Positions 1 to 64,000 of a stretch of DNA of 64,000 nt are shown here, piece after piece. The stretch is from Chloroflexota bacterium (lineage in GTDB: Bacteria; Chloroflexota; Dormibacteria; Dormibacterales; Dormibacteraceae). Numbering within the stretch: the first letter of the stretch is position 1; the number at the start of each line of letters is the position of its first letter. The stretch lies in assembly GCA_005882115.1 (NCBI GenBank), contig VBEG01000024.1:124001-188000 (forward strand), in the 5' to 3' direction. The notes beneath the pieces are model-generated. The model had not been told where the DNA came from, did not search any database, and saw only the letters and a list, made by a program, of their open reading frames with translations. The translations under genes and the position numbers were made by a program.

Positions 1-655
1 GCGCGGCGTCGCGCCCCTCCAGCAGGTTGATCCCCAGGTGGTGGTGGTAGCCGTCCCAGCTCATGAAGCGCATGATGCCGCCGGCCTCGGCCATCAGCTC
101 CATCCCGAGCGATTCGTAGAAGGCTTGGCTTCCGTCGAGGTCGCTGACGTTCAGGTGCATGTGACCGAGCACAGTGCCGGCCGAGAACTTGGGCTGCGGC
201 GGCGCGGCGATCCGCAGCAGACGTTCGAAGTCGAGATGCTCGATGCCGATGCTCAACCGCCCATTGGGGTATTGCCACTCGCTCCGCGGCCGATCGGCGT
301 AGACCTCGATCCCGTTTCCTTCCGGATCGTCGAAGTAGAGGGCCTGGCTCACCAGGTGATCGGACGTCCCGGTAAGCGGAAGCTTCTCCTCCAAGGCGCG
401 ACGCAGAAAGCCGCCCAGCTCCTCCTCCGACGGAAGGAGGATCGCGAAATGGTAGAGGCCGGCGGTATGCCTCGGCCGCGGGCGACCGTCCGGGAGCGCC
501 GTCAGGCGTAGCAGTGAGGCATCCCCGGCCCCCAGGACCGCGTAGGCCGCATCGCCGGCCATGCGGGTCAGGCCGAACCACTCGTAGAAGTCGACCTCCC
601 GTTGAAGGTCGAGGACCTTTAGTTCCAGCGCGCCCAGAGGCCAGTCAGTCTGCAA
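1..655 (-). CDS. VOC family (glyoxalase/extradiol dioxygenase-like) protein, 3' end outside window
   Basis: Metal-dependent vicinal-oxygen-chelate protein resembling the two-domain CatE type. The frame opens at a TTG at 655 (MQTDWPLGALELKVLDL) directly after the TGA of the acyltransferase (TGATTG), so it is probably translationally coupled. Repeat 1 shows YHFAILLPSEEEL and ends with the ligand-type segment EGNGIEVYADRP; repeat 2 starts HMHLNVSDLDGSQAFYESLG. These His and Glu positions fit the usual metal ligands, and the duplicated fold fits ring-cleaving dioxygenases. The C-terminus runs off the window after 218 codons. It lies just outside the tRNA-flanked catabolic cassette. The substrate cannot be told, and glyoxalase-like or resistance-type VOC proteins remain possible. 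Confidence 0.8.
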   Translation of the reverse strand, partial: MQTDWPLGALELKVLDLQREVDFYEWFGLTRMAGDAAYAVLGAGDASLLRLTALPDGRPRPRHTAGLYHFAILLPSEEELGGFLRRALEEKLPLTGTSDHLVSQALYFDDPEGNGIEVYADRPRSEWQYPNGRLSIGIEHLDFERLLRIAAPPQPKFSAGTVLGHMHLNVSDLDGSQAFYESLGMELMAEAGGIMRFMSWDGYHHHLGINLLEGRDAA

Positions 656-1384
656 TCAGTACCAGTAGTTGGGGCCTTCCGACCGCGAGCCGCCGGGCGG
701 CGGGTCGACCGCGATGCCCTTGGGCCCGGCCAGCTCCCTGACCGCCCGTTCCGCCCGCGCGATGAAGGATTCGTAGTCGTCATCCTCGGCGGCTGCGAGG
801 GGCGATCCGAAGGTGATCGTCACACGCCCTCGCTTCGGCACGCGCCGGAATCGGGGCATCACCTCGTACATGCCGTCGACGTAGGCCGGCACGATCGGAA
901 CGCCGGCGTCCATGGCGAGGATCGCCGCGCCTTTACGAAACTCGCCGATGGCGCCTGTCGCGGTGAGACGGCCTTCGGGAAAGATGATCACCGACCAGTT
1001 CTTGCGCAACAGGTCTTTCAGGTATTCGAGGTGAGCCCTGGCCCCGCCACTTCGCGGGATCGGAAACGCATCCACGGTGACCTGCGCGAGGCGTGCCTCC
1101 CACTTCCTCTTGAAGATCGAGTCCGCGGCCGCGACCACCACCGAGCGATGGCGATACCGCGGCGGCAACGCCTCGGCCATGACGACCGCGTCCAGCGCAC
1201 TGACATGGTTGGCGACAAACACGGCGGGGCCGTCCAGGCTTCGCAGCAACTCGCGGTCGCGCACGGTCAGGCGGCAGAAGCTCGAGAGCGCGGGAAACAA
1301 GAGGCTTGACTGCAGCGCGGCGCGCATCCTGCGCATGCCTCGAGTGCGAGTCCATTCCGCCGCGTCGACCGCGTGCGTCTCCAC
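656..1384 (-). CDS. 1-acyl-sn-glycerol-3-phosphate acyltransferase family (PlsC-like)
   Basis: Membrane-associated acyltransferase of the LPLAT/PlsC family, which transfers acyl chains in phospholipid synthesis. The catalytic HX4D box is NHVSALDA and the later block is FPEGRLTATG followed by FRKGAAILA. An ATG at 1420 is the longest start, but it has no ribosome site. The GTG at 1384 lies 8 nt after a TACACT box (1393-1398), matching the leaderless arrangement seen at other genes here, so I prefer it. The C-terminus ends in a short Pro/Gly-rich tail. The next gene starts one base after its stop. The promoter is adjacent to the tRNA 3' fragment that bounds the upstream islet. Confidence 0.82.
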   Translation of the reverse strand: METHAVDAAEWTRTRGMRRMRAALQSSLLFPALSSFCRLTVRDRELLRSLDGPAVFVANHVSALDAVVMAEALPPRYRHRSVVVAAADSIFKRKWEARLAQVTVDAFPIPRSGGARAHLEYLKDLLRKNWSVIIFPEGRLTATGAIGEFRKGAAILAMDAGVPIVPAYVDGMYEVMPRFRRVPKRGRVTITFGSPLAAAEDDDYESFIARAERAVRELAGPKGIAVDPPPGGSRSEGPNYWY

Positions 1385-1392
1385 CGGCGATG

Positions 1393-1398
1393 AGTGTA
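1393..1398 (-). promoter_or_regulatory. -10-like box TACACT, 8 nt before GTG of the PlsC-like gene
   Basis: TACACT fits TANNNT and is followed by CATCGCCG and then GTG at 1384. The spacing would put transcription start at or next to the start codon. No clear -35 box was seen. Confidence 0.4.
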
Positions 1399-1422
1399 TG
1401 CGCGCATACGAGTGATGCAAGC

Positions 1423-1453
1423 GGCAGGGGAGGAAGGATTCGAGCCTTCAACC
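1423..1453 (-). repeat. Partial tRNA-Gln 3' end (att-like direct repeat)
   Basis: This 31-nt stretch matches positions 6426-6456, the T arm and acceptor 3' strand of tRNA-Gln, in the same orientation at 29 of 31 positions. The T arm GAAGG-CTCGAAT-CCTTC is intact, but no 5' half able to pair with the acceptor is present upstream, so it is not a functional tRNA. A displaced copy of a tRNA 3' end downstream of the intact gene is the classic footprint of site-specific integration. It bounds the cassette 1614-5970. Confidence 0.75.
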
Positions 1454-1513
1454 TCAGCCGAGAGCGCGGCCCGCGCTCGACTGGTTCGTGGTCGCGTATG
1501 AACCTGGCCAGAA

Positions 1514-1534
1514 CCCCCGGCAAATCGCCGGGGG
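1514..1534 (-). terminator. Hairpin at the 3' end of the ThDP-enzyme operon
   Basis: Perfect 8-bp stem CCCCCGGC/GCCGGGGG with a 5-nt loop, about 80 nt past the ThDP-enzyme stop. On the minus strand it is followed by TTCTGG, so the U-tract is weak. It may stop transcription coming from the islet operon. Confidence 0.4.
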
Positions 1535-1613
1535 CTGACCTCGCCACGACCTGAACGTCGCACCTCCTCCACTTCGCGCCCGATTGGTGAGGCGCGATCT
1601 TTTCGCAGATACC

Positions 1614-3236
1614 TTAGTGGCCCCGGAAAGCCTCTTCGAGCCATTCGGCGAACACTCCCGGCGCCACCTTGGCGTCCAGGACCAGGCCGGGTCGGTGCTT
1701 GCGTTCGGCCCATTTTCTGACCCCTGCGAGATCGGCCGGCCGGCGCACGGTGATCCCCTCCAGGCCGAGGGCCCGCCCTATGGCGGCGAAGTCGGTGTCG
1801 GGGAAGCGGACGATGTCGAGGGGATGCCCCGCGGGGGCGAAGTGGTGCACCTCCGCGCCGTAGGCCGCGTCGTTGTAGATCAGCACCAGCATGTCGAGGC
1901 CCAGGCGCGCGGCCGTCTCCAGCTCGGGCAGCGCCATCAGCGCGCCGCCGTCACCGAGGGCTGCAACGGTCATTCGGTCGGGGCGGGCGACGGCGGCACC
2001 GATGGCGCCGGCCAGGCCCAACCCGACGGACATGAAGGCCTGGGCGAAGACGAAGGCATCTGGTCCGGGAACCCGCAGGTACATGGCCGGATAGCCCATG
2101 AAGTGCCCTGAGTCCACGGCCAGCGTCCGCTGCTCCGGGAGGATGGTGTCGAGCGCGATCGACAGCGTCCGGGGATCGATGTGCTCGTCGTCGCCCCTGT
2201 CCGCGTACGTTTCGTCGCGCCAGCGGTGAGTCCGGATGCGCTCCGCCAGCTCCGTGCTCCGCCAGCCCTTCCGGGCAAGCGACCGAGCGGCCATTTCGGA
2301 CACGAGCGCCGATGCAGTCTCCGATGCATCGCCCAGCACTCCCAGGTCGACCTTTCGATGGACTCCGATCGCCCGGGGCTCTAGATCTACCTGGATGACC
2401 ACTGCCTGTGGCCCGATGAGCTTGCCGTGGGCGGTGGTCCACGCGTTCAAGGAGGCCCCGAAGGCGAGCACCAGGTCAGCCTGGGCGATCAGCTCCGACG
2501 CCAGCGGCGAGGCGAAGCCTCCCGAGATGCCGAGGTTCCATTGCGAGCGGGAGAAGAGCCCATTGGCCACCGCCGAGGTCGCCAGCAGTGCACCCACGGC
2601 GTCACCCACCCGCTCGAGCGGTTCGCCAGCCCCCGCCAGCACCGCGCCGCGTCCGGCGAGGATCAGCGGGCGCTCGGCGCCGGCCAGGCGGTCCGCCACC
2701 TCGGCGACCGCCGAGGCCGCCGGCCGCGGCGGTGGCAAAGGAGCCGCCGAACGCGGGCTCGGAGCGCTGTCCGGCTGCTCGACTGCCTGGACGTCGAGCG
2801 GCATCATCAGCACGACTGGCCGCCGCTCCGTTTGCGCCCGATGCGCGGCCCGGACCACATCGGCGACCGCCGTGGCCGGTCCGTAGATCCGCTCCGGGAT
2901 TGCCCCTACGGAGGCCACCACCGAGTCCTGGTCCAGCCGGAAATTGGAATTGATCGCCGCAGCCGCGGTGTCGCCGGCCAGTACCAGCAGGGGAGTGCGG
3001 CTCTTGGCTGCTTCTGTGAGGCCAGTGATGGTGTTGGTCAATCCCGGGCCCTGGTGGACACTACAAACACCGAGCCGACCGCTTACCCGCGCGTACGCGT
3101 CGGCCATCGCGACCGCGCCGCCCTCGTGTCGGGACGCAATGAACGCCGCCCCCGCGGCCACCAGGGAGTTGGTGACCACGAAGTTGCCGCTCCCGACCAG
3201 ACCGAAGACATCGCGTACGCCAAGGCCCGCGAGCAC
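1614..3236 (-). CDS. Thiamine diphosphate-dependent enzyme (acetolactate synthase/benzoylformate decarboxylase-like)
   Basis: ThDP enzyme of the acetolactate synthase/2-oxoacid decarboxylase superfamily, about 540 aa, near the usual 530-560. The N-terminal Pyr domain carries the activating Glu in SRHEGGAVAMADAYAR and VHQGPGLTNT. A central domain follows, and the C-terminal PP domain has the Mg/ThDP motif GDGGALM...IYND. The GTG at 3236 cuts into the first family helix. An in-frame CTG at 3266 has GGGAGG 7 nt upstream and restores LPTVAEAVGAVLAGLG, so the real start may be that CTG. It is the last gene of the CoA ligase-dioxygenase operon, where decarboxylation of an arylglyoxylate is a plausible job. 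Acetolactate synthase-like or other carboligase activity cannot be excluded. Confidence 0.85.
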   Translation of the reverse strand: MLAGLGVRDVFGLVGSGNFVVTNSLVAAGAAFIASRHEGGAVAMADAYARVSGRLGVCSVHQGPGLTNTITGLTEAAKSRTPLLVLAGDTAAAAINSNFRLDQDSVVASVGAIPERIYGPATAVADVVRAAHRAQTERRPVVLMMPLDVQAVEQPDSAPSPRSAAPLPPPRPAASAVAEVADRLAGAERPLILAGRGAVLAGAGEPLERVGDAVGALLATSAVANGLFSRSQWNLGISGGFASPLASELIAQADLVLAFGASLNAWTTAHGKLIGPQAVVIQVDLEPRAIGVHRKVDLGVLGDASETASALVSEMAARSLARKGWRSTELAERIRTHRWRDETYADRGDDEHIDPRTLSIALDTILPEQRTLAVDSGHFMGYPAMYLRVPGPDAFVFAQAFMSVGLGLAGAIGAAVARPDRMTVAALGDGGALMALPELETAARLGLDMLVLIYNDAAYGAEVHHFAPAGHPLDIVRFPDTDFAAIGRALGLEGITVRRPADLAGVRKWAERKHRPGLVLDAKVAPGVFAEWLEEAFRGH

Positions 3237-3303
3237 CGCGCCGACGGCCTCGGCTACCGTCGGCAGCGGGGGGCCTCCCGATGAGTTTGGACGCGGACTC
3301 GGC

Positions 3304-4455
3304 TCACGCCAGGCTGCGCCGCTTGGCGTCCCAGTTCCTCTCCAGGTTGTCGATCAATCCCGGGCTGTACAGGCACCGGGCCTGCTCGATCGCATACGTG
3401 GCGAGGTAGCGGCGAAACACATCAAGTGGCTCGTGCGCGGCGCGCAACGCGCGCCGGTTGGCGACCAGGCTGGTGGGGCCCGCGGCCGTCAGCTCACGAG
3501 CCAGCTCCAAGACCTCAGTCTCGACCCGGTCGGAACCCACCACACGATCGGCCAGGAGCCTTCCGGAGGTCGAGTCGGCCTGGAACTCCAGGTTCATGAA
3601 GATCGCCTGTTGGGCCAGGCGCTCGCCCACGAATCGGGGCAGGCGTAGGTTGGCGCAGCCGGGGATGATGCCCTCCTTCCGCGCCGGCAGGTTGAAGAAG
3701 GAGCCGCGTTCGGCCACCACCGCGTCCATCACGAGGAGCCACTGGCAGGCCCCGCCGATGGCCCAGGCGTCGACGGCCGCAAGGAAAGGCTTCTCGGTCC
3801 GGCCCTCCTCGAGACCGTCATCCCGCACCCTCTCTGGTGACAGACCGCGAAGCATCTTGCTGACACACCCGAGCTCACGCTCGAGCATGAACTCGACCAG
3901 CGAGATCTGGCCCTGGTAGAGCTGAGTCAGGTTGATGCCGGAGCCGAATATGCGTCGGCCGCTGTGCTTCGGATGAGTCATGGGGGCCCCGCGGAGCACT
4001 CCCACCTCGATCCTCGGATCGATCAGAACCAGGTCCACGGCGGTCTCCAGGGCCGCCGTCGAAGCGTCGTCCTCCGCGTTGAGCGAAGCGAAGTTCTGGA
4101 GGGTGATCCAGCCGACGTTCTCGCGTCGCTCGACCGCCACCGTCCCGAGCTCAACGCGACCCGCGACCTCCAGCTCATGGAGACCAGCCTGCGCCTCACG
4201 GCGGGGACGGCCCATGGCGTGGATCAAATGGTGCCCGGTCGTCGGATCGGCCAGAACCTGGGCGAAGAACTCGCCCTGGGCGACCTCCAGGCCCCGCTTC
4301 TCCTTTTGCGGGTGAGTTCGCTCTTCTTCGATCTCGGCTCTGCTGGGCACGAGGCCGGGAAACCTCTCGGCCACGTCGTACACGAGCTCGGCGCACCGGA
4401 GCTCGCGCCGACCGCCATCGGTGACCTCATCGAACGCGGCGACAGGATCGATCAA
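3304..4455 (-). CDS. Crotonase-superfamily protein resembling DpgC (arylacetyl-CoA dioxygenase)
   Basis: 383-aa crotonase-fold protein. It matches what I know of DpgC, the cofactor- and metal-free dioxygenase that converts 3,5-dihydroxyphenylacetyl-CoA to the arylglyoxylate in glycopeptide-antibiotic pathways. The shared landmarks are a long N-terminal helical region, MTHPKHSGRRIFGSGINL, QISLVEFMLERELG, KPFLAAVDAWAIGGACQ and KEGIIPGCANLRL. The C-terminus keeps VANRRAL and YAIEQARCLYS. Ordinary enoyl-CoA hydratases are about 260 aa and lack these segments. Start 4455 lies 6 nt after the ligase stop, and the ThDP gene follows. No glycopeptide genes are nearby, so a catabolic or other small-molecule role is inferred. 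Confidence 0.8.
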   Translation of the reverse strand: MIDPVAAFDEVTDGGRRELRCAELVYDVAERFPGLVPSRAEIEEERTHPQKEKRGLEVAQGEFFAQVLADPTTGHHLIHAMGRPRREAQAGLHELEVAGRVELGTVAVERRENVGWITLQNFASLNAEDDASTAALETAVDLVLIDPRIEVGVLRGAPMTHPKHSGRRIFGSGINLTQLYQGQISLVEFMLERELGCVSKMLRGLSPERVRDDGLEEGRTEKPFLAAVDAWAIGGACQWLLVMDAVVAERGSFFNLPARKEGIIPGCANLRLPRFVGERLAQQAIFMNLEFQADSTSGRLLADRVVGSDRVETEVLELARELTAAGPTSLVANRRALRAAHEPLDVFRRYLATYAIEQARCLYSPGLIDNLERNWDAKRRSLA

Positions 4456-4461
4456 GAACCC

Positions 4462-5970
4462 CTAGGCTCCCGCCACCCGCGCCTCGACGCCTCGCCAGTG
4501 GGGCTCGCGCAGCTCACGCTTCAGGACCTTGCCGGCTCCAGATTTCGGCAACGGCTCTTCGCGCAGCTCGATCGTCTTTGGGATCTTGTAGCCCGCGATC
4601 AAGGAGCGGCAGTGCGCCATCAGCTCCGCGGGCTCGACCGCGCCGCGGGGTACGACCACCGCGTAAACGGCTTCTCCCCAGCGGGCGTCGGGGACACCGA
4701 AGACCGCCGCCTCGCGTACGGCCGGGTGGCGGTAGAGGGCCTCCTCCACCTCGGTGCTGTACACGTTCTCCCCGCCGGTCACGATCATGTCCTTGGCCCG
4801 GTCCACCAGGTAGACGAACCCGTCACCATCCTGGTAACCGAGGTCACCGGTGTGGTACCAACCTTCCACCAGTGCCGCCGCGGTCTCGACTGGCTTGTTC
4901 CAGTAGCCGGCCATGACGTTGGGGCCGCGGACGACAACTTCGCCAATCGAATCCGGCGTCTGCCAGACGCCGTCGAGGCCGCGGATGCCTACCTCCACTC
5001 CGACCGCCGGCCGACCGCAGGATCGCGCCTGGGGCACGTCGAGGATCTGCTCCTCGTGCGGGAGGAGCGTCGCGATGGGCGCCGTCTCGGTGGCGCCGTA
5101 GATGTGGAGCATCTCCGCCGCCGGGAAGGCGGCGTGGGCTCGGCGAAGCGTCTCCGTCGCGACCGGCGCGCCTCCGTGGCTCAGGTATCTAAGCGACGAT
5201 ACGTCGCGCGGCCTGGCCAGCTGCTCGTCACTCAGCGCGGCCAGCATCGTCGGCACGACCAGCGTGGAGGTGATGCCGTGCTGCTCGATCAGAGCGAGCG
5301 CACGCCCGGCGTCGAAGGCAGGCAGGATCACGTGCTCGCCCGCGTTCCAGACAGTCGACAGCACGGCGATCGATCCAGCCGCATGGAAGAGCGGGGCGAC
5401 GACCAGCCAGCGCGTTTCGGAGGTGAAGGGCCAGCACATGCCGAAATGCTGGGCGTTGGCGAGGAGGTTGCGGTGCGTGAGCATCACGCCTTTGGCTGCT
5501 CCCGTGGTGCCACCGGTGTAGAAAAGCCCCGCGACCGTGTCTTCGGGAAGGTCGTCCGGAAAATCGGCCGGCGGGCCCGCGAGCAGCGCCTCATAGCCAT
5601 CGCCCAGATCGAAGATGTGCTCGACCGTGCCTTCCAGGCCCTGATCCCCGACGCCAGTGAACAGGACCCTGGCGCCCGAGTCCTCGAGCGCATACCTCAG
5701 CTCGGCGACCGCGTGACGGGGGTTGAGAGGCACGAGGTTGAAGCCGGCGCCTGGAACGGCCTGATACAGCTCGAGATAACGGTGGCAGTTTCCGGCGATC
5801 ACCGCGACCCGGTCTCCCGGCGCAAGCCCCAGCTCCGAAAGTGCACCGACCAGGCGCCTGCACCGGTCCCACGTCTGCGCGTATGTCAGCTCGACGTCTC
5901 CACATACGACCGCGGTCCGGGTCAGTCCAACCTGTCTCGCCCGCCGCATGGGGGTGATCACAGTTGCCAT
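4462..5970 (-). CDS. AMP-forming acyl-CoA synthetase/ligase
   Basis: 503-aa ANL-superfamily ligase that activates a carboxylic acid as acyl-AMP and then acyl-CoA. Core motif YTGGTTGAAKGVMLTHRN, the hinge region GYWNKP...HTGDLG...DRAKDMIVTGGENVYS and the C-terminal catalytic Lys in KSGAGKVLKREL are all present. I chose ATG 5970 (MATVITPMRRARQ) because GGAG sits 9 nt upstream. A longer in-frame extension to 6300 is Arg/Pro-rich and unlike the family. It is first in the operon with the DpgC-like and ThDP genes, so an aryl or arylacetic acid substrate is likely but not provable from sequence. Confidence 0.87.
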   Translation of the reverse strand: MATVITPMRRARQVGLTRTAVVCGDVELTYAQTWDRCRRLVGALSELGLAPGDRVAVIAGNCHRYLELYQAVPGAGFNLVPLNPRHAVAELRYALEDSGARVLFTGVGDQGLEGTVEHIFDLGDGYEALLAGPPADFPDDLPEDTVAGLFYTGGTTGAAKGVMLTHRNLLANAQHFGMCWPFTSETRWLVVAPLFHAAGSIAVLSTVWNAGEHVILPAFDAGRALALIEQHGITSTLVVPTMLAALSDEQLARPRDVSSLRYLSHGGAPVATETLRRAHAAFPAAEMLHIYGATETAPIATLLPHEEQILDVPQARSCGRPAVGVEVGIRGLDGVWQTPDSIGEVVVRGPNVMAGYWNKPVETAAALVEGWYHTGDLGYQDGDGFVYLVDRAKDMIVTGGENVYSTEVEEALYRHPAVREAAVFGVPDARWGEAVYAVVVPRGAVEPAELMAHCRSLIAGYKIPKTIELREEPLPKSGAGKVLKRELREPHWRGVEARVAGA

Positions 5971-6424
5971 CGCGCTTTTCTCCGTGTTGTCCGCGCCGAC
6001 GTGCAGGAGGGCCCGAGGACAGAAATGGGAGGCTCCCGTAAGGGCCGCAAACCCGGCGGCCGCGACGCGATCGTACACCTGCAACAGCGCCGCGTCCGGG
6101 GGCCCGCCGCGGTACGGATCACGCGCTCGATTCCCGTTTGCAATCTGCCGGCTGGCAGGTCGGTTGACACCAGGTGAAGGCTGGAGCCATGGTGGGGGCG
6201 CTTGCCTCGGGCGGCCTTCGTCTCGGGCCAGACTCCGATTTCCCTCCAAACACAGACGCGCTGAGCTCGCTTCGCCTGGACGCTTAGTCGTAGCAGGCAA
6301 TCAGCGGCTCACGCGATTGCGCCGCGCATTACTTGTGCACGGCATCAACGAAATCAAACCTGCGCACACATGAACAAAGTCAGGCAACACAGATCGAGCA
6401 CAAATCGGCGCGTTCAGCAGGTGG
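5971..6424. other. Gene-free stretch between tRNA-Gln and the CoA ligase
   Basis: About 450 bases with no open frame that looks like protein and no integrase remnant that I can recognise. It is the upstream region of the three-gene cassette and lies inside the tRNA-bounded islet, so it should hold the cassette's promoter. I found no confident -35/-10 pair or operator. Confidence 0.5.
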
Positions 6425-6499
6425 TGGCTGGGGAGGAAGGATTCGAACCTTCAACCTTCTGATCCAGAGTCAGCTGCGCTACCGTTGCGCCACTCCCCA
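6425..6499 (-). tRNA. tRNA-Gln (anticodon CTG), CCA encoded
   Basis: Acceptor TGGGGAG pairs with CTCCCCA, followed by discriminator G and encoded CCA. D arm GCGCAACGGTAGCGC, anticodon loop CTCTGGA (U33, anticodon CUG) and T arm GAAGG-TTCGAAT-CCTTC are regular. A TAAAAT box about 32 nt upstream (near 6531-6536) and a GAGCGCTC palindrome just before the 5' end fit a promoter. Its 3' end is duplicated at 1423-1453, marking it as an integration site. Confidence 0.95.
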
Positions 6500-6530
6500 A
6501 GTCCGAGCGCTCGGTCCGGGCGAATCATTT

Positions 6531-6536
6531 TAAGCG
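6531..6536 (-). promoter_or_regulatory. -10-like TAAAAT upstream of tRNA-Gln
   Basis: TAAAAT in an otherwise GC-rich spacer, about 32 nt before the tRNA 5' end. No clear -35 is visible at the standard spacing. Confidence 0.4.
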
Positions 6537-6578
6537 GCGTCCTGCGCGCGCCCGGCGGGACTCCTGGTGGCTAGCCCG

Positions 6579-6932
6579 CTAGTCCCTCCGGCCGCCTTCG
6601 GATCGCGCGCTCATCCGGATCGACAACGACTCCTTGGTACCCATCAGCTGTCGGAATGCCTCCTCCATGAGCGTTTTCGCTCTGTGGAGGTTCACCGCCC
6701 ATCCGACACCGAACACCCGGTCGTTGAAGAGACGATCGGATTCAGGATTCCAGTAAGCGTTGCGGATGCGCCGCCAGGTTGGCGGCCTAAAGTCATAAGG
6801 CACAATGTCGAACACTTTGCCGTGCCATGTGCGTTCGGGCGCCGGCTTGGAGAGCTCCGTCGCGATAGCGGCAGCGATGAGGCCAAATGCAACAACCCGA
6901 ACAAGACGACGGATTCCGCGTAAAGTCCCCAT
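6579..6932 (-). CDS. DUF5808 domain protein with N-terminal membrane segment
   Basis: 117-aa protein. Residues about 10-25 (LVRVVAFGLIAAAIATEL) form one membrane segment or uncleaved signal. The rest carries the DUF5808-type core: WHGKVFDIVPYDFRPPT, RIRNAYWNPESDRLF and VFGVGWAVNLHRA. This small domain is found at membranes in actinobacterial and chloroflexi-like genomes, with no known function. The ATG at 6932 follows a TACGCT box by 11 nt, giving a very short leader. It is divergent from yvcK. The family call rests on the conserved YDFRPPT...YWNP...VFGVGW pattern. Confidence 0.75.
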   Translation of the reverse strand: MGTLRGIRRLVRVVAFGLIAAAIATELSKPAPERTWHGKVFDIVPYDFRPPTWRRIRNAYWNPESDRLFNDRVFGVGWAVNLHRAKTLMEEAFRQLMGTKESLSIRMSARSEGGRRD

Positions 6933-6999
6933 ACTTCAGTTGAAGCGTAGTACCAGAGTAACCTTGCACGTTTTCCATTCGTTGCTGCAGGCGCGGTAG

Positions 7000-8274
7000 A
7001 TGGCCAATAGGCTTCCTTCATCCGCGAGTTGGCTTCGCTGGCTCACGCCCGGGCTGCAGATCAAACGCTGGCTCCTCCTGCTCATGGTGTCCGAGCTGGT
7101 CCTCGTGCTCGGCGTTGCGTACGCCCTCAAGGAGATCTACCAGACAGCCCACCTGCCGCAGAGCTTCTACTGGATCACGCTGCAGTTCCTGCCCTACTGG
7201 GCGCGTGCGGTCGTGTTCAGCATCTTCGGCGTCGGGCTGCTCGTGGTCAGTTACTTGAAGCTCACGCAATCCGTCCTCGGCCCATTTCTCCCCGGGACGA
7301 ACACGGGCAGCGTGGTCGAGGTGATCCACGCATTCCGGCTGCGCGGCCGCGGGCCGCGCATCGTCGCGATCGGCGGCGGCACCGGTTTGAGCTCTTTGCT
7401 GCGAGGCCTCAAGACCTACACCTCCAACCTGTCCGCGATCGTGACCGTCGCCGACGACGGCGGCTCGTCGGGCAGGCTGCGCGACGAATATCGAATTCTT
7501 CCGCCGGGTGACTTCCGCCAGTGCCTGATCGCGCTCGCGGACGCCGAGCCGCTCATGAAGCAGCTCTTCGACCATCGTTTCAAAGAAGGCTCCCTCAACG
7601 GCCACGCCTTCGGAAACCTCTTCATCATGGCGATGGCGGACGTCACCGGAAACTTCGAACAGGCGCTGCGCGAATCCGGCAAGGTGCTCGCGGTCAAGGG
7701 GACGATCCTCCCTTCGACCCTGCGGGACGTGACGCTCGTGGCATCCATCAACGGAAGCACCGTCGAGGGCGAGTCGCAGATCCCCAAGCAGAACTCACCG
7801 ATCAGCCACGTCTTCCTCAAGCCGGACGGCGTGCAGGTCAACCCCGAAGCCGCGCAGGCCATCCTGAACGCGGAGCTGATCATCGTCGGCCCGGGCTCCC
7901 TCTACACCTCGATCTTGCCGAACCTTCTCGTCGAAGGCATGGTGGAGGCGATCAAGGCGTCCGCGGCGCTGAAGCTCTACATCTGCAACCTGGCGGCCCA
8001 GCCGGGCGAGACGGACGGATACGGAGTCCAGGACTACCTTCGCGTCATCCGCGAACACGTCGGATCGAACCTCTTCGATTTCGTGCTCGTCAACTCGAAC
8101 ACGACGCACGCGCCGACAGGCGGTCAGGAAGCGGTGATCTTCAGGCCGGCGGACATCACGCGCCACCCTGAGGTTCGGTTCATCGCCTCCGACGTGGTGA
8201 ATACGCGCAAGCCGTCACACCACGATCCGGAGAAATTGGCGCGAACCATCATGCGGAAGGTCTGGCAGGCTTAG
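7000..8274 (+). CDS. yvcK: YvcK/CofD-family protein (gluconeogenesis factor-like) with N-terminal membrane anchor
   Basis: 424 aa. The C-terminal 300 residues are a YvcK-type UDP-sugar/nucleotide-binding Rossmann protein: VAIGGGTGLSSLLRGLK (about 122-138), VADDGGSSGRLRDE, NGHAFGNLF and VGPGSLYTSILPNL. YvcK links peptidoglycan precursor metabolism with central carbon use. Unlike the soluble Bacillus protein, this one has about 90 extra N-terminal residues with two membrane spans (about 24-43 and 66-86), which would tether the domain to the inner face of the membrane. The usual neighbours RapZ and WhiA are absent. No ribosome site precedes the ATG. Its 3' end overlaps the convergent PAP2 gene by 26 bp. 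Confidence 0.9.
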   Translation: MANRLPSSASWLRWLTPGLQIKRWLLLLMVSELVLVLGVAYALKEIYQTAHLPQSFYWITLQFLPYWARAVVFSIFGVGLLVVSYLKLTQSVLGPFLPGTNTGSVVEVIHAFRLRGRGPRIVAIGGGTGLSSLLRGLKTYTSNLSAIVTVADDGGSSGRLRDEYRILPPGDFRQCLIALADAEPLMKQLFDHRFKEGSLNGHAFGNLFIMAMADVTGNFEQALRESGKVLAVKGTILPSTLRDVTLVASINGSTVEGESQIPKQNSPISHVFLKPDGVQVNPEAAQAILNAELIIVGPGSLYTSILPNLLVEGMVEAIKASAALKLYICNLAAQPGETDGYGVQDYLRVIREHVGSNLFDFVLVNSNTTHAPTGGQEAVIFRPADITRHPEVRFIASDVVNTRKPSHHDPEKLARTIMRKVWQA

Positions 8275-9145
8275 CCGCCGCCCGTCGCGCGCGCCATCGC
8301 ACGAAGCCCTCGACCAGGATCGTCGCCGCCACAACGTAGAGGAGGCCATCGAGCGCGTCGACGATGTAGTGCTCGCCCAGGTAGACGATCGATGCGATCA
8401 CCGCGAGTGACCAGAGGATGAGCAGGATCGCCAGCCAGCGGTAGCGACGCCACGCGTAGACCGCGCCAAGCATGGGAAACGCGGCGTGCAGCGATGGAAA
8501 GGCCGCGAACTGGTTCGGATTCAGATGCGTGTAGAGCGGCGTGACGACGTAGTTCTTGCCCCAGATCTTGTCGACCGTCTCGTTGAGGATCTTGTGCACG
8601 ACCTCGCCCGATGGCACGCGATCGGAGCTGAACTGCCACCACGGCGGCGCCGATGGCCAGAAGAGGTATGTGATGAAAGAGAGAAACGCCATCAGCAGCA
8701 AGGCGGCGATGAAACGGTGGTAGTGATCGCGGCTTCGCAGCCAGAACACAAAACCGACAAGGATCGGCAGCGGGAAGTGCATGAAGTAGAAAAACATCGC
8801 GACCAGGTCCTGCACCCCGATCGAGTCTTGGTGATAGAAGGCATGCTGCACGGTCAGTGTCGGCAGCGTGCCCGCAAAGACCGCCCGCTCAAGTCCGGAG
8901 AGGTCATGCGGCGCGAATCCAGTCTTGGCGGCGAACCCGCGCATCGCCTCATACGCGAAGAAGAGCAGCAGGAAGGGAAGCCAGTCCGCGAGAAAGGTTC
9001 GGCCTCGACCCATGGCGACGGCGATCAGGAGCAGCGCGAGGACGACCCACTCCGGCTCGATCGAGATGCCGCGCCACAGCATCACGCCGAAGAGGATTGA
9101 GAGGTAGACAAGAGAGCCGATCAGGAGGGCGCCAGGCTTGCGCAT
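8249..9145 (-). CDS. PAP2-superfamily membrane protein (inositol phosphorylceramide synthase/AUR1-like)
   Basis: About 298-aa polytopic protein with roughly six membrane segments. The phosphatase signature is PSLHAAFP and then GEHYIVDALDG, with the two catalytic-type His residues, as in PAP2/IPC-synthase-like proteins that transfer or remove lipid-head phosphate. A lumen-side WPSAPPWW segment is also typical. I use the ATG at 9145, just past the RidA stop. A TTG at 9190 is possible, but it overlaps ridA and has no ribosome site. Its substrate is unknown. Confidence 0.8.
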   Translation of the reverse strand: MRKPGALLIGSLVYLSILFGVMLWRGISIEPEWVVLALLLIAVAMGRGRTFLADWLPFLLLFFAYEAMRGFAAKTGFAPHDLSGLERAVFAGTLPTLTVQHAFYHQDSIGVQDLVAMFFYFMHFPLPILVGFVFWLRSRDHYHRFIAALLLMAFLSFITYLFWPSAPPWWQFSSDRVPSGEVVHKILNETVDKIWGKNYVVTPLYTHLNPNQFAAFPSLHAAFPMLGAVYAWRRYRWLAILLILWSLAVIASIVYLGEHYIVDALDGLLYVVAATILVEGFVRWRARRAAAKPARPSA

Positions 9146-9158
9146 TCGTGCGCGGAGG

Positions 9159-9635
9159 TCAGCGAGTGCGGACAACGGCCACCGCCGCAATCTCGATCGT
9201 CACGTTGAAGGGCAGCGAGTTGGTGCCCAAAGCCGCCCGGGTGTGCTTGCCCGCCTCGCCCAGCACCTCCACGAGCAGATCCGACGCCCCGTTCATGACT
9301 TTGGGCTGATCGCCGAAGTCATCGGTCGACAGGACGAAACCGATCAGCTGCATCAGCCCTTCGACCCGATCCAGGCCAACTGCTGACTCGATCTGGGCGA
9401 GGACACGCAGGGCACACAACCGCGCGCGTCGCGTCGCTTCCTCGACCGAGATCTCATCTGGACAGCGGCCCTTCAGCAGCTGATCGCCGTCCGCCGACAC
9501 CTGTCCCGCCACGTACAGCAGCGCGCGGCCATCGGCGATCGGCACCAGTTTTGTCTGAACGTAGGAGGCAGCGGGTGGGGGCGGCGCCGGCAACGCGATG
9601 CCAAGCTCGCGCAAACGCTCGTGCGGATTCGCCAA
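9159..9635 (-). CDS. RidA/YjgF-family protein
   Basis: 158-aa RidA-fold protein. Family members hydrolyse reactive enamine/imine intermediates or have related roles. Characteristic parts are LLYVAGQVSADGD, ATRRARLCALRVLAQIES and the C-terminal LPFNVTIEIAAVAVV. The Arg usually needed for imine hydrolysis is not clearly present at the normal spot, so it may belong to the YjgF subfamilies of unknown activity. The start is TTG 9635, 9 nt after a TAGACT box (9645-9650) that lies just past the stop of the upstream beta-propeller gene. This suggests its own short-leader transcript in addition to read-through. Confidence 0.83.
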   Translation of the reverse strand: MANPHERLRELGIALPAPPPPAASYVQTKLVPIADGRALLYVAGQVSADGDQLLKGRCPDEISVEEATRRARLCALRVLAQIESAVGLDRVEGLMQLIGFVLSTDDFGDQPKVMNGASDLLVEVLGEAGKHTRAALGTNSLPFNVTIEIAAVAVVRTR

Positions 9636-9644
9636 GGGAATCCG

Positions 9645-9650
9645 AGTCTA
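9645..9650 (-). promoter_or_regulatory. -10-like TAGACT upstream of the RidA-family gene
   Basis: TAGACT followed by 9 nt and the TTG start. The same hexamer precedes the genes starting at 32655, 33632 and 59440. Confidence 0.4.
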
Positions 9651-9655
9651 GCGGG

Positions 9656-10933
9656 CTACCTGTAGCGGCCGCGCAGGTGCGCGGCGATCGCGGTGAAGAT
9701 GACCGCGAGCGCTCCCAGCCCGAGTCCGATGTAAGGCAGCTGCGGGGAGGCAAGGAGCTCGTCGACGATTGACCGATTGCCCAAGGGCGTGGCTCGAGCG
9801 CCGCTCGCGACCGGTGATGCCGTGCCAGGGGGACCCTGTGGCGTACCACCCGTGTCGTGATAGGCCCACAGCGCCGCGGTGTGACTCGACGGTCGAAACG
9901 TCGCCACGTAGAGGACCGGCTTCTCGTCGTTGGAGACCGCCAGCGCGGTGATCGACGCATCAGGCGGCCGCAGACTCGTGAATGTCTGACCCGAGTTGTT
10001 CGTCCGCCATAAACCGCCCGACCCCGACCCCCCGCCATCGCTCGCCACGTAGAAACGGTCGTAGTGGACGGTGATGAAATCAGTCTGCGTGTAATCGGTG
10101 GTGGGGAGCAGTCCACCGCCGCTCAGCGGAGTGAACGTCGCGCCGTTGTCTCTCGATTGGAACAGGCCTGTGTTCGTACCCAGGAGGAGCGGCCTCACGT
10201 TGCCGGTCGGGGGGAGCGGCCCCGATGTGAGCCTGACGGCGATCGTGCCGCTGATCGCCGGGCTGATCTGTTTCCAGATGGCTCCACCGTCGAGGCTCTC
10301 GTAAAGAGGCAGGCTGCTCCCCGACGATGGCGAATCGCCGCCCGCAATGAGCCTTACAGGTGCGTGGATCGCCTCCACCGCAATGGCATTGATATTGCGG
10401 TTGGCCAACCCGGACTGCGCCCAGGACAAACCGTCTGCGCTCACGTAAACGCCATGGTCCGTACCCGCGGCGACAAAGGTCAACGCAAATGCAAATGCGT
10501 GGACCGTGCGGCCATCGATGCCTCGCGGCGTAGTCCACGTGGCCCCACTGTCGCGGCTCAACAGCGCGCCCGACCCGCGCGTACCGGCGAGCACAACGCC
10601 TTGTGCTGACAGACTGAATGCAATCGTACTGATGGCCGACCTCCCGGAATGAACCGGGGTCCAGGTCGCACCGCCATTCGTGCTTCGGAAGAGCGAGCCC
10701 CGCGCGTCGCCCGCGATGACCAGCTGGCTGTTGAAGGGATCCGCGGCGAGCGCGAACAACGCAGATCGCGGTTGGTTCGGCAGCGGTGCAAGCGCGACCC
10801 ACGTCGAGTCCGGTAGCGCGGCGACAACCACCGGTGATCCCGGGATCGCAACCACCCACAGCGCCACGATCGTCGCAAGAAGACGTTGGCCAAACAGCGA
10901 CACGAGCCTGCCGATTATCACCTCATGCGACAT
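9656..10933 (-). CDS. Exported beta-propeller (BNR/sortilin-like repeat) protein with C-terminal membrane anchor
   Basis: 425 aa. N-terminal signal or anchor at about 14-38 (RLLATIVALWVVAIP), then repeated blades with BNR/Asp-box signatures: SLFRSTNGGATWTPV, LLSRDSGATWTTP, LYESLDGGAIWKQ, LFQSRDNGATFTPL and LWRTNNSGQTFTSL. A C-terminal transmembrane helix (PYIGLGLGALAVIF) and basic tail leave the propeller outside the cell. Such propellers resemble YCF48/sortilin-type proteins. No catalytic residues are evident, so binding or a structural role is the cautious reading. I chose ATG 10933 because the longer in-frame extension lacks any signal and overlaps the divergent gene. Confidence 0.8.
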   Translation of the reverse strand: MSHEVIIGRLVSLFGQRLLATIVALWVVAIPGSPVVVAALPDSTWVALAPLPNQPRSALFALAADPFNSQLVIAGDARGSLFRSTNGGATWTPVHSGRSAISTIAFSLSAQGVVLAGTRGSGALLSRDSGATWTTPRGIDGRTVHAFAFALTFVAAGTDHGVYVSADGLSWAQSGLANRNINAIAVEAIHAPVRLIAGGDSPSSGSSLPLYESLDGGAIWKQISPAISGTIAVRLTSGPLPPTGNVRPLLLGTNTGLFQSRDNGATFTPLSGGGLLPTTDYTQTDFITVHYDRFYVASDGGGSGSGGLWRTNNSGQTFTSLRPPDASITALAVSNDEKPVLYVATFRPSSHTAALWAYHDTGGTPQGPPGTASPVASGARATPLGNRSIVDELLASPQLPYIGLGLGALAVIFTAIAAHLRGRYR

Positions 10934-10990
10934 TCCGATCAAATGGAAGAGCGCCCGGCGCGATCGCGGGTCTCGCCCGGGCCTTTTGCC

Positions 10991-10996
10991 TACAAT
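10991..10996 (+). promoter_or_regulatory. -10-like TACAAT, 6 nt before GTG 11003
   Basis: TACAAT differs from TATAAT at one position, and CCGCAG separates it from the GTG. It supports a leaderless start at 11003 rather than the upstream ATG at 10943. Confidence 0.5.
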
Positions 10997-11002
10997 CCGC
11001 AG

Positions 11003-12067
11003 GTGCTGTCCCGAGGACAACGCGAGCTCAAGGCCAGGGCGCCTGGTTCGTGGTTCAAAAGTGCAGGCTCCTGGCTGGATCGCGCTGCGTTCAAGCCGGC
11101 CACGCTTCCCGACGATCTCGTGACCGCGATCGCTCTGATACCTCCAATCGCGGCCGGGCTCATCATCTTCAAGCTCCCCGCGCTCCAGATGCTGGCGATC
11201 GCCGCCGCGGCGGGGACCCTGGGCTTGATCGCCGCGCGCGTTTTGATGCGCGGCCAATCACGGCATCCAGGAATCAGCGTGCTGCTCGCTCCCCTTTTTG
11301 GCGTCTCCCTCGTTGGCACGGGCGCCAGCTTCATCGTGACAATCGAGGTCGCTGTTCTCGCCGTGGTCGTCGATTTCCTGCGCGCGCAATATATGCCCGC
11401 GCTTCGTGCGCAAGCTGGTCTGCTTGCGTACGCAGCGATCGCGCTCGTGACGCGCGGCGGACCTTCCGCTTATGTCAATCCCGCGAGTGGCGGCGCGTTC
11501 GCCGATCCGATCGCGATCTGGTACCAGTTCTTCACGGCCGGTTCTGCGCCATATGACCCAATCAAGCTCTACGTGGGCAATGTGCCCGGCCCGGTCTTCG
11601 CGACGTCGCTGCTCGCCGTCGCGGTGGCAGCCGCCTGGCTCGCCTACGCCCGTCGCGTGAGCATCGTTGTGCTGTTCGGGTTTCTCGCTGGATCGCTGGT
11701 CGCGATCTACACGTTTCACTGGGATCCGCTGTTTCAGCTCGACAGCGGCCCGACATGGTTTGTCGCCGCCCTCATCCTGGCCGACCGCCGCCTCCTCCCA
11801 GACTCACGGGCGCTGCGGCCGACGCTCGGCTTTGCCGCAGGGCTGTTCGCCGTCGGGCTGAGGCGGCCACCCCAGGGCACGTGGTTCGGAAGCCATGGCC
11901 TCGAGGTCGCATTCTTCACGGTGGCGACGATCCAGGCGGTGATGGCCATCGTCGTGATCCTGTACTGGTCGGCCTCTGTCGCTAGGGAGCGCGAGAAGCG
12001 AACCCGACGGCTGCGTCAGCGCGAGGCGAACCTACGCGTGGTCAAGTCGATCAGCCGGGTGTCTTAG
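11003..12067 (+). CDS. RnfD/NqrB-like integral membrane protein
   Basis: About 354-aa membrane protein with roughly nine hydrophobic segments, resembling the RnfD/NqrB family whose members carry a covalent flavin and form the membrane core of ion-pumping oxidoreductases. The region LDSGPTWFVAALILADRRLLP and the preceding GPVFATSLLAVAVAAAW recall that fold. No other rnf/nqr subunit is adjacent, and the S/TGAT-type flavinylation motif is not obvious, so function is uncertain. GTG 11003 is preferred because of the TACAAT box; ATG 10943 is the alternative. The C-terminus ends in a basic, coiled-coil-like tail. It is divergent from the beta-propeller gene and overlaps the convergent winged-helix gene by 4 bp. 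Confidence 0.6.
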   Translation: MLSRGQRELKARAPGSWFKSAGSWLDRAAFKPATLPDDLVTAIALIPPIAAGLIIFKLPALQMLAIAAAAGTLGLIAARVLMRGQSRHPGISVLLAPLFGVSLVGTGASFIVTIEVAVLAVVVDFLRAQYMPALRAQAGLLAYAAIALVTRGGPSAYVNPASGGAFADPIAIWYQFFTAGSAPYDPIKLYVGNVPGPVFATSLLAVAVAAAWLAYARRVSIVVLFGFLAGSLVAIYTFHWDPLFQLDSGPTWFVAALILADRRLLPDSRALRPTLGFAAGLFAVGLRRPPQGTWFGSHGLEVAFFTVATIQAVMAIVVILYWSASVAREREKRTRRLRQREANLRVVKSISRVS

Positions 12068-13197
12068 GCGAAGCTGACCTCGGTCTTCGACTGATCTAGT
12101 GCGCGCGCGAGCTCTTTGGCGCGCTTACGGACCGCCGCGGTCTCAGACGAGGTCAGGCGACGGAACTGTTGGACGCTGATGCTCATTGTGTTTTTCGCAA
12201 CGGTGTGCGTCCAGGTGCCGGCCACGCTGCCTTCAACCAGCACGACGGCCGAGATCCATCCCGCGGTGCGGCTGACCTTGGGTGCGTGGATGCGCTCGAA
12301 CAGGTGGTCGCGCGAGGCGTGGCCCAGAAGATACGGGTCGAACAGAGGAAGGAGCTGCACGGGCTCGTCGTTCATCGCGCCCTTGATTGCGTCGAGGTCC
12401 GCGGCCAGCGCATCCAGGCGTGCGCCGTCGACCGAGACGTGTACCAGCTCATCGGCCAGACCTGACCAGGCGGCGTTGCCGATGCCGGGCCAGGCGCCCC
12501 ACCACCGCGCGAAATCGTTCTTCGTCGCCGGCCCGTAGGCGTGCAGATAGCGGCGCGCGGCCTCCACGAGCGCGACCTCGGGGTCGACGTCACGCCACTC
12601 GTGCAACCACTTCCGCGGGTTGACGAAGGTGACGCTCTGACCGCGGTTGGGACCGAAGCAAAGGCGGCCGTTGCGGGCCGATGGCTTGAGCATCCCTCCC
12701 CAACCCGACCTGAGCGCCTCGTGTATACGCGCCGGCTTGCCCTTGCCGACGACCGCGATCAGCTCTTCGCGACTCATGGGCTTACCGTCGAGCGCGCCAC
12801 CAATGTCGTCGACCAGCTGCCAGAGCTCTGGCTCTTTGACCTGGACGAACTTCAGCCAGGCGTTGCTCGCCTTGATCCAGCGCCGGCTCATCGCGGCCGT
12901 GTAGAGCGGCAGATCATCGGCGCGCGTGAGGTGCAGCGTGCCACGCATCAGCCACGTCTTCACGAGGGTGCGGTCGGTCCAGAGCGCCTTGCGGACATCG
13001 TCGACGGCGCAATCGACGCGGACGGCGATCTGGAGCTCCGCGGCGGACATGAGCTGCGCCTGGGCGCCACCGATCTCGCCCACGATCCGCGCCAGGTCTT
13101 TCTTCGATGCCCTGCCAGTCAGGTGGTGACGCTGCAGGCGGAACGCGTGGACCTGGGGCCAGGTCAGCTCGGCTTCCGGCTTCGCCAGGGACTTCAA
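12064..13197 (-). CDS. Winged-helix DNA-binding domain protein (AlkZ/YcaQ-like)
   Basis: 377-aa protein of the HTH_42/AlkZ-like family, annotated as winged-helix DNA-binding proteins; characterised members are DNA glycosylases acting on crosslinks or alkylated bases. Typical segments are QVHAFRLQRHHLTGRA at the N-terminus, RGTLHLTRADDLPLY, YGPATKNDFARWWG and LLPLFDPYLLGH. The QxQ motif associated with glycosylase activity is not clear in these segments, so catalytic status is open. The start is a TTG at 13197, 6 nt after the purA stop, suggesting read-through from purA. The 3' end overlaps the plus-strand RnfD-like gene by 4 bp. Confidence 0.78.
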   Translation of the reverse strand: MKSLAKPEAELTWPQVHAFRLQRHHLTGRASKKDLARIVGEIGGAQAQLMSAAELQIAVRVDCAVDDVRKALWTDRTLVKTWLMRGTLHLTRADDLPLYTAAMSRRWIKASNAWLKFVQVKEPELWQLVDDIGGALDGKPMSREELIAVVGKGKPARIHEALRSGWGGMLKPSARNGRLCFGPNRGQSVTFVNPRKWLHEWRDVDPEVALVEAARRYLHAYGPATKNDFARWWGAWPGIGNAAWSGLADELVHVSVDGARLDALAADLDAIKGAMNDEPVQLLPLFDPYLLGHASRDHLFERIHAPKVSRTAGWISAVVLVEGSVAGTWTHTVAKNTMSISVQQFRRLTSSETAAVRKRAKELARALDQSKTEVSFA

Positions 13198-13203
13198 CGC
13201 GCG

Positions 13204-17141
<3,938 letters not shown>

Positions 17142-17150
17142 GCCGGGTTC

Positions 17151-17600
17151 CTAGCGGTCCTGCGTGACGATCACGTTGACGTGAGCGCTCACGTCACGGT
17201 GCAGCTTGAGCGAGACCTGGTGCTCGCCCAGCGTCCTGATCGGCTCCTTCATGTCGATCTTGTGCCGGTCGATCTCGACGCGGTGCTGCGCTTTCAGCGC
17301 GGCCGCGATGTCCTGGTTGGTGATCGAGCCGAACGCCTTGTCCTCGGCCCCGACCTTCAACCGCACGACCACGGTCTTGTTGTCGATCTCGTCAGCCACG
17401 GTCTGCGCCTCGGTGCGCTCCTTCGTCTCCTTCTTGGAGGCAGCGTCCCGCAGGCGCTTCGCTTCGGCCTCCGCCCCCTTACCCGCCGCGACGGCCAGCT
17501 TGCGACGAAGCAGGAAGTTGCGCCCGTATCCGTCGGCGACCTCCCTGACGTCGCCGGCTCGGCCGACATTCTCGACATCCTTCGTCAGCAAGACCCGCAA
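17151..17600 (-). CDS. rplI: 50S ribosomal protein L9
   Basis: 149 aa, the typical L9 length, when started at TTG 17600 (MRVLLTKDVENVG) with GGAGG 9 nt upstream. N-terminal rRNA-binding domain includes GDVREVADGYGRNFLL, then the long connecting helix rich in Lys/Glu/Ala (VAAGKGAEAEAKRLRDAA), then the C-terminal domain with VGAEDKAFGSITNQDIA. L9 binds 23S rRNA near the L1 stalk. The start codon lies one base after the TGA of the DUF1232 gene (TGAATTG), so the two are probably coupled. Confidence 0.95.
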   Translation of the reverse strand: MRVLLTKDVENVGRAGDVREVADGYGRNFLLRRKLAVAAGKGAEAEAKRLRDAASKKETKERTEAQTVADEIDNKTVVVRLKVGAEDKAFGSITNQDIAAALKAQHRVEIDRHKIDMKEPIRTLGEHQVSLKLHRDVSAHVNVIVTQDR

Positions 17601-17601
17601 T

Positions 17602-18015
17602 TCACCCGACCTCCGATATGGATTCATATTCGTCGCGGTGGCGGACTCGCGAACGGATTCGATCGACAAAACGCCCCACCCCATGGCGCGTGGCGGCCAG
17701 GGTGTCCTGGACATCGCGATCCCACACGCTCTGCTTCGCTTTCAGCGCGGCCTCGTGCTCGCGCCTTATGTCTTCAGGGCACGCGGCGACGAACGTCTCG
17801 ATCGCCAGGATGCCCAGCGCCAGCATGTCCAGCTCGCCCAAAACCGGGATCCATGCCGGGAAGTCGAGCGGGCTGACGATGATGCAAAGCGCGCCCAGTA
17901 GTACTGCTTTCGGCGCCGCGGGCACACGGTCGTCCCGCAGCAGGCAGTAGGCCAGCTTGCCGTGTCTCGGCACATCGACCAGGACGGATTTTGCCCGCGA
18001 AAGGATGGATGGCAT
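17602..18015 (-). CDS. DUF1232 (YkvA-like) small membrane protein
   Basis: 137 aa. The core LRDDRVPAAPKAVLLGALCI and SPLDFPAWIPVLGELDMLAL is the DUF1232 signature, with two hydrophobic helices around an SP(I/L)D-P-(I/W)-P turn. The C-terminal 50 residues are charged and helical. Function is unknown; members occur next to varied housekeeping genes. It overlaps the rplI start context and probably shares its transcript. The ATG at 18015 has no clear ribosome site. Confidence 0.8.
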   Translation of the reverse strand: MPSILSRAKSVLVDVPRHGKLAYCLLRDDRVPAAPKAVLLGALCIIVSPLDFPAWIPVLGELDMLALGILAIETFVAACPEDIRREHEAALKAKQSVWDRDVQDTLAATRHGVGRFVDRIRSRVRHRDEYESISEVG

Positions 18016-18041
18016 AGGGGGCCGGCAAAGCCTAACAGCAG

Positions 18042-19328
18042 TTATGGATGGTCAGAAACCCCATTAACAGTAGCCGCCCTGCTCCGCCTGACGGCGATCA
18101 GACATGCGAGCCACAAAGCAAGAATCCCGACCACTCCGAACTCCGCCATGAGGCGCAGGACGATCAAATTCGAGTACCCGGTGACGAGAAGAGCCTGCAT
18201 CAGCTTGTGAGCGGGACCGATCAAAAACCAGGAGACGCCGACCAGCCCGATGACGGTCCAATCGCGGCGACGTATGGCCCACATGATCAGGACAAAAATC
18301 GGCAGCAGCAGCAGAACAAGGTGCGTTCCCCACGAGTACGACGCGATGAGCGGCGTCGCGGCCACCACCGCGGCCGCCTCCAGCGCGCGTCCCATCGCCG
18401 ACGTGGCGCGGGGTCGCAACACGGCGAGCGTCAGCAGCAGGACGATGAACGCGATCAACACGGTCAAGACGCGGGCACCCGCGGGACTTCCGCGAACCGT
18501 GAGGAACGTGTCCGGGTCGAACAGTCGGGCGAGCGTGCCGCCCGGCGAATGATTCTCGAAGAAACCCGTGCCCGCACTCACCGCCGGCAGCACCTTGAAG
18601 AGGTACTCGAACAGGTATTGCGGCGCACCCATTATCCACAGGACCAGGCCGGCTGCGGCGGCAGCGACTAGCATCGACCAACGCCGCGCCCAGAGCACGA
18701 GCAGGACCACAGGTCCCTGGATCAGCTTCAATGCCGCGGCTACGCCAAGCGCCGCGCCGCCCCACCACTGCGCCCTCGAATCGTTCTCCTGGACCCAGGC
18801 CCAGAACCACAACCCCGACAGGCCGAGGAGAACAAGGTTGATCTGGCCTTCCGAGATGTTGCCGATCACGGGCTCGAACGCGAGCGCGAGCAAGACCAGG
18901 AGCGCGGCGAGCTGCCAGTCGTCCACACGCAGGGCCTTCAGCGCGAGCCAGATGAAGACGGCCAGCGAGGCGTTGAGCACCAGCACCGCACCGACAGTGA
19001 TGACGCCGCCGCTCACACCGACCAGGGGCTGCAGCATCCAGGCGAGCACGGGCGGCATGACGTATTGCGGGCCGGTCGGCTCGAGACAGCCGATCGTCGC
19101 GCAAAGGTCGTACGGGTCCAAGCCCGATGCGAGACGGCCGGCCGCACGCATGTAGCTCTCCTGGAAGTCGCCGAGATACCCACCGAAGAAAATCGGCTGA
19201 ACCAGCGCCTGCCAGAGGTAGGTCGCGACGATCGGTACGCCGGCGATGCCGAGGAGCACGCTGCGGAATCGCCGGTTGTCGAGCGCCGACGCCCGGGGCC
19301 GGGCAGTCGAGGCGAGCTCTCCGATCAC
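18042..19328 (-). CDS. Glycosyltransferase family 87 (DUF2029-like) membrane protein
   Basis: 428-aa protein with about ten membrane segments. The N-terminal loop GDFQESYMRAAGRLASGLDPYD contains the acidic pair and DPYD element typical of the GT87 mannosyltransferase/DUF2029 group. These use polyprenyl-phosphate sugars outside the membrane. Later loops GQINLVLLGLSGLWFWAW and AAALKLIQGPVVLLV match the family pattern GQ(V/I)N and K-P. Start GTG 19328 is 8 nt after a GATAAT box. No sugar acceptor is suggested by neighbours. Confidence 0.78.
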   Translation of the reverse strand: MIGELASTARPRASALDNRRFRSVLLGIAGVPIVATYLWQALVQPIFFGGYLGDFQESYMRAAGRLASGLDPYDLCATIGCLEPTGPQYVMPPVLAWMLQPLVGVSGGVITVGAVLVLNASLAVFIWLALKALRVDDWQLAALLVLLALAFEPVIGNISEGQINLVLLGLSGLWFWAWVQENDSRAQWWGGAALGVAAALKLIQGPVVLLVLWARRWSMLVAAAAAGLVLWIMGAPQYLFEYLFKVLPAVSAGTGFFENHSPGGTLARLFDPDTFLTVRGSPAGARVLTVLIAFIVLLLTLAVLRPRATSAMGRALEAAAVVAATPLIASYSWGTHLVLLLLPIFVLIMWAIRRRDWTVIGLVGVSWFLIGPAHKLMQALLVTGYSNLIVLRLMAEFGVVGILALWLACLIAVRRSRAATVNGVSDHP

Positions 19329-19336
19329 GAGGGCGA

Positions 19337-19342
19337 ATTATC
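19337..19342 (-). promoter_or_regulatory. -10-like GATAAT, 8 nt before GTG of the GT87 gene
   Basis: GATAAT differs from TATAAT at one position and is separated from the GTG by TCGCCCTC, giving an essentially leaderless transcript. Confidence 0.5.
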
Positions 19343-19353
19343 CGGCTGTGGTC

Positions 19354-19404
19354 AGCCCCTCCGGCGGCTTCGCCGCCACCTCCCGATGAACGAGGAGGAG
19401 TTCC
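19354..19404. repeat. Dispersed intergenic hairpin repeat, copy 1
   Basis: CCCCTCC, then hairpin GGCGGC-TTC-GCCGCC, then CACCTCCC, about 10 variable bases and GGAGGAGTTC. The same layout recurs at 42623-42672 and, more diverged, at 33685-33733. It sits in the divergent spacer between the GT87 gene and the AMP-forming ligase. The function is unknown; REP-like elements have this form. Confidence 0.55.
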
Positions 19405-19612
19405 CTAAGAAGAAAACGAGGCGGCGCCTGCAGCGGACACCGCCTCGACCGGGGGCCATCGGGTGACACGCGTTTGGTTTTTTTGCGCCGCTTTACGGCC
19501 GTTGCCTACTTTTGGAGGCCAACCTTTGCGCGAACTGTCGACGGTCCCGGACGGAGAACGAATTGCCTCCACCTTGCGACGAACCGACGACAATGTCAAG
19601 GGGGTATTGCGC

Positions 19613-21253
19613 ATGAATGTGCCGAGCTACGTTCACGGGGCAAGCGACAGGCCGCTCCTTGGCGAGCCGATCTTCCAGAACCTGCGCCGCACGGCGGCCC
19701 GCTTCGGTGATCGCGAGGCTCTGGTCGTCGCGCATCAGAGGTATCGCGCCACGTACGGCGAGCTGGTCGCCCAGTGCGAGGAGGTCGCCCGCGGGCTCAT
19801 GGCGCGCGGCGTCAAGAAGGGCGATCGGGTTGGCATCTGGTCGCCCAACCGATACGAGTGGGTCATCGTCCAGTACGCGACCTCCGCGATGGGCGCGATC
19901 CTCGTCAACATCAATCCCGCCTACCGCACCTCGGAGCTCGAGTACGCCCTGAACCAGTCGGGCATCAGCTTCTTGATCCTGGCCGCCCGCTTCCGGCAGG
20001 CCGATTACGTAGCGATGCTCGGCGAGGTCAAAGGCCGATGTCCGGGCCTCCGCGAGGCTCTTGTCATCGAGGATGGTTGGGACGCCCTGAAGCGGGATGG
20101 AACGAAGGTCGAGCCAGGCGAGCTGCACGAGCTCGAGGCGACGCTGCAGTTCGACGACCCGATCAACATCCAGTACACCTCCGGCACCACCGGCTTTCCC
20201 AAGGGCGCCACCCTTACCCACCACAACATCCTCAACAACGGATATTTCATCGGCGAGACGCTCCGGTACACCGAGCAGGACCGCGTGTGCATCCCCGTGC
20301 CCTTCTACCACTGCTTCGGCATGGTTCTCGGCAACCTCGCCTGCACGACGCACGGTTCGACGATGGTCATCCCCGCGGAGGCCTTCGATCCAGTGCTCAC
20401 GATGGAGACCGTGCAGCAAGAGCGCTGCACCTCGCTCTACGGCGTGCCCACGATGTTCATCGGCGAGCTCGAGCACGCTCGCTTTAAGGACTTCAACTTC
20501 AGCTCGCTACGAACCGGGATCATGGCGGGCTCGCCGTGCCCCGTCGAGGTGATGAAGAAAGTCCAGACCGTGATGCACATCCCTGAGATGACGATCGCGT
20601 ACGGCATGACCGAAACCTCGCCTGTATCCACCCAGTGCACGACCGACGACCCGCTCGAGCGTCGCGTCTCGACCGTCGGCCGGGTCCATCCTCACGTCGA
20701 GATCAAGATCATCGATCCGAGCACGGGCGCCGTCGTCCCGCGCGACACTCCCGGTGAACTATGCAGCCGCGGCTACATCGTCATGCGCGGCTACTGGAAC
20801 AACGACGAAGCGACGCGTCAGGCGATCGATCCCGCCCGGTGGATGCACACAGGCGATCTCGCGACGATGGACGGCGACGGCTACATCAACATCGTCGGCC
20901 GGATCAAGGACATGATCATCCGCGGGGGCGAGAACATCTATCCGCGCGAGGTCGAGGAATTCCTTTACAGCCACCCCGACATCGCGGACGTCCAGGTCAT
21001 CGGCGTGCCGTCGGAGAAATACGGCGAGGAGGTCATGGCCTGGGTCAAGCTGCGCGAGGGGTCCTCGGCCGCGGGCGATGAGATCGCCGCTTGGTGCAAA
21101 GGCAAGATCGCGAGCTACAAGATCCCTCGCCACTGGAAGTTCGTCGATTCGTTTCCGATGACGATCACCGGCAAGATCCAGAAATTCAAGATGCGCGAGA
21201 CGGCGGTCGAAGAGCTCGGGCTCAAGAAGGCCGCCGGAGTCAGGACCGCCTAG
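19613..21253 (+). CDS. AMP-forming fatty-acyl/medium-chain acyl-CoA ligase
   Basis: 546-aa ANL-superfamily enzyme. Motifs: [69 protein letters not shown] and the catalytic Lys in [14 protein letters not shown]. The IQYTSGTTG and final GKIQKF pattern is that of the FadD/AcsF-type ligases that activate medium or long-chain fatty acids for beta-oxidation. ATG 19613 is preceded by AAGGGGG, 8 nt upstream. Upstream in-frame codons encode no conserved sequence. It is a single gene, with the unknown minus-strand gene overlapping its stop by 4 bp. Confidence 0.88.
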
Positions 21254-22023
21254 GCCAGCGACTCGTACGGAAACGCGGAAGCGAACGGCTCGTAGAGAAG
21301 CAGCACCTTCTCGATCGGGAGAGCGTCGCGCATGAAGATGGCACCCGCCGCGACGCCGGCAAAGCCGACGATGCCCAGGCCGTCGTGCGGCGCCGCTTGC
21401 TCGGCGCTGTCCTGCATCACGCGGAACGCCTGCGTCCGCCCGACCTGGTTGGCGGTGGCGAGGACCTGCTTCCACGCCGCGGTGTAGTTCGCGGCCGGGT
21501 CGAGCCCGACCGGTGGAGCCGCCACGGACACCGCGCTGGCCGCGGCAGTCGCCGGCGCCTTGGGCTGCTGACTGAGCGCCTTCGCCACGGCCGAAACCTC
21601 GGCCTCAATGTCGCCCTTCAGCGATGGCAGGCGCTTCAGGAAGCCGGCAATCTGCTGGTCGATGGGCGCCGGGGGACTGTATGTCGGTCCAGGCAGCACG
21701 GTCGCGAAAGGCCTGTAGATCGCTTCAAACTGGGCGGGCTCGAGCTGCTCGCGGACCAGGATCCCCAGCGCCACGACCTGCGCCGACTCGAGGGCGGCCG
21801 CCGCTGCCGCGCTGTCCGGCAGGCATTTTCCGATCGCGGCCTGTGCCTGGGTGACACGAAATCCGCTCGTAAACGCGTTGACCATCGCCTGGTCCGCGCC
21901 CGACAGCAGGCCGTCGAGGACTTCCTCGATCGCCCCCGTTGACGTCCGCCGGCGCGAGACCATTCGCGCGGTGGCGATCCACTCCCATTGCGCGGGCCCC
22001 AACGACTTCCCCGCGATGGTCAT
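21250..22023 (-). CDS. Hypothetical protein (Ala-rich, 257 aa)
   Basis: I do not recognise this family. It has a mostly helical N-terminal 130 residues ([36 protein letters not shown]), a Pro/Ala-rich linker near 175-195 and a C-terminal part with [22 protein letters not shown] and [17 protein letters not shown]. The central [13 protein letters not shown] could be one short membrane helix or a glycine-rich loop. It starts 23 nt downstream of glpX on the same strand, so it is probably co-transcribed. Start ATG 22023 lacks a ribosome site. Confidence 0.6.
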
Positions 22024-22046
22024 GAACTGCCCGGCTTCGGTCGCGC

Positions 22047-23051
22047 TCAGCGGACTCGAACCTGTTCGGGCAGCAGGCCCTTGACGCGCAGTTTGTCGAT
22101 TGGGTGATACGCGTCGACGATGCGCATCGTGCCTGAAGCCGAGCGCAGAACCATCGACTGCGTATACGCGTAAACGTCCTCATAACGGACGCCCTTCAAC
22201 AGCTCGCCGGTGGTGATGCCTGTGGCGGCGAAGAACACGTCCTTGCCCGAACACAGATCGTCGATGCACAGGATCTTGTCAGGCTTGTGGCCTTCCTTGA
22301 CCGCCAGCTCGCGTTCCTTGTCGTCGCGGAAGTAGAGCTTCGCCTGCATGTCGCCGCCAATCGTCTTGATCGCGCACGACGCGAGCACGCCTTCGGTCGC
22401 GCCGCCCGAACCCATCATGCAGTGGATCCCGAAGCGCGTCTCGAGCGCCGCCTCGAGCGCGCCCGCGACGTCGCCCGCGGAGATGAGCTTGATCCGCGCT
22501 CCCACCTGCCGAATCTCGCCGATGATCTCTTTGTTGCGGTCTCGGTCCAGGACGACGACTGTCAGCTCCTGGACCGGCAGACCTTCCGCCTTGGCGATCC
22601 GTTTCAGGTTCCATTCCGCGGGCATGTCGAGGTCGATCACGCCGCGCGCCTTGCGGCCGACGACGAGCTTCTGCATGTAGTGGACGTGGGTCGTGAACAT
22701 GGTTCCCCGCTCGGAGAGCGCCACGACCGAGATCGCACCGGGCAGCCCGGAGGCGGTGAGGCTCGTGCCTTCGATGGGATCGATGGCGACATCGACCTCG
22801 GGCTCCAGGCCGTTGCCGATCGACTCGCCGAAATACAGCATCGGTGCCTCGTCCTTCTCGCCCTCGCCGATCACCACCGTGCCTCGCATGTCGACCGAGG
22901 TGAGCGACTCGCGAATCGCCTCCACCGCACGACGATCAGCGGCCTCCTTGTTGCCTCTGCCCTGCAGCGGCGCGGCGGCCAGGGCGCCGGCCTCAGTGAC
23001 CCGCAGCAACTCGAGGGCCAGGTTGCGGTTGATCTTCGGTTCTTCGATCAC
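22047..23051 (-). CDS. glpX: Fructose-1,6-bisphosphatase class II (GlpX)
   Basis: 334-aa GlpX-family phosphatase, a gluconeogenic step removing the 1-phosphate of fructose-1,6-bisphosphate; in some bacteria it also acts on sedoheptulose bisphosphate. Motifs: GRGNKEAADRRAVEAIRE, VIGEGEKDEAPML, DVAIDPIEGTSL with the metal-binding acids, and GSGGATEGVLASCA. Start is GTG 23051 (MIEEPKINRNLALELLRVTE), the family N-terminus. A longer in-frame start at 23159 only reads through the preceding gene. The start is 13 nt past that gene's stop. Confidence 0.94.
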   Translation of the reverse strand: MIEEPKINRNLALELLRVTEAGALAAAPLQGRGNKEAADRRAVEAIRESLTSVDMRGTVVIGEGEKDEAPMLYFGESIGNGLEPEVDVAIDPIEGTSLTASGLPGAISVVALSERGTMFTTHVHYMQKLVVGRKARGVIDLDMPAEWNLKRIAKAEGLPVQELTVVVLDRDRNKEIIGEIRQVGARIKLISAGDVAGALEAALETRFGIHCMMGSGGATEGVLASCAIKTIGGDMQAKLYFRDDKERELAVKEGHKPDKILCIDDLCSGKDVFFAATGITTGELLKGVRYEDVYAYTQSMVLRSASGTMRIVDAYHPIDKLRVKGLLPEQVRVR

Positions 23052-23064
23052 TGAATGTGAAACG

Positions 23065-23646
23065 CTAGCCGATGCCGCGCCGCCTGATGGGTAGTTTGTC
23101 CGCCTCGACCCAAAGGTCTTCCTTGCGCGCGAGACGCCGGTCGCCGCCGCGGTCGACATAGACGCAGGTGCGCTCGAGCACGGCGGTGATGCGGACCCGC
23201 TCTTCGTTCAGCACGGCGTCAAATCCGTCGATCAAGACCTCGTCCTCGTCGAGCTCGACCTCGCTCAGCCGGCGGGGACCTCCGGGCCGCAGCTTGGTCG
23301 ACAGCTCCAGCTGCGGGCGCGGTCCCTGCGGCGGGCTAGGCTTGATGGTCAGGCGCGACGAGGCCGAACCGGCCAGCCGAATGCCCGGCCGTGGCGCCGG
23401 CACCGCAGGCTTGATGGGGAGCGGCTTCGGCGTCGGCAGCTGCTCGGGTTTGGGGGCTCGGCTCACTTTGGGGGGCGCTTGCGTCGCCGGCTTGGGTGCC
23501 GTCCGAGCCGGCCCGGTGACGGCCTTACGCCCTTGGGGAGGGGTCCGCTTCGCGGCCCTGGCCGCCAGCCGGCTGGGCGCGCGGGCAGGGGGCTTCTGGC
23601 CTCGAGCCTGCGACGGCTTTTTGGACTGTCCTCTAGAAGAACTCAC
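23065..23646 (-). CDS. Basic, Pro-rich protein coupled to bactofilin
   Basis: 193 aa, family not recognised. The first 110 residues are low-complexity and rich in Pro, Lys, Arg and Ala, likely disordered. The last 70 form a compact acidic-to-mixed domain (LSEVELDEDEVLIDGFDAV, VRITAVLERTCVYVDRGG, LARKEDLWVEADKLPI) that could be a small beta domain. The GTG start at 23646 overlaps the end of bactofilin by 14 bp, so the two proteins are made together. A basic tail that binds the bactofilin polymer, membrane or nucleic acid is a guess from charge and position only. Confidence 0.6.
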   Translation of the reverse strand: MSSSRGQSKKPSQARGQKPPARAPSRLAARAAKRTPPQGRKAVTGPARTAPKPATQAPPKVSRAPKPEQLPTPKPLPIKPAVPAPRPGIRLAGSASSRLTIKPSPPQGPRPQLELSTKLRPGGPRRLSEVELDEDEVLIDGFDAVLNEERVRITAVLERTCVYVDRGGDRRLARKEDLWVEADKLPIRRRGIG

Positions 23647-24142
23647 CCCAGAATTTTCTGACTCTCCCGACTGGGCTTGGCGCGGCCCTCAACGTTACGA
23701 CCGTCGACTGCGCCGGCACGTCGGCCATGCGCTCGCGCGGTGTGTCGGGAATGCCTTCGGGGTGAACTCGGATCACTCCGTAGTGAACGCCGCCTTCCTG
23801 GACGACCAGGGTGCCTACTGTCGCGTCTCCCTCCAGCCGGCCGGTGCTCGTGATCTTCAGCCGGTTGCTGGCGATGACGTTCCCTCGGACGAGACCGGCG
23901 ACCGTGATCCGGGCGCCCCGGATGTCCGCCTCCACCTGCGCCTCGGGACCGATCAACAGGTCGCCGTCGCACTCGATCTGCCCGCTGAAGATGCCCAGGA
24001 CCTGGCCCGGCCCCTTCAGCGCCAGGTTGCCGGACACCGAGTCCTCGCGCGCAAGCACCGTCTGCTTGGGCTCGAGAACAAGCGGATCCGAACCGCCGTT
24101 GGTGGTGACCGCACCAGCCGTATCCACCGCCATGTCAGCCAT
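23633..24142 (-). CDS. Bactofilin (polymer-forming cytoskeletal protein)
   Basis: 169-aa bactofilin: disordered N-terminal about 30 residues, then a right-handed beta-helix made of short hydrophobic repeats (SVSGNLALKGPGQVLG, GQIECDGDLLIGPEAQVEA, GARITVAGLVRGNVIAS, LEGDATVGTLVVQEGGVHY), then a C-terminal tail ending RKFWGEFF. Bactofilins self-assemble without nucleotide and position cell-wall or DNA-segregation factors. ATG 24142 has GGGAGGA with a 7-nt spacer, one of the clearest Shine-Dalgarno sites here. Its stop lies inside the next gene's start. Confidence 0.9.
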   Translation of the reverse strand: MADMAVDTAGAVTTNGGSDPLVLEPKQTVLAREDSVSGNLALKGPGQVLGIFSGQIECDGDLLIGPEAQVEADIRGARITVAGLVRGNVIASNRLKITSTGRLEGDATVGTLVVQEGGVHYGVIRVHPEGIPDTPRERMADVPAQSTVVTLRAAPSPVGRVRKFWGEFF

Positions 24143-24223
24143 GTCGAGTCCTCCCTGGCCGCCCTACTCCCCAGCTTTGGGCGACGCCCTCCTACGGCAG
24201 CATAGCGGGTGCTGGGTTTTTCG

Positions 24224-25570
24224 CTAGAGGTCTTGATGCTCCGACAAGTAATCGATCACCGCTTGGGTCTGGGGCAGGATCTCGCCGTCGATAACCAGCT
24301 CTTCGAGTTTTTGCTTGATCCGGCCCACTTCGGGGCCAGGGCCGATCCCCCTGACACGCATGATCTCCTCCCCCGTGATGAGGGGAGCCAGGCGCGAGGG
24401 GAGCTCCGCCTGAACCAAATCCAGGCGGGCCTGCAGCTCGTCCAGCTTCTCGGGCTCGGGGTAAGCCGACGCGGCGATGTCGGCTCTGGCGAGCAGCATC
24501 AATCTGTCGAGCAGAGGACCAGCGTCGCGCGCCAGGCGGCGCACCGCTCCGTCGGACCACTCCGACTTGTAGAAGACGGGACGGAGGTGCAACCGGATGA
24601 GCCCGACGATGACGTCGATCTCCCTCTGGGCAAAGCGAAGCCGCTCGAGCGCCCGCCTCGCGATGTCGGCTCCGACCTCCTCATGACCGAGAAACGTGCC
24701 GTCGCCCTTGGCCGTCCTGGGCTTGCCAACGTCGTGGAACAGCGCTGCCACGCGGAGGACGAGGTCGGGCGGGGTCGCCTCGACCGTGAGGAGGCTGTGG
24801 CCGAACACGTCATGCGTGTGGTAGCCGGTTTGCGGCACGCCCTTGCAGGCGGCGATCTCCGGCAAGATCACCTCCAGCAGGCCGGCCTCGTCGAGCAGGT
24901 CGAGGCCGAGCTTGGGCCGCGGCGAGGCCAGGATCTTCCGCAGCTCGTCGGAGATGCGTTCGATCGAGATCACCGGGGGCGCCAGGCGAGCTTTCAGCTC
25001 GCGCATCGCGGGCACGAGGGTCGGATCGAGGCTGAATCCGAGCTCGGCGGCAAACCGGACCGCCCGCAGCATGCGCAGCGGGTCGTCGGCGAAGGTACCG
25101 AGCGGGTCCGCCGGGGTGCGCAGAACCTTCGCCTCGAGGTCCCTGCGAGCGCCGAGCGGATCCTCGATCTTGCCGTCGAGGTCCATCAGGAGGGCGTTGA
25201 TCGTGAAGTCGCGCCGGCGGAGGTCTTCCACGAGGCTGGCCGGCCTCACGTCGGGCTTGCGGGAGTCGGGGGCGTAGGACTCGGCCCTGGCCGTGACGAA
25301 CTCGACCAGGCGGCCGGGCAGGGTCACCTGGGCGGTGCCGAAACGCTCGAAGGTAACAGGAGGCGGAGCCACCGCGATTTCGGCGAAATGCCGCGCCAGG
25401 GCGAGCGCGTCGCCGCCTTCGACAACGACGTCCGGGTTGGGATGAGGCCGCTCGAGCATGAGGTCGCGCACGTAGCCGCCGACGACCCAGGCCTCGACAT
25501 GAAGGTCAGCCGCGGCGCGCTTGAGGAGCCCCAGCAGCTCCGCGTCTGTTACTGGTTGATGCGCGCCCAT
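24224..25570 (-). CDS. CCA tRNA nucleotidyltransferase/poly(A) polymerase-family protein with HD domain
   Basis: 448 aa. Class II nucleotidyltransferase head with GGYVRDLML and RRDFTINALLMDLDGKI, an RNA-binding and neck region (FADDPLRMLRAVRFAAELGF), then a metal-dependent HD domain (HDVFGHSLLT, ALFHDVGKPRTA). CCA-adding enzymes repair tRNA 3' ends. The metal site normally reads DxD, but here the first Asp is Asn (HPNPDVVVEG), which may weaken or change nucleotide transfer. ATG 25570 overlaps the upstream ROK gene by 22 bp. Class, HD domain and tRNA motifs are clear; activity is less certain. Confidence 0.85.
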   Translation of the reverse strand: MGAHQPVTDAELLGLLKRAAADLHVEAWVVGGYVRDLMLERPHPNPDVVVEGGDALALARHFAEIAVAPPPVTFERFGTAQVTLPGRLVEFVTARAESYAPDSRKPDVRPASLVEDLRRRDFTINALLMDLDGKIEDPLGARRDLEAKVLRTPADPLGTFADDPLRMLRAVRFAAELGFSLDPTLVPAMRELKARLAPPVISIERISDELRKILASPRPKLGLDLLDEAGLLEVILPEIAACKGVPQTGYHTHDVFGHSLLTVEATPPDLVLRVAALFHDVGKPRTAKGDGTFLGHEEVGADIARRALERLRFAQREIDVIVGLIRLHLRPVFYKSEWSDGAVRRLARDAGPLLDRLMLLARADIAASAYPEPEKLDELQARLDLVQAELPSRLAPLITGEEIMRVRGIGPGPEVGRIKQKLEELVIDGEILPQTQAVIDYLSEHQDL

Positions 25571-26421
25571 TCCACGGCTCCCACCTGCCCGGCGCGATCC
25601 CCCAGTCGGGCACGGCGCAGGCGAGGCCGGCGTGCTGGCTTGATGAAGGGCGACGAGCGCAGCGTCTCGATCATCGTCGGGTAGACCAGCGCCCAGGAGC
25701 GCGAGACGCCGCCGCCCATGACGAAGATCTCAGGGTCGAGCGCGTTGGTGAGGCTGATCAAGGCAATGCCCATGTAACGCGCTGCCCGCTCGACGACCGA
25801 CCGGGCCTGACGATCACCGGCCGCGGCGGCCGCGAACAGTTCGGCCGCGGTGTGCCCTGTCTCGCGCGCGAGCGCGGTGCCGCTGATGAAAGCCTCCAGG
25901 CAGCCCCGCTGGCCGCAGTTGTCGAGCGGACCATTGGGGTCGATGATCATGTGCCCGATCTCGCCCGCGGTTCCGTGGGCGCCGCGGTGGAGCTTGCCAT
26001 CGATGATCAGGCCGCCGCCGACGCCTGTCGACCAGGTGATGTAGACCATGTTCCGGCTGCCCCGCCCCGCGCCGTGGTGAAACTCACCCAGCCCGGCCAT
26101 ATCGGCGTCGTTGGCGAGCTGGACCTTGGCGCCCGTGGCGCGGCCCATCATCGCGACCAGCGGCACGTTCTGCCACGGCAGGTTCGGTGGATTGACGAGC
26201 ACGCCGCGCTTGATGTCGATCGGCCCAGGCGCGGCGATCGTGATGCTGCGGACCTTCTCGCGGCCACGATGACGATCGATCTCGCCGGCCGCCCAGTCGA
26301 CCATCGCCTGGGGTGTCGCCAGCATTGCGGTTTTGGTCTTGATGCTGGCCACGAGGTGGCCGTCGGACCGCGCGAGCGCGACGCGTACCTGGGTTCCGCC
26401 TAGATCGATCCCTGCCAGCAT
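25549..26421 (-). CDS. ROK-family sugar kinase
   Basis: About 290-aa ROK protein. N-terminal ATP-binding loop GIDLGGTQVRVAL, catalytic Asp segment ANDADMAGLGEFHHGAG, then STGVGGGLIIDG, AGEIGHMIID and the zinc region DNCGQRGCLEAF. In most ROK proteins the zinc motif is CxCGxxGC, but here the first Cys is Asp. The glycine-rich phosphate loop and ATP motif are intact, so glucokinase-like activity is plausible. ATG 26421 (MLAGIDLGGTQ) fits the family start; an in-frame ATG at 26448 would add nine unrelated residues. Its end overlaps the CCA-enzyme start, which suggests translational coupling. Confidence 0.85.
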   Translation of the reverse strand: MLAGIDLGGTQVRVALARSDGHLVASIKTKTAMLATPQAMVDWAAGEIDRHRGREKVRSITIAAPGPIDIKRGVLVNPPNLPWQNVPLVAMMGRATGAKVQLANDADMAGLGEFHHGAGRGSRNMVYITWSTGVGGGLIIDGKLHRGAHGTAGEIGHMIIDPNGPLDNCGQRGCLEAFISGTALARETGHTAAELFAAAAAGDRQARSVVERAARYMGIALISLTNALDPEIFVMGGGVSRSWALVYPTMIETLRSSPFIKPARRPRLRRARLGDRAGQVGAVEWARINQ

Positions 26422-26445
26422 CGCGCGACTAGGGTAATGCCCCTT

Positions 26446-26490
26446 CATTCATGCCCCTCACCCTGACCCTCTCCGCCACGGGGGAAAGGG
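26446..26490. repeat. Low-complexity CCCTCACC-type intergenic sequence
   Basis: Short G+C-rich string CCCCTCACCCTGACCCTCT with a partly complementary GGGGAAAGGG downstream, lying between metF and the ROK gene. It resembles dispersed intergenic repeats in other GC-rich genomes. No second close copy was found in this window. Confidence 0.3.
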
Positions 26491-26496
26491 CACTGT

Positions 26497-27369
26497 TCAA
26501 GAGGCCAGGAGCTGTTGGCCTCGCAGGGCGGCGAGAATCTCGATCGGTGCGCGGGCGCGGTTGAACGTGTAGAAATGCAGGCCCGGTACCCGCGCCTCGA
26601 TCAGCTCGGCGCACTGCGCGATGCAATGCTGGACACCGAGCGCACGAACGGCATCGTCATCCGCCGCGTTGTCGATTGCGGACTGCAATTCGGCGGGCAC
26701 CGTCGCGCCCGACATCGCGGTCATCACGCCCAGCGAGCGTCGGCTCGGCACAGGCATCAATCCCGGCACGATCGGCACCCCGATCCCCGCTGCGCGGGCG
26801 CGCGAGACAAGGTTGAAATAAAAGCGATTGTCGAAAAAGAGCTGCGTGATCAGAAAGTCCGCGCCCGCCTCGACCTTCAGCTTCATGTAACGAAATTCGT
26901 GCTCGACGTCGGGACTCTCGGGATGCTTTTCGGCGCTGCAGGCGGCGCCGATCCCAAACCTGTAACCGCTGCGCCGCACGAGCGAAACCAGGTCACTGCC
27001 GTGCGTGAGCTGCGGGTCAACGGGGGTGAAAGGCTCGCCTGAGATCGGCGGATCACCACGCAAGGCAAGCACGTTGGCCACGCCCTCGCGCTCCATCCAG
27101 TTGAGGATCTGACGTGTTCGGTCCGCGCTATTGGCGCAGGTGAGATGTGCCATCGCCTCGATGTGGTAGTGGCGCTTGATGCGGGTCACGAGCTCCAGCG
27201 TTTTCTCGCCCGTGCGGACTCGATAGGTGACCGAGACCCAATCCGGGGCGTGCCCGGCCAGCGTCGCAACCGTGCGCTCGAGCACTTCCACCTCACTCTC
27301 GTCGCGAGGTGCCATGAACTCAAACGAGATCGTCGGTTTGCTGCGCCCGAGCATGTCGGCGATGCGCAT
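26497..27369 (-). CDS. metF: 5,10-methylenetetrahydrofolate reductase (MetF-like)
   Basis: 290-aa FAD-dependent TIM barrel that reduces methylene-THF to methyl-THF for methionine synthesis. Motifs: SFEFMAPRDESE at the N-terminus with the catalytic Glu, HLTCANSADRTRQIL, NVLALRGDPP, DFLITQLFFDNRFYF and PIVPGLMPVPSRRSLGVM. The C-terminal LHFYTFNRA is also standard. Start ATG 27369 is 13 nt after the selB stop, so it probably belongs to the same transcript. Some bacteria have NADH-linked and others short ferredoxin-linked versions; which applies here is unclear. Confidence 0.93.
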   Translation of the reverse strand: MRIADMLGRSKPTISFEFMAPRDESEVEVLERTVATLAGHAPDWVSVTYRVRTGEKTLELVTRIKRHYHIEAMAHLTCANSADRTRQILNWMEREGVANVLALRGDPPISGEPFTPVDPQLTHGSDLVSLVRRSGYRFGIGAACSAEKHPESPDVEHEFRYMKLKVEAGADFLITQLFFDNRFYFNLVSRARAAGIGVPIVPGLMPVPSRRSLGVMTAMSGATVPAELQSAIDNAADDDAVRALGVQHCIAQCAELIEARVPGLHFYTFNRARAPIEILAALRGQQLLAS

Positions 27370-27382
27370 GGCTCGCGAAAGC

Positions 27383-29215
27383 CTACCGCAGGAGGCGGGC
27401 GTCTCCGACGCGGCGAGTCACGCGCAACGCGTCCAGGTATTCGAGCAGCGCGAGCACCGGCCGCCTGCTCGCGCCCATGCGATCGCGCAGCTGCGCGACG
27501 GTCACAGAACCGTTGATGCCCACGATCTCCTTCACCATCGCGACCGCGGAATCGAAAGCGCTCTTGATGAACGCAACGTCGTCGCTCACGCGAACGATGT
27601 CCCCGCGCTCGGCAAGCGCTCGCACGAGCTCCTCGCTCGCACCGCTCTGCTGCATCGCCTCCTGCAAAGAAGGCGGGGTGAACGGCTTGGCCCCCAGGAC
27701 CCGAAGCAAGTCCGCCTGCGGACCGGCTTCGTCAAGCTGCACCTCGTGTCCTGGCGAGGCCAGCGATCCGTTGCGCTCAACCACGCGGCCGTCCTGGACG
27801 AGCCCTTCAATGACCGCCGCGAACGACGCCGGCGAGACGCCCAGGCGGCTGCGCAACTCTTCCCGGGCCATGCCCGATCGCAACGGATGGGCCCCGTGAT
27901 ACGCCGTCAACTCCTCGCTGGCGTGGGCCGTGATCGACCGCCACGCCTCATGGCTGAAGATCCAATCCCCCAGCCGCCGCGCATCGAGCGTTGCGACATC
28001 CGCGTCGGCCGCGACAGTTGCCTTCAACAACGCTTGCACGGTGACGCCGCGCGGGTATTTGCGCAGCTCCTGCTGCAGCACGTCGCCCGCCGCCCGCCGC
28101 GCGAGCGACTCGCGGACCGCAGAATCGTGGCGGGCATGCTTGCGAGGCGCGACGTCGAGAAATGTCCCGCCCGCGATGGTCATCGCCGGGCTTGGCGCAC
28201 GGAGCACGAAGCGATCCCCGGCCGCGGCCGCGATGGGACGCTCGAGGTAGAGCTGAACCCATCCGCTCCCTCCGGGGGCGATCTCGTCGGCGTCGAGCAC
28301 GATCGTCCGGCAGGCGACCTCGACGGCAGCCGTGTGCAGTAAAAGCTCGGCGCCGTGGCGCACCGGTTGCGCCGCCGACGCAAGGGCGCGAAGCGTCGCG
28401 TCGATCCGTCGGACTCCATGCAGGGCGCCTCGACGCGCCAGCACATCGCCGCGCGAGAGCTCGCTCTTCTCGATGCCGCTGAGGTTGGCCGCCACACGGT
28501 TGCTGGGTCCCACCGATTGGACCTTCTGGTTGTGGCGCTGCAGGCCGCGGATCCGTACGAGCCGTCCACCCGGAACGACCTCCATCTCCTCACCCACGCT
28601 CAGCGAACCGTCGACCAGGGTGCCGGTGACGACGGTGCCGAACCCGCTCATCGTGAAGACGCGATCGATCGGCAATCGCGGCCGGCCCGAATCCTCGCGA
28701 AGGGACGATTTCTCGAGCAGCGCGTCGAGCGCGGCCGTGAGCTGGGCGAGACCTGCGCCTGTGACTGCCGAAACGGGGATCACTTTCGAGCCGTCCAGCG
28801 AGGTGCCATTGATCGTCGCTCTGACCTCCTCGGTCACCAGCGCCAGCCAGTCCTCGTCGACGAGATCTGTCTTCGTGAGGGCGACGAGACCTCGCCGCAC
28901 GTCGAGCAGGTCGATGATGTCCAGGTGCTCTCGGGTCTGCGGCATGACGCCTTCGTCGGCGGCGACGACGAGGACCACCGCGTCGAGCCCGTGGGCACCG
29001 GCCAGCATGTTGCGCATGAAGCGAGCGTGGCCGGGCACGTCCACGATTCCGATCTCGCGTCCGCTGGGCAGGGTCATGTGCGCAAAGCCCAGGTCGATCG
29101 TCATTCCGCGTCGCTTTTCCTCGGCCAGCCGGTCAGGATCGATGCCCGTGAGCGCGGTGATGAGCGTGGACTTGCCGTGGTCGATGTGGCCGGCGGTGCC
29201 GACGACGAAGCTCAT
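27383..29215 (-). CDS. selB: Selenocysteine-specific translation elongation factor SelB
   Basis: 610 aa, close to the E. coli length. The N-terminal EF-Tu-like GTPase has GTAGHIDHGKST, DVPGHARFMRNML and the TKTD specificity loop, then beta-barrel domains with SGFGTVVTGTLVDGSL, and a C-terminal set of winged-helix repeats for SECIS RNA (QQELRKYPRGVTVQALL, SRLGVSPASFAAVI, VTVAQLRDRMGASRRP). It delivers Sec-tRNA to in-frame UGA. Start ATG 29215 overlaps the selA stop as ATGA. A long upstream extension to 29494 is only the selA sequence in another frame. Confidence 0.95.
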   Translation of the reverse strand: MSFVVGTAGHIDHGKSTLITALTGIDPDRLAEEKRRGMTIDLGFAHMTLPSGREIGIVDVPGHARFMRNMLAGAHGLDAVVLVVAADEGVMPQTREHLDIIDLLDVRRGLVALTKTDLVDEDWLALVTEEVRATINGTSLDGSKVIPVSAVTGAGLAQLTAALDALLEKSSLREDSGRPRLPIDRVFTMSGFGTVVTGTLVDGSLSVGEEMEVVPGGRLVRIRGLQRHNQKVQSVGPSNRVAANLSGIEKSELSRGDVLARRGALHGVRRIDATLRALASAAQPVRHGAELLLHTAAVEVACRTIVLDADEIAPGGSGWVQLYLERPIAAAAGDRFVLRAPSPAMTIAGGTFLDVAPRKHARHDSAVRESLARRAAGDVLQQELRKYPRGVTVQALLKATVAADADVATLDARRLGDWIFSHEAWRSITAHASEELTAYHGAHPLRSGMAREELRSRLGVSPASFAAVIEGLVQDGRVVERNGSLASPGHEVQLDEAGPQADLLRVLGAKPFTPPSLQEAMQQSGASEELVRALAERGDIVRVSDDVAFIKSAFDSAVAMVKEIVGINGSVTVAQLRDRMGASRRPVLALLEYLDALRVTRRVGDARLLR

Positions 29216-30564
29216 TTCGCCAGGCTTGCTGTCGCCGCCTCGACCGCGTCGATCAGGATCTCGTCCTCTCCTCGTAACACTGTTCGTGGGTCGAGGCAGC
29301 ACTCGTCCTTCTCCACTCGTGCGATAACGGGCGGATCGCCCTCCCGGAGCGCGGTGACCAGGCGAGAGGCCGGGCCCGCGATCGCGATGAGGACTGTCGG
29401 GATCGCTTGCTCGGGAAGCGAGCCTCCGCCGACCGCCGATACAGCCTCGATGAGCTGGGTTTTGACGCCGCGTTCCTCGAGCTTGACCGCCCACATCGCG
29501 GCCCGACGCCGGACGTTCTCGACCGGCGCATGGAGCATGCGGTCAACAGGTATCTCGTCGGCACGACCGGTCAACCTCTGCCGCAGCGTGGCTTCGAGCG
29601 CAGCCAGGGTCAGCTTGTCGATGCGCAACGCCCTCGCGAGCGGATGGCGCGACATCTTCTTGATGGCGTCCGCGTGGCCGAGCACAATTCCGGCTTGCGG
29701 CCCGCCGAGCAGCTTGTCGCCCGAGAACGTCACCACATCGCATGACCTGACCGAATCGACAACGGTCGGCTCGTCGGCGCTCGCCTCCGTCGCCCCGCTG
29801 CCGACGTCGTCGATGAGAAGCAGAGCGTGGCTCTTGGCGATTGTCGCCAGGTCGGTGAGCGCCGCCGACTCGGTGAATCCAGTGACCCGGAAGTTCGACG
29901 TGTGCACCCGAAGCAGCGCGGCGGTGCGTTCGGTGACAGCCTCCTCGTAGTCCGCGGCGCGGGTCCGGTTGGTGGTTCCCACCTCGACCATGCGGGCACC
30001 GGAGAGCCGCATCACGTCCGGCATTCGGAACGAGCCCCCGATCTCGACCAGCTGCCCCCGCGAGACGACCACCTCCTTGCCCTTGCACAAAGCGGTCAAG
30101 GCGAGCAGCACGGCGGCGGCGTTGTTGTTCACCACGAGCGCCGCCTCGCTGCCGAACAGGGCCGTCAGCAAGCCCGCGACAAGCGAGGCCCGCTCACCTC
30201 GCTTGCCTGTCGACAGGTCGAGCTCGAGGTTGCTGTACCCGGCAGCCACGCCGAGCGCCTCGACGGCGGCCTGGGAGAGCGGCGCGCGGCCAAGGTTGGT
30301 GTGCAGGATCACGCCGGTCGCGTTGATCACGCGCCGCAATCTGGGGGCGACGCCTTCGCGCAGCCGAGCTGCAACCGCGGCGTGGCGCTCGGCGCCATCC
30401 CTGGCCGAGTTGCGCTCGGCGGCAATCTGAGCGCGGATCGCCTCGACAACCCGAGCTCGGCCGTGCTCCCTGACGAGCTCGGCGTAGGCCGGCTCGTTGA
30501 CGAGCGTGCCTACGGCAGGCAGGGTGCCAGGCCCGTGAATCCGGGGACTCGATACCCGATGCAT
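29212..30564 (-). CDS. selA: L-seryl-tRNA(Sec) selenium transferase SelA
   Basis: 450-aa PLP enzyme that converts Ser-tRNA(Sec) to Sec-tRNA(Sec). The internal-aldimine Lys is in FSGDKLLGGPQAGI. Other hallmarks are NATGVILHTNLGRAPL, YSNLELDLSTGKRG, VVNNNAAAVLLAL and RALRIDKLTLAALEATL. It is followed by selB with a 4-bp overlap and overlaps the end of the M50 gene by 55 bp. A TAATCT box 10 nt before its ATG, inside the M50 gene, may give an internal promoter. The partner genes selD and selC are not in this window. Confidence 0.95.
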   Translation of the reverse strand: MHRVSSPRIHGPGTLPAVGTLVNEPAYAELVREHGRARVVEAIRAQIAAERNSARDGAERHAAVAARLREGVAPRLRRVINATGVILHTNLGRAPLSQAAVEALGVAAGYSNLELDLSTGKRGERASLVAGLLTALFGSEAALVVNNNAAAVLLALTALCKGKEVVVSRGQLVEIGGSFRMPDVMRLSGARMVEVGTTNRTRAADYEEAVTERTAALLRVHTSNFRVTGFTESAALTDLATIAKSHALLLIDDVGSGATEASADEPTVVDSVRSCDVVTFSGDKLLGGPQAGIVLGHADAIKKMSRHPLARALRIDKLTLAALEATLRQRLTGRADEIPVDRMLHAPVENVRRRAAMWAVKLEERGVKTQLIEAVSAVGGGSLPEQAIPTVLIAIAGPASRLVTALREGDPPVIARVEKDECCLDPRTVLRGEDEILIDAVEAATASLAK

Positions 30565-31220
30565 TCGCCTACTGAGATTAGGCTTGCGGGCTCGAAGAAC
30601 GGGAGCATGACGTAGTTCAGCAGGTTGGCGCCCTGGAAGAATTGGACCGCGAGCAGGACGACGACGCAGCCGGCCCAGACCTCGCGCCTGCGGAGGCTGA
30701 CGTCGTAGAAGAAGCGAGCGTTCTGTCTCTGGAAGATCGCCTCGATCACGTTCCAGCCATCCAGCCCGGGGAGCGGCAGCAGTTGAAACGCGAAGATCGA
30801 GAGGTTCAGGAACACGATCACGTAGATGACGAGACCCAGGAGTCCTGGTCCCACGTCGAACGAGATGGGGACGCCTGCCCGGATCATCGCGCGCAACAGC
30901 AATCCGACGACGAAGGCCACCGCCAGGTTTGCTGCTGGACCACCGACCTCGTAGAGGACCTTCTGCCGGGTACCGCTGATGCGGTTGGACTGGATGGGCA
31001 CCCGGCGGCCCCAGCCGACCAGCGCCACGAACACCGCGATCACCCCCAACGGATCGAGGAAGCGGCGCGGATCGGGCTTGAAGTAGCCGAAGTAGCGGAC
31101 GGATCGATCGCCCTGGAAGTAGGCCGCCGCGGCGTGGCCCATCTCATGCGCCGGGATGGCGATGGCGACGGCCGGCACCAGGGCGAGAATCCCGATGACG
31201 AAGGAGACGAGAAAACTCAA
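30510..31220 (-). CDS. Site-2 protease-family (M50) membrane metallopeptidase
   Basis: 236-aa polytopic protein. The zinc site is HEMGH at residues 25-29 in the first helix, and the third ligand is in LPLPGLDGWN around residue 147, a variant of the NPxPxLDG motif. About six membrane segments are visible. Such rhomboid-length M50 proteins cleave membrane-bound substrates within the bilayer. The TTG start overlaps the stop of the small upstream gene (ATTGAG). Its end lies inside selA. No RseA- or SpoIVFA-like partner can be seen next to it. Confidence 0.87.
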   Translation of the reverse strand: MSFLVSFVIGILALVPAVAIAIPAHEMGHAAAAYFQGDRSVRYFGYFKPDPRRFLDPLGVIAVFVALVGWGRRVPIQSNRISGTRQKVLYEVGGPAANLAVAFVVGLLLRAMIRAGVPISFDVGPGLLGLVIYVIVFLNLSIFAFQLLPLPGLDGWNVIEAIFQRQNARFFYDVSLRRREVWAGCVVVLLAVQFFQGANLLNYVMLPFFEPASLISVGECIGYRVPGFTGLAPCLP

Positions 31221-31465
31221 TCGATCTTGATTTTCGAGTCGCGCTTCGTGGTTCGTCGCCTCGTCCGAGCCCGTCTGACTCGCGTTGCCGCGGGAGCGGG
31301 CGCGACCCGGTTCTCATAGATCAGCATCAACGCCGTGATCAGCTCGCGCTGGGCGTTGAGCAGGTGCACCTGGGCCGCGGGCGGCACCATATCGGACAAC
31401 ACGTTGCTGACCCGAGAGCCGAGCTCGTTGATCAGCTCGATCACGCGCTCGCCATCGCGGCTCAT
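31217..31465 (-). CDS. Small helical protein linked to ArsA-HSP20
   Basis: 82 aa, family unknown. Residues 1-55 form two amphipathic helices (DGERVIELINELGSRVSNVL, LNAQRELITALMLIYENR), followed by a strongly basic tail (TRVRRARTRRRTTKR). It overlaps the ArsA stop by 4 bp (ATGA) and the M50 start by 4 bp, so it is translationally tied to both. A helper or adaptor for the ATPase is a reasonable guess from linkage; no domain supports it. Confidence 0.65.
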   Translation of the reverse strand: MSRDGERVIELINELGSRVSNVLSDMVPPAAQVHLLNAQRELITALMLIYENRVAPAPAATRVRRARTRRRTTKRDSKIKID

Positions 31466-32655
31466 CGCTTTTTCGCCTCCAACTTTTCCGCGCGCCGCGC
31501 GAAGCGCACGCGCAGCTCGCCGTCCTCGATCGATGCGCCCGCGGTCTCGCGGCGCGCAAGCACCCGCGGCAGCGTGATCTCGCGGCGGTAGTTGCCGACG
31601 GTCACGTAAAGATCGCCGTTGTGGCGGCTCAGGTCGACCGCCGACTTGTCCACGAACGGCACCTTTAGAGACAGCACGTAGTCAGGCCCTTCCTTATCTA
31701 TGCGCTGCGGGTTGGAGGTCGCAAAACGGCGAGCAGGGTCCTCCTCGCCATAGATTGCCTGGGCCATCCGGGAAAGCATCTCTTCCCCCACCACCTCGCG
31801 GTCGAACAGGGGCACGTTGAAGATGGGGATCCCGGCGAAGGACTCCTCGACCTCTCGCTGGTAGCGGTGGTGTATGAGCTGCCATTTCTGGAAGAGCTCG
31901 TCATGCAGGTCGCCTGGCAGAAGCCGGTTCACGATCACCGCGTCGGTGACGTAACCGAAGAGGCTCAGATACGTGTAGGCGCGCTTGGCCTCCTTGACCA
32001 CCATCTTCTCGAGGTTGAGCACGATGCGGACCGTGGTGATCTCGGGATCTGTCAGCACCTTGCGCATGCCATCGAGGTCCATCAGCAGATCCTTGAGCGA
32101 CGCGTAGACCTCGTCCGACGGCAGCGGCATGTGCATCATCGGCTGCAGCACGGGGCGCGCCACGCGCATCGCGCGTCGCGACCAGGGGTAGATCTTGTCC
32201 AGCCACCACTTCGCCGCGTCGGGAAAGGTGAGGAGCTGGAGCGTCTCGCCTGTCGGAGCACAGTCGACGATCAGGACGTCGTGCTCGGCGCGCTGCGCGT
32301 AGTGCTTGATCCACATCAACGAGGCGACCTCGTCCATGCCTGGAGGATTGGCCACCTCGTCGGCCAGCACCTCGTCGAGGCCCTGCGTGGAGAAAACCTC
32401 GACTGCGTACTCGTGGAGCTTTGCCCAGTGGCGCTGCATCTCGTGCAGCGATGACACCTCGTGCGCCCACAGGTTGTCGCCCACCTTGGTGGCCTCGGCT
32501 CCAAGCTCGATGTCGAACGAGTCGCCGAGCGAGTGTGCAGGGTCCGTGCTCATAACGACGGTGCGGTAACCGGAGGCTGCGCAACGCACCGCGGTCGCCG
32601 CGGCGACGGACGTCTTGCCAACCCCGCCCTTCCCCGTGAAGAGAACAACCCTCAC
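31462..32655 (-). CDS. ArsA/Get3-family ATPase with C-terminal HSP20-like domain
   Basis: 397 aa. Deviant Walker A FTGKGGVGKTS (residues 6-16), switch I MSTDPAHSLGDSFD, switch II VDCAPTGETLQLL and A-loop-like VPLFDREVVGEEML identify the ArsA/Get3 P-loop ATPases. About 80 C-terminal residues (LSLKVPFVDKSAVDLSRHNG, LYVTVGNYRREITLPRVL) are an alpha-crystallin-like domain, a known ArsA_HSP20 architecture. This version carries a single ATPase half and lacks the arsenite-pump context (no arsB). Get3-like handling of membrane proteins is possible. Start GTG 32655 is 6 nt after TAGACT. Confidence 0.88.
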   Translation of the reverse strand: MRVVLFTGKGGVGKTSVAAATAVRCAASGYRTVVMSTDPAHSLGDSFDIELGAEATKVGDNLWAHEVSSLHEMQRHWAKLHEYAVEVFSTQGLDEVLADEVANPPGMDEVASLMWIKHYAQRAEHDVLIVDCAPTGETLQLLTFPDAAKWWLDKIYPWSRRAMRVARPVLQPMMHMPLPSDEVYASLKDLLMDLDGMRKVLTDPEITTVRIVLNLEKMVVKEAKRAYTYLSLFGYVTDAVIVNRLLPGDLHDELFQKWQLIHHRYQREVEESFAGIPIFNVPLFDREVVGEEMLSRMAQAIYGEEDPARRFATSNPQRIDKEGPDYVLSLKVPFVDKSAVDLSRHNGDLYVTVGNYRREITLPRVLARRETAGASIEDGELRVRFARRAEKLEAKKR

Positions 32656-32661
32656 GGGCGA

Positions 32662-32667
32662 AGTCTA
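32662..32667 (-). promoter_or_regulatory. -10-like TAGACT, 6 nt before GTG of the ArsA-HSP20 gene
   Basis: The TAG of this box is also the stop codon of the upstream DUF1003 gene. TCGCCC separates the box from the GTG at 32655. Confidence 0.45.
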
Positions 32668-33225
32668 CGTTCGGGGTGTTTTCCTCCGTTTGCCCGCTGC
32701 GACCAGCTCGTCGACGTTCTCCTGCACGAGCGTCTCCACGTGCTTGAGGATCTGGATCGTCACCTCGGTGTTCTTCTCGGTCATCCCGGTCACCTCCTCG
32801 ATCGCCTTGAGGATCTGCACGTTCTGCATGTCCGCCTTATCGGCTTCATCTGCGGCATGCTCGAGCGTCAGCCGGTCCTTCTGCGACTGCCGGTTCCCCG
32901 CCAGCAGCAGCACCGGGCCCGTGTAGGCGGCCTGGGTGGAGAAGGCAAGGTTGAGCAGGATGTATGGGAAGGGGTCGATGTGGATGCGACCGGTCGCCTG
33001 GAGAGTATTGACGCTGACCCAGATCGCCACAAGGCACGTCTGGATGATCAGAAACCGCCACGAGCCGATGAAGGACGCGATTCCGTCCGCGAGGCGCTCG
33101 CCGAACGTCGCCTCTTCGTGATGGATGACGTTGACCGGGTGCTTGTGTCCATCGGTGGCGTACTTGCGCCGCTGCATCGTCCGCCTGAGCGCCGCGCTCC
33201 GAGACTCGCTCGTCCGAACTGCCAC
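32665..33225 (-). CDS. DUF1003 membrane protein
   Basis: 186 aa. Core pattern of DUF1003: ADGIASFIGSWRFLIIQTCL, AIWVSVNTL, DPFPYILLNLAFSTQAAYTGPVLLLAGNRQSQKDR, with two membrane helices and a conserved Asp-Pro-(Phe)-Pro turn. The long C-terminal helix (residues about 120-175) is charged and coiled-coil-like. The function of the family is not established. The GTG at 33225 is 11 nt after TAGAGT. Its stop codon overlaps the putative promoter of the ATPase gene. Confidence 0.87.
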   Translation of the reverse strand: MAVRTSESRSAALRRTMQRRKYATDGHKHPVNVIHHEEATFGERLADGIASFIGSWRFLIIQTCLVAIWVSVNTLQATGRIHIDPFPYILLNLAFSTQAAYTGPVLLLAGNRQSQKDRLTLEHAADEADKADMQNVQILKAIEEVTGMTEKNTEVTIQILKHVETLVQENVDELVAAGKRRKTPRT

Positions 33226-33269
33226 AGCGGTTCGAAACTCTACCGCTTGGAGTCCGAGTTGCTACCCCG

Positions 33270-33632
33270 TTACTTGACGATCAGCGGGACGGTCAGCGAA
33301 CCGACGCCGAGCAGCACGATCATGGCCGCGCCGACGATCGCCAGCCTCACCAGGTCCTTGGTGAAGTAAGGCACCCGGTCCAGCGGGATCGACGGATCCG
33401 TCGACTGGACGATCATGCGGCCGCCGCGCTGCTTGACGAACTGATTGCGCGACCCGAGCGACAGCTCGACGGAACGGACCAGGGCCTGGTCCCCACCCAC
33501 CCTCGCCTGGGAAACGCTGCGCGTCGGGGTGGCGGGCTGGGCGCCGGCCGTGCCGACCGCCGTCAGGGGGCCGGCCGGCCGCATTGGCTGGCGGTACTTG
33601 CCCTTGGCTCGCTTTTTTCCCTTGCGGCTCAT
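33270..33632 (-). CDS. Small basic protein with C-terminal membrane anchor
   Basis: 120 aa, family not recognised. The N-terminus is strongly basic (MSRKGKKRAKGKYRQP), the middle is Pro/Ala/Thr-rich, a folded stretch follows (QFVKQRGGRMIVQSTDPSIP) and the protein ends in one membrane helix (RLAIVGAAMIVLLGVGSLTV), suggesting a tail-anchored protein. Tail-anchored proteins are the classic cargo of Get3-like ATPases, and an ArsA-family gene lies just downstream, so a link is worth testing. ATG 33632 is 9 nt after TAGACT (33642-33647). Confidence 0.6.
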   Translation of the reverse strand: MSRKGKKRAKGKYRQPMRPAGPLTAVGTAGAQPATPTRSVSQARVGGDQALVRSVELSLGSRNQFVKQRGGRMIVQSTDPSIPLDRVPYFTKDLVRLAIVGAAMIVLLGVGSLTVPLIVK

Positions 33633-33641
33633 AGATCTGCA

Positions 33642-33647
33642 AGTCTA
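33642..33647 (-). promoter_or_regulatory. -10-like TAGACT, 9 nt before ATG 33632
   Basis: TAGACT within TCTAGACTTGCAGATCT directly before the ATG. No ribosome site is present in the short leader. Confidence 0.4.
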
Positions 33648-33684
33648 GACGGGCGTGAAAATCAGCTCGATTCTCCCCATCCGG

Positions 33685-33733
33685 CCCCATCCCCGCCCTG
33701 CGGGCGGTACTTCCCCGCCAGTGCGGAAGAGTT
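33685..33733. repeat. Dispersed intergenic hairpin repeat, diverged copy
   Basis: CCCCATCC, hairpin GCCCTGCGGGC, then TACTTCCCC and GGAAGAGTT. The layout matches the copies at 19354 and 42623, but with many substitutions. Confidence 0.35.
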
Positions 33734-33749
33734 GACCTTTGTTAGGTAT

Positions 33750-33855
33750 GACAGGCAGGCGACTGGGGGAGCTCGTTCTAGGTCGTGGGGTGCGACTCGG
33801 GAAGGTTTCCGCCTGCCTGTCGTTGGGCCGTGGGACTCAACGTGCAAGGACGTTG
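33750..33855 (+). ncRNA. Candidate structured RNA or 5' leader
   Basis: A perfect 11-bp inverted repeat GACAGGCAGGC (33750-33760)/GCCTGCCTGTC (33811-33821) encloses 50 nt. Inside lie GTCG-7 nt-CGAC (33782-33796) and GGAA-GGT-TTCC (33800-33810). A further hairpin CAACGT-GCAAGG-ACGTTG (33838-33855) follows. This multi-stem layout in an intergenic region upstream of the plus-strand gene at 33902 looks like a riboswitch-type or small-RNA fold. It matches no class that I recognise. The DNA palindrome itself could instead be a protein-binding site. Confidence 0.35.
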
Positions 33856-33901
33856 GCTACGATATGTTGTGTCCCGGGTGAAGTTATAACCCCGAATGTA
33901 G

Positions 33902-34303
33902 TTGGTGTCAAGAGCTTTGGGTAAAGTGTCGCCTGGCAACCGGCTGCGCTGGCTGCCCTACCTCTTCGCCGCCGGGGCTGTGTTCTGGCTGATCGAGCTG
34001 ACACAGTTCGCCGCGGTCGTCGCGGCGCCGGCTGGCCGCGAGCAACTACGCCAGGCGCTGCTCACCGCCGGGATCACGAACGTCAACACCATGCTCACCG
34101 TCGAAGTCGTGATCCTGGCCTCGCTCGAGGTCGCGGCCGTCGTCCTGCATGGCGCCGCCTACTACGGCTTGCGGGCCTACCGGGCCTGGGGCTGGGTCGT
34201 CGCGGTCGTCGTAGCGGCCGCGTGGTCGCTGTTACTCGTAGGCATCCCGATCCTGATATTCCTGCTCCGACGCCCAACCCGCCAGGCCTACGGCATTTCT
34301 TAA
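33902..34303 (+). CDS. Small membrane protein with three to four transmembrane segments
   Basis: About 133 aa, no recognised family. Hydrophobic helices: YLFAAGAVFWLIELTQFAAV, VEVVILASLEVAAVVLHGAA and WGWVVAVVVAAAWSLLLVGI plus IPILIFLLRRP, with a conserved-looking basic C-terminus. Starts at TTG 33902, GTG 33905 and GTG 33926 are all possible. A TATAAC-like stretch lies just upstream. The preceding intergenic region carries the candidate structured RNA, which may act as its leader. Confidence 0.6.
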   Translation: MVSRALGKVSPGNRLRWLPYLFAAGAVFWLIELTQFAAVVAAPAGREQLRQALLTAGITNVNTMLTVEVVILASLEVAAVVLHGAAYYGLRAYRAWGWVVAVVVAAAWSLLLVGIPILIFLLRRPTRQAYGIS

Positions 34304-34326
34304 GACCAGACCAGGTGGGGGATGCA

Positions 34327-34345
34327 GGCCGGATTTACTCCGGCC
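34327..34345. terminator. Hairpin between convergent genes
   Basis: 7-bp stem GGCCGGA/TCCGGCC with loop TTTAC, 24 nt past the stop of the small membrane protein gene. It lacks a T-tract, so termination is uncertain. Confidence 0.35.
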
Positions 34346-34432
34346 GTCTCCAACGCGTACCTCGAGCCGTCGCCCAAACGTGGCATGCAAAGGAGGGGGT
34401 CCCGCGGGGGAGGCCTGCCTCACCCGCGCCTT

Positions 34433-35336
34433 TTAGCGGCCAATGCGGAAGAAGATGACGTCTCCGTCTTGGACTCGGTACTCACGCCCCTCGACCCGCA
34501 GCTTGCCAGCGGCGCGCAGCGCGTCCATTGAGCCGGCAGGCCCGAACTTCCGGCTCGCCGGCGGTGAAGTAGGTGATCAGGCCGCCCGCCTCCCACACCG
34601 CGCGCGCGATGCGGCCCAAGCCTGATTCGTCGATGTCGTAACCGGCGCGCATCTCGGCCTGCTCCGACGGCTCGAGCTCGCTGAGCTCGGCCTCAAGGCG
34701 CGCCGACAGCGCGATGGAGGGAGCGCCTTCGCCGTCGGCCAGCTTCTTGACCTTCGCGGCGGGCTCGCCTCCACCCGGGAGCAATGCTTCGGCGGCGTTG
34801 GCGACGTACACGGCGGGCTTGAGCGTGACCGGGAAAATGCCCAGCAGCATCGCGCGCTGATCCGGCTCCAGGGTAAGCGTGCGCAGCTGCTGCCCGGCGT
34901 TGAGGTGCTGCTTGGCCGCGGCCAGGACTTCCGTCTCAGCCTGGGCGTCCTTCTTCCCCGCCCGCGCCTCCTTGGCGACGACGTCGAGCCTTCTCTCGAC
35001 CGACGCGAGGTCGGCGAGCACGAGGTCGAGCGCAAACTCCTCAAGCTCGGCCACGGGGTCGGGCTCCGGCCCGAAGCACCGAGCGACCTTCAAAAGGACG
35101 TCGGCCTGCCGCGCAAACGCGACGCGCTGCGCGCGACTGCCCGGAGGCGAGTCCTCGACGCGGACCTGCGCCGGCGTCGTCTTCGTGGGCTGCACGGCTT
35201 CGGCGAGTCGGGTCAGGCGCCCATCAGGGATGTCGACCATCCCGACGCCGTCGGCGCCGCGGCCCGCCGTCAGCGCGTGGAACAGCGTGGTCTTGCCGGA
35301 CCCCGCGGGCCCGACGATGGCAACGTTTACAGGCAC
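34433..35336 (-). pseudogene. YchF/Obg-like NTPase paralogue (DUF933/TGS) with a frameshift near its 3' end
   Basis: About 300 codons. The N-terminal G domain resembles YchF but is degenerate: P-loop is GPAGSGKTTLFHAL, and the usual DxxG switch II region reads VEDSPPGSRAQRV. A helical insert and FPVTLKPAVYVANAAEALL follow. Reading is open to 34482, ending [16 protein letters not shown]. In the next frame the expected C-terminal TGS-like end appears ([19 protein letters not shown]...[13 protein letters not shown]) and stops at 34433. The two frames differ by one base, at about 34530-34545, so there is a one-base insertion, a programmed shift or a sequencing error. It follows lysC by 3 nt. Paralogue function is unknown. 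Confidence 0.75.
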
Positions 35337-35339
35337 GGC

Positions 35340-37366
<2,027 letters not shown>

Positions 37367-37373
37367 GGCGGAT

Positions 37374-38417
37374 TTACAGCTTCAAGACCTTAGCGAGTGT
37401 GCGCGCGTCTCCGTCGAGTTCGATGGGTGGTTCGACACTTTTCAACGAAGCCTCAGGATCTTTGAGCCCGGAACCCGTGAGGACGACCACGGTGACGGCG
37501 TCCTTGTCGATCTTTCCGTCACGGACGAGCCTGAACAGAAGGGCCAGCGGCGCCGCCGACGCGGGCTCGGCGAACAGGCCCTCGCTGCCGGCGAGCCGGA
37601 TCTGCGCGGAGAGGATCTCGATGTCGGTTACTGCGCTGATCGCCCCCCCTGACTCGTCCCGCGCCGACGTCGCGCCCTCCCATGACGCGGGATTGCCGAT
37701 CTTGATCGCCGACGCGACGGTCTTCGGGTCGGCGACGGGGCTGCCGTTGACGATGGGCGCGGCGCCCTCGGCCTGCGCGCCGACCATCCTCGGCAGTCGG
37801 GTGGCGCGGCCGGCCGCGTGGTACTGGCGGAAACCCCTCCAGTAGGCGGTGATGTTGCCGGCGTTCCCGACCGGCAGGATGAGGTAGTCGGGCGCGTCGC
37901 CCAGCTCGTCGACGATCTCGAACGCGGCCGTCTTCTGGCCCTCGATCCGATGTGGGTTCACCGAGTTCATCAGGGCTACGGGGTACCGGCTGGCGAGGTC
38001 GCGCACGGTTTCCAGCGCGTGGTCGAAGTTGCCCTTCAATGCGACCACCTTCGCTCCATACATCAGGGCTTGCGACAGCTTGTTGAGCGCGATTTCGCCA
38101 GACGGGACCACAACGATCGCGCGCGCACCGGTGCGCGCCGCGTATGCCGCCATCGACGCAGACGTGTTGCCGGTCGACGCGCACATGAAGACTCGGTGGC
38201 CTGCCTCCAACGCCTTGGCCACGGCGACGACCATGCCCCGGTCCTTGAACGAGCCCGTGGGATTCAGGCCTTCGTACTTGAAGTAGAGGTGCTCGAGGCC
38301 CAGCGCCTTGCCGATGTTGAGGCTCGGCACCAGTGGGGTCGAGCCCTCCTTGAGGTCGACCTCCGGCGTCGATGGTCCGACAGGTAGGTGCTCGCGATAG
38401 CGAGCGATGACCCCCAC
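37374..38417 (-). CDS. thrC: Threonine synthase
   Basis: 347-aa PLP enzyme that turns O-phosphohomoserine into threonine. The PLP Lys is in NPTGSFKDRGMVVAVAKA, followed by CASTGNTSASMAAYAARTGA and the phosphate-binding PVGNAGNITAYWRGF. The C-terminus has VVVLTGSGLKDPE. Length and motifs fit the short class found in many bacteria. It starts 12 nt after hom and ends 7 nt before thrB, so hom-thrC-thrB-lysC form one operon for aspartate-family flux to threonine. Confidence 0.96.
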   Translation of the reverse strand: MGVIARYREHLPVGPSTPEVDLKEGSTPLVPSLNIGKALGLEHLYFKYEGLNPTGSFKDRGMVVAVAKALEAGHRVFMCASTGNTSASMAAYAARTGARAIVVVPSGEIALNKLSQALMYGAKVVALKGNFDHALETVRDLASRYPVALMNSVNPHRIEGQKTAAFEIVDELGDAPDYLILPVGNAGNITAYWRGFRQYHAAGRATRLPRMVGAQAEGAAPIVNGSPVADPKTVASAIKIGNPASWEGATSARDESGGAISAVTDIEILSAQIRLAGSEGLFAEPASAAPLALLFRLVRDGKIDKDAVTVVVLTGSGLKDPEASLKSVEPPIELDGDARTLAKVLKL

Positions 38418-38429
38418 GGGCCGATCCTC

Positions 38430-39722
38430 TTAGAAGACGCGGAGGAACGACGAGACGGCGTGCACGGGCTCGAGCCGCGCCATCCGCTCGCGCGCCCTCT
38501 GCAGGCTCGCGTCGAGCGATGGGTGGGTGGTGACCACGAGCTCGGCCGTCTGGTCGTGTGACCATGCGTCTTTCTGGATGAAGCTCGAGATGCTCACGCC
38601 TTCCTCGGCGAAAACCTGCCCGATTGCGGCGAGCACTCCAGGCTGATCGGCGACGCGGATGCGGTAGTAGGCGCGCGTCTTCACTTCGCCGATCGGAATC
38701 ACGCCGATGCGGTCGTCGAAGCTGAAGGACGGTCTGCTCTGCACGCCGCGGCGGATCGAGCGGGCGAGATCGATGAGGTCGCCGACCACGGCTGAGGCTG
38801 TCGGTCGTCCTCCGGCACCCTGCCCCACGAGCAACACCTGGGCGACCAGGTCGCCCTCGACGAACACTGCGTTCTCCGCACCCTCGACCCGCGCAAGCGG
38901 ATGGTCCAGCGGAACCATCGCGGGATGCACGCGAGCCTCGATGCGACCGGGATGACGCTGCGTGTGAGCGATGAGCTTGATGGCGAAACCCAGCTCGCGG
39001 GCGTAGCGGAAGTCGATGGGTTCGATCCCTTCAATGCCTTCGCGATAGATGTCGTCAGGCCGCACCTTGATCTCATACGCGATGGAGGCGAGGATGGCGA
39101 GCTTGTACGTGGCGTCGTAGCCGCCGATGTCGTCGGTCGGGTCGGCCTCGGCGTACCCGGCCTCCTGCGCTTCGCGCAATGCGTCCGCCATCGTCATCCC
39201 CTGCGAGGCCATCCGCCCGAGGACGTAGTTCGTGGTCCCGTTGATCACCGCGGAGACGCTCTCGATCCGGTTGGCCTGGAGGTCGGTCCGAAACGTGCTG
39301 ATCAGCGGGATGCCGCCGCCGACCGCGGCTTCGAAGTAAACGTCGACATTTTTTTCCGCCGCCTGGTCGAGCAGCTCGGGGCCGTGCCTGGCCATCACGA
39401 CCTTGTTGGCGGTGATGACATGCTTGCCGGCCTGAATCGCGCGTTCGATGTACGAGCGCATCGGCTCGTCACCGCCCGCCACCTCGATGACGACCTCGAT
39501 CGCGGGGTCGTCGAGGACGTCCGCGGGATCGGCCGTCAGCACGTCGTTCGAGATCTCGATAGTGCGGCGTTTGCTGACCTCACGGACGAGCACCTTGCGC
39601 AGGCACAGTTCGACCCCCGCGCGACGCGAGAGCTGCGGACCCCACGACAGCATCCGATCGGCGACCTGCGAGCCGACGGTGCCAAGGCCGATGAGGCCGA
39701 CGTTGAGGGGGCGGGCGGCCAT
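38430..39722 (-). CDS. hom: Homoserine dehydrogenase
   Basis: 430 aa. NAD(P)-binding GLIGLGTVGSQVADRM at the N-terminus, then ITANKVVMARHGPELL, AAVGGGIPLI, NGTTNYVLGRM and EADPTDDIGGYDATYK with the catalytic Lys region. The C-terminal ACT domain is RVADQPGVLAAIGQVFAEEGVSI, typical of feedback-regulated Hom. It is the first gene of the threonine operon. Its start is only 20 bp from the divergent cyclodeaminase gene, so both promoters must overlap within this short spacer and the coding ends. Confidence 0.96.
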   Translation of the reverse strand: MAARPLNVGLIGLGTVGSQVADRMLSWGPQLSRRAGVELCLRKVLVREVSKRRTIEISNDVLTADPADVLDDPAIEVVIEVAGGDEPMRSYIERAIQAGKHVITANKVVMARHGPELLDQAAEKNVDVYFEAAVGGGIPLISTFRTDLQANRIESVSAVINGTTNYVLGRMASQGMTMADALREAQEAGYAEADPTDDIGGYDATYKLAILASIAYEIKVRPDDIYREGIEGIEPIDFRYARELGFAIKLIAHTQRHPGRIEARVHPAMVPLDHPLARVEGAENAVFVEGDLVAQVLLVGQGAGGRPTASAVVGDLIDLARSIRRGVQSRPSFSFDDRIGVIPIGEVKTRAYYRIRVADQPGVLAAIGQVFAEEGVSISSFIQKDAWSHDQTAELVVTTHPSLDASLQRARERMARLEPVHAVSSFLRVF

Positions 39723-39729
39723 AGGCGGC

Positions 39730-39735
39730 TATTCT
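39730..39735 (+). promoter_or_regulatory. -10-like TATTCT, 7 nt before ATG 39743
   Basis: TATTCT-CCCTGCG-ATG. It lies in the 20-bp space shared with the divergent hom start, so RNA polymerase binding here could interfere with hom expression. Confidence 0.5.
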
Positions 39736-39742
39736 CCCTGCG

Positions 39743-40696
39743 ATGGCCCTGATCCTGCGCGAGAGTGACGTTCAAGACCTGATCGAAATGGCAGACGTCA
39801 TCGCCTCGGTCGAGGACGCGATGCGCGAGCTGGGCGACGGTGACGCAGAGAACGAGCCACGCCGTCGACTCTTCCCCCCTGGTGGACTCCTCAACGTGAT
39901 GTTCGCGTCCTACCCGGGCGGCAAGTGCACGGGCCTGAAGGCGTACACCGTCGCGGACGGCCACGTCCGCTTCCTGGTGGTGATCTTTGGGGTCGACGGC
40001 TCGCTCCAGGCGTTGATCGAGGCCGACTTCATGGGGGCGTACCGGACCGGGGCCGCCACCGCCATCGCCGTCAAGGCACTCGGATTGCCCGGCTCGGCGA
40101 CTGTGGCCTTGATCGGGACGGGATGGCAGGCCGCCACCCAGGCTCTCGCACTTTCACACGTGCTCGAGATCAGCGAGCTCCGCGTGTTCAGCCGCAACGA
40201 GGAGCGCCGGGCGGCGTTTGCCGAGGAGCAGCACGAGCAACTCGGGATCATCACCGTCGACGCCCCGAGCGCAGAGGCGGCGGTCCGCGGCGCCGACATC
40301 GTGGTGACCGTGACCACCAGCCACACCCCGGTCATCCAGGCCGACTGGGTCGAGCCGCACGCCCTTGTCGCCGCGATCGGATCCAACTATCGCAACCGCG
40401 CGGAGCTGCCGATCGAGCTCGTGGAGCGGGCGCAGACCGTGGTGGTCGATCAGCTGGGAGCGGCGCAGCTGGAGAGCGGCGACCTCATCCAGGCGGCGGA
40501 GGCCGGCAAGTTCGACTGGGACCAGGCCGTCGAGCTGGGATCGGTCGTCGCGGGCCGCTGGGAACGGCCCGAACGGCCTGGCATCACCCTGTTCGAGTCC
40601 CATGGAATCGCGCTGTGGGACCTGGCGGCGGGCTCGGCTGTGCTCGCGGCTGCCCGCCGCCGGGGCGGTTACGAAGAGATCGACTTCCTCACTTAG
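39743..40696 (+). CDS. Ornithine cyclodeaminase/mu-crystallin-family dehydrogenase
   Basis: 317 aa, NAD(P)-dependent family that includes ornithine cyclodeaminase, alanine dehydrogenase and ketimine reductases. Motifs: LRESDVQDLIEMADVIAS at the N-terminus, RTGAATAIAVKALGLPGSATVALIGTGWQAATQ with the Rossmann loop, and ADIVVTVTTSHTPVIQADWV. The N-terminal LIEMADVIASVEDAM helix replaces the more common M-x-ECI. The substrate cannot be told from sequence. It lies divergent from the threonine operon, which may link it to amino-acid metabolism. The stop overlaps the convergent anti-sigma gene by 4 bp. Confidence 0.85.
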   Translation: MALILRESDVQDLIEMADVIASVEDAMRELGDGDAENEPRRRLFPPGGLLNVMFASYPGGKCTGLKAYTVADGHVRFLVVIFGVDGSLQALIEADFMGAYRTGAATAIAVKALGLPGSATVALIGTGWQAATQALALSHVLEISELRVFSRNEERRAAFAEEQHEQLGIITVDAPSAEAAVRGADIVVTVTTSHTPVIQADWVEPHALVAAIGSNYRNRAELPIELVERAQTVVVDQLGAAQLESGDLIQAAEAGKFDWDQAVELGSVVAGRWERPERPGITLFESHGIALWDLAAGSAVLAAARRRGGYEEIDFLT

Positions 40697-40971
40697 TGAG
40701 GGAGGGTCACGTCGACGTGCTGGGGCGCCAGGGCGCCGATCTGGAGCCACGAGCCGACCAGAAACGCCGTAACGATGATCACGACCAGAGCGGCGCTGGC
40801 GGCTGAGTAGATCGCCCACGGCGGTGGCCCGGCGGCGGCAAGACGGATCATCATGTCCGACCAGTCCGGGCCACGCCGGGGTTTCCAGGTTTCCACCTCT
40901 GCCCGGATCATCCGGCTGACGTCTGCTTCGGAGGGCGTGGTTAGCCCTCCCCGAGTGGTTTTATCTTCCAC
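40693..40971 (-). CDS. Putative anti-sigma factor with one membrane helix
   Basis: 92 aa from GTG 40971, with GAAGG 8 nt upstream. Residues about 12-50 are cytosolic and acidic-to-basic (TTPSEADVSRMIRAEVETW), then a single membrane helix (WAIYSAASAALVVIIVTAFLV) and a short outer tail (QIGALAPQHVDVTLPH). No zinc HxxxCxxC motif is present. Coupling to the ECF sigma gene (the GTG overlaps its last codons) and the topology suggest it restrains that sigma factor. No family is recognised. Confidence 0.6.
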   Translation of the reverse strand: MEDKTTRGGLTTPSEADVSRMIRAEVETWKPRRGPDWSDMMIRLAAAGPPPWAIYSAASAALVVIIVTAFLVGSWLQIGALAPQHVDVTLPH

Positions 40972-41512
40972 GTAGGGCACCTTCACTAGTCGAACGCTCG
41001 GTCTCGCGATGCTGGTCGCTGGCCATGGTTTTTCGCATGATCGCGACGGCCTTGGCGATCCTTGAGGCCACGGTGCCCGCGGGCACACCGAGCACGTCGG
41101 CGATCTCCTCGCGCGTCAATCCTTCGTAGTAATGAAGGACGACGGCCGCACGGAGCTTCGGGCTGAGCTGGGTCAGCGCTTTCTCCACCACGTCGCGGGC
41201 CTCAGCCCGATCGTAGTCGCGCCGGTCGGGAGCCATGTAGAGGCGAGCGGGCAGGAAGCGGGCGAGCTTCTGCCGGCGCAGGTGGGAAATCGCCAGGTTG
41301 ATGCCGATGCGGCGGAGCCATGCGCCGGGCGGTGCGGTCGGCGTGTAGCGGTGGCGGGCGCGGTAGGCACGGACGAAGGTTTCTTGGGTCAGGTCCTCCG
41401 CAGCGGCCGAATCGAGGACGACAGCCCGGATCGAGCGATAGACAGATGCGAATTCCTGGTCGTACAGCTGCCTGAACTCGGTCTTGGGATCGAGCTGGAC
41501 GCCCTCGCTCAC
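40961..41512 (-). CDS. ECF (sigma-70 family) RNA polymerase sigma factor
   Basis: 183 aa. Region sigma2 is LYDQEFASVYRSIRAVV and DLTQETFVRAYRARHRY, with the helix that contacts the -10. Region sigma4 is LSPKLRAAVVLHYYEGLT and REEIADVLGVPAGTVASRIAKAV, the -35-binding HTH. I chose GTG 41512 over 41635 because the extra 40 residues have no family similarity. A TAATAC box about 35 nt upstream may be its promoter. With the downstream membrane protein it makes a sigma/anti-sigma pair responding to an outside signal that cannot be named. Confidence 0.87.
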   Translation of the reverse strand: MSEGVQLDPKTEFRQLYDQEFASVYRSIRAVVLDSAAAEDLTQETFVRAYRARHRYTPTAPPGAWLRRIGINLAISHLRRQKLARFLPARLYMAPDRRDYDRAEARDVVEKALTQLSPKLRAAVVLHYYEGLTREEIADVLGVPAGTVASRIAKAVAIMRKTMASDQHRETERSTSEGALRGR

Positions 41513-41677
41513 GGCGACTAGTTTGACGGTCGCCGCCCCTGCCGTATTACGTTGCCGCGGGCCGCGTGTCCTCAATCCTTGGGTAATGCGCAAACAGCTC
41601 GAGTTCGATGACCAATTGGGCGCGAACGGCGGCATCGATCAGTCCCGATACGGCCAAATGTGCCCACATGGATGCAA

Positions 41678-41762
41678 TGGTGGGCGACCCGGGACTCGAA
41701 CCCGGATGGGTTACCCCACACGCCCCTCAAACGTGCGCGTCTACCAGTTCCGCCAGCCGCCC
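41678..41762 (-). tRNA. tRNA-Leu (anticodon GAG)
   Basis: Class II tRNA: acceptor GGGCGGC pairs with GTCGCCC (one G-T), D arm with GGAACTGGTAGAC, anticodon loop TTGAGGG giving GAG, long variable arm, T arm CGGG-TTCGAGT-CCCG, discriminator A and encoded CCA. A perfect 14-bp palindrome CCGGCTGCAGCCGG overlaps its 5' end. Confidence 0.95.
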
Positions 41763-41774
41763 GGCTGCAGCCGG
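41761..41774. terminator. Palindrome CCGGCTGCAGCCGG between DUF1697 gene and tRNA-Leu
   Basis: Self-complementary 14-mer just downstream of the DUF1697 stop and touching the tRNA 5' end. As RNA it would form a 5-6 bp stem with a tiny loop. It may be a transcript end or a processing signal, or a site for a dimeric protein. Confidence 0.3.
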
Positions 41775-41780
41775 ATGATT

Positions 41781-42344
41781 TTACCGGTCGTTCGAATCCT
41801 CCGCCATCGAGACCAGAGTGGTCACCGTGGTCCAGTTGCGCGAGGTCGCCTCGAGGCCCAGCGACTTCGAGGCGAGCCTCTCCCAGAGCGGTGTGCGGCC
41901 GATTCGGTCGGGGTGCCACGAGTAGACCTCGCGTCCGATCACGGCAAACGGTTCCTGTGTCGTCACGGATGCGAGATCGTCGGCAAAACCTCGTGGCGGC
42001 TCGTGCGACAGGAAGGTGACGAGGTAGCCCTTGGGATTTGTCGCGATACGAGCCAGAGGGTTTCGCTGCACGACAGCGGCGAGCTCGTCATGTGAGCGGA
42101 CAAGCACGGCGATGTCGAAGCCGAAGCGCTTCTTGATCAGCGCGTTCACGTCTTTGGCGACGCGCTCGGGCGAGGCGCGGCTCGAGAGCACCACGTTGCC
42201 GCTCTGCACGTAGGTCCGCACGTCGCCGTATTCAGCGGCCTCGAGGGCCGTGCGCAACTCCGCCATGGAGATGCGATTGCGCTTGACGAGGTTGATGCCG
42301 CGGAGAAGAACGATGTGACGGGATCCGGCACTGGGCTTGCGCAT
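41781..42344 (-). CDS. DUF1697 family protein
   Basis: 187 aa. Signature HIVLLRGINLVKRNRISMAELR, YGDVRTYVQSGNVVL and KRFGFDIAVLVRSHDELAAVV fits DUF1697, a small family of unknown function common in Actinobacteria and Proteobacteria. The C-terminal VYSWHPDRIGRTPLWERLASKSLGLEATSRNWTTV also fits. The single gene lies between two tRNAs on the same strand, and no promoter was recognised. Confidence 0.88.
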   Translation of the reverse strand: MRKPSAGSRHIVLLRGINLVKRNRISMAELRTALEAAEYGDVRTYVQSGNVVLSSRASPERVAKDVNALIKKRFGFDIAVLVRSHDELAAVVQRNPLARIATNPKGYLVTFLSHEPPRGFADDLASVTTQEPFAVIGREVYSWHPDRIGRTPLWERLASKSLGLEATSRNWTTVTTLVSMAEDSNDR

Positions 42345-42494
42345 TATGTTGAGGTGAGCCTACCGGTCCAACCGCTCGTCGCGACCGCCTGCGCCGCTGT
42401 GGCGCGCTTCTCCGCCCTCGTGGCTGGCGGCTACGCGCGGCGGTGCAAAGGTCGTGGATCGCGCGCTGGGAGGGACGACCGGCGGTAGCGAGAG

Positions 42495-42570
42495 TGGTAC
42501 CCGCTGCAAGACTCGAACTCGCAACCTCTTGGTCCGAAGCCAAGCGCTCTATCCATTGAGCTAAGCGGGC
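42495..42570 (-). tRNA. tRNA-Arg (anticodon TCG)
   Basis: Acceptor GCCCGCT pairs with AGCGGGT, D arm AGCTCAATGGATAGAGC, anticodon arm CTTGG-CTTCGGA-CCAAG giving UCG, T arm TGCGAGTTCGAGTCTTGCA, discriminator A and encoded CCA. Confidence 0.95.
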
Positions 42571-42622
42571 GCCACTGACATGGTATGAAAGTTCGCCGAC
42601 GGCCGGGATGGGACTCTGTGAT

Positions 42623-42672
42623 CGCCCCTCCGGCCCTGCGGGCCACCTCCCCATCAATTGGGAGGAGTTCGC
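42623..42672. repeat. Dispersed intergenic hairpin repeat, copy 2
   Basis: CCCCTCC, hairpin GGCCCTGCGGGCC, ACCTCCCC, about 10 variable bases and GGAGGAGTTC. It shares the flanks and layout of the copy at 19354-19404, with a changed hairpin arm, which is a compensatory-like difference. Confidence 0.55.
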
Positions 42673-42675
42673 TTT

Positions 42676-43368
42676 TCAGACTACCGCTATGTACCGCTCG
42701 TGGTTCAGGCCCCAGGCCGCATAGCGCATCAGACCCAGCGCTCGATAACGACGGCGGGCGGCCCTGGTCGTCCCCGCCTCGATCGCCGCGCGCAATGCCT
42801 TCGGCGTCTTGCCTGGAAACTCGGTGTACGCCCGGCCGATGGCGTCCAGGATGTGGGCGTCCGAGCCGCCGAGCTCCGCGGCGCCAAGGCCCATGTTCAG
42901 GCGGCGCGCCAGCTGGTTGAAGACGTAAAAGCCAGGCGTAGCATTCTCGACCTCGATCGCGTCGAACTCGAGCTCCGCCGCCAGCCATCCGACCCCGTGG
43001 ACTCGGGCGCTTCGCGTGCGCCGCTGCGTTCGCCAGAAAGGATGCACGGCAACAGCCAGGCCCCCTTGGTCATGGATCGCGTGCACGGTGGCGGCCGCGG
43101 TCATCCCCGGCCGAATCCGTTTCTCGATGAACAGCGCGACGATGTGCCCGTCGCGGCTCGACACCTCTTCGCCGATGACCACTTGAAGCCTCGTCCATCG
43201 CGCGGCGTGCTCCGCGGCGCGCAACGCGCCTTCGATGGTGTCGTGGTCTGTAACCGCGATCACATCAAGTCCCGTACCACGTGCGTGATCGACCAGCTGT
43301 TGAGGAGAAGGCCACCCGTCGCTCGCCGTCGTATGCATATGGAGGTCCGCCCGACCTCGGGAAACCAT
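42676..43368 (-). CDS. PHP-domain phosphoesterase
   Basis: About 230 aa. Metal-site motifs of the PHP domain: ADLHMHTTASDG, VIAVTDHDTIEG, GEEVSS, VAVHPFWRTQ and GGSDAH. Members are metal-dependent phosphoesterases related to histidinol-phosphate phosphatase and the PHP nucleases. ATG 43368 is preferred: it follows TAGGAT (43377-43382) by 8 nt. An upstream start at 43401 would add 11 non-conserved residues. Confidence 0.85.
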   Translation of the reverse strand: MVSRGRADLHMHTTASDGWPSPQQLVDHARGTGLDVIAVTDHDTIEGALRAAEHAARWTRLQVVIGEEVSSRDGHIVALFIEKRIRPGMTAAATVHAIHDQGGLAVAVHPFWRTQRRTRSARVHGVGWLAAELEFDAIEVENATPGFYVFNQLARRLNMGLGAAELGGSDAHILDAIGRAYTEFPGKTPKALRAAIEAGTTRAARRRYRALGLMRYAAWGLNHERYIAVV

Positions 43369-43376
43369 GGGTGTGC

Positions 43377-43382
43377 ATCCTA
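43377..43382 (-). promoter_or_regulatory. -10-like TAGGAT, 8 nt before ATG of PHP gene
   Basis: TAGGAT-GCACACCC-ATG. The same hexamer precedes the start of the ModA-like gene. Confidence 0.4.
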
Positions 43383-43451
43383 CGCTCGGCGGGCTTACCA
43401 TCGACCTACTGAGACCGACCTCTGGGGAATTCGCTGGTGGAGGTGGCGGCC

Positions 43452-45104
43452 GTGGAAGGCTTGATGCAGGACTACGAGCTCAGTCTCCAGCACGTGCTGT
43501 GGCGGATTGAGCGACTGCACCAGAAAAGAGAGGTGGTGACCAAGCGCGACGAGGGCATCCACCGCACCACCTACGGGGAGATGGTGCCGCGTATCAACCG
43601 CCTTGCCGGCGCGCTGAAACGCATGGGCGTGAAGCCCGGCGACCGTGTTGCCACCCTCGCATGGAACAACAACCGGCACCTCGAGCTCTATTACGCGGTC
43701 CCGTGCATGGGCGCGGTCCTTCACACGCTGAATCTCCGGCTGTTTCCTCAGCATCTCGAGTTCATCATCAATGACGCGGAAGACAAGGTTTTATTTGTCG
43801 ACCAGTCCCTCCTTCCGCTCCTGAAGCCCCTGGTCGGAAAGATTCCGAGCATCAAGACGGTCGTCCTCATGGGCGACGGCGCCCCAGCGCAGATGGCCAA
43901 AAGCGACAACGGGTTGGCCGACATGCTGGACTACGAGAAGCTGCTCGCGGCAGAAACCGAAAGCTATCCGTGGCCGAAGCTGTCGGAGCGGATGGCCGCG
44001 GCCATGTGCTACACGTCGGGCACCACCGGCAACCCCAAAGGCGTCGTCTACTCGCACCGGTCGCAGTTCATCCACACCATGGGCGTGCTACAAGGCGACA
44101 ACCTCGGCCTGACCGAAAACGACGCGCTGCTTCCGGTCGTGCCGATGTTCCACGCCAACAGCTGGGGCCTCCCCTACGCGGCCGGCATGGCCGGCACGAA
44201 GATCGTCTTCCCAGGACGCTTCTCGGCCGACGCCAAGTCGATCGTCGAGCTGGCCGAGCAGGAGGAGGTCACCTTTCTCGCCGGCGTGCCGACCGTCTGG
44301 ATCGGACTCGCCAACTACATGAAGGAGAACGGCAAGCGCCTGCCGAAGGTCCGGACCGTGGTCTGTGGCGGCTCGGCCGTGCCGCAAGCGCTGATGGAGG
44401 CGATGGACAACCTGGGCTTGCGCATCCTCCACGCCTGGGGCATGACGGAGACCTCGCCTCTCGGCAGCGTGGCACGCGTGGCGGCGGGAACCAAGCCCGA
44501 AGCCGAGATGCGCCTGCGCCTGACACAAGGTCGCGTCGCGCCCGGTGTCGAGATCCGGATCTCGGACCCGGCCAGCGGCGAGGAGCTGGCCTGGGACGGC
44601 GTCGCTTTCGGCGAGATACAGGTTCGCGGACCGTGGATCGCCCGCGGCTATCACAACGGGTACGACGCCGACAAGCTCACCGAGGATGGCTGGTTCCGGA
44701 CCGGCGACGTCGCCAAGATCTCGCCAGACGGCTACATCCAGATCGTCGACCGGACCAAGGACGTTATCAAGTCCGGCGGCGAGTGGATCTCCTCGGTCGA
44801 GCTCGAGAACGCGGTGATGGCCCATCCCAAGATCCTCGAGGCGGCCGTCATCGGTCTCCCCCATCCCAAGTGGGACGAACGACCTGTGGTTTACGCCGTA
44901 CCGCGACCCGAGTTCAAAGGGCAGGTGACCCAGGACGAGCTGATCGACTTCCTGCGCGACAAGGTGGCCAAGTGGTGGCTGCCCGACGAGGTCCGTTTCA
45001 TCGACGAGGTGCCGAAGACGTCCGTTGGCAAGTTCGACAAGAAGGTGCTGCGCGCGAGTGCCGTGCCCATAACCGCGGAGGTGACCGAGGAGGTTCGCAA
45101 ATGA
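43452..45104 (+). CDS. AMP-forming long-chain fatty-acid-CoA ligase
   Basis: 550-aa ANL-family ligase. Motifs: [68 protein letters not shown] and [14 protein letters not shown] with the catalytic Lys. The KSGGEWISS form is that of FadD-type and medium-chain ligases. GTG 43452 has GGAGG with an 8-nt spacer. The stop overlaps the start of the formamidase-like gene (ATGA), so the two are co-expressed. A shared pathway for the two is not known to me. Confidence 0.87.
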
Positions 45105-46057
45105 GCATCCGAGCCGGAGTGCGTGAACACAAGATCGGACGCGACAAGTTCCACCACAAGTGGGACAACTCGTTGCCACCCGTGGTCGAGATCGACCCCG
45201 GCGACGTCGTCCACTTCGCCACTGAAGAGGTGACCGCCGGACAGCTCCAGAAGGGCGACCCGGCGTCCAAGCTCGGCGCCCTCGACTTCAATCGCCTCTA
45301 CCCGCTCGGCGGTCCGGTCTACGTGCGCGGAGCCGAACCGGGAGACGCGTTGGAGGTCGAGATCTTGGAGCTCAAGCCGGGATCTTGGGGCTGGACGGCG
45401 CTGTTGCCGGGCCTTGGCCTTTTGGCCTCCGACTTCCCCGACCCGTACGTCCGCTACTTCGAGCTGGGCGACCGGACGTCGGCCGAGCTCCGGCACGACG
45501 TGCACATCCCCATCGCGCCGTTTTGCGGAACCATGGGCGTGGCGACCGACGAAAAAGGGCCGATCGACGTCCTGCCGCCGACCAAGGGCGCCGGCAACAT
45601 CGACACCCGGCATTTGACCGCCGGGACCAAGCTCTACCTGCCCGTTTTTGTGCCTGGCGCGCTGTTCTCCGCGGGCGACTGTCATGCCGCGCAGGGAGAC
45701 GGCGAAGTCTGCGTTACCGGGATCGAATGCCCCATGACGTTCTCACTCCGATTTGGAGTGGTCAAGGGCGGCTCACCACGTCCTTGGAGCTATCACTTCG
45801 TCACGCCCGCCGCTCCGCTCCAGCCGCGCAGCGACGCCGCGGGGTATCACTCCGTCGCGGCGCTGGGTCCCGACCTCATGGAGAACGCCCGCAACGCCGT
45901 CCGCTACACCATCGAGTGGCTGGTCGCGGACCATGGTCTGAGCCGCGAGGACGCGTACATCCTGTGCAGCCTGGCCGGCGACCTGCGGATCAGCCAGATC
46001 GTCGACCAACCAAACTGGGGCGTTTCCTTCTATCTGCCGCTGAGCGTCTTTTCCTAA
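45101..46057 (+). CDS. Acetamidase/formamidase-family hydrolase
   Basis: 318 aa. Motifs of the FmdA_AmdA family: VEIDPGDVVHFATEEV, YPLGGPVYVRGAEPGDALEVEIL, IAPFCGTMGV, GAGNIDTRHLTAGTKLYLPVFVPGALFSAGDCHAAQGDGEVCVTGIE. These cleave small amides such as formamide or acetamide to ammonia and the acid. The GDCHAAQGDGE segment is the family hallmark. AGGAGG stands 7 nt before the ATG. Coupling with a fatty-acyl-CoA ligase is unusual. A 9-bp hairpin follows its stop. Confidence 0.9.
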   Translation: MSIRAGVREHKIGRDKFHHKWDNSLPPVVEIDPGDVVHFATEEVTAGQLQKGDPASKLGALDFNRLYPLGGPVYVRGAEPGDALEVEILELKPGSWGWTALLPGLGLLASDFPDPYVRYFELGDRTSAELRHDVHIPIAPFCGTMGVATDEKGPIDVLPPTKGAGNIDTRHLTAGTKLYLPVFVPGALFSAGDCHAAQGDGEVCVTGIECPMTFSLRFGVVKGGSPRPWSYHFVTPAAPLQPRSDAAGYHSVAALGPDLMENARNAVRYTIEWLVADHGLSREDAYILCSLAGDLRISQIVDQPNWGVSFYLPLSVFS

Positions 46058-46065
46058 ACGGCTTC

Positions 46066-46088
46066 CCCTCCCCGCTTGCCGGGGAGGG
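46066..46088 (+). terminator. Hairpin after formamidase-like gene
   Basis: 9-bp stem CCCTCCCCG/CGGGGAGGG with a 5-nt loop, 9 nt after the stop. There is no T-run, but the stem is long and GC-rich and lies between the two-gene operon and the kinase gene. Confidence 0.5.
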
Positions 46089-46151
46089 CCAGGGTTGGGC
46101 GGGATGAGCGGGCAATCCGCCGGATCGGCGGGCGCCGTCGGGCATACTTCC

Positions 46152-48959
46152 ATGCCCATAGAGCCAAAGGTGAGCACGACACAACTAGGGCGGTATCCGA
46201 TCGAAGCCGAGCTCGGGCGAGGCGCCATGGGGGTGGTTTACCGCTCGACCCACCCCAGGCTCGAGATCCCGGTCGCGATCAAAGTCCTGTCCGACCAGTA
46301 CTCGAGCGACCCCAGCTTCCGCCAGCGATTCCACCGCGAGGCCGCAACGGTCGCTGCGCTCAACCACCCGGGCATCGTCCGCGTCTACGACTTCGACGAG
46401 GACGGACCCGTCCTTTTCATCGTCATGGAGTGGGTGGACGGACGGTCGATGCGCTCCTGGCTGGACGAGTACGGGCGGTTCAGCGTCGACGTCTCGGTCG
46501 ACCTGATCCAGCAGCTGCTATCCGCGGTCGGCGTCGCCCACGACTACCAGGTCGTCCACCGCGACCTGAAGCCCGACAACATCCTGATCTCCAACCGCGG
46601 CAAGACGAAGATCCTCGACTTTGGCATCTCCAAGCTGATCGACGATAAGCACCGCCTGACGGCGACCGGGAGCATGGTCGGCACCCCGGCCTACATGGCG
46701 CCGGAGCAGGTGAAAGGCGAGCCGGTCGACGCGACCGCCGACGTCTACTCGCTCGGCATGATCCTGTACGAGCTCCTGCACGGCGAGCCGCCTTTCACCG
46801 GCGCGCTGCCGACCGTCCTCCACTCCCAGGTCTTCGACCGGCCGCGCGCCTCGACCGCGATCCCGTCGCCGATCATGGAGATCATCTGGAAGGCGACGGC
46901 CAAAGACCGCGGCCAGCGCTTCCAGACATGCGAAGAGTTCGCGGGCGCCTTTCACTACATGCCGAAGGCGGCCATCGCCCACCCGCCCGCCGAGGCGATC
47001 TCCGACGAGCTGGCGGTCGAGGAGGACGTCGAGGAGCCCAAGCCGCTTCCGACGCGCACCGACGGCCACAAACCGGCCGGAGTCTGCACCTACAGCGACT
47101 GCCAGGAGCGCCGTGGGTGGGCCTGCGCGTACACGGACATGACCGGGCGCAAGTGCAACAGTTGGTGGTGCCGCCGTCACATCCAGTTCATCGAGCGGAC
47201 GCCGTTCTGTCCGAGGCACGCGAGCGTGATCCGCGCGCTGGCACCGACGGCGAACACGATCTTCGAGATCAAGAACCGGCCGGCGGTCGACGACCGCGCG
47301 CTGCCCCTCGCGGCGCTGGTCGCGGAAGACGTCGACAAGGACGTGACCGAGCTGGTGCGCCGCCGCTACCAGAACCGGAAGGACGTGACCATCGCGCGCG
47401 ACCGCACGGTGCGCCAGACGTGGTCGGGACAGAAGGACGTGGCATGGGAGCGCAGCTGGGCGGCGCTGAAGAGCCAGGGCTACCTGATCAGGATCGCGGT
47501 GCGCGTCGCGGCCGATGAGCCCGACATCGTGCAACTTCTCATCGGAAACACCGTCGTCTTCAAAGATGTCCCCGACTGGATCACGCGAAGACGGGAAGGC
47601 GAGTCACCCGACCACGCCGACCGCGCTCGGTTCGGCAAGAAGCTCTTCGCTGCAATCCTCGAGCACGTCGACTCGCCGCGGCCTGTTCCGTCGGCGGTTC
47701 CGGCGACCAACAGCCGGCAAATCGAGCCGCCGCCTCCGCCCGATATCAACCGCACCTTGATCGAGGGCATGGTGCTGCGCCTCGCCGCGTCGGCGACGCG
47801 CCTGACTGGATATGAGGTGGCCGAGGCGCTGGCGCTGCCCTTCAACGCGATCGAGCCGATCCTCAAAGCGCTGACCGGCACGAACCTGCTCGACGCGCTC
47901 GGCCTCGCGCCGGAACAGGGACCGTGGCTCGGCCGGCCGCTGCCCGAGCGGATGGCGTACGCGATCACAAAGCAGGGCCGCACGCGCAGCGACCAGATCG
48001 GCGACGCGAGCACCCGCTACATGGGGCCCGCCCCGGTCTCGATGCAGGAATACAAGGCGGTGCTCGCCGAGGCGGCGAAGCCCGGCACGCTCGACCTGGT
48101 CAAGGTCAGCCTCGCGCTGAGCGGGATCGAGCTCGCGCCCGGCGTCATGGAGGCGGTGCGCGCGGCGGTCAACTCGCGCTCGTCCATCTTTATCTATGGC
48201 GCGCCCGGCAACGGCAAAACGACGCTCGCGCGCCGGATCGCGAGCCTGCTCGGCGGGCCGATCCTCCTGCCTGTAGCACTCGACGTCGGCGGCGGCGAGG
48301 TGATGACGATCTTCGACGGGGCCCTCCACCGCATCGAGCCGAACCAGCCCGCCGACCGCAGGTGGCGCCGCGTCGCGCGACCGCTGGTTCAGGTGGGGGG
48401 CGAGTTTCAGCTCGAGATGTTCGACCCGACGTGGGAGGAAGGAAGCCGCGTCTACGGCGCGCCCCTGCAGGTCAAAGCCAACGGCGGTGTGCTGCTGATC
48501 GACGACCTCGGCCGCCAGCGGGTCGCGCCGAAGCAGATCCTCGACCGGTTGTTGGTGCCTTTGGAGCAGGACACAGACTTCTTGAACCTCACCTCCACCG
48601 GGCGCAAGGTCGAGATCCCGTTCCGCGCTCAGCTGGCGTTATCGACGAACCTCAAACCCGCCGAGCTGCTCGATGAGGCCTATCTGCGGCGGCTGGCCTA
48701 CAAGGTGTTGATGCCCGACCCGACGTGGGAGATGTACGGCCGCATCTTCGAACGCGAGCGGGAAAGGCTGACGATTCCGCCGGCGCCGCCGGCGCTGGAC
48801 ATGATCCAGACCATGTATGGCGGGCGTCCCCTCCGTGGCAACCACCCCCGGGACCTGCTCGAGCGGCTGGTCGACGTCTCGTCAGCGCGGGGCGTGCGCC
48901 CACAGCTCACGCCGGAGCTGGTCGAGGCGGCCTGGAACACGCTGTTCGTCGCGAGCTAA
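46152..48959 (+). CDS. Hanks-type Ser/Thr kinase - Cys/His cluster - AAA ATPase fusion
   Basis: 935 aa with three parts. Residues about 14-272 are a complete protein kinase: GRGAMGVVY, AIKVL, HRDLKPDN, DFG, APEQ. Residues about 312-355 form a Cys/His-rich cluster (CTYSDC, CAYTD, KCNSWWCRRH, FCPRH) that could bind one or two zinc ions. A middle part with a winged-helix-like segment (LPFNAIEPILKALTGTNLL) follows. Residues about 670-935 are an AAA ATPase with Walker A GAPGNGKTTLARRI (683-690), Walker B GVLLIDDL and arginine-rich sensor regions. There is no transmembrane helix, so the kinase is cytosolic. The start is uncertain (ATG 46104 or GTG 46170 possible). It lies next to a convergent Kelch lipoprotein. 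Confidence 0.87.
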   Translation: MPIEPKVSTTQLGRYPIEAELGRGAMGVVYRSTHPRLEIPVAIKVLSDQYSSDPSFRQRFHREAATVAALNHPGIVRVYDFDEDGPVLFIVMEWVDGRSMRSWLDEYGRFSVDVSVDLIQQLLSAVGVAHDYQVVHRDLKPDNILISNRGKTKILDFGISKLIDDKHRLTATGSMVGTPAYMAPEQVKGEPVDATADVYSLGMILYELLHGEPPFTGALPTVLHSQVFDRPRASTAIPSPIMEIIWKATAKDRGQRFQTCEEFAGAFHYMPKAAIAHPPAEAISDELAVEEDVEEPKPLPTRTDGHKPAGVCTYSDCQERRGWACAYTDMTGRKCNSWWCRRHIQFIERTPFCPRHASVIRALAPTANTIFEIKNRPAVDDRALPLAALVAEDVDKDVTELVRRRYQNRKDVTIARDRTVRQTWSGQKDVAWERSWAALKSQGYLIRIAVRVAADEPDIVQLLIGNTVVFKDVPDWITRRREGESPDHADRARFGKKLFAAILEHVDSPRPVPSAVPATNSRQIEPPPPPDINRTLIEGMVLRLAASATRLTGYEVAEALALPFNAIEPILKALTGTNLLDALGLAPEQGPWLGRPLPERMAYAITKQGRTRSDQIGDASTRYMGPAPVSMQEYKAVLAEAAKPGTLDLVKVSLALSGIELAPGVMEAVRAAVNSRSSIFIYGAPGNGKTTLARRIASLLGGPILLPVALDVGGGEVMTIFDGALHRIEPNQPADRRWRRVARPLVQVGGEFQLEMFDPTWEEGSRVYGAPLQVKANGGVLLIDDLGRQRVAPKQILDRLLVPLEQDTDFLNLTSTGRKVEIPFRAQLALSTNLKPAELLDEAYLRRLAYKVLMPDPTWEMYGRIFERERERLTIPPAPPALDMIQTMYGGRPLRGNHPRDLLERLVDVSSARGVRPQLTPELVEAAWNTLFVAS

Positions 48960-49993
48960 CAGCCGGCTTCGTCGGAGCCGCCGAACACCAACACGTTGCC
49001 GTCGGAATCCTCGGCGACGGCTGCTCCCCAGCGCGCGGTTACGTTCACCTGAGCGGCGGACCATTTCACTCCGTCCCACGACCAGCCCGCAGTGGTCGGG
49101 TCCGGACAGGCGATCCCGAACATTACGACCACGCGGTGCGTCATCGGGTCCCAGACAGCGTTCCCGTTGGCCGCGATAGGGCGACCCGGTGCCGGCAGGT
49201 GCACCCAGGCCCCGTTCTTCATCGACCATCCATCGCCCAACGGAAGTCCTAGATTTCCGGGTCCGGCGTCCGGCCTGATGCCGAGGCCGCCATACACAAA
49301 CAGCGAGGAATCGTCGGAATCCCACGCAATCGCGGCGTCGCCACGGCCTTGGGGCGTAGGCCCGTGATCGACTCGCGACCACTTTGCCCCGTCCCATGTC
49401 CAGGCGTCCCCGAAGTAGCGGAGGTTCCCGATGTGACCGCCAAACATCAGGACTCGATTGCCCGCCGTGACCATGCGTGGACCGTCGCGATAACTCGGGC
49501 CGCTGTTGCCCTGGCTGGCCTGGGTCCAATCGCTGCCGTTCCACGTCCATGTGTCGGCGGCCTCGGAACCCTCCGACTGGTCGGGGATCAGCCCGCCGTA
49601 GAGGACCACCGTCAGGTGCTCGGGGTCATATGCCATCGCCGCGTCGCGGCGTGGAGGCGGCTTGTGCGCCGGCGACTTCTCGGTCCACGTGGACTTCGTG
49701 GGATCCCACGTCCACGTTTCGTCTGAGGTCCCTTTGGTGGTCTGGCCGCCAAAAAGCACGTAGACGTGGCGAGGCGCGTCGTAGGCGAGCGCTGCAAAGT
49801 AGCGCGGAGCCGGCCCGGGTACGATCACCTGTTCCAATTCCGCGCCGTCGCCGATCCACGTGTCGCCCAAAGGGCCGGGCGGATGCGGACTTGGACGCGG
49901 ACCCAAGGGATGCGAGCTGCTGCACGCCACAAGCAGAACGACAGCCAGCAGCGACGGGAATCTCCTCACGCGACCGCAGCTTATCCGCTGCAA
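48956..49993 (-). CDS. Kelch-repeat beta-propeller lipoprotein
   Basis: 345 aa. The signal peptide FPSLLAVVLLVAC ends in a lipobox (LVAC), so it is probably acylated and held outside the membrane. Six or so Kelch-like blades follow, each with the pattern VLFGG...W.W (YVLFGGQTTKG, VVLYGGLIPDQ, VLMFGGHIGNL, LFVYGGLGIRP, VVVMFGIACP, VLVFGGSDEAG). The propeller could bind protein or glycan. Its stop overlaps that of the kinase fusion by 4 bp, with the genes convergent. Function is unknown. Confidence 0.83.
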   Translation of the reverse strand: MQRISCGRVRRFPSLLAVVLLVACSSSHPLGPRPSPHPPGPLGDTWIGDGAELEQVIVPGPAPRYFAALAYDAPRHVYVLFGGQTTKGTSDETWTWDPTKSTWTEKSPAHKPPPRRDAAMAYDPEHLTVVLYGGLIPDQSEGSEAADTWTWNGSDWTQASQGNSGPSYRDGPRMVTAGNRVLMFGGHIGNLRYFGDAWTWDGAKWSRVDHGPTPQGRGDAAIAWDSDDSSLFVYGGLGIRPDAGPGNLGLPLGDGWSMKNGAWVHLPAPGRPIAANGNAVWDPMTHRVVVMFGIACPDPTTAGWSWDGVKWSAAQVNVTARWGAAVAEDSDGNVLVFGGSDEAGC

Positions 49994-50043
49994 CGGGGAC
50001 TGCCCAAGGGCTGGGTATACTCACGTTTCGCCCCAAGACCAGA

Positions 50044-50129
50044 GCGGCGGTGGCGGAATGGCAGACGCGCTAGTTTCAGGAGCTAGTGTCCGCAAGGACG
50101 TGGAGGTTCAACTCCTCTCCGCCGCACCA
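50044..50129 (+). tRNA. tRNA-Leu (anticodon CAG)
   Basis: Acceptor GCGGCGG pairs with CCGCCGC, D arm GGCGGAATGGCAGACGC, anticodon loop TTCAGGA giving CAG, variable arm TGTCCGCAAGGACG, T arm GGAGG-TTCAACT-CCTCT, discriminator A and encoded CCA. Confidence 0.95.
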
Positions 50130-50149
50130 CCCGGCCGAACTGTGCAGAG

Positions 50150-50971
50150 TCAGGTGCTGGGCACGTACATCGGAAACGTTTCCACGGTTCTGAATCCGAC
50201 CGAGTCATACAACGGTTTGCCCGCCGGTGTCGCGATCAGATAGAAAGTGTGTGCACCTTTCTCTACGCTTCGGGCCATGGCGCCCAGGAGCGCCGCCTTT
50301 CCCGCGCCGCGGCGCTGAAGATCCGGAGGCGTGGCCATCGACCAGATTCCGACGATCTCTCCCGTGCCGCTAACCGTCACCGTGCTCATGGATCGGTTCG
50401 CTGCGGTGGCCATGTAGAAGGCGACCGACGAGTCGGTCTTGCCGAGCCGATGCGAGGCGAAGGTCCTCCCCACCCAATCACGGTCCAGCTCGAAGGCGGT
50501 GGCGACCATGTCCGCGACCTCGTGGACACCGGACTCCTCAGTTACCCGCACGACGTCGTAGCCGGGAGGCGGCTCGGGAACGTGTCCCGAGAAAACCATC
50601 AACGGCGCTTCACCGACGGCACTCAGACCCAGTTCACCAATCCGTGCGCCGAGGCTCCGTGACGCTTTTGACGAGATCATGAACAAGCCGGGGAGCCCCC
50701 TGGACCTCAGTCGTGCAACAGAATCCGCGAGTATGCCTGCCAGGTTCGGCGAATCGTCGACCAGGCACATGTTGAAGTCGGCCGTCGGTCCACCGGTCAG
50801 CCCGAGCAAGGTTTTTTCTCGCAGCACGACCTCGACATCGTCCAGCGCGGCAAACAGCGTGACCAGGTGCGCCCGGGCAGTCGACCACAGCGCCGTCGCT
50901 GAGGGCGCCGCGTCGACGAGCCGCCCATCCACAACCGCAGAGTAGCCTTGACCGTTGTTGCCGGCAACCAC
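50150..50971 (-). CDS. GNAT-family N-acetyltransferase
   Basis: 273 aa. The C-terminal third has the acetyl-CoA-binding signature TPPDLQRRGAGKAALLGAM and the motif B tail LIATPAGKPLYDSVGFRTVETF. The N-terminal half is a less conserved alpha/beta domain, as in the two-domain GNATs. Substrate unknown. The GTG start at 50971 has no ribosome site or clear -10. It sits between tRNA-Leu and the small basic gene. Confidence 0.8.
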   Translation of the reverse strand: MVAGNNGQGYSAVVDGRLVDAAPSATALWSTARAHLVTLFAALDDVEVVLREKTLLGLTGGPTADFNMCLVDDSPNLAGILADSVARLRSRGLPGLFMISSKASRSLGARIGELGLSAVGEAPLMVFSGHVPEPPPGYDVVRVTEESGVHEVADMVATAFELDRDWVGRTFASHRLGKTDSSVAFYMATAANRSMSTVTVSGTGEIVGIWSMATPPDLQRRGAGKAALLGAMARSVEKGAHTFYLIATPAGKPLYDSVGFRTVETFPMYVPST

Positions 50972-51016
50972 CGACTCGAGCGACGTGCGGCGCTGGCGGT
51001 GTCGGTGGGCGGTTAG

Positions 51017-51343
51017 CTAGCGGCTTAGGACCTTCTCCAGCTGCGCCTTGTTCATGCGCGAACGGCCCTTGATCCCGCGCTCCTTTGCCTCGTTGCGGAG
51101 CTGGTCATAGGTCGGACCTCGCGAGCCGCGGTGGGAACGCAGCCCGCCGCGCCGGCCGGACGAGATGTCCACAATCGAGGTCCGGCTGATTTCCCGAGCC
51201 TCACCGTGCCGTGCGCGTTCCTTGTTGACGGTGCGCGCCGCGATCTCCTCCGCCTTGTCCTCCCCCGTGCCGCGCTCGAGCAGGCCTTCCTTGATGTGTT
51301 CGTACTGGCGTTCGCGCTTGTCGCTCCAGGCGCTTTGTGGCAT
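51017..51343 (-). CDS. Small basic protein with Rho-N-like C-terminal motif
   Basis: 108 aa from ATG 51343, which has AGGAGG with a 9-nt spacer. The N-terminal SDKRERQYEHIKEGLLERG and EEIAARTVNKERARHGEA is shared with small proteins often annotated as plasmid-stabilisation-like. The C-terminal 35 residues (TYDQLRNEAKERGIKGRSRM, LEKVL) look like a Rho N-terminal or SAP-like nucleic-acid-binding hairpin. No toxin partner is adjacent. It may act on nucleic acid during stress, but the name is historical. Confidence 0.7.
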   Translation of the reverse strand: MPQSAWSDKRERQYEHIKEGLLERGTGEDKAEEIAARTVNKERARHGEAREISRTSIVDISSGRRGGLRSHRGSRGPTYDQLRNEAKERGIKGRSRMNKAQLEKVLSR

Positions 51344-51369
51344 CTGGTGAAACCTCCTTCGCTTCTTCC

Positions 51370-51399
51370 TTGACAACGCGCCGACAAATCCATTCGACT
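51370..51399 (+). promoter_or_regulatory. Promoter TTGACA-N18-TCGACT before TTG 51408
   Basis: A perfect -35 hexamer TTGACA (51370-51375) and TCGACT (51394-51399), 18 nt apart, with 8 nt to the TTG start. The box lies in the divergent region between the small basic gene and the plus-strand exported-protein gene. Confidence 0.5.
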
Positions 51400-51407
51400 G
51401 AGCGGGC

Positions 51408-51896
51408 TTGAGCGCCACCACCTACGACCAGCTGAAGGTCCTCTACCGCACCCTGCTCGTCTTGGCGACGGTCGGCACGGTGATCCTGGCCATCGGCCTC
51501 GTCCAGTTCGTCTACTTCGAACCGCCCGGCCAGACGACCGGCGTCAAGGCCAACATCGTCGGCGTGTACCAGTACGACCCGGCGACCAAGAGCACGGTCG
51601 GCGCGGACCGATCCGAGTTTCCGCGTACAGAGGAGTTCGCGGCCAAGGTCGATTGGTCGTCGCTGCCCAACAACCTCGTGGTCGACGCGCGCTGGTACGA
51701 CAGCTTCGGCTCGCTGCGCGGCCTGGTCGGACCTGCCCCTCCTTCCTCCCTGGCGGCTGAGTCCGTCATCCCCGTCGATGTGCCTGAGGGTTTTCATTAC
51801 GTCTTGCCGGGTCGCTACACGTTCGTCGTCGAACGTGTCAAGGATGGTGCGCCGGTCGAGGTGCTCGGCCGCAGGTTCGTGCTGGTGGATCGGTAG
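51408..51896 (+). CDS. Membrane-anchored protein of unknown function
   Basis: 162 aa. A single N-terminal membrane helix (LLVLATVGTVILAIGLVQFVYF) is followed by an outer domain of about 125 residues with beta-strand character (VVDARWYDSFGSLRGLVG, FHYVLPGRYTFVVERVKDG), perhaps an Ig- or carboxypeptidase-regulatory-like fold. Family not recognised. Its TAG shares one base with the GTG of prsW, so it may be a substrate or partner of that protease. The TTG start is set by the promoter spacing. Confidence 0.65.
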   Translation: MSATTYDQLKVLYRTLLVLATVGTVILAIGLVQFVYFEPPGQTTGVKANIVGVYQYDPATKSTVGADRSEFPRTEEFAAKVDWSSLPNNLVVDARWYDSFGSLRGLVGPAPPSSLAAESVIPVDVPEGFHYVLPGRYTFVVERVKDGAPVEVLGRRFVLVDR

Positions 51897-53275
51897 TGAT
51901 CTCGACGACCACGCCCCCCGCCGCCAACCCGCAGTCCAGGCTTCGCCCGGGTAGATATCGGATCGCTTTCGCGCTCGCCGCGCTCGTCGTGGTCGCCCTC
52001 GTTGCGAGCTCGCTCCTCAACTACGTCTACCTCGACACGATCCCCGGCCGTGCCTCCCTGTACGGGCTGCTCGCGGTGGCCCTGATCGCGCTCGGCACCT
52101 TCATCCTCGTCCGCGCCTACACCCGCGACCGCGCGACGCGCCGCAAGCACCTGATCCGCGCCGCTGTCCTGATCGGTCTCGGCGTCCTGCTGTGGCTGCT
52201 GGTCATCGACGTGTTCCTGTTCACGCAGTCGGCCGGTCCGGGTGTGGCCGCGGTGTGCGCGCTCGTGTGCTTGCCGACGACCGCGTTCGGCTTGCTGGTC
52301 GTGCGCCGCATGGACCGCAATCACAAAGAGCCCTGGCGGCTCGTCCTGGTGGCCGCTGCGTGGGGCGCCATCGTCGCGACGAGCCTTGTCGTGTGGGGTG
52401 AGACCATCTGGGAGCAGTCTGCGCAACACGCTTTGGTTCCCGGGCCAGGCCTCGACACCTCGCTCGCGTTCATGGCCGGCATCCTCGAAGAGCTCGCGAA
52501 AGGACTCGCGGTGTTGCTGCTGTTCCTGGTCATGCGCAACGAGTTCGACGACGTCGTCGATGGAATCGTTTACGGCGCCGCCGTCGGTCTCGGCTTCAAC
52601 TATCTGGAATCGATCAGCTACATGACCAACCTGTACTCGATCTTTGCGCCAGAGAACAATGGCGCGGTCGCGGCCGGCATCCAGTGGTACGGCCGTCAGG
52701 TGCTTGGTCTGTTCTTCGGACACGCGACGTACACCGCGTTCATCGGCGCCGGCGTGGGCATCGCGCGGCAGGTGCCTCGCATGCGCCAGAAGATCCTTGC
52801 CATCGTCGCCGGATTCATCGTGGCCATTGCGGGCCACTTCTCATGGGACGCCTGGGCCACGTTGTTTCCAATCGAGAACACGCTCTTCGGTCTCGTCGAG
52901 ATCCACCTGCGGACGTTGATCATGACCGGGCCGTTCACGGCGGCTTTGATCGCGCTGCTGCTGTTCGGGATTCGGTACGAAGGCCAGAACCTGCTCGATC
53001 AGATGCACAAGGAGGCGGCGAGCGGGTACGGCGCGATCCTTCCCGAAGAGGTGGCTGTGCTGGCGAGCCCATGGCGACGGCTGCAGCAGCGATTGCAGGC
53101 ACTGAACCGGGCGGGTTTTCGCGCTTACTTCAAAGTGTCGCGTCTGCAGACCGCCCAGCTCGACTTGGCGATGGAGCGCTGGCACCGGGAGCGAAAGGAG
53201 ATCGACACGCCGCTGGAGGCGGAGCAGCAGCTGCGCAACCGCGTGATCCAGCTTCGTCACTGGGTCACGGCTTAA
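51896..53275 (+). CDS. PrsW-family intramembrane metalloprotease
   Basis: 459 aa with about ten membrane helices. The family motifs are EELAK in GILEELAKGLAVL, DDVVDGIVYGAAVGLGFNYLES, GHATYTAFIG and GHFSWDAW, giving the conserved Glu and His residues of the proposed zinc site. In Bacillus, PrsW cuts an anti-sigma factor at site 1. A cytosolic C-terminal tail of about 100 residues follows, with helical, charged segments. It is coupled to the upstream membrane protein. No anti-sigma gene is adjacent, although one with a membrane helix lies at 40.7 kb. Confidence 0.87.
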   Translation: MISTTTPPAANPQSRLRPGRYRIAFALAALVVVALVASSLLNYVYLDTIPGRASLYGLLAVALIALGTFILVRAYTRDRATRRKHLIRAAVLIGLGVLLWLLVIDVFLFTQSAGPGVAAVCALVCLPTTAFGLLVVRRMDRNHKEPWRLVLVAAAWGAIVATSLVVWGETIWEQSAQHALVPGPGLDTSLAFMAGILEELAKGLAVLLLFLVMRNEFDDVVDGIVYGAAVGLGFNYLESISYMTNLYSIFAPENNGAVAAGIQWYGRQVLGLFFGHATYTAFIGAGVGIARQVPRMRQKILAIVAGFIVAIAGHFSWDAWATLFPIENTLFGLVEIHLRTLIMTGPFTAALIALLLFGIRYEGQNLLDQMHKEAASGYGAILPEEVAVLASPWRRLQQRLQALNRAGFRAYFKVSRLQTAQLDLAMERWHRERKEIDTPLEAEQQLRNRVIQLRHWVTA

Positions 53276-53334
53276 CAGGCAGGGTTCCCAGCAGAATTAT
53301 TTTCTGATTCACTCGCCCGCAGGCGTGCAGGTTT

Positions 53335-53384
53335 GGGGGTGGGAACCGCACGGGAGGAGGGTGGGCCCGCGAAGCGGGCGGGTC
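53335..53384. repeat. Dispersed repeat of GGGAGGAGGGTGGGCCCGC type, copy A
   Basis: GGGGGTGGGAAC, 3 variable nt, then a 20-nt block (CGGGAGGAGGGTGGGCCCGC) identical to 57601-57620. It lies between prsW and the cytochrome-like gene. It is in the opposite orientation to the 19354-type repeats and may belong to a related family. Confidence 0.55.
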
Positions 53385-53919
53385 AGGCCGGCAGGCGGCC
53401 TCCCAGCAACCGGGCCAGAGACAGTGTCAACAACGCCGCCGCCGAACCCCACGTGATCGCGGAAACGGCTGGGTCGCTGAAGTCGGTCCCACTCAGCACC
53501 GCATGGAGAAAGATCAACGCGTAGGCCCCGTAGGCGAGCCTGTGGATCCAGAGCCAGACGTCCTTCCGGATCCGGCGTTTCAGCAGCGCCGTCACCGTCA
53601 CCGCAACGAGCAAGTCGAGTGAAAGCGCGCCGAGGCCGATGGCGAGCGTGCCGTAGCTCGAGTGGAACGGCACCACGACGTCCAGGACGCCGAGGCGGGC
53701 CGTGGTGTCAAGTAGCAGGGCCAGCACGTGCAGCGCCGCAAGTGGGATCCACAGCATGGTGGTGAACTCATGCAGCGAACGCAGCGCGCGATTCCCCGCC
53801 AACCAATCGAGCACCGCCGTGCGCAACGCGATTCCGGTCACCAGAGCAATCGCGAGAGTCGCGTATGAGCTGAGGCCTGTGACGCGGGCCAGCAGCCAGA
53901 AGAACTGATCTGTGGTCAT
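53383..53919 (-). CDS. Ferric-reductase-like (FRD/MsrQ-type) membrane protein
   Basis: 178 aa with about five membrane helices. Heme-ligand-type His residues sit at matched depths: RSLHEFTTMLWIPL, LAALHVLALLL, and WIHRLAYGAYALIFLHAVL. This is the heme-b-binding core of the ferric-reductase/NOX/MsrQ superfamily without FAD or NAD domains, so it would take electrons from another partner. It is last in the DUF1800-DUF1501-small-protein operon, coupled by a 4-bp overlap, suggesting a redox role for that operon. Confidence 0.75.
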   Translation of the reverse strand: MTTDQFFWLLARVTGLSSYATLAIALVTGIALRTAVLDWLAGNRALRSLHEFTTMLWIPLAALHVLALLLDTTARLGVLDVVVPFHSSYGTLAIGLGALSLDLLVAVTVTALLKRRIRKDVWLWIHRLAYGAYALIFLHAVLSGTDFSDPAVSAITWGSAAALLTLSLARLLGGRLPA

Positions 53920-54143
53920 GACGCGTAGGTCGAGGCGACGGGCTCCTCGTTGCTCGGCTGTACGGACGGTCCGATGCTCAACGAACCCCCCACTACACCG
54001 ACCTCCGTGCTGTTGCTCGCCAGCACGACCGGTTGGAGCGGCGCCTGCGGGTTCTTGAAATGTGACGTGACAAAAAACGCTGACACGACGGTGCCGGCAA
54101 GGGTGAGCGCGGTTGCGCCTACCTTCAGCAAGAGCGTCCGCAC
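53916..54143 (-). CDS. Small exported protein
   Basis: 75 aa. N-terminal signal-like segment LLLKVGATALTLAGTVVSAFF, then about 45 residues of Gly/Ser/Val-rich sequence (VVLASNSTEVGVVGGSLSIG). Family not recognised. It overlaps the cytochrome-like gene by 4 bp (ATGA) and starts 1 nt after the DUF1501 stop, so it should be made with both. It may be a small extracytoplasmic linker or electron-transfer partner, but nothing in its sequence binds a cofactor. Confidence 0.55.
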   Translation of the reverse strand: MRTLLLKVGATALTLAGTVVSAFFVTSHFKNPQAPLQPVVLASNSTEVGVVGGSLSIGPSVQPSNEEPVASTYAS

Positions 54144-54144
54144 C

Positions 54145-55452
54145 TCAGACGGCGACCGGGGCCTTCAGGAATGGAACCCGCTCGAACGCCGAGCCGAGGA
54201 TCTGCCCCGAGTCGGCGCCGAGGTGGCCGCTCAGGATCTCCTGATACACCGACCGAAAGTCGACGGCGTACTTGAGGTTGCCGGTGTCGTCCAGGCTCGT
54301 CAGGCTCGGCTCTTCTCCGAAGAGACCGCCGTGCACAGGGTCGCCGATCAGAAGCAAGGGCGCGGCCGCGCCGTGGTCGGTGCCTCCGCTGGCGTTCTCC
54401 TTCGGTCGGCGGCCGAACTCCGACCACGTCGCGATCAGCACCTTGTCCGCCATGTGGTGGGCGGCAAGGTCCTGGTAGAGAGCCGACACCGCCGAGTCAA
54501 GGTACCCCATCAGGTCGTCGTGGCGGCTGAGCTCCGTGTAGTGCGTGTCGAAGCCCCCGAGGGTGACGTGGAGCAGCTTCACGCCGGTCCCGGTGACGAT
54601 GAGCTCGGCCGCGAGCTGCAGCGCCGCCGCAAGCTGGTTCTTCGACGAGTAAACGAGCTTGACCTTGTCGCTGTAGTCGGCCATCGGCTGGTACGAAGTC
54701 GACGAAGTCCGCAGGGTGGCCATCGTCTCGGTCGCAGTGGCGATCGCGGTGTCGAACAGCGCGCCGTAAATGCCGGGTGTGCCCTTGTAGAGAGCGCCGA
54801 CCGCGGCCTCCACCTCGCTTCCGCCTGTGAACCCGAAGGTCTTCTGGTTCTGGATCACCGTCAAGGTCGCCTGCAGGTCGCGCAGTGCGCCCGGCGCGTC
54901 CGTCGCTCCGCACGCGCAACCGGTCAGGGGATGGCCGTTGGAGTCGTAGCTCGTGGCGAGCGTGCGGCCGAGCCAGCCGTCGACCTGGCGCCTCGTCGGA
55001 TCGCCTGTCTCCCAGATCCGGATCGACTCGAAGTGGGAAAAGGTCGGGTTCGGGTAGCCCACGCCCTGGACGATCGCGAGCTTGCCCTTGTCCCACAAGC
55101 TTTTGATGCCCGCGAGGTTGTGGTTCAGGCCGTACTGTGCGTTGAGCGGCAGGGCCTGGGACACCATCGATCCGGCGAGCTTCGGGCGGAGGTCATGGAG
55201 CGTGGGGTCGGCAAGCGGTACCAGCGTGCGCAGGCCGTCGTTGCCACCCGCGAGCTGGATCATCACGAGCACGTTCTCGTTGTTCACGCCCTCGCGCTTG
55301 GCGGCGTAGACCGCCCGTGCGAACGCGTCGGGGACCGCCGCGTAGCCGGCTGCGAGGCCCGATGCACCGGCGCCGAAAACAAGCCCCGCCTTAAGAAAGT
55401 CGCGCCGCTTGAGCTGGTTGATGCCGACTTCTCTTGTCATCTTTGCGTGCAC
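54145..55452 (-). CDS. DUF1501 Tat-exported protein
   Basis: 435 aa. The Tat signal is KRRDFLKAGLVFGAG. The core shows the DUF1501 (sulfatase-like alkaline-phosphatase superfamily) pattern: VLVMIQLAGGNDGLRTLVP, HFESIRIWETGDP, GGFDTHYTELSRHDDL, and the C-terminal ATWSEFGRRPKENASGGTDHGAAAPLLLIGDPV. Asp, His and Thr/Ser metal-site equivalents are retained. DUF1501 is almost always next to DUF1800, as here, and the pair is of unknown function, often linked to surface polysaccharide or exported proteins. The gene ends 1 nt before the small protein start. Confidence 0.85.
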   Translation of the reverse strand: MHAKMTREVGINQLKRRDFLKAGLVFGAGASGLAAGYAAVPDAFARAVYAAKREGVNNENVLVMIQLAGGNDGLRTLVPLADPTLHDLRPKLAGSMVSQALPLNAQYGLNHNLAGIKSLWDKGKLAIVQGVGYPNPTFSHFESIRIWETGDPTRRQVDGWLGRTLATSYDSNGHPLTGCACGATDAPGALRDLQATLTVIQNQKTFGFTGGSEVEAAVGALYKGTPGIYGALFDTAIATATETMATLRTSSTSYQPMADYSDKVKLVYSSKNQLAAALQLAAELIVTGTGVKLLHVTLGGFDTHYTELSRHDDLMGYLDSAVSALYQDLAAHHMADKVLIATWSEFGRRPKENASGGTDHGAAAPLLLIGDPVHGGLFGEEPSLTSLDDTGNLKYAVDFRSVYQEILSGHLGADSGQILGSAFERVPFLKAPVAV

Positions 55453-56916
55453 CTACTTGAGTTGAAATTCCGGCGAGGCAAGGGTGATGAACCAGCGCGC
55501 GCGGTCGTCCGCGGCCTGGTTGAAGAGGCTCGAGGTCTGGACGCCGAGCACTCCGTCGAGGTGACGGTGCACCGCGTCATGCGGCGAGGGCAGCAGGCCT
55601 TTGGTCTGCGCGAGCGCCGCGGTCACGAAGTTGACGCGCTCGACCACGGTGTTGGAGGAGATCCACGCCTCGTTGGTCGGCCAGCCGTTGACGTCGGGCG
55701 GGTCGAACAGCGTCTGGCCCATGCCCGAGCCCGCGCCCGCGATCACCTTCGCGATTGGTGGGTTACCGAGAGCTCGTGCGGCGTGGACCATGAACTCGGC
55801 CGGCGATTTGACCAGCGCGCGATAGCTCTGGTCGGCCGTGAACTCGGGACTCTTGAAGATCGCGCGCATCAGCGTCTTCATGTCGTAGCGAGAGCGCCGA
55901 AACGTGTCGCCGAGCGCCGCCACGTAGCTGGTCGACGGTCGGCCCGTGACGAAATGCTGGACCACCTTGGTCGCGAGGAACGTAGCGGTCGACGGCTGAG
56001 CAAGGATCCGGTCGATGACGCCCTCTGTGTCCAACCGGCCTTGATGTCCGAGGTAGGTGACGCCGCCGTAGTATGCGCGGCGCGCGTTAAAGACTCCGCT
56101 TTGCTGGGTCGAGAAGACCGGCAGCCGGCGCATCACGTTGTTGTTCACGGTCACAGTCGCGATGGAATCGGGCTTGGGCAGCTGCCACCCGGCGAGGGCC
56201 TTCGCGCCTTCGCGCACATCTTGCTCGGTGAAGTTGCCGGGGCCCATCGTGAAGAGCTCCATCAGCTCGCGGGAATAGTTCTCGTTGGGGTTCTGCCCGG
56301 TCGACGTAGCGAGGTCGAGGTAGCGCAACATCGCAGGATCGGTGGTGACCGCAACAAGCATCGCGGGCAGATCGGTCATCGCCATGCGGCGCCATGTCAG
56401 GTTCTGCCAGTACATGAACGTGTTGTCCGCGGCCTTGCGGTAGTCGCTGGTGAAATGCCCGTGCCAGAACAAGGTCATCCGCTCGGCGAATGGCGTCTGA
56501 GTCGTGAGCATGTGGTTGATCCACCACTGCTGCAGCTGGGTGATAGGAAAACGTCCGCCCGGAGTGGTCGCGGCTTCGAGCGGCGGCGGATCCGCCGGCT
56601 TGCTCTCGATGAGGCGGTCGACCGTCTTGTCGAACCCGTCGGACAACGCGGTCTCAAGCTGCGTCGGTGAGTAGCCGAAGGCCGTGCGTCGCAGGAGGTG
56701 CATCACGCGCGCGGACTCCGATTTCAGGGGCGAGATCCAACCGGTGGCCGATCCGGCGAGCGGCGTGGCGAGCTGCTGCATCGAGCCGCCGAGCAGGCGC
56801 ACGGCTCCCACTCCCACGCCGGTCGCGAGGGCAGCGGCAAGTGCCTGTCGCCTGGTGATACCTCGGCGAGGCAACGCGACCGGGCTCGCCTGTTCGTCCG
56901 TCGACGCGAGCGCCAT
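55453..56916 (-). CDS. DUF1800 Tat-exported protein
   Basis: 487 aa. An N-terminal Tat-type signal (GITRRQALAAALATG) precedes a predominantly helical domain: HLLRRTAFGYSPTQLE, QLQQWWINHMLTTQTPFAERMTLFWHGHF, NENYSRELMELFTMGPGNFT, VKSPAEFMVHAARAL and FDPPDVNGWPTNEAWIS. These are the DUF1800 core. It is first in the operon, followed directly by DUF1501 (the stop touches its start region). A TTGAAT box is 7 nt before the ATG. Function is unknown; the partner cytochrome suggests a redox or surface role. Confidence 0.87.
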   Translation of the reverse strand: MALASTDEQASPVALPRRGITRRQALAAALATGVGVGAVRLLGGSMQQLATPLAGSATGWISPLKSESARVMHLLRRTAFGYSPTQLETALSDGFDKTVDRLIESKPADPPPLEAATTPGGRFPITQLQQWWINHMLTTQTPFAERMTLFWHGHFTSDYRKAADNTFMYWQNLTWRRMAMTDLPAMLVAVTTDPAMLRYLDLATSTGQNPNENYSRELMELFTMGPGNFTEQDVREGAKALAGWQLPKPDSIATVTVNNNVMRRLPVFSTQQSGVFNARRAYYGGVTYLGHQGRLDTEGVIDRILAQPSTATFLATKVVQHFVTGRPSTSYVAALGDTFRRSRYDMKTLMRAIFKSPEFTADQSYRALVKSPAEFMVHAARALGNPPIAKVIAGAGSGMGQTLFDPPDVNGWPTNEAWISSNTVVERVNFVTAALAQTKGLLPSPHDAVHRHLDGVLGVQTSSLFNQAADDRARWFITLASPEFQLK

Positions 56917-56988
56917 AAGCTGAATTCAAGCCGGCGCCCCGGCGCGTGGCATTAGCTGGGTGTGAAGAGTTTGTAAGCGGCTACGCGA

Positions 56989-57483
56989 TCAGCAAGCCGA
57001 CCGGACTCCGCTCATGCAGGCGTAGGAATCGACCGCGAGGTGGGCGACGAAGACGCCGCCGACGAGGAGCGCAACCACGATCACAGCGAGGTGAAGAGGC
57101 GCGACCTCGAGCGCGATCAATCCGTCGAGCGAACCGCCGTGCCGTCGCCATCCGAGGCGGGTGATCCGCCAGAGGTTCATCGCGATCGCGACCGGGATGC
57201 CGATGAAGAGACTGACCGTGCCGGCGAGGATCGCGAAGGTGGAGCCAGAGAGCCATGAGTACGGCGCGCTCAAGCCGAGATTGTGCAGCACGCTCGCGGT
57301 GAGCAGGATGACGAAAGGCGCGATCAGGACCAGGCCTACGAGGCCAGACCAGGTGCGCGCGTGCTTGCCCCCTCGTGGCCAGCCTTCAGGCAGGTCGCCG
57401 AGGGTGATTGACACGGTGAATCGCGGCGGGACGCGCTCGGCGCGCGCGTGGATCGATATCCACTCGCCGAGGTGATAGTTCAT
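56989..57483 (-). CDS. Small polytopic membrane protein of unknown family
   Basis: 164 aa. The first 45 residues are soluble (SIHARAERVPPRFTVSIT), then three or four membrane helices: LVGLVLIAPFVILLTASVL, FAILAGTVSLFIGIPVAIAM and HLAVIVVALLVGGVFVAHLAV. The C-terminus has two Cys (YACMSGVRSAC). Family not recognised. It is a monocistronic gene between the DUF1800 operon and the ModA-like gene, on the same strand as the former, 72 nt upstream of it. ATG 57483 lacks a clear ribosome site. Confidence 0.6.
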   Translation of the reverse strand: MNYHLGEWISIHARAERVPPRFTVSITLGDLPEGWPRGGKHARTWSGLVGLVLIAPFVILLTASVLHNLGLSAPYSWLSGSTFAILAGTVSLFIGIPVAIAMNLWRITRLGWRRHGGSLDGLIALEVAPLHLAVIVVALLVGGVFVAHLAVDSYACMSGVRSAC

Positions 57484-57584
57484 CAGCGGTCGACCATCCT
57501 CGGCCGAGCATACGAAAGGCGATTAACAGGCTGGGTTGTGGATGTGAAGACGCCTCAATAACGTGGTGCTACGGTCGGCCGGTC

Positions 57585-57634
57585 GGGGGTGGGAACTGGC
57601 CGGGAGGAGGGTGGGCCCGCAAGGGCAGGGGTGG
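57585..57634. repeat. Dispersed repeat of GGGAGGAGGGTGGGCCCGC type, copy B
   Basis: GGGGGTGGGAAC, then the 20-nt block CGGGAGGAGGGTGGGCCCGC shared with copy A (53351-53370), followed by a diverged hairpin arm. It lies upstream of the ModA-like gene. Confidence 0.55.
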
Positions 57635-57647
57635 ACCAGGTCGGGGA

Positions 57648-57653
57648 TAGGAT
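57648..57653 (+). promoter_or_regulatory. -10-like TAGGAT, 7 nt before GTG 57661
   Basis: TAGGAT-TTCCCCG-GTG gives a leaderless-type start for the ModA-like gene. Confidence 0.45.
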
Positions 57654-57660
57654 TTCCCCG

Positions 57661-58413
57661 GTGATCAGGAAAGCGTTCGCTGTCGCTGCGCTCCTTGTGC
57701 TCGCCTCGTGTGGAGAATCTGGCAGCCAGAGCAGCACGAAATTGCCGTCGACCCTGACCGTGTTCGCCGCCTCCTCCCTGCGGCCGGCCTTCGACAAGAT
57801 CGCCGCCAAGCTCAAGTCGTCACAGAACATCACGACGACCTTCAACTACGCGGGGACGCAAACGCTCGCCACTCAACTGACGCAGGGCGCGCACGCCGAT
57901 GTCTTCGCGGCGGCCGACACAACCCACATGAAGACCCTCAACGATGCCGGGCTACTTGGCGGCGACCCGAAAGTCTTCGTGCACAACCGCCTCGAGATCG
58001 TGGTCGAGCGTGGCAATCCCAAGGCCATCCACGGCCTGGCCGACCTCGCCCGGTCCGGTCTGATCGTCGTCCTTGCGGATCCTTCGGTTCCAGCGGGTGA
58101 CTACGCCAGGCAAGCCCTGGCCAAAGCCGGCGTCACGGTTCACCCCGCCAGCCTCGAGCAGCAGGTCACCGCCGTCCTGAGCAAGGTGGCGCTTGGTGAG
58201 GCCGACGCGGGCATCGTCTATCACAGCGACGTGGTCACCAACAGCAAGGTCGAAGGCGTCGCGATACCCGATGCCCAGAACGTGATCGCCGACTATTCGA
58301 TCGGCAAGCTCTTCCTGACCGAGCACGCCGACGGGGCGGATGCGTTCATCACGTACGTCCTGTCCCCGGCGGGACAATCGATCCTCAAGAGCGCCGGCTT
58401 CACGGGGATTTGA
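57661..58413 (+). CDS. Molybdate/substrate-binding lipoprotein (ModA-like)
   Basis: 250 aa. The signal ends in the lipobox LVLASC. Family core: LTVFAASSLRPAFDKIAAKL, FNYAGTQTLATQLTQGAHADVFAAADTTHM, VVLADPSVPAGDYARQAL, and KVALGEADAGIVYHSDVV. The Ser, Ser, Ala, Thr and Tyr ligand segments fit the ModA oxyanion site. No modB or modC is adjacent, so the transporter membrane parts are elsewhere or missing. GTG 57661 fits the leaderless box. The call as molybdate binder is from family likeness; tungstate or other anions are possible. Confidence 0.82.
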   Translation: MIRKAFAVAALLVLASCGESGSQSSTKLPSTLTVFAASSLRPAFDKIAAKLKSSQNITTTFNYAGTQTLATQLTQGAHADVFAAADTTHMKTLNDAGLLGGDPKVFVHNRLEIVVERGNPKAIHGLADLARSGLIVVLADPSVPAGDYARQALAKAGVTVHPASLEQQVTAVLSKVALGEADAGIVYHSDVVTNSKVEGVAIPDAQNVIADYSIGKLFLTEHADGADAFITYVLSPAGQSILKSAGFTGI

Positions 58414-58481
58414 GGCCGCGCCAGCTCGCCCGGAGGGCCCACGTTTAGCTCTGTTTGTTACTTGGTAATGTTGTAAGCAGC

Positions 58482-59429
58482 ATGGCGGAGGCGACCACGG
58501 AGCAGCAGGCGCTGGACGCTTACTCGGCGATCGTGACGACGGTCGCGGAGAAGGTCCTCCCCTCGGTCGCGAGCCTGCGCATCGGGCGCGGAGGCCGAGG
58601 CTTCGGAGGCGCCGGCTCCGGAGTTGTCATCACCCCCGACGGCTTTCTCGTCACCTCGGCCCACGTCGTCGCCTCGGGCAACACGGCCACCGCCTCCTTC
58701 ATCGACGGCAACGAGTACGACGTCGACGTCGTCGGCGCCGACCCCCTCTCCGACCTCGCGGTGGCGCGGGCACGCTCGGACAAGCTGCAGCCGGTGACCA
58801 TCGGCAACGCCGACCAGCTCCGCGTGGGCCAGCTCGTGGTCGCGATGGGCAACCCGATGGGCTTTTCCGGGTCCGTCACTTCGGGGGTCGTCAGCGGGTT
58901 AGGCCGCTCGCTGGCGACCGCCGACGGCAACGGGCACCGCCGCTTCATCGAAGACGTGATCCAGACCGACGCAGCACTCAATCCCGGTAACTCGGGCGGT
59001 GCCCTAGCCGACTCGCTGGCTCGCCTGATCGGCGTCAACACCGCGGTCGCGGGCATGGGACTCGGGCTTGCCGTGCCGATGAACGCGACGACTCAGGCCA
59101 TCCTCGCCGCGCTCATGCGCAACGGCCGCGTGCGCCGGGGGTACCTCGGCATCGCGGGCGGCACCCGCCCACTGCCACCGGTGGTCGCGGAAAAGCTCGG
59201 CCGCAAGGCGGGCGTCGAGGTGCACGAGGTCGTCACGGGCAGCCCGGCCGCGGGTGGCAAGCTGCGCGGCGGCGACGTCATCGTGTCGGTCGGCGGCGTC
59301 GGCGTAAGCAAGGCCGGCGACCTGCAGAGGCTGATGGTCGAGGCGACGATTGGCGCCAAGCTGACGCTGACGGTTCTGCGCGGCGACCAGCTCGTGAACC
59401 TCGACGTCGTGCCTGTCGAACTCCCCTAG
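58482..59429 (+). CDS. HtrA/DegP-type serine protease with PDZ domain, no signal peptide
   Basis: 315 aa. Trypsin-like domain with His in TSAHVV, Asp in DPLSDLAVARA and Ser in NPGNSGGAL, followed by a PDZ domain (GVEVHEVVTGSPAAGGKLRGGDVIVSVGG). Unlike most HtrA proteins, it begins MAEATTEQQALDAYSAIVTTV with no hydrophobic segment, so it appears cytosolic. The ATG at 58482 is about 10 nt after TAATGT. It precedes PPK2 by 10 nt on the same strand and may share some transcript. Confidence 0.88.
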   Translation: MAEATTEQQALDAYSAIVTTVAEKVLPSVASLRIGRGGRGFGGAGSGVVITPDGFLVTSAHVVASGNTATASFIDGNEYDVDVVGADPLSDLAVARARSDKLQPVTIGNADQLRVGQLVVAMGNPMGFSGSVTSGVVSGLGRSLATADGNGHRRFIEDVIQTDAALNPGNSGGALADSLARLIGVNTAVAGMGLGLAVPMNATTQAILAALMRNGRVRRGYLGIAGGTRPLPPVVAEKLGRKAGVEVHEVVTGSPAAGGKLRGGDVIVSVGGVGVSKAGDLQRLMVEATIGAKLTLTVLRGDQLVNLDVVPVELP

Positions 59430-59432
59430 ACT
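59427..59432 (+). promoter_or_regulatory. -10-like TAGACT, 7 nt before GTG of PPK2
   Basis: TAGACT-CCCCCGC-GTG. The TAG of the box is also the htrA stop codon, the same overlap as at the ArsA gene. Confidence 0.45.
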
Positions 59433-59439
59433 CCCCCGC

Positions 59440-60276
59440 GTGCCGAAATCGTCTGATGTCCGCGACCTTCTACGCGCCCAGATCCAGGACGGACGGTTCC
59501 GGATGGCGGACGTCGATCCGGACTCGACTCCAGGCCTGAAGGGCGGCAAGAGCAGGGCGGTCCGAGAGGTCAAGAAGGATCGTGACGAGCTCTTCGAGCT
59601 CCACGAGCGCCTTTACGCGGAACGAAAGCGGTCGCTGCTCGTCGTCCTGCAGGGAATGGATACGTCCGGCAAGGACGGCACCGTCACGCATGTCGTGCGT
59701 AACTTCAACCCGCAGGGCGTGCTCATCACTCCGTTCAAGGCCCCGACGCCGGCGGAGCGCCGCCACGGATTCCTCTGGCGCATGCGCCACCGCCTGCCCG
59801 AGGTTGGCTTGATCGGGATCTTCAACCGCTCGCACTACGAGGACGTTCTCATCGCGCGAGTGCACAACCTGGCGCAGCCGCAGGTCATCGCGCGTCGCTA
59901 CGGCCAGATCAACAATTTCGAGAAGCAGCTGGTCCGCGGCGGAACGAGGGTCGTGAAGTTATGCCTGCACATCTCGTATGACGAGCAACGCAAACGTCTG
60001 CTCGACCGTCTGAAGGACCCGACCAAGCGCTGGAAGTTCAACGAGCACGATATCGACGAACGCGCGTACTGGGACGACTACATGAGCGCCTACAGCATCG
60101 CGATCACCAGGTGCTCCACTTCCACGGCCCCCTGGTACGTGATCCCAGCCGATGACAAGGCCTTCCGGAACTGGGCGGTCTCGAAGATCCTCATCGAGAC
60201 CCTGCGCGAGATGGATCCCAAATATCCCCAACCCAAGCTCGACATCCCGCGCCTGAAGAAGCGCCTCCGGGCTTAA
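59440..60276 (+). CDS. Polyphosphate:nucleotide phosphotransferase, PPK2 family
   Basis: 278 aa. It transfers phosphate between polyphosphate and nucleotides. Walker A is QGMDTSGKDGTV, the lid and Walker B regions are FNRSHYEDVLIARVHN, and the C-terminal parts are RRYGQINNFEKQLV, RDWKFNEHDID-like RWKFNEHDID and DDYMSAYSIAI. Length and motifs fit class I PPK2, which phosphorylates nucleoside diphosphates. GTG 59440 follows TAGACT by 7 nt. The stop overlaps the convergent permease gene by 4 bp. The direction of the reaction (ATP or GTP production) cannot be told. Confidence 0.9.
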   Translation: MPKSSDVRDLLRAQIQDGRFRMADVDPDSTPGLKGGKSRAVREVKKDRDELFELHERLYAERKRSLLVVLQGMDTSGKDGTVTHVVRNFNPQGVLITPFKAPTPAERRHGFLWRMRHRLPEVGLIGIFNRSHYEDVLIARVHNLAQPQVIARRYGQINNFEKQLVRGGTRVVKLCLHISYDEQRKRLLDRLKDPTKRWKFNEHDIDERAYWDDYMSAYSIAITRCSTSTAPWYVIPADDKAFRNWAVSKILIETLREMDPKYPQPKLDIPRLKKRLRA

Positions 60277-61118
60277 CCCTTCACGCCGCCCAGCGCGAGG
60301 CCCTTGACGAAGCGATCGAGGAAGAAGTTGTAGGCCAACGCGACCGGTATCGCGACCAGCACAGCCGCTGCCATCAGTGACTGCCAGAAGAACACGTCGC
60401 CGCGGATCAGCTCCACCGGCACTCCCGCGCTGACCGTCATGTTGTCCGATGAAGAGATAAACGCCACGGCGTAGATGAAGTCGTTCATCGTGAACGCGAA
60501 CGTGAAGATGACGACGGTGAACAATCCAGGAACCGCAAGCGGCAGCACGGTCCGCACGACGGCGCTCGCGCGGCTGTAGCCGTCGATCATCGCCTGCTCC
60601 TCGATGTCGCGAGGGATGCTCCGAAAGAAACCGACCAGCAGCCAGGTGGAGAACGGGGCGGTCAGCGTCGGGTAAACGAGCACGAGCGCCCAGATGGTGT
60701 CTTGCAAACCCAGGTCGGCGACGATCCGGGACAGGGGGAGGAACAAGAGGGTTGGAGGGACGAGATAGAAGATGAACACCATCATCGCGAGACGTCCACC
60801 CCACTGACCGGTGAGACGCGCGATTGCGTACGCGGCCGGCACGCTCAGCGCCAGCGTGATCGCGACCACGATGACCCCGATCTCGAGACTGTTCCGCACG
60901 AACGTCAAGAAGGCGGTGTCCGTGAAAAGGACCCGGACATGGTCAAAGGTGGGCGGCGAGTTGTAGAAGAACGGGACGTGGCCGACCGTGTACAGGTCCG
61001 CATCGGCCTTGAACATCGTGAAGGTCGCCCATCCGAAAGGAAATGCGCAGACGAGCGCGAAGACGAGCAGGACGACCCAGCGGGACACCACCACCCCTGG
61101 CCTGCGGGCGACCATCAC
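60273..61118 (-). CDS. Sugar ABC transporter permease, MalG/UgpE-like
   Basis: 281 aa with six membrane helices. The EAA loop is in EEQAMIDGYSRASAVVRTVLPLAVPG, which contacts the ATPase. The N-terminal WVVLLVFALVCAFPFGWATF and the C-terminal FLDRFVKGLALGGVKG ending match the MalG-type permeases of CUT1 sugar transporters. The start overlaps the upstream permease (GTGATG), so all components are co-translated. The substrate is not identifiable. Confidence 0.92.
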   Translation of the reverse strand: MMVARRPGVVVSRWVVLLVFALVCAFPFGWATFTMFKADADLYTVGHVPFFYNSPPTFDHVRVLFTDTAFLTFVRNSLEIGVIVVAITLALSVPAAYAIARLTGQWGGRLAMMVFIFYLVPPTLLFLPLSRIVADLGLQDTIWALVLVYPTLTAPFSTWLLVGFFRSIPRDIEEQAMIDGYSRASAVVRTVLPLAVPGLFTVVIFTFAFTMNDFIYAVAFISSSDNMTVSAGVPVELIRGDVFFWQSLMAAAVLVAIPVALAYNFFLDRFVKGLALGGVKG

Positions 61119-62056
61119 ACGACCTCTGTCTGCGACGCGCGCCGCAGCATCAGGATGCAGACCCCAAGCAGCACCGGGAACATGAAGATGCCGATCGCGG
61201 CCCCTTGGGCCAGGCTCCCGCCCTGGATGCCGGTGTAGAACGACCAGCTGCCAAGGACCTGCGTGGCGTTACCCGGGCCACCCCGGGTGAGGATGTAGAC
61301 GGCGGCCATGTCGGTGAAGGTGGCCACGATCCCGAATAGGATCGCGACCATCATGATGGGCGCCAACAGGGGCATCGTGATGTCGAAGAAGCGGCGCCAG
61401 AACCCCGCGCCGTCGACCTCAGCCTGCTCGCTGAGCTCAGGGGGGATCGAGGTCAGCCCCGCCATAAGGATCACCGCGGCGAGCGGCAAAGTTCGCCACG
61501 CCTGCAGCGCGACCACCGATCCGACCGCGAGCGAGTCCTGTCCCAACCAGGCCACCGGCGTCCCCTGGTCGACCACGTGCAGGTTGCCGAGGATCCAGTT
61601 GAAGGGGCTGAAGAGGGAGTCGAGCATCCACAACCACGCCAGCGCGCTCAGCGCGACCGGAGTCGTCCAGGGCAGCAGGATGAGGAAGCGCACGAACCAC
61701 TTGCCCCGAAAATCCGCCGAGAGGACGAACCCCAGCACGGTGGCGAGCACGATGACGACGAGCTGGGCGAGAACTGTGAAGACGACCGTGTTGCGAAGCG
61801 CGATCCGGAAGACCGGGTCTTCAAGTGTGGTCTGGAAAGTCTGCAGGCCGACAAACCCGAACGAGTCCGAGCCAGTCGTCGCATCGCTGAACGCGTAGAT
61901 GAAGACAAAAACCAGCGGAAGGCCGATCAACGCGACAAGGTAGATCAGGAGCGGCGAGAGCATCACCGGTCCCAGCACGGACTCCCGGTCGAGCAGGTGA
62001 TGAACGCGGAAGCTCTCGTCGATGATGACCGTGCGATGAACCGCCGGTTCGCTCAC
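61115..62056 (-). CDS. Sugar ABC transporter permease, MalF/UgpA-like
   Basis: 313 aa with about six membrane helices. The EAA loop is PPELSEQAEVDGAGFWRRFFDITMPLLAP. The N-terminus has a short cytosolic tail and RESVLGPVMLSPLLIYLVAL. It is coupled to the ATPase gene (4-bp overlap) and to the MalG-like gene. It pairs with that permease to form the transport channel. Confidence 0.92.
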   Translation of the reverse strand: MSEPAVHRTVIIDESFRVHHLLDRESVLGPVMLSPLLIYLVALIGLPLVFVFIYAFSDATTGSDSFGFVGLQTFQTTLEDPVFRIALRNTVVFTVLAQLVVIVLATVLGFVLSADFRGKWFVRFLILLPWTTPVALSALAWLWMLDSLFSPFNWILGNLHVVDQGTPVAWLGQDSLAVGSVVALQAWRTLPLAAVILMAGLTSIPPELSEQAEVDGAGFWRRFFDITMPLLAPIMMVAILFGIVATFTDMAAVYILTRGGPGNATQVLGSWSFYTGIQGGSLAQGAAIGIFMFPVLLGVCILMLRRASQTEVV

Positions 62057-63078
62057 GCCGCTGCTTTCTGTCCTGAATCGCGGTCGAAGAAATTGATGTT
62101 GCGGTTCCTGATCACGAGATCGGCGTCTTCGTCGTTCGAGAACTCCAGGGGCTCGGCGATGGCGAACTTCGCGATCACGTTCGTATCGCCGTGCGCGTCC
62201 TTGACACGCAGGTAGACGTAACGATCCGACCCGAGGTTCTCCACGCGAAGGACGTGGCCGCGGAACACCGTCGCGTCGTCGCGCGACCCGGCATTTTTCT
62301 CGAGCCGGATGTTTTCGGGGCGAAAGCCGATGAGCTTGCCGTCGCGCTCGAGCAGGTTCATCGGCGGCGAGCCGACGAAGGTCGCCACAAACGTGTTCGC
62401 GGGGTGGTGATAGATCTCCTCCGGCGTGCCGACCTGCTGCAGTCGGCCCTGATTCAGGACGGCGATCCTGTCACCCAGCCCCATCGCCTCGACCTGGTCG
62501 TGGGTCACATAGATCGTCGAGACTCCCACCCGCTGCTGGAACTGCTTGAGCTCCAGGCGGGCAGACGCGCGCAGCTTCGCATCCAGGTTGGACAGCGGTT
62601 CGTCCAGGAGGAACACCTGCGGCTCGCGAACCAACGCGCGGGCAAGCGCGACGCGCTGGCGCTCACCGCCTGACAGCTGTCGTGGTTTCCGTTGGAGGAG
62701 GTGGTCGATCCCGAGCAGGCCGGCCGCCCACTTGACCTTCTCCATGCGCTCCTGGGCGCTCATGCCCTGCGCCTCGAGCGGAAATGAGATGTTCTGCACC
62801 ACCTTCTTGTGCGGGTACAACGCGTAGCTCTGGAAGACCATCGCGATCTTGCGTGCCCTCGGCGGAAGGGCCCTCACCGACTTGCCGCCGATCAGCACGT
62901 CACCGCCGGTGGGCGCCTCGAGCCCCGCGATCATCCGCAGCAGCGTCGTCTTGCCGCAACCGGAAGGTCCCAGGAGGACGAGGTACTCGCCGTTCTTGCA
63001 GGTGAGGCTGATGCCGTCGACGGCGGGGTTTCCGCCGCCGAACGACTTCCGAATCTCTCGGACTTCGACCTCTGCCAT
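62053..63078 (-). CDS. Sugar ABC transporter ATP-binding protein (MalK/UgpC/MsmX-like)
   Basis: 341 aa. Walker A GPSGCGKTTLLRMIAGL, Q-loop YALYPH, signature LSGGERQRVALARAL, Walker B VFLLDEPLSNLDAKL, and H-loop VTHDQVEAM. The C-terminal TOBE/MalK-type domain runs IGFRPENIRLEKN onward, as in the CUT1 ATPases that energise several sugar systems. The gene is followed by the permeases with a 4-bp overlap and sits 23 nt after the binding-protein gene. Confidence 0.93.
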   Translation of the reverse strand: MAEVEVREIRKSFGGGNPAVDGISLTCKNGEYLVLLGPSGCGKTTLLRMIAGLEAPTGGDVLIGGKSVRALPPRARKIAMVFQSYALYPHKKVVQNISFPLEAQGMSAQERMEKVKWAAGLLGIDHLLQRKPRQLSGGERQRVALARALVREPQVFLLDEPLSNLDAKLRASARLELKQFQQRVGVSTIYVTHDQVEAMGLGDRIAVLNQGRLQQVGTPEEIYHHPANTFVATFVGSPPMNLLERDGKLIGFRPENIRLEKNAGSRDDATVFRGHVLRVENLGSDRYVYLRVKDAHGDTNVIAKFAIAEPLEFSNDEDADLVIRNRNINFFDRDSGQKAAA

Positions 63079-63101
63079 CTCAGGCCTTCGCGAGCCTCAG
63101 G

Positions 63102-64000
63102 CTAGCTCGACCCGCCGACCAAACCCTTCTGGCGCCAGCTGGTGAAGATCGCCTTGATCTGCTGCTCGGCTTCCGCCACGGCCTGCTTCGGGGTCTTCTG
63201 GCCGCGCGCGGCGGCCGCCATCATCGAAGGCAGGATGTTTTTGTCGAAGATCTCACCGATCGCCGGGCTTGCGGGTCCAGGGTATCCGACGTTGACGCTC
63301 CAATCGGTGGCGTCCTTCAAGACCTGGAGCTTCGACGACGGGTTGGACTTGTAGGGATCGCTGTCCAGCCATCCGCCCGGCCCGTACAGCTTGTCCTGGG
63401 CGTTGGTCTTCGGGTTGACCGGGAACTCGTAAAGCTTCGACTGGTAGACGTAGTCGCTCGCGTGGTCGACGAGGTAGAGCAGGAACTCCTTGGCGATGTC
63501 CTGGTTCTTGGAGAACTTGGGGATGATGTAGGTCTGGATCACGTGCTCGCTGGCGAGGGCTTTGACGCCTGACGCGCCGGCCAGCGGCTTGGAGAAGAAG
63601 ATGTCGTTGGCGACGTCTGGCTTGCTCGCCTGCGCGGTGCGATAGGCGGAGATCGAGTTCAGGATGAAGGAGAGGCTCCCCGCGACCAGGCCCTGGTTGT
63701 TCGACGCGGCGTTCCAGCTGAAGACCTCCGCGGTCTCAGCCTGCTTGAAGAGCCGGGCCATGTAGTCGACAGCGCCGACTACAGCATCGGAGTTGATGGT
63801 GACGTTCGAGTCCTTGTCCTGCTCCGCGCCGCCGAAAGACCAGATCAGGGCTCGGGCCGCCATGTTGGAGTCCGGCTCCGGCGAGAAACCGATGCCGCCG
63901 CGGACGGCGCCCTTGGTCTTGCTCTTGATCTGGGTCACCGCGGTGAGCATCTCGTCCCACGTCGTGGGTCCGTCCGGCATGCCGACCTGCTGGAACAGGC
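63102..64000 (-). CDS. Extracellular sugar-binding protein of the ABC transporter, 5' end outside window
   Basis: Solute-binding protein, family 1. Readable from beyond the window edge (FQQVGMPDGPTTWDEML) to the stop at 63102, about 299 residues seen. Typical segments are GGIGFSPEPDSNM, LSFILNSISAYRTAQ, SEHVIQTYIIPKFSKNQDIAKEFLLYL and DKNILPSMMAAAARGQKTPKQAVAEAEQQIKAI. Signal peptide and lipobox lie outside. It is first in the transporter operon. Ligand unknown; CUT1 systems usually carry oligosaccharides or glycerol phosphate. Confidence 0.88.
   Translation of the reverse strand, partial: LFQQVGMPDGPTTWDEMLTAVTQIKSKTKGAVRGGIGFSPEPDSNMAARALIWSFGGAEQDKDSNVTINSDAVVGAVDYMARLFKQAETAEVFSWNAASNNQGLVAGSLSFILNSISAYRTAQASKPDVANDIFFSKPLAGASGVKALASEHVIQTYIIPKFSKNQDIAKEFLLYLVDHASDYVYQSKLYEFPVNPKTNAQDKLYGPGGWLDSDPYKSNPSSKLQVLKDATDWSVNVGYPGPASPAIGEIFDKNILPSMMAAAARGQKTPKQAVAEAEQQIKAIFTSWRQKGLVGGSS

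Follow-up and report, generated by a model that had tools for sequence, protein, structure and literature searches.

A putative minus-strand operon of a CoA ligase, a DpgC-family dioxygenase and a ThDP enzyme in a Chloroflexota bacterium, predicted to shorten the side chain of an aromatic acetic acid

DpgC, the (3,5-dihydroxyphenyl)acetyl-CoA 1,2-dioxygenase of vancomycin-type biosynthesis, acts with no metal or cofactor. Few dioxygenases work without a cofactor, and DpgC itself is known as an enzyme of antibiotic production. Arylglyoxylates also arise elsewhere. The anaerobic phenylacetyl-CoA:acceptor oxidoreductase, a Mo/FeS enzyme, provides an O2-free route to phenylglyoxylate, and isatinate, the product of isatin hydrolase, is 2-aminophenylglyoxylate, an arylglyoxylate. 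An isatin hydrolase route of indole-3-acetate degradation is outlined in PMC6117287 and PMC4274814 (the latter citing Jensen et al.), and in Arthrobacter indole-3-acetate is reported to be converted to indole-3-glyoxylate and then indole-3-aldehyde (PMC4274814). In Streptomyces pristinaespiralis, the PglA-E pathway oxidizes phenylacetyl-CoA at the alpha carbon, ending as phenylglyoxylate; PglA gives benzoylformyl-CoA, after which the thioesterase PglD and the aminotransferase PglE act (PMC7089894). No description of a catabolic use of DpgC chemistry was found in the open-access literature searched.

We analyzed a window of 64,000 nucleotides (positions 124001 to 188000 of contig C33) from a Chloroflexota draft genome (3.36 Mb, approximately 96.5% complete). 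Three open reading frames lie on its minus strand in the order ligase, DpgC-like gene and ThDP gene, with intergenic gaps of 6 and 37 bp, which confirmed the gene order and tight spacing claimed by a sequence-only reading of this DNA. The gene for a predicted AMP-forming acyl-CoA ligase, a putative arylacetate:CoA ligase (4462 to 5970), has an ATG at 5970 preceded by GGAG and a TAG stop at 4464 to 4462. The DpgC-like gene (3304 to 4455) begins with a TTG at 4455, 6 bp past the ligase stop, and ends with a TGA at 3306 to 3304. For the ThDP gene (1614 to 3266), the earliest ATG, GTG or TTG start is the GTG at 3236; its start is probably the CTG at 3266, 37 bp past the dioxygenase stop, because of homology to locus L038 and because GGGAGG, a candidate ribosome-binding site (3274 to 3279, minus strand), lies seven bases upstream. 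Beside the operon, we recognized no gene for an aldehyde dehydrogenase, a transporter or a regulator. An acyltransferase gene (656 to 1420) and a gene for a VOC protein (about -103 to 655) were left out of it, since a 190-bp gap precedes them after the ThDP gene and neither adjoins DpgC relatives in the loci searched. With a probability of about 0.62, the three genes form an O2-dependent operon that would shorten the side chain of an aromatic acetic acid, ending in an aryl aldehyde.

The middle gene product, a predicted arylacetyl-CoA 1,2-dioxygenase, was compared with DpgC at the levels of sequence, fold and phylogeny. In a phmmer search, its best PDB matches were all DpgC (2np9/5kag; E value of 1e-88, residues 6 to 373), and ordinary crotonases scored at most 52 bits. 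The AlphaFold model (pLDDT 92.5) matched DpgC best in Foldseek (4ylh; TM 0.91, full length), with the next-best crotonases at a TM of about 0.55, and the N-terminal helical domain of DpgC was kept in both sequence and predicted fold. Equivalents of DpgC E189, H222, I235, R254, G296, Q299, A319 and I324, positions that we take to belong to the DpgC active site (R254 and A319 being also named in the titles of PDB mutant entries), were all present, and E189, R254, Q299 and A319 were invariant across all 67 DpgC-family rows of the alignment. The column of DpgC Val425, the residue mutated in PDB 5kah, holds Leu. At the two catalytic glutamates of enoyl-CoA hydratase (rat Glu144 and Glu164), the protein has Gln238 and Ala258, the same residues as DpgC. 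In the tree, all DpgC-family rows were split from the host genome's own crotonases with 100% SH-aLRT. An ordinary enoyl-CoA hydratase was thus ruled out by phmmer, Foldseek, the tree and the missing glutamates, and the earlier assignment to a DpgC-type dioxygenase, which was to fall if the pocket residues were absent or if the protein grouped with enoyl-CoA hydratases, is supported by the sequence and by the structure model. The protein is 44 to 45% identical to DpgC, scores 377.7 bits against the cut-off of 530 of the DpgC equivalog model NF042432 and falls in a separate clade. Judging by these comparisons, the protein is a true member of the DpgC family, but not an equivalog of vancomycin DpgC. 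No dpgA, dpgB, dpgD, NRPS or aminotransferase genes were recognized beside it, and inspection by eye of the ORFs in locus L009 and in the window's first 12 kb recognized no NRPS or type III PKS. The expected chemistry, arylacetyl-CoA plus O2, would be that of DpgC; since its partner is a CoA ligase, the substrate would be an acid, in contrast to the polyketide product used by DpgC.

The ligase carries Pfam AMP-binding (1.5e-79) and AMP-binding_C domains, and its closest solved structure is feruloyl-CoA synthetase (8wev; E value of 2e-94). It is of the FadD/feruloyl-CoA synthetase type with no match to the PaaK model TIGR02155, and it reached no NCBIfam cut-off among the models listed. The ThDP enzyme has the three TPP_enzyme domains N, M and C (Pfam), and alignment to benzoylformate decarboxylase of the mandelate pathway (1bfd) placed equivalents of Ser26, the catalytic Glu47 and His70. 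The His281 equivalent is missing, unlike in 1bfd; this column holds Thr in the window enzyme and Ser in L038, in a region where the alignment is uncertain. The similarity is distant, and all curated ThDP models scored far under their cut-offs, the closest being carboligases or acetyltransferases (xsc, acetolactate synthase). The curated benzoylformate decarboxylase model NF005485 (cut-off 493) gave 136 bits for a relative, L138, and was not among the 25 models listed for the window protein. The earlier placement in the benzoylformate decarboxylase/acetolactate synthase group is refined by these scores, as the enzyme falls into none of the curated ThDP families. An AlphaFold model of the ThDP enzyme built from three sequences had low confidence (pLDDT 68) and was set aside.

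Among relatives of the ThDP enzyme, an isatin hydrolase gene, assigned by its match to 5nmp (E value of 4e-81), lies directly upstream in 14 of 23 loci, and the window enzyme is 56 to 65% identical to the ThDP enzymes encoded there; a DpgC gene is nearby in three of the 23, and one relative (L137) lies with a salicylyl-CoA 5-hydroxylase/oxidoreductase-like catabolic gene. By this context, the enzyme looks like an isatinate-type decarboxylase rather than a benzoylformate decarboxylase proper. Because isatinate is an arylglyoxylate, the expected ThDP substrate class coincides with the DpgC product class. Unlike the isatin hydrolase route, with which it shares these ThDP relatives, the window genome gave no isatin hydrolase match at an E value of 1e-30, and the arylglyoxylate would come from the DpgC-like enzyme.

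In the proposed route, the ligase would convert an arylacetate to arylacetyl-CoA, and the DpgC-like enzyme would form its enolate through the oxyanion hole. The enolate would react directly with O2, with neither metal nor cofactor, to give arylglyoxylate and free CoA, and the ThDP enzyme would decarboxylate the arylglyoxylate to an aryl aldehyde and CO2, the aldehyde presumably being oxidized elsewhere in the cell. The families and residues fit this ligase-DpgC-ThDP sequence as it had been put forward; its substrate, product and step order are what we infer from the sequences. As the substrate, we favor indole-3-acetate or a hydroxyphenylacetate over phenylacetate, because PaaA/PaaC-type genes, which belong to the usual phenylacetyl-CoA route, are located elsewhere in the same genome. 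As proposed for the window route, the aerobic Paa pathway starts by forming a CoA thioester, there through a PaaK-type ligase, and uses O2; however, Paa epoxidizes the ring with a diiron enzyme, whereas a metal-free side-chain oxidation is predicted here. The logic of the anaerobic route, from phenylacetyl-CoA through phenylglyoxylate to benzoyl-CoA, is also shared, but the window route would use O2 and a crotonase-fold protein. PglA-E likewise oxidizes the alpha carbon to an arylglyoxylate, as predicted here, but with a benzoylformyl-CoA intermediate and with thioesterase and aminotransferase steps.

The clade of the window protein has members in Chloroflexota, Actinomycetota and Pseudomonadota, and we know of no activity for any of its non-biosynthetic members. 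In 34 of 79 relatives, a CoA ligase gene is located no more than 3.5 kb from the DpgC gene, mostly on the same strand and under 700 bp away; the other relatives, over half of the total, lack one at that distance. Of the 34 ligases, 17 are of the PaaK type, a family whose match to TIGR02155 falls under the cut-off. Ligases occurred in 32 of 126 stretches near DpgC and in 12 of 92 distant from it, only a twofold excess. The genome-neighborhood search suggested in the earlier reading recovered the ligase-DpgC pair in several phyla, with the full three-gene set in three places only (the window, L038 and L058). L094 was not counted as a fourth because its ThDP protein is of a different type, acetolactate synthase-like with 27% identity and without the Ser/His pair. 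In L038, genes for a copper amine oxidase, a permease, isatin hydrolase, the ThDP enzyme, DpgC and a PaaK-type ligase (455 bits with the phenylacetate-CoA ligase model TIGR02155, under its cut-off of 646) lie in one stretch. Other 2-oxoacid enzymes adjoin DpgC relatives elsewhere: an indolepyruvate-type oxidoreductase (IOR family) in Pseudonocardia and E1/E2 2-oxoacid dehydrogenase genes in Pseudorhodoplanes. A Rhizobiales genome has the window's ThDP type next to a DpgC relative, with ABC and TRAP uptake genes. The three kinds of 2-oxoacid-decarboxylating partner are all consistent with an arylglyoxylate product, and the conserved unit, as judged from these loci, is the ligase plus DpgC with a variable 2-oxoacid enzyme alongside. 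DpgC and ThDP genes occurred together in 6 of 400 genomes (11 and 15 singly; hypergeometric P = 4e-7). Within the window's own family of 23 genomes, five had both (7 and 10 singly; P = 0.09), so much of the association may reflect shared ancestry.

The ThDP gene could instead be a leftover isatinate decarboxylase of an indole/isatin route and a chance neighbor, the arylglyoxylate of the ligase-DpgC pair being used by another enzyme. The predominance of isatin hydrolase over DpgC beside its relatives favors this explanation, as does L037, the nearest relative of the window (ligase 89% and DpgC 85% identical, the ligase in the same position relative to DpgC), in which no ThDP gene adjoins the pair and the ThDP gene lies elsewhere, beside isatin hydrolase. 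However, in the window genome and in the Rhizobiales genome (G410), the ThDP gene sits beside the ligase and DpgC genes with no isatin hydrolase match in either, and in L038 it lies directly between isatin hydrolase and DpgC. Since this ThDP type is rare in the Rhizobiales (2 of 397 genomes), chance adjacency there is unlikely, and we consider the leftover explanation improbable overall.

Still less probable is a biosynthetic role, in which the ThDP enzyme would join the carbanion derived from the arylglyoxylate with an aldehyde or 2-oxoacid to give an acyloin. The nearest curated families are carboligases or acetyltransferases, and wider DpgC-clade members in Streptomyces lie beside NRPS and DegT-type aminotransferase genes; against this, those curated models all score far too low, the ThDP relatives keep the catabolic company described above, and no biosynthetic genes were recognized around the window's operon. 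There is a similarly slim chance that the DpgC-like protein is no oxygenase but a different CoA enzyme of the crotonase fold, such as a hydrolase, a decarboxylase or a hydratase. Members of the crotonase superfamily catalyze diverse reactions, the score is under the equivalog cut-off and Leu replaces Val425, but both hydratase glutamates are missing, the compared DpgC positions and the N-terminal domain are retained, and DpgC alone is matched in fold over the full length. The side-chain-shortening operon remains the preferred reading, although L037, the many DpgC relatives with no close ligase, the modest ligase excess, the missing His281 equivalent and the lack of recognized aldehyde dehydrogenase, transporter or regulator genes beside the operon count against it.

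If this reading is correct, a large clade associated with aryl-CoA ligases and 2-oxoacid decarboxylases would bring direct enolate-O2 chemistry into ordinary soil metabolism. A function would also be suggested for a ThDP family outside the curated sets, that of a predicted isatinate/arylglyoxylate decarboxylase. We give even odds to the broader proposal of a widespread, undescribed aerobic arylacetate catabolism in Chloroflexota, Actinomycetota and Pseudomonadota, built on CoA activation, cofactor-free DpgC-type dioxygenation to arylglyoxylate and decarboxylation by interchangeable 2-oxoacid enzymes. Under that proposal, vancomycin-type DpgC would be a biosynthetic representative of an enzyme family that mostly serves outside antibiotic production. 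Such a catabolism, if real, would constitute a second aerobic route of arylacetate degradation, metal-free and possibly including the plant hormone indole-3-acetate.

The window spans C33:124001-188000 in a draft Chloroflexota genome of 3.36 Mb. The sequence-only reading had placed three genes in tight succession, and this was confirmed on the minus strand: the operon begins with an AMP-forming CoA ligase (5970-4462), followed by a DpgC-family protein (4455-3304), whose TTG start codon lies 6 bp beyond the end of the ligase gene, and ends with a ThDP enzyme (1614 to an inferred CTG start at 3266). The earliest ATG, GTG, or TTG in the ThDP reading frame is at position 3236, and the N-termini of the homologues reach further upstream; starting there would remove the conserved beginning of the domain. 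Because the CTG at 3264-3266 matches the N-terminus of the homologues and is preceded by GGGAGG seven bases ahead, it seems from the sequence to be the start codon, with a good ribosome-binding site. A tRNA-Gln gene (6425-6499) lies upstream of the ligase. Downstream of the ThDP gene, past a 190-bp gap, are an acyltransferase and then a two-domain VOC protein, which were not counted in the operon. The VOC gene (window about -103 to 655; L009:11897-12655 in the overlapping locus) adjoins the acyltransferase's downstream side, and its product weakly resembles catechol 2,3-dioxygenases and FosA.

The top PDB matches of the DpgC-like protein were all DpgC (E about 1e-88), whereas the best ordinary crotonase scored 52 bits. 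Its AlphaFold model (pLDDT 92.5) matched the DpgC fold with a TM of 0.91, versus about 0.55 for ordinary crotonases. The positions compared were those that we take from DpgC work to be in the active site, and PDB titles (R254K, A319C, and V425T) also guided the choice. The loss of DpgC pocket residues considered in the sequence-only reading did not occur: E189, H222, I235, R254, G296, Q299, A319, and I324 were all retained. E189, R254, G295, G296, Q299, and A319 were invariant over 51 relatives and 16 glycopeptide-type rows, and in the alignment Q299 and A319 stand where the hydratases have their two glutamates. Nor did the protein group with enoyl-CoA hydratases; in the tree, a branch with 100% SH-aLRT support divided all DpgC-family rows from the crotonases of the window's own genome. 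The window's clade (51 rows) was also a 100% group, distinct from the glycopeptide-type rows, and the NCBIfam DpgC model gave 377.7 bits (runner-up model, 74), below the cut-off of 530. Thus, judged by sequence and modeled structure, the protein belongs to the DpgC family and is not the (3,5-dihydroxyphenyl)acetyl-CoA equivalog.

DpgC-like genes were present in 11 of 400 Chloroflexota genomes, none above the equivalog cut-off. Across bacterial and archaeal genomes, 366 relatives were found, and the top 80 came chiefly from Chloroflexota, Actinomycetota, and Pseudomonadota. The window's wider clade includes DpgC-like genes of Streptomyces (L065:2445-13761, L070, L069, and L071). Because these are accompanied by a DegT-type aminotransferase, an adenylating enzyme, and an NRPS, a DpgC-type enzyme is suggested to supply phenylglycine there; L065 is from S. 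griseoviridis, an etamycin producer.

A CoA ligase was found within 3.5 kb of the DpgC-like gene in 34 of 79 loci (18 window-like and 17 PaaK-type, one locus having both). The full three-gene set is known from only three places. Ligases were also present in 12 of 92 control stretches 5.5-9 kb away, compared with 32 of 126 near ones, an excess of about twofold. Many of the ligases within 3.5 kb directly adjoin the DpgC-like gene on the same strand, and such very short distances are a stronger sign of linkage than the twofold excess. The nearest relative, L037, retains the ligase and DpgC with no adjoining ThDP gene. The PaaK-type neighbor in L038 scored 455 bits against the phenylacetate-CoA ligase model, under its cut-off of 646. 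In rhizobial loci (L052:11165-11569, L055, L057, and L058), a small hotdog protein of the FlK type (fluoroacetyl-CoA thioesterase) lies between DpgC and the ligase.

The ThDP enzyme fits none of the curated families (top score, 236.8 bits; cut-off, 620). In an alignment with benzoylformate decarboxylase, whose reference sequence was checked against 1bfd, the equivalents of the catalytic Glu47, Ser26, and His70 were kept and that of His281 was absent. Relatives occurred in 15 of 400 Chloroflexota genomes and in 2 of 397 genomes from the order of the Rhizobiales genome carrying L058. At 14 of 23 ThDP loci, the gene directly adjoins an isatin hydrolase, identified by an E value of 4e-81 to 5nmp. 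Isatin hydrolase produces isatinate (PMC6117287), which is 2-aminophenylglyoxylate (named alpha-aminophenyl glyoxylic acid in PMC4274814). Because this product is an arylglyoxylate, the simplest predicted function for the ThDP enzyme is arylglyoxylate decarboxylase. No isatin hydrolase match was found in either the window's genome or the Rhizobiales genome; in both, the ThDP gene instead lies by DpgC and a ligase. Either supplier, isatin hydrolase or DpgC, would give the ThDP enzyme an arylglyoxylate. Within the window's family, co-occurrence of DpgC and ThDP genes was not significant (p 0.09).

The isatin hydrolase and ThDP pair is conserved in Chloroflexota and Pseudonocardiaceae (L138:8066-10493, L137, L139-L141, L144-L146, L149, L152, L153, L131, and L135), and its ThDP member is a candidate isatinate decarboxylase; no paper on such an enzyme was found in the open-licence literature. 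Beside the pair, L137:1-1986 encodes a salicylyl-CoA 5-hydroxylase/oxidoreductase-like fusion (999.7 bits; cut-off, 1078), whose architecture resembles 2-aminobenzoyl-CoA monooxygenase/reductase and would fit with anthranilate downstream.

At several loci, a 2-oxoacid-decarboxylating enzyme of one of three different designs stands beside the dioxygenase gene. The window's ThDP type does so in L038 and L058. In Pseudonocardia, an indolepyruvate ferredoxin oxidoreductase-family protein (1226.8 bits, above the cut-off of 816) adjoins the DpgC-like gene, and in Pseudorhodoplanes (L059), E1 alpha, E1 beta, and E2 of a 2-oxoacid dehydrogenase do so, with a similar arrangement in L067. The Pseudonocardia loci (L047:5216-11140, L061, and L063) carry, one after another, a Crp-type regulator, this oxidoreductase-family fusion, and the DpgC-like gene; L047 also encodes a CoA ligase and subunits of a molybdenum hydroxylase close by. 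The gene content of L058, a locus of a Rhizobiales MAG, resembles that of a complete catabolic locus, comprising ABC uptake genes of the branched-chain type, a TetR regulator, DpgC, the FlK-like thioesterase, and the ligase, then a convergent ThDP gene and a TRAP binding protein. A single stretch of L038 holds a copper amine oxidase, an amino-acid permease, isatin hydrolase, ThDP, DpgC, and the PaaK-type ligase; this arrangement points to an arylethylamine as the outer source of arylacetate. In Xanthobacter tagetidis, which degrades thiophene carboxylates and acetates, L114:3536-15722 contains a DpgC-like gene together with ABC uptake genes and the gene for an IOR-cluster protein with a TPP domain.

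In the proposed pathway, the ligase would convert arylacetate, ATP, and CoA to arylacetyl-CoA, a step supported by family and context. The DpgC-like enzyme would hold the enolate in its oxyanion hole, where the enolate would take up O2 and collapse, releasing arylglyoxylate together with CoASH in the reaction known for DpgC; family, residues, and modeled fold support this prediction. The ThDP enzyme would then decarboxylate the arylglyoxylate to an aldehyde, as supported by context and partial residue conservation. Phenylacetate itself is a less likely substrate, because the genome carries a PaaA/PaaC-type gene pair elsewhere (C123:98180-100267). Together with this pair, 13 further crotonase-family matches (on C30, C42, C119, C123, and other contigs of G000, the window's genome) indicate aromatic catabolism elsewhere in the genome. 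The enzyme families of the operon are already known, and a nonbiosynthetic DpgC route with such partners was not found in open-licence papers. The carbon chemistry of the proposed pathway does occur in bacteria, since Arthrobacter is reported to convert indole-3-acetate to indole-3-glyoxylate and then to indole-3-aldehyde (PMC4274814).
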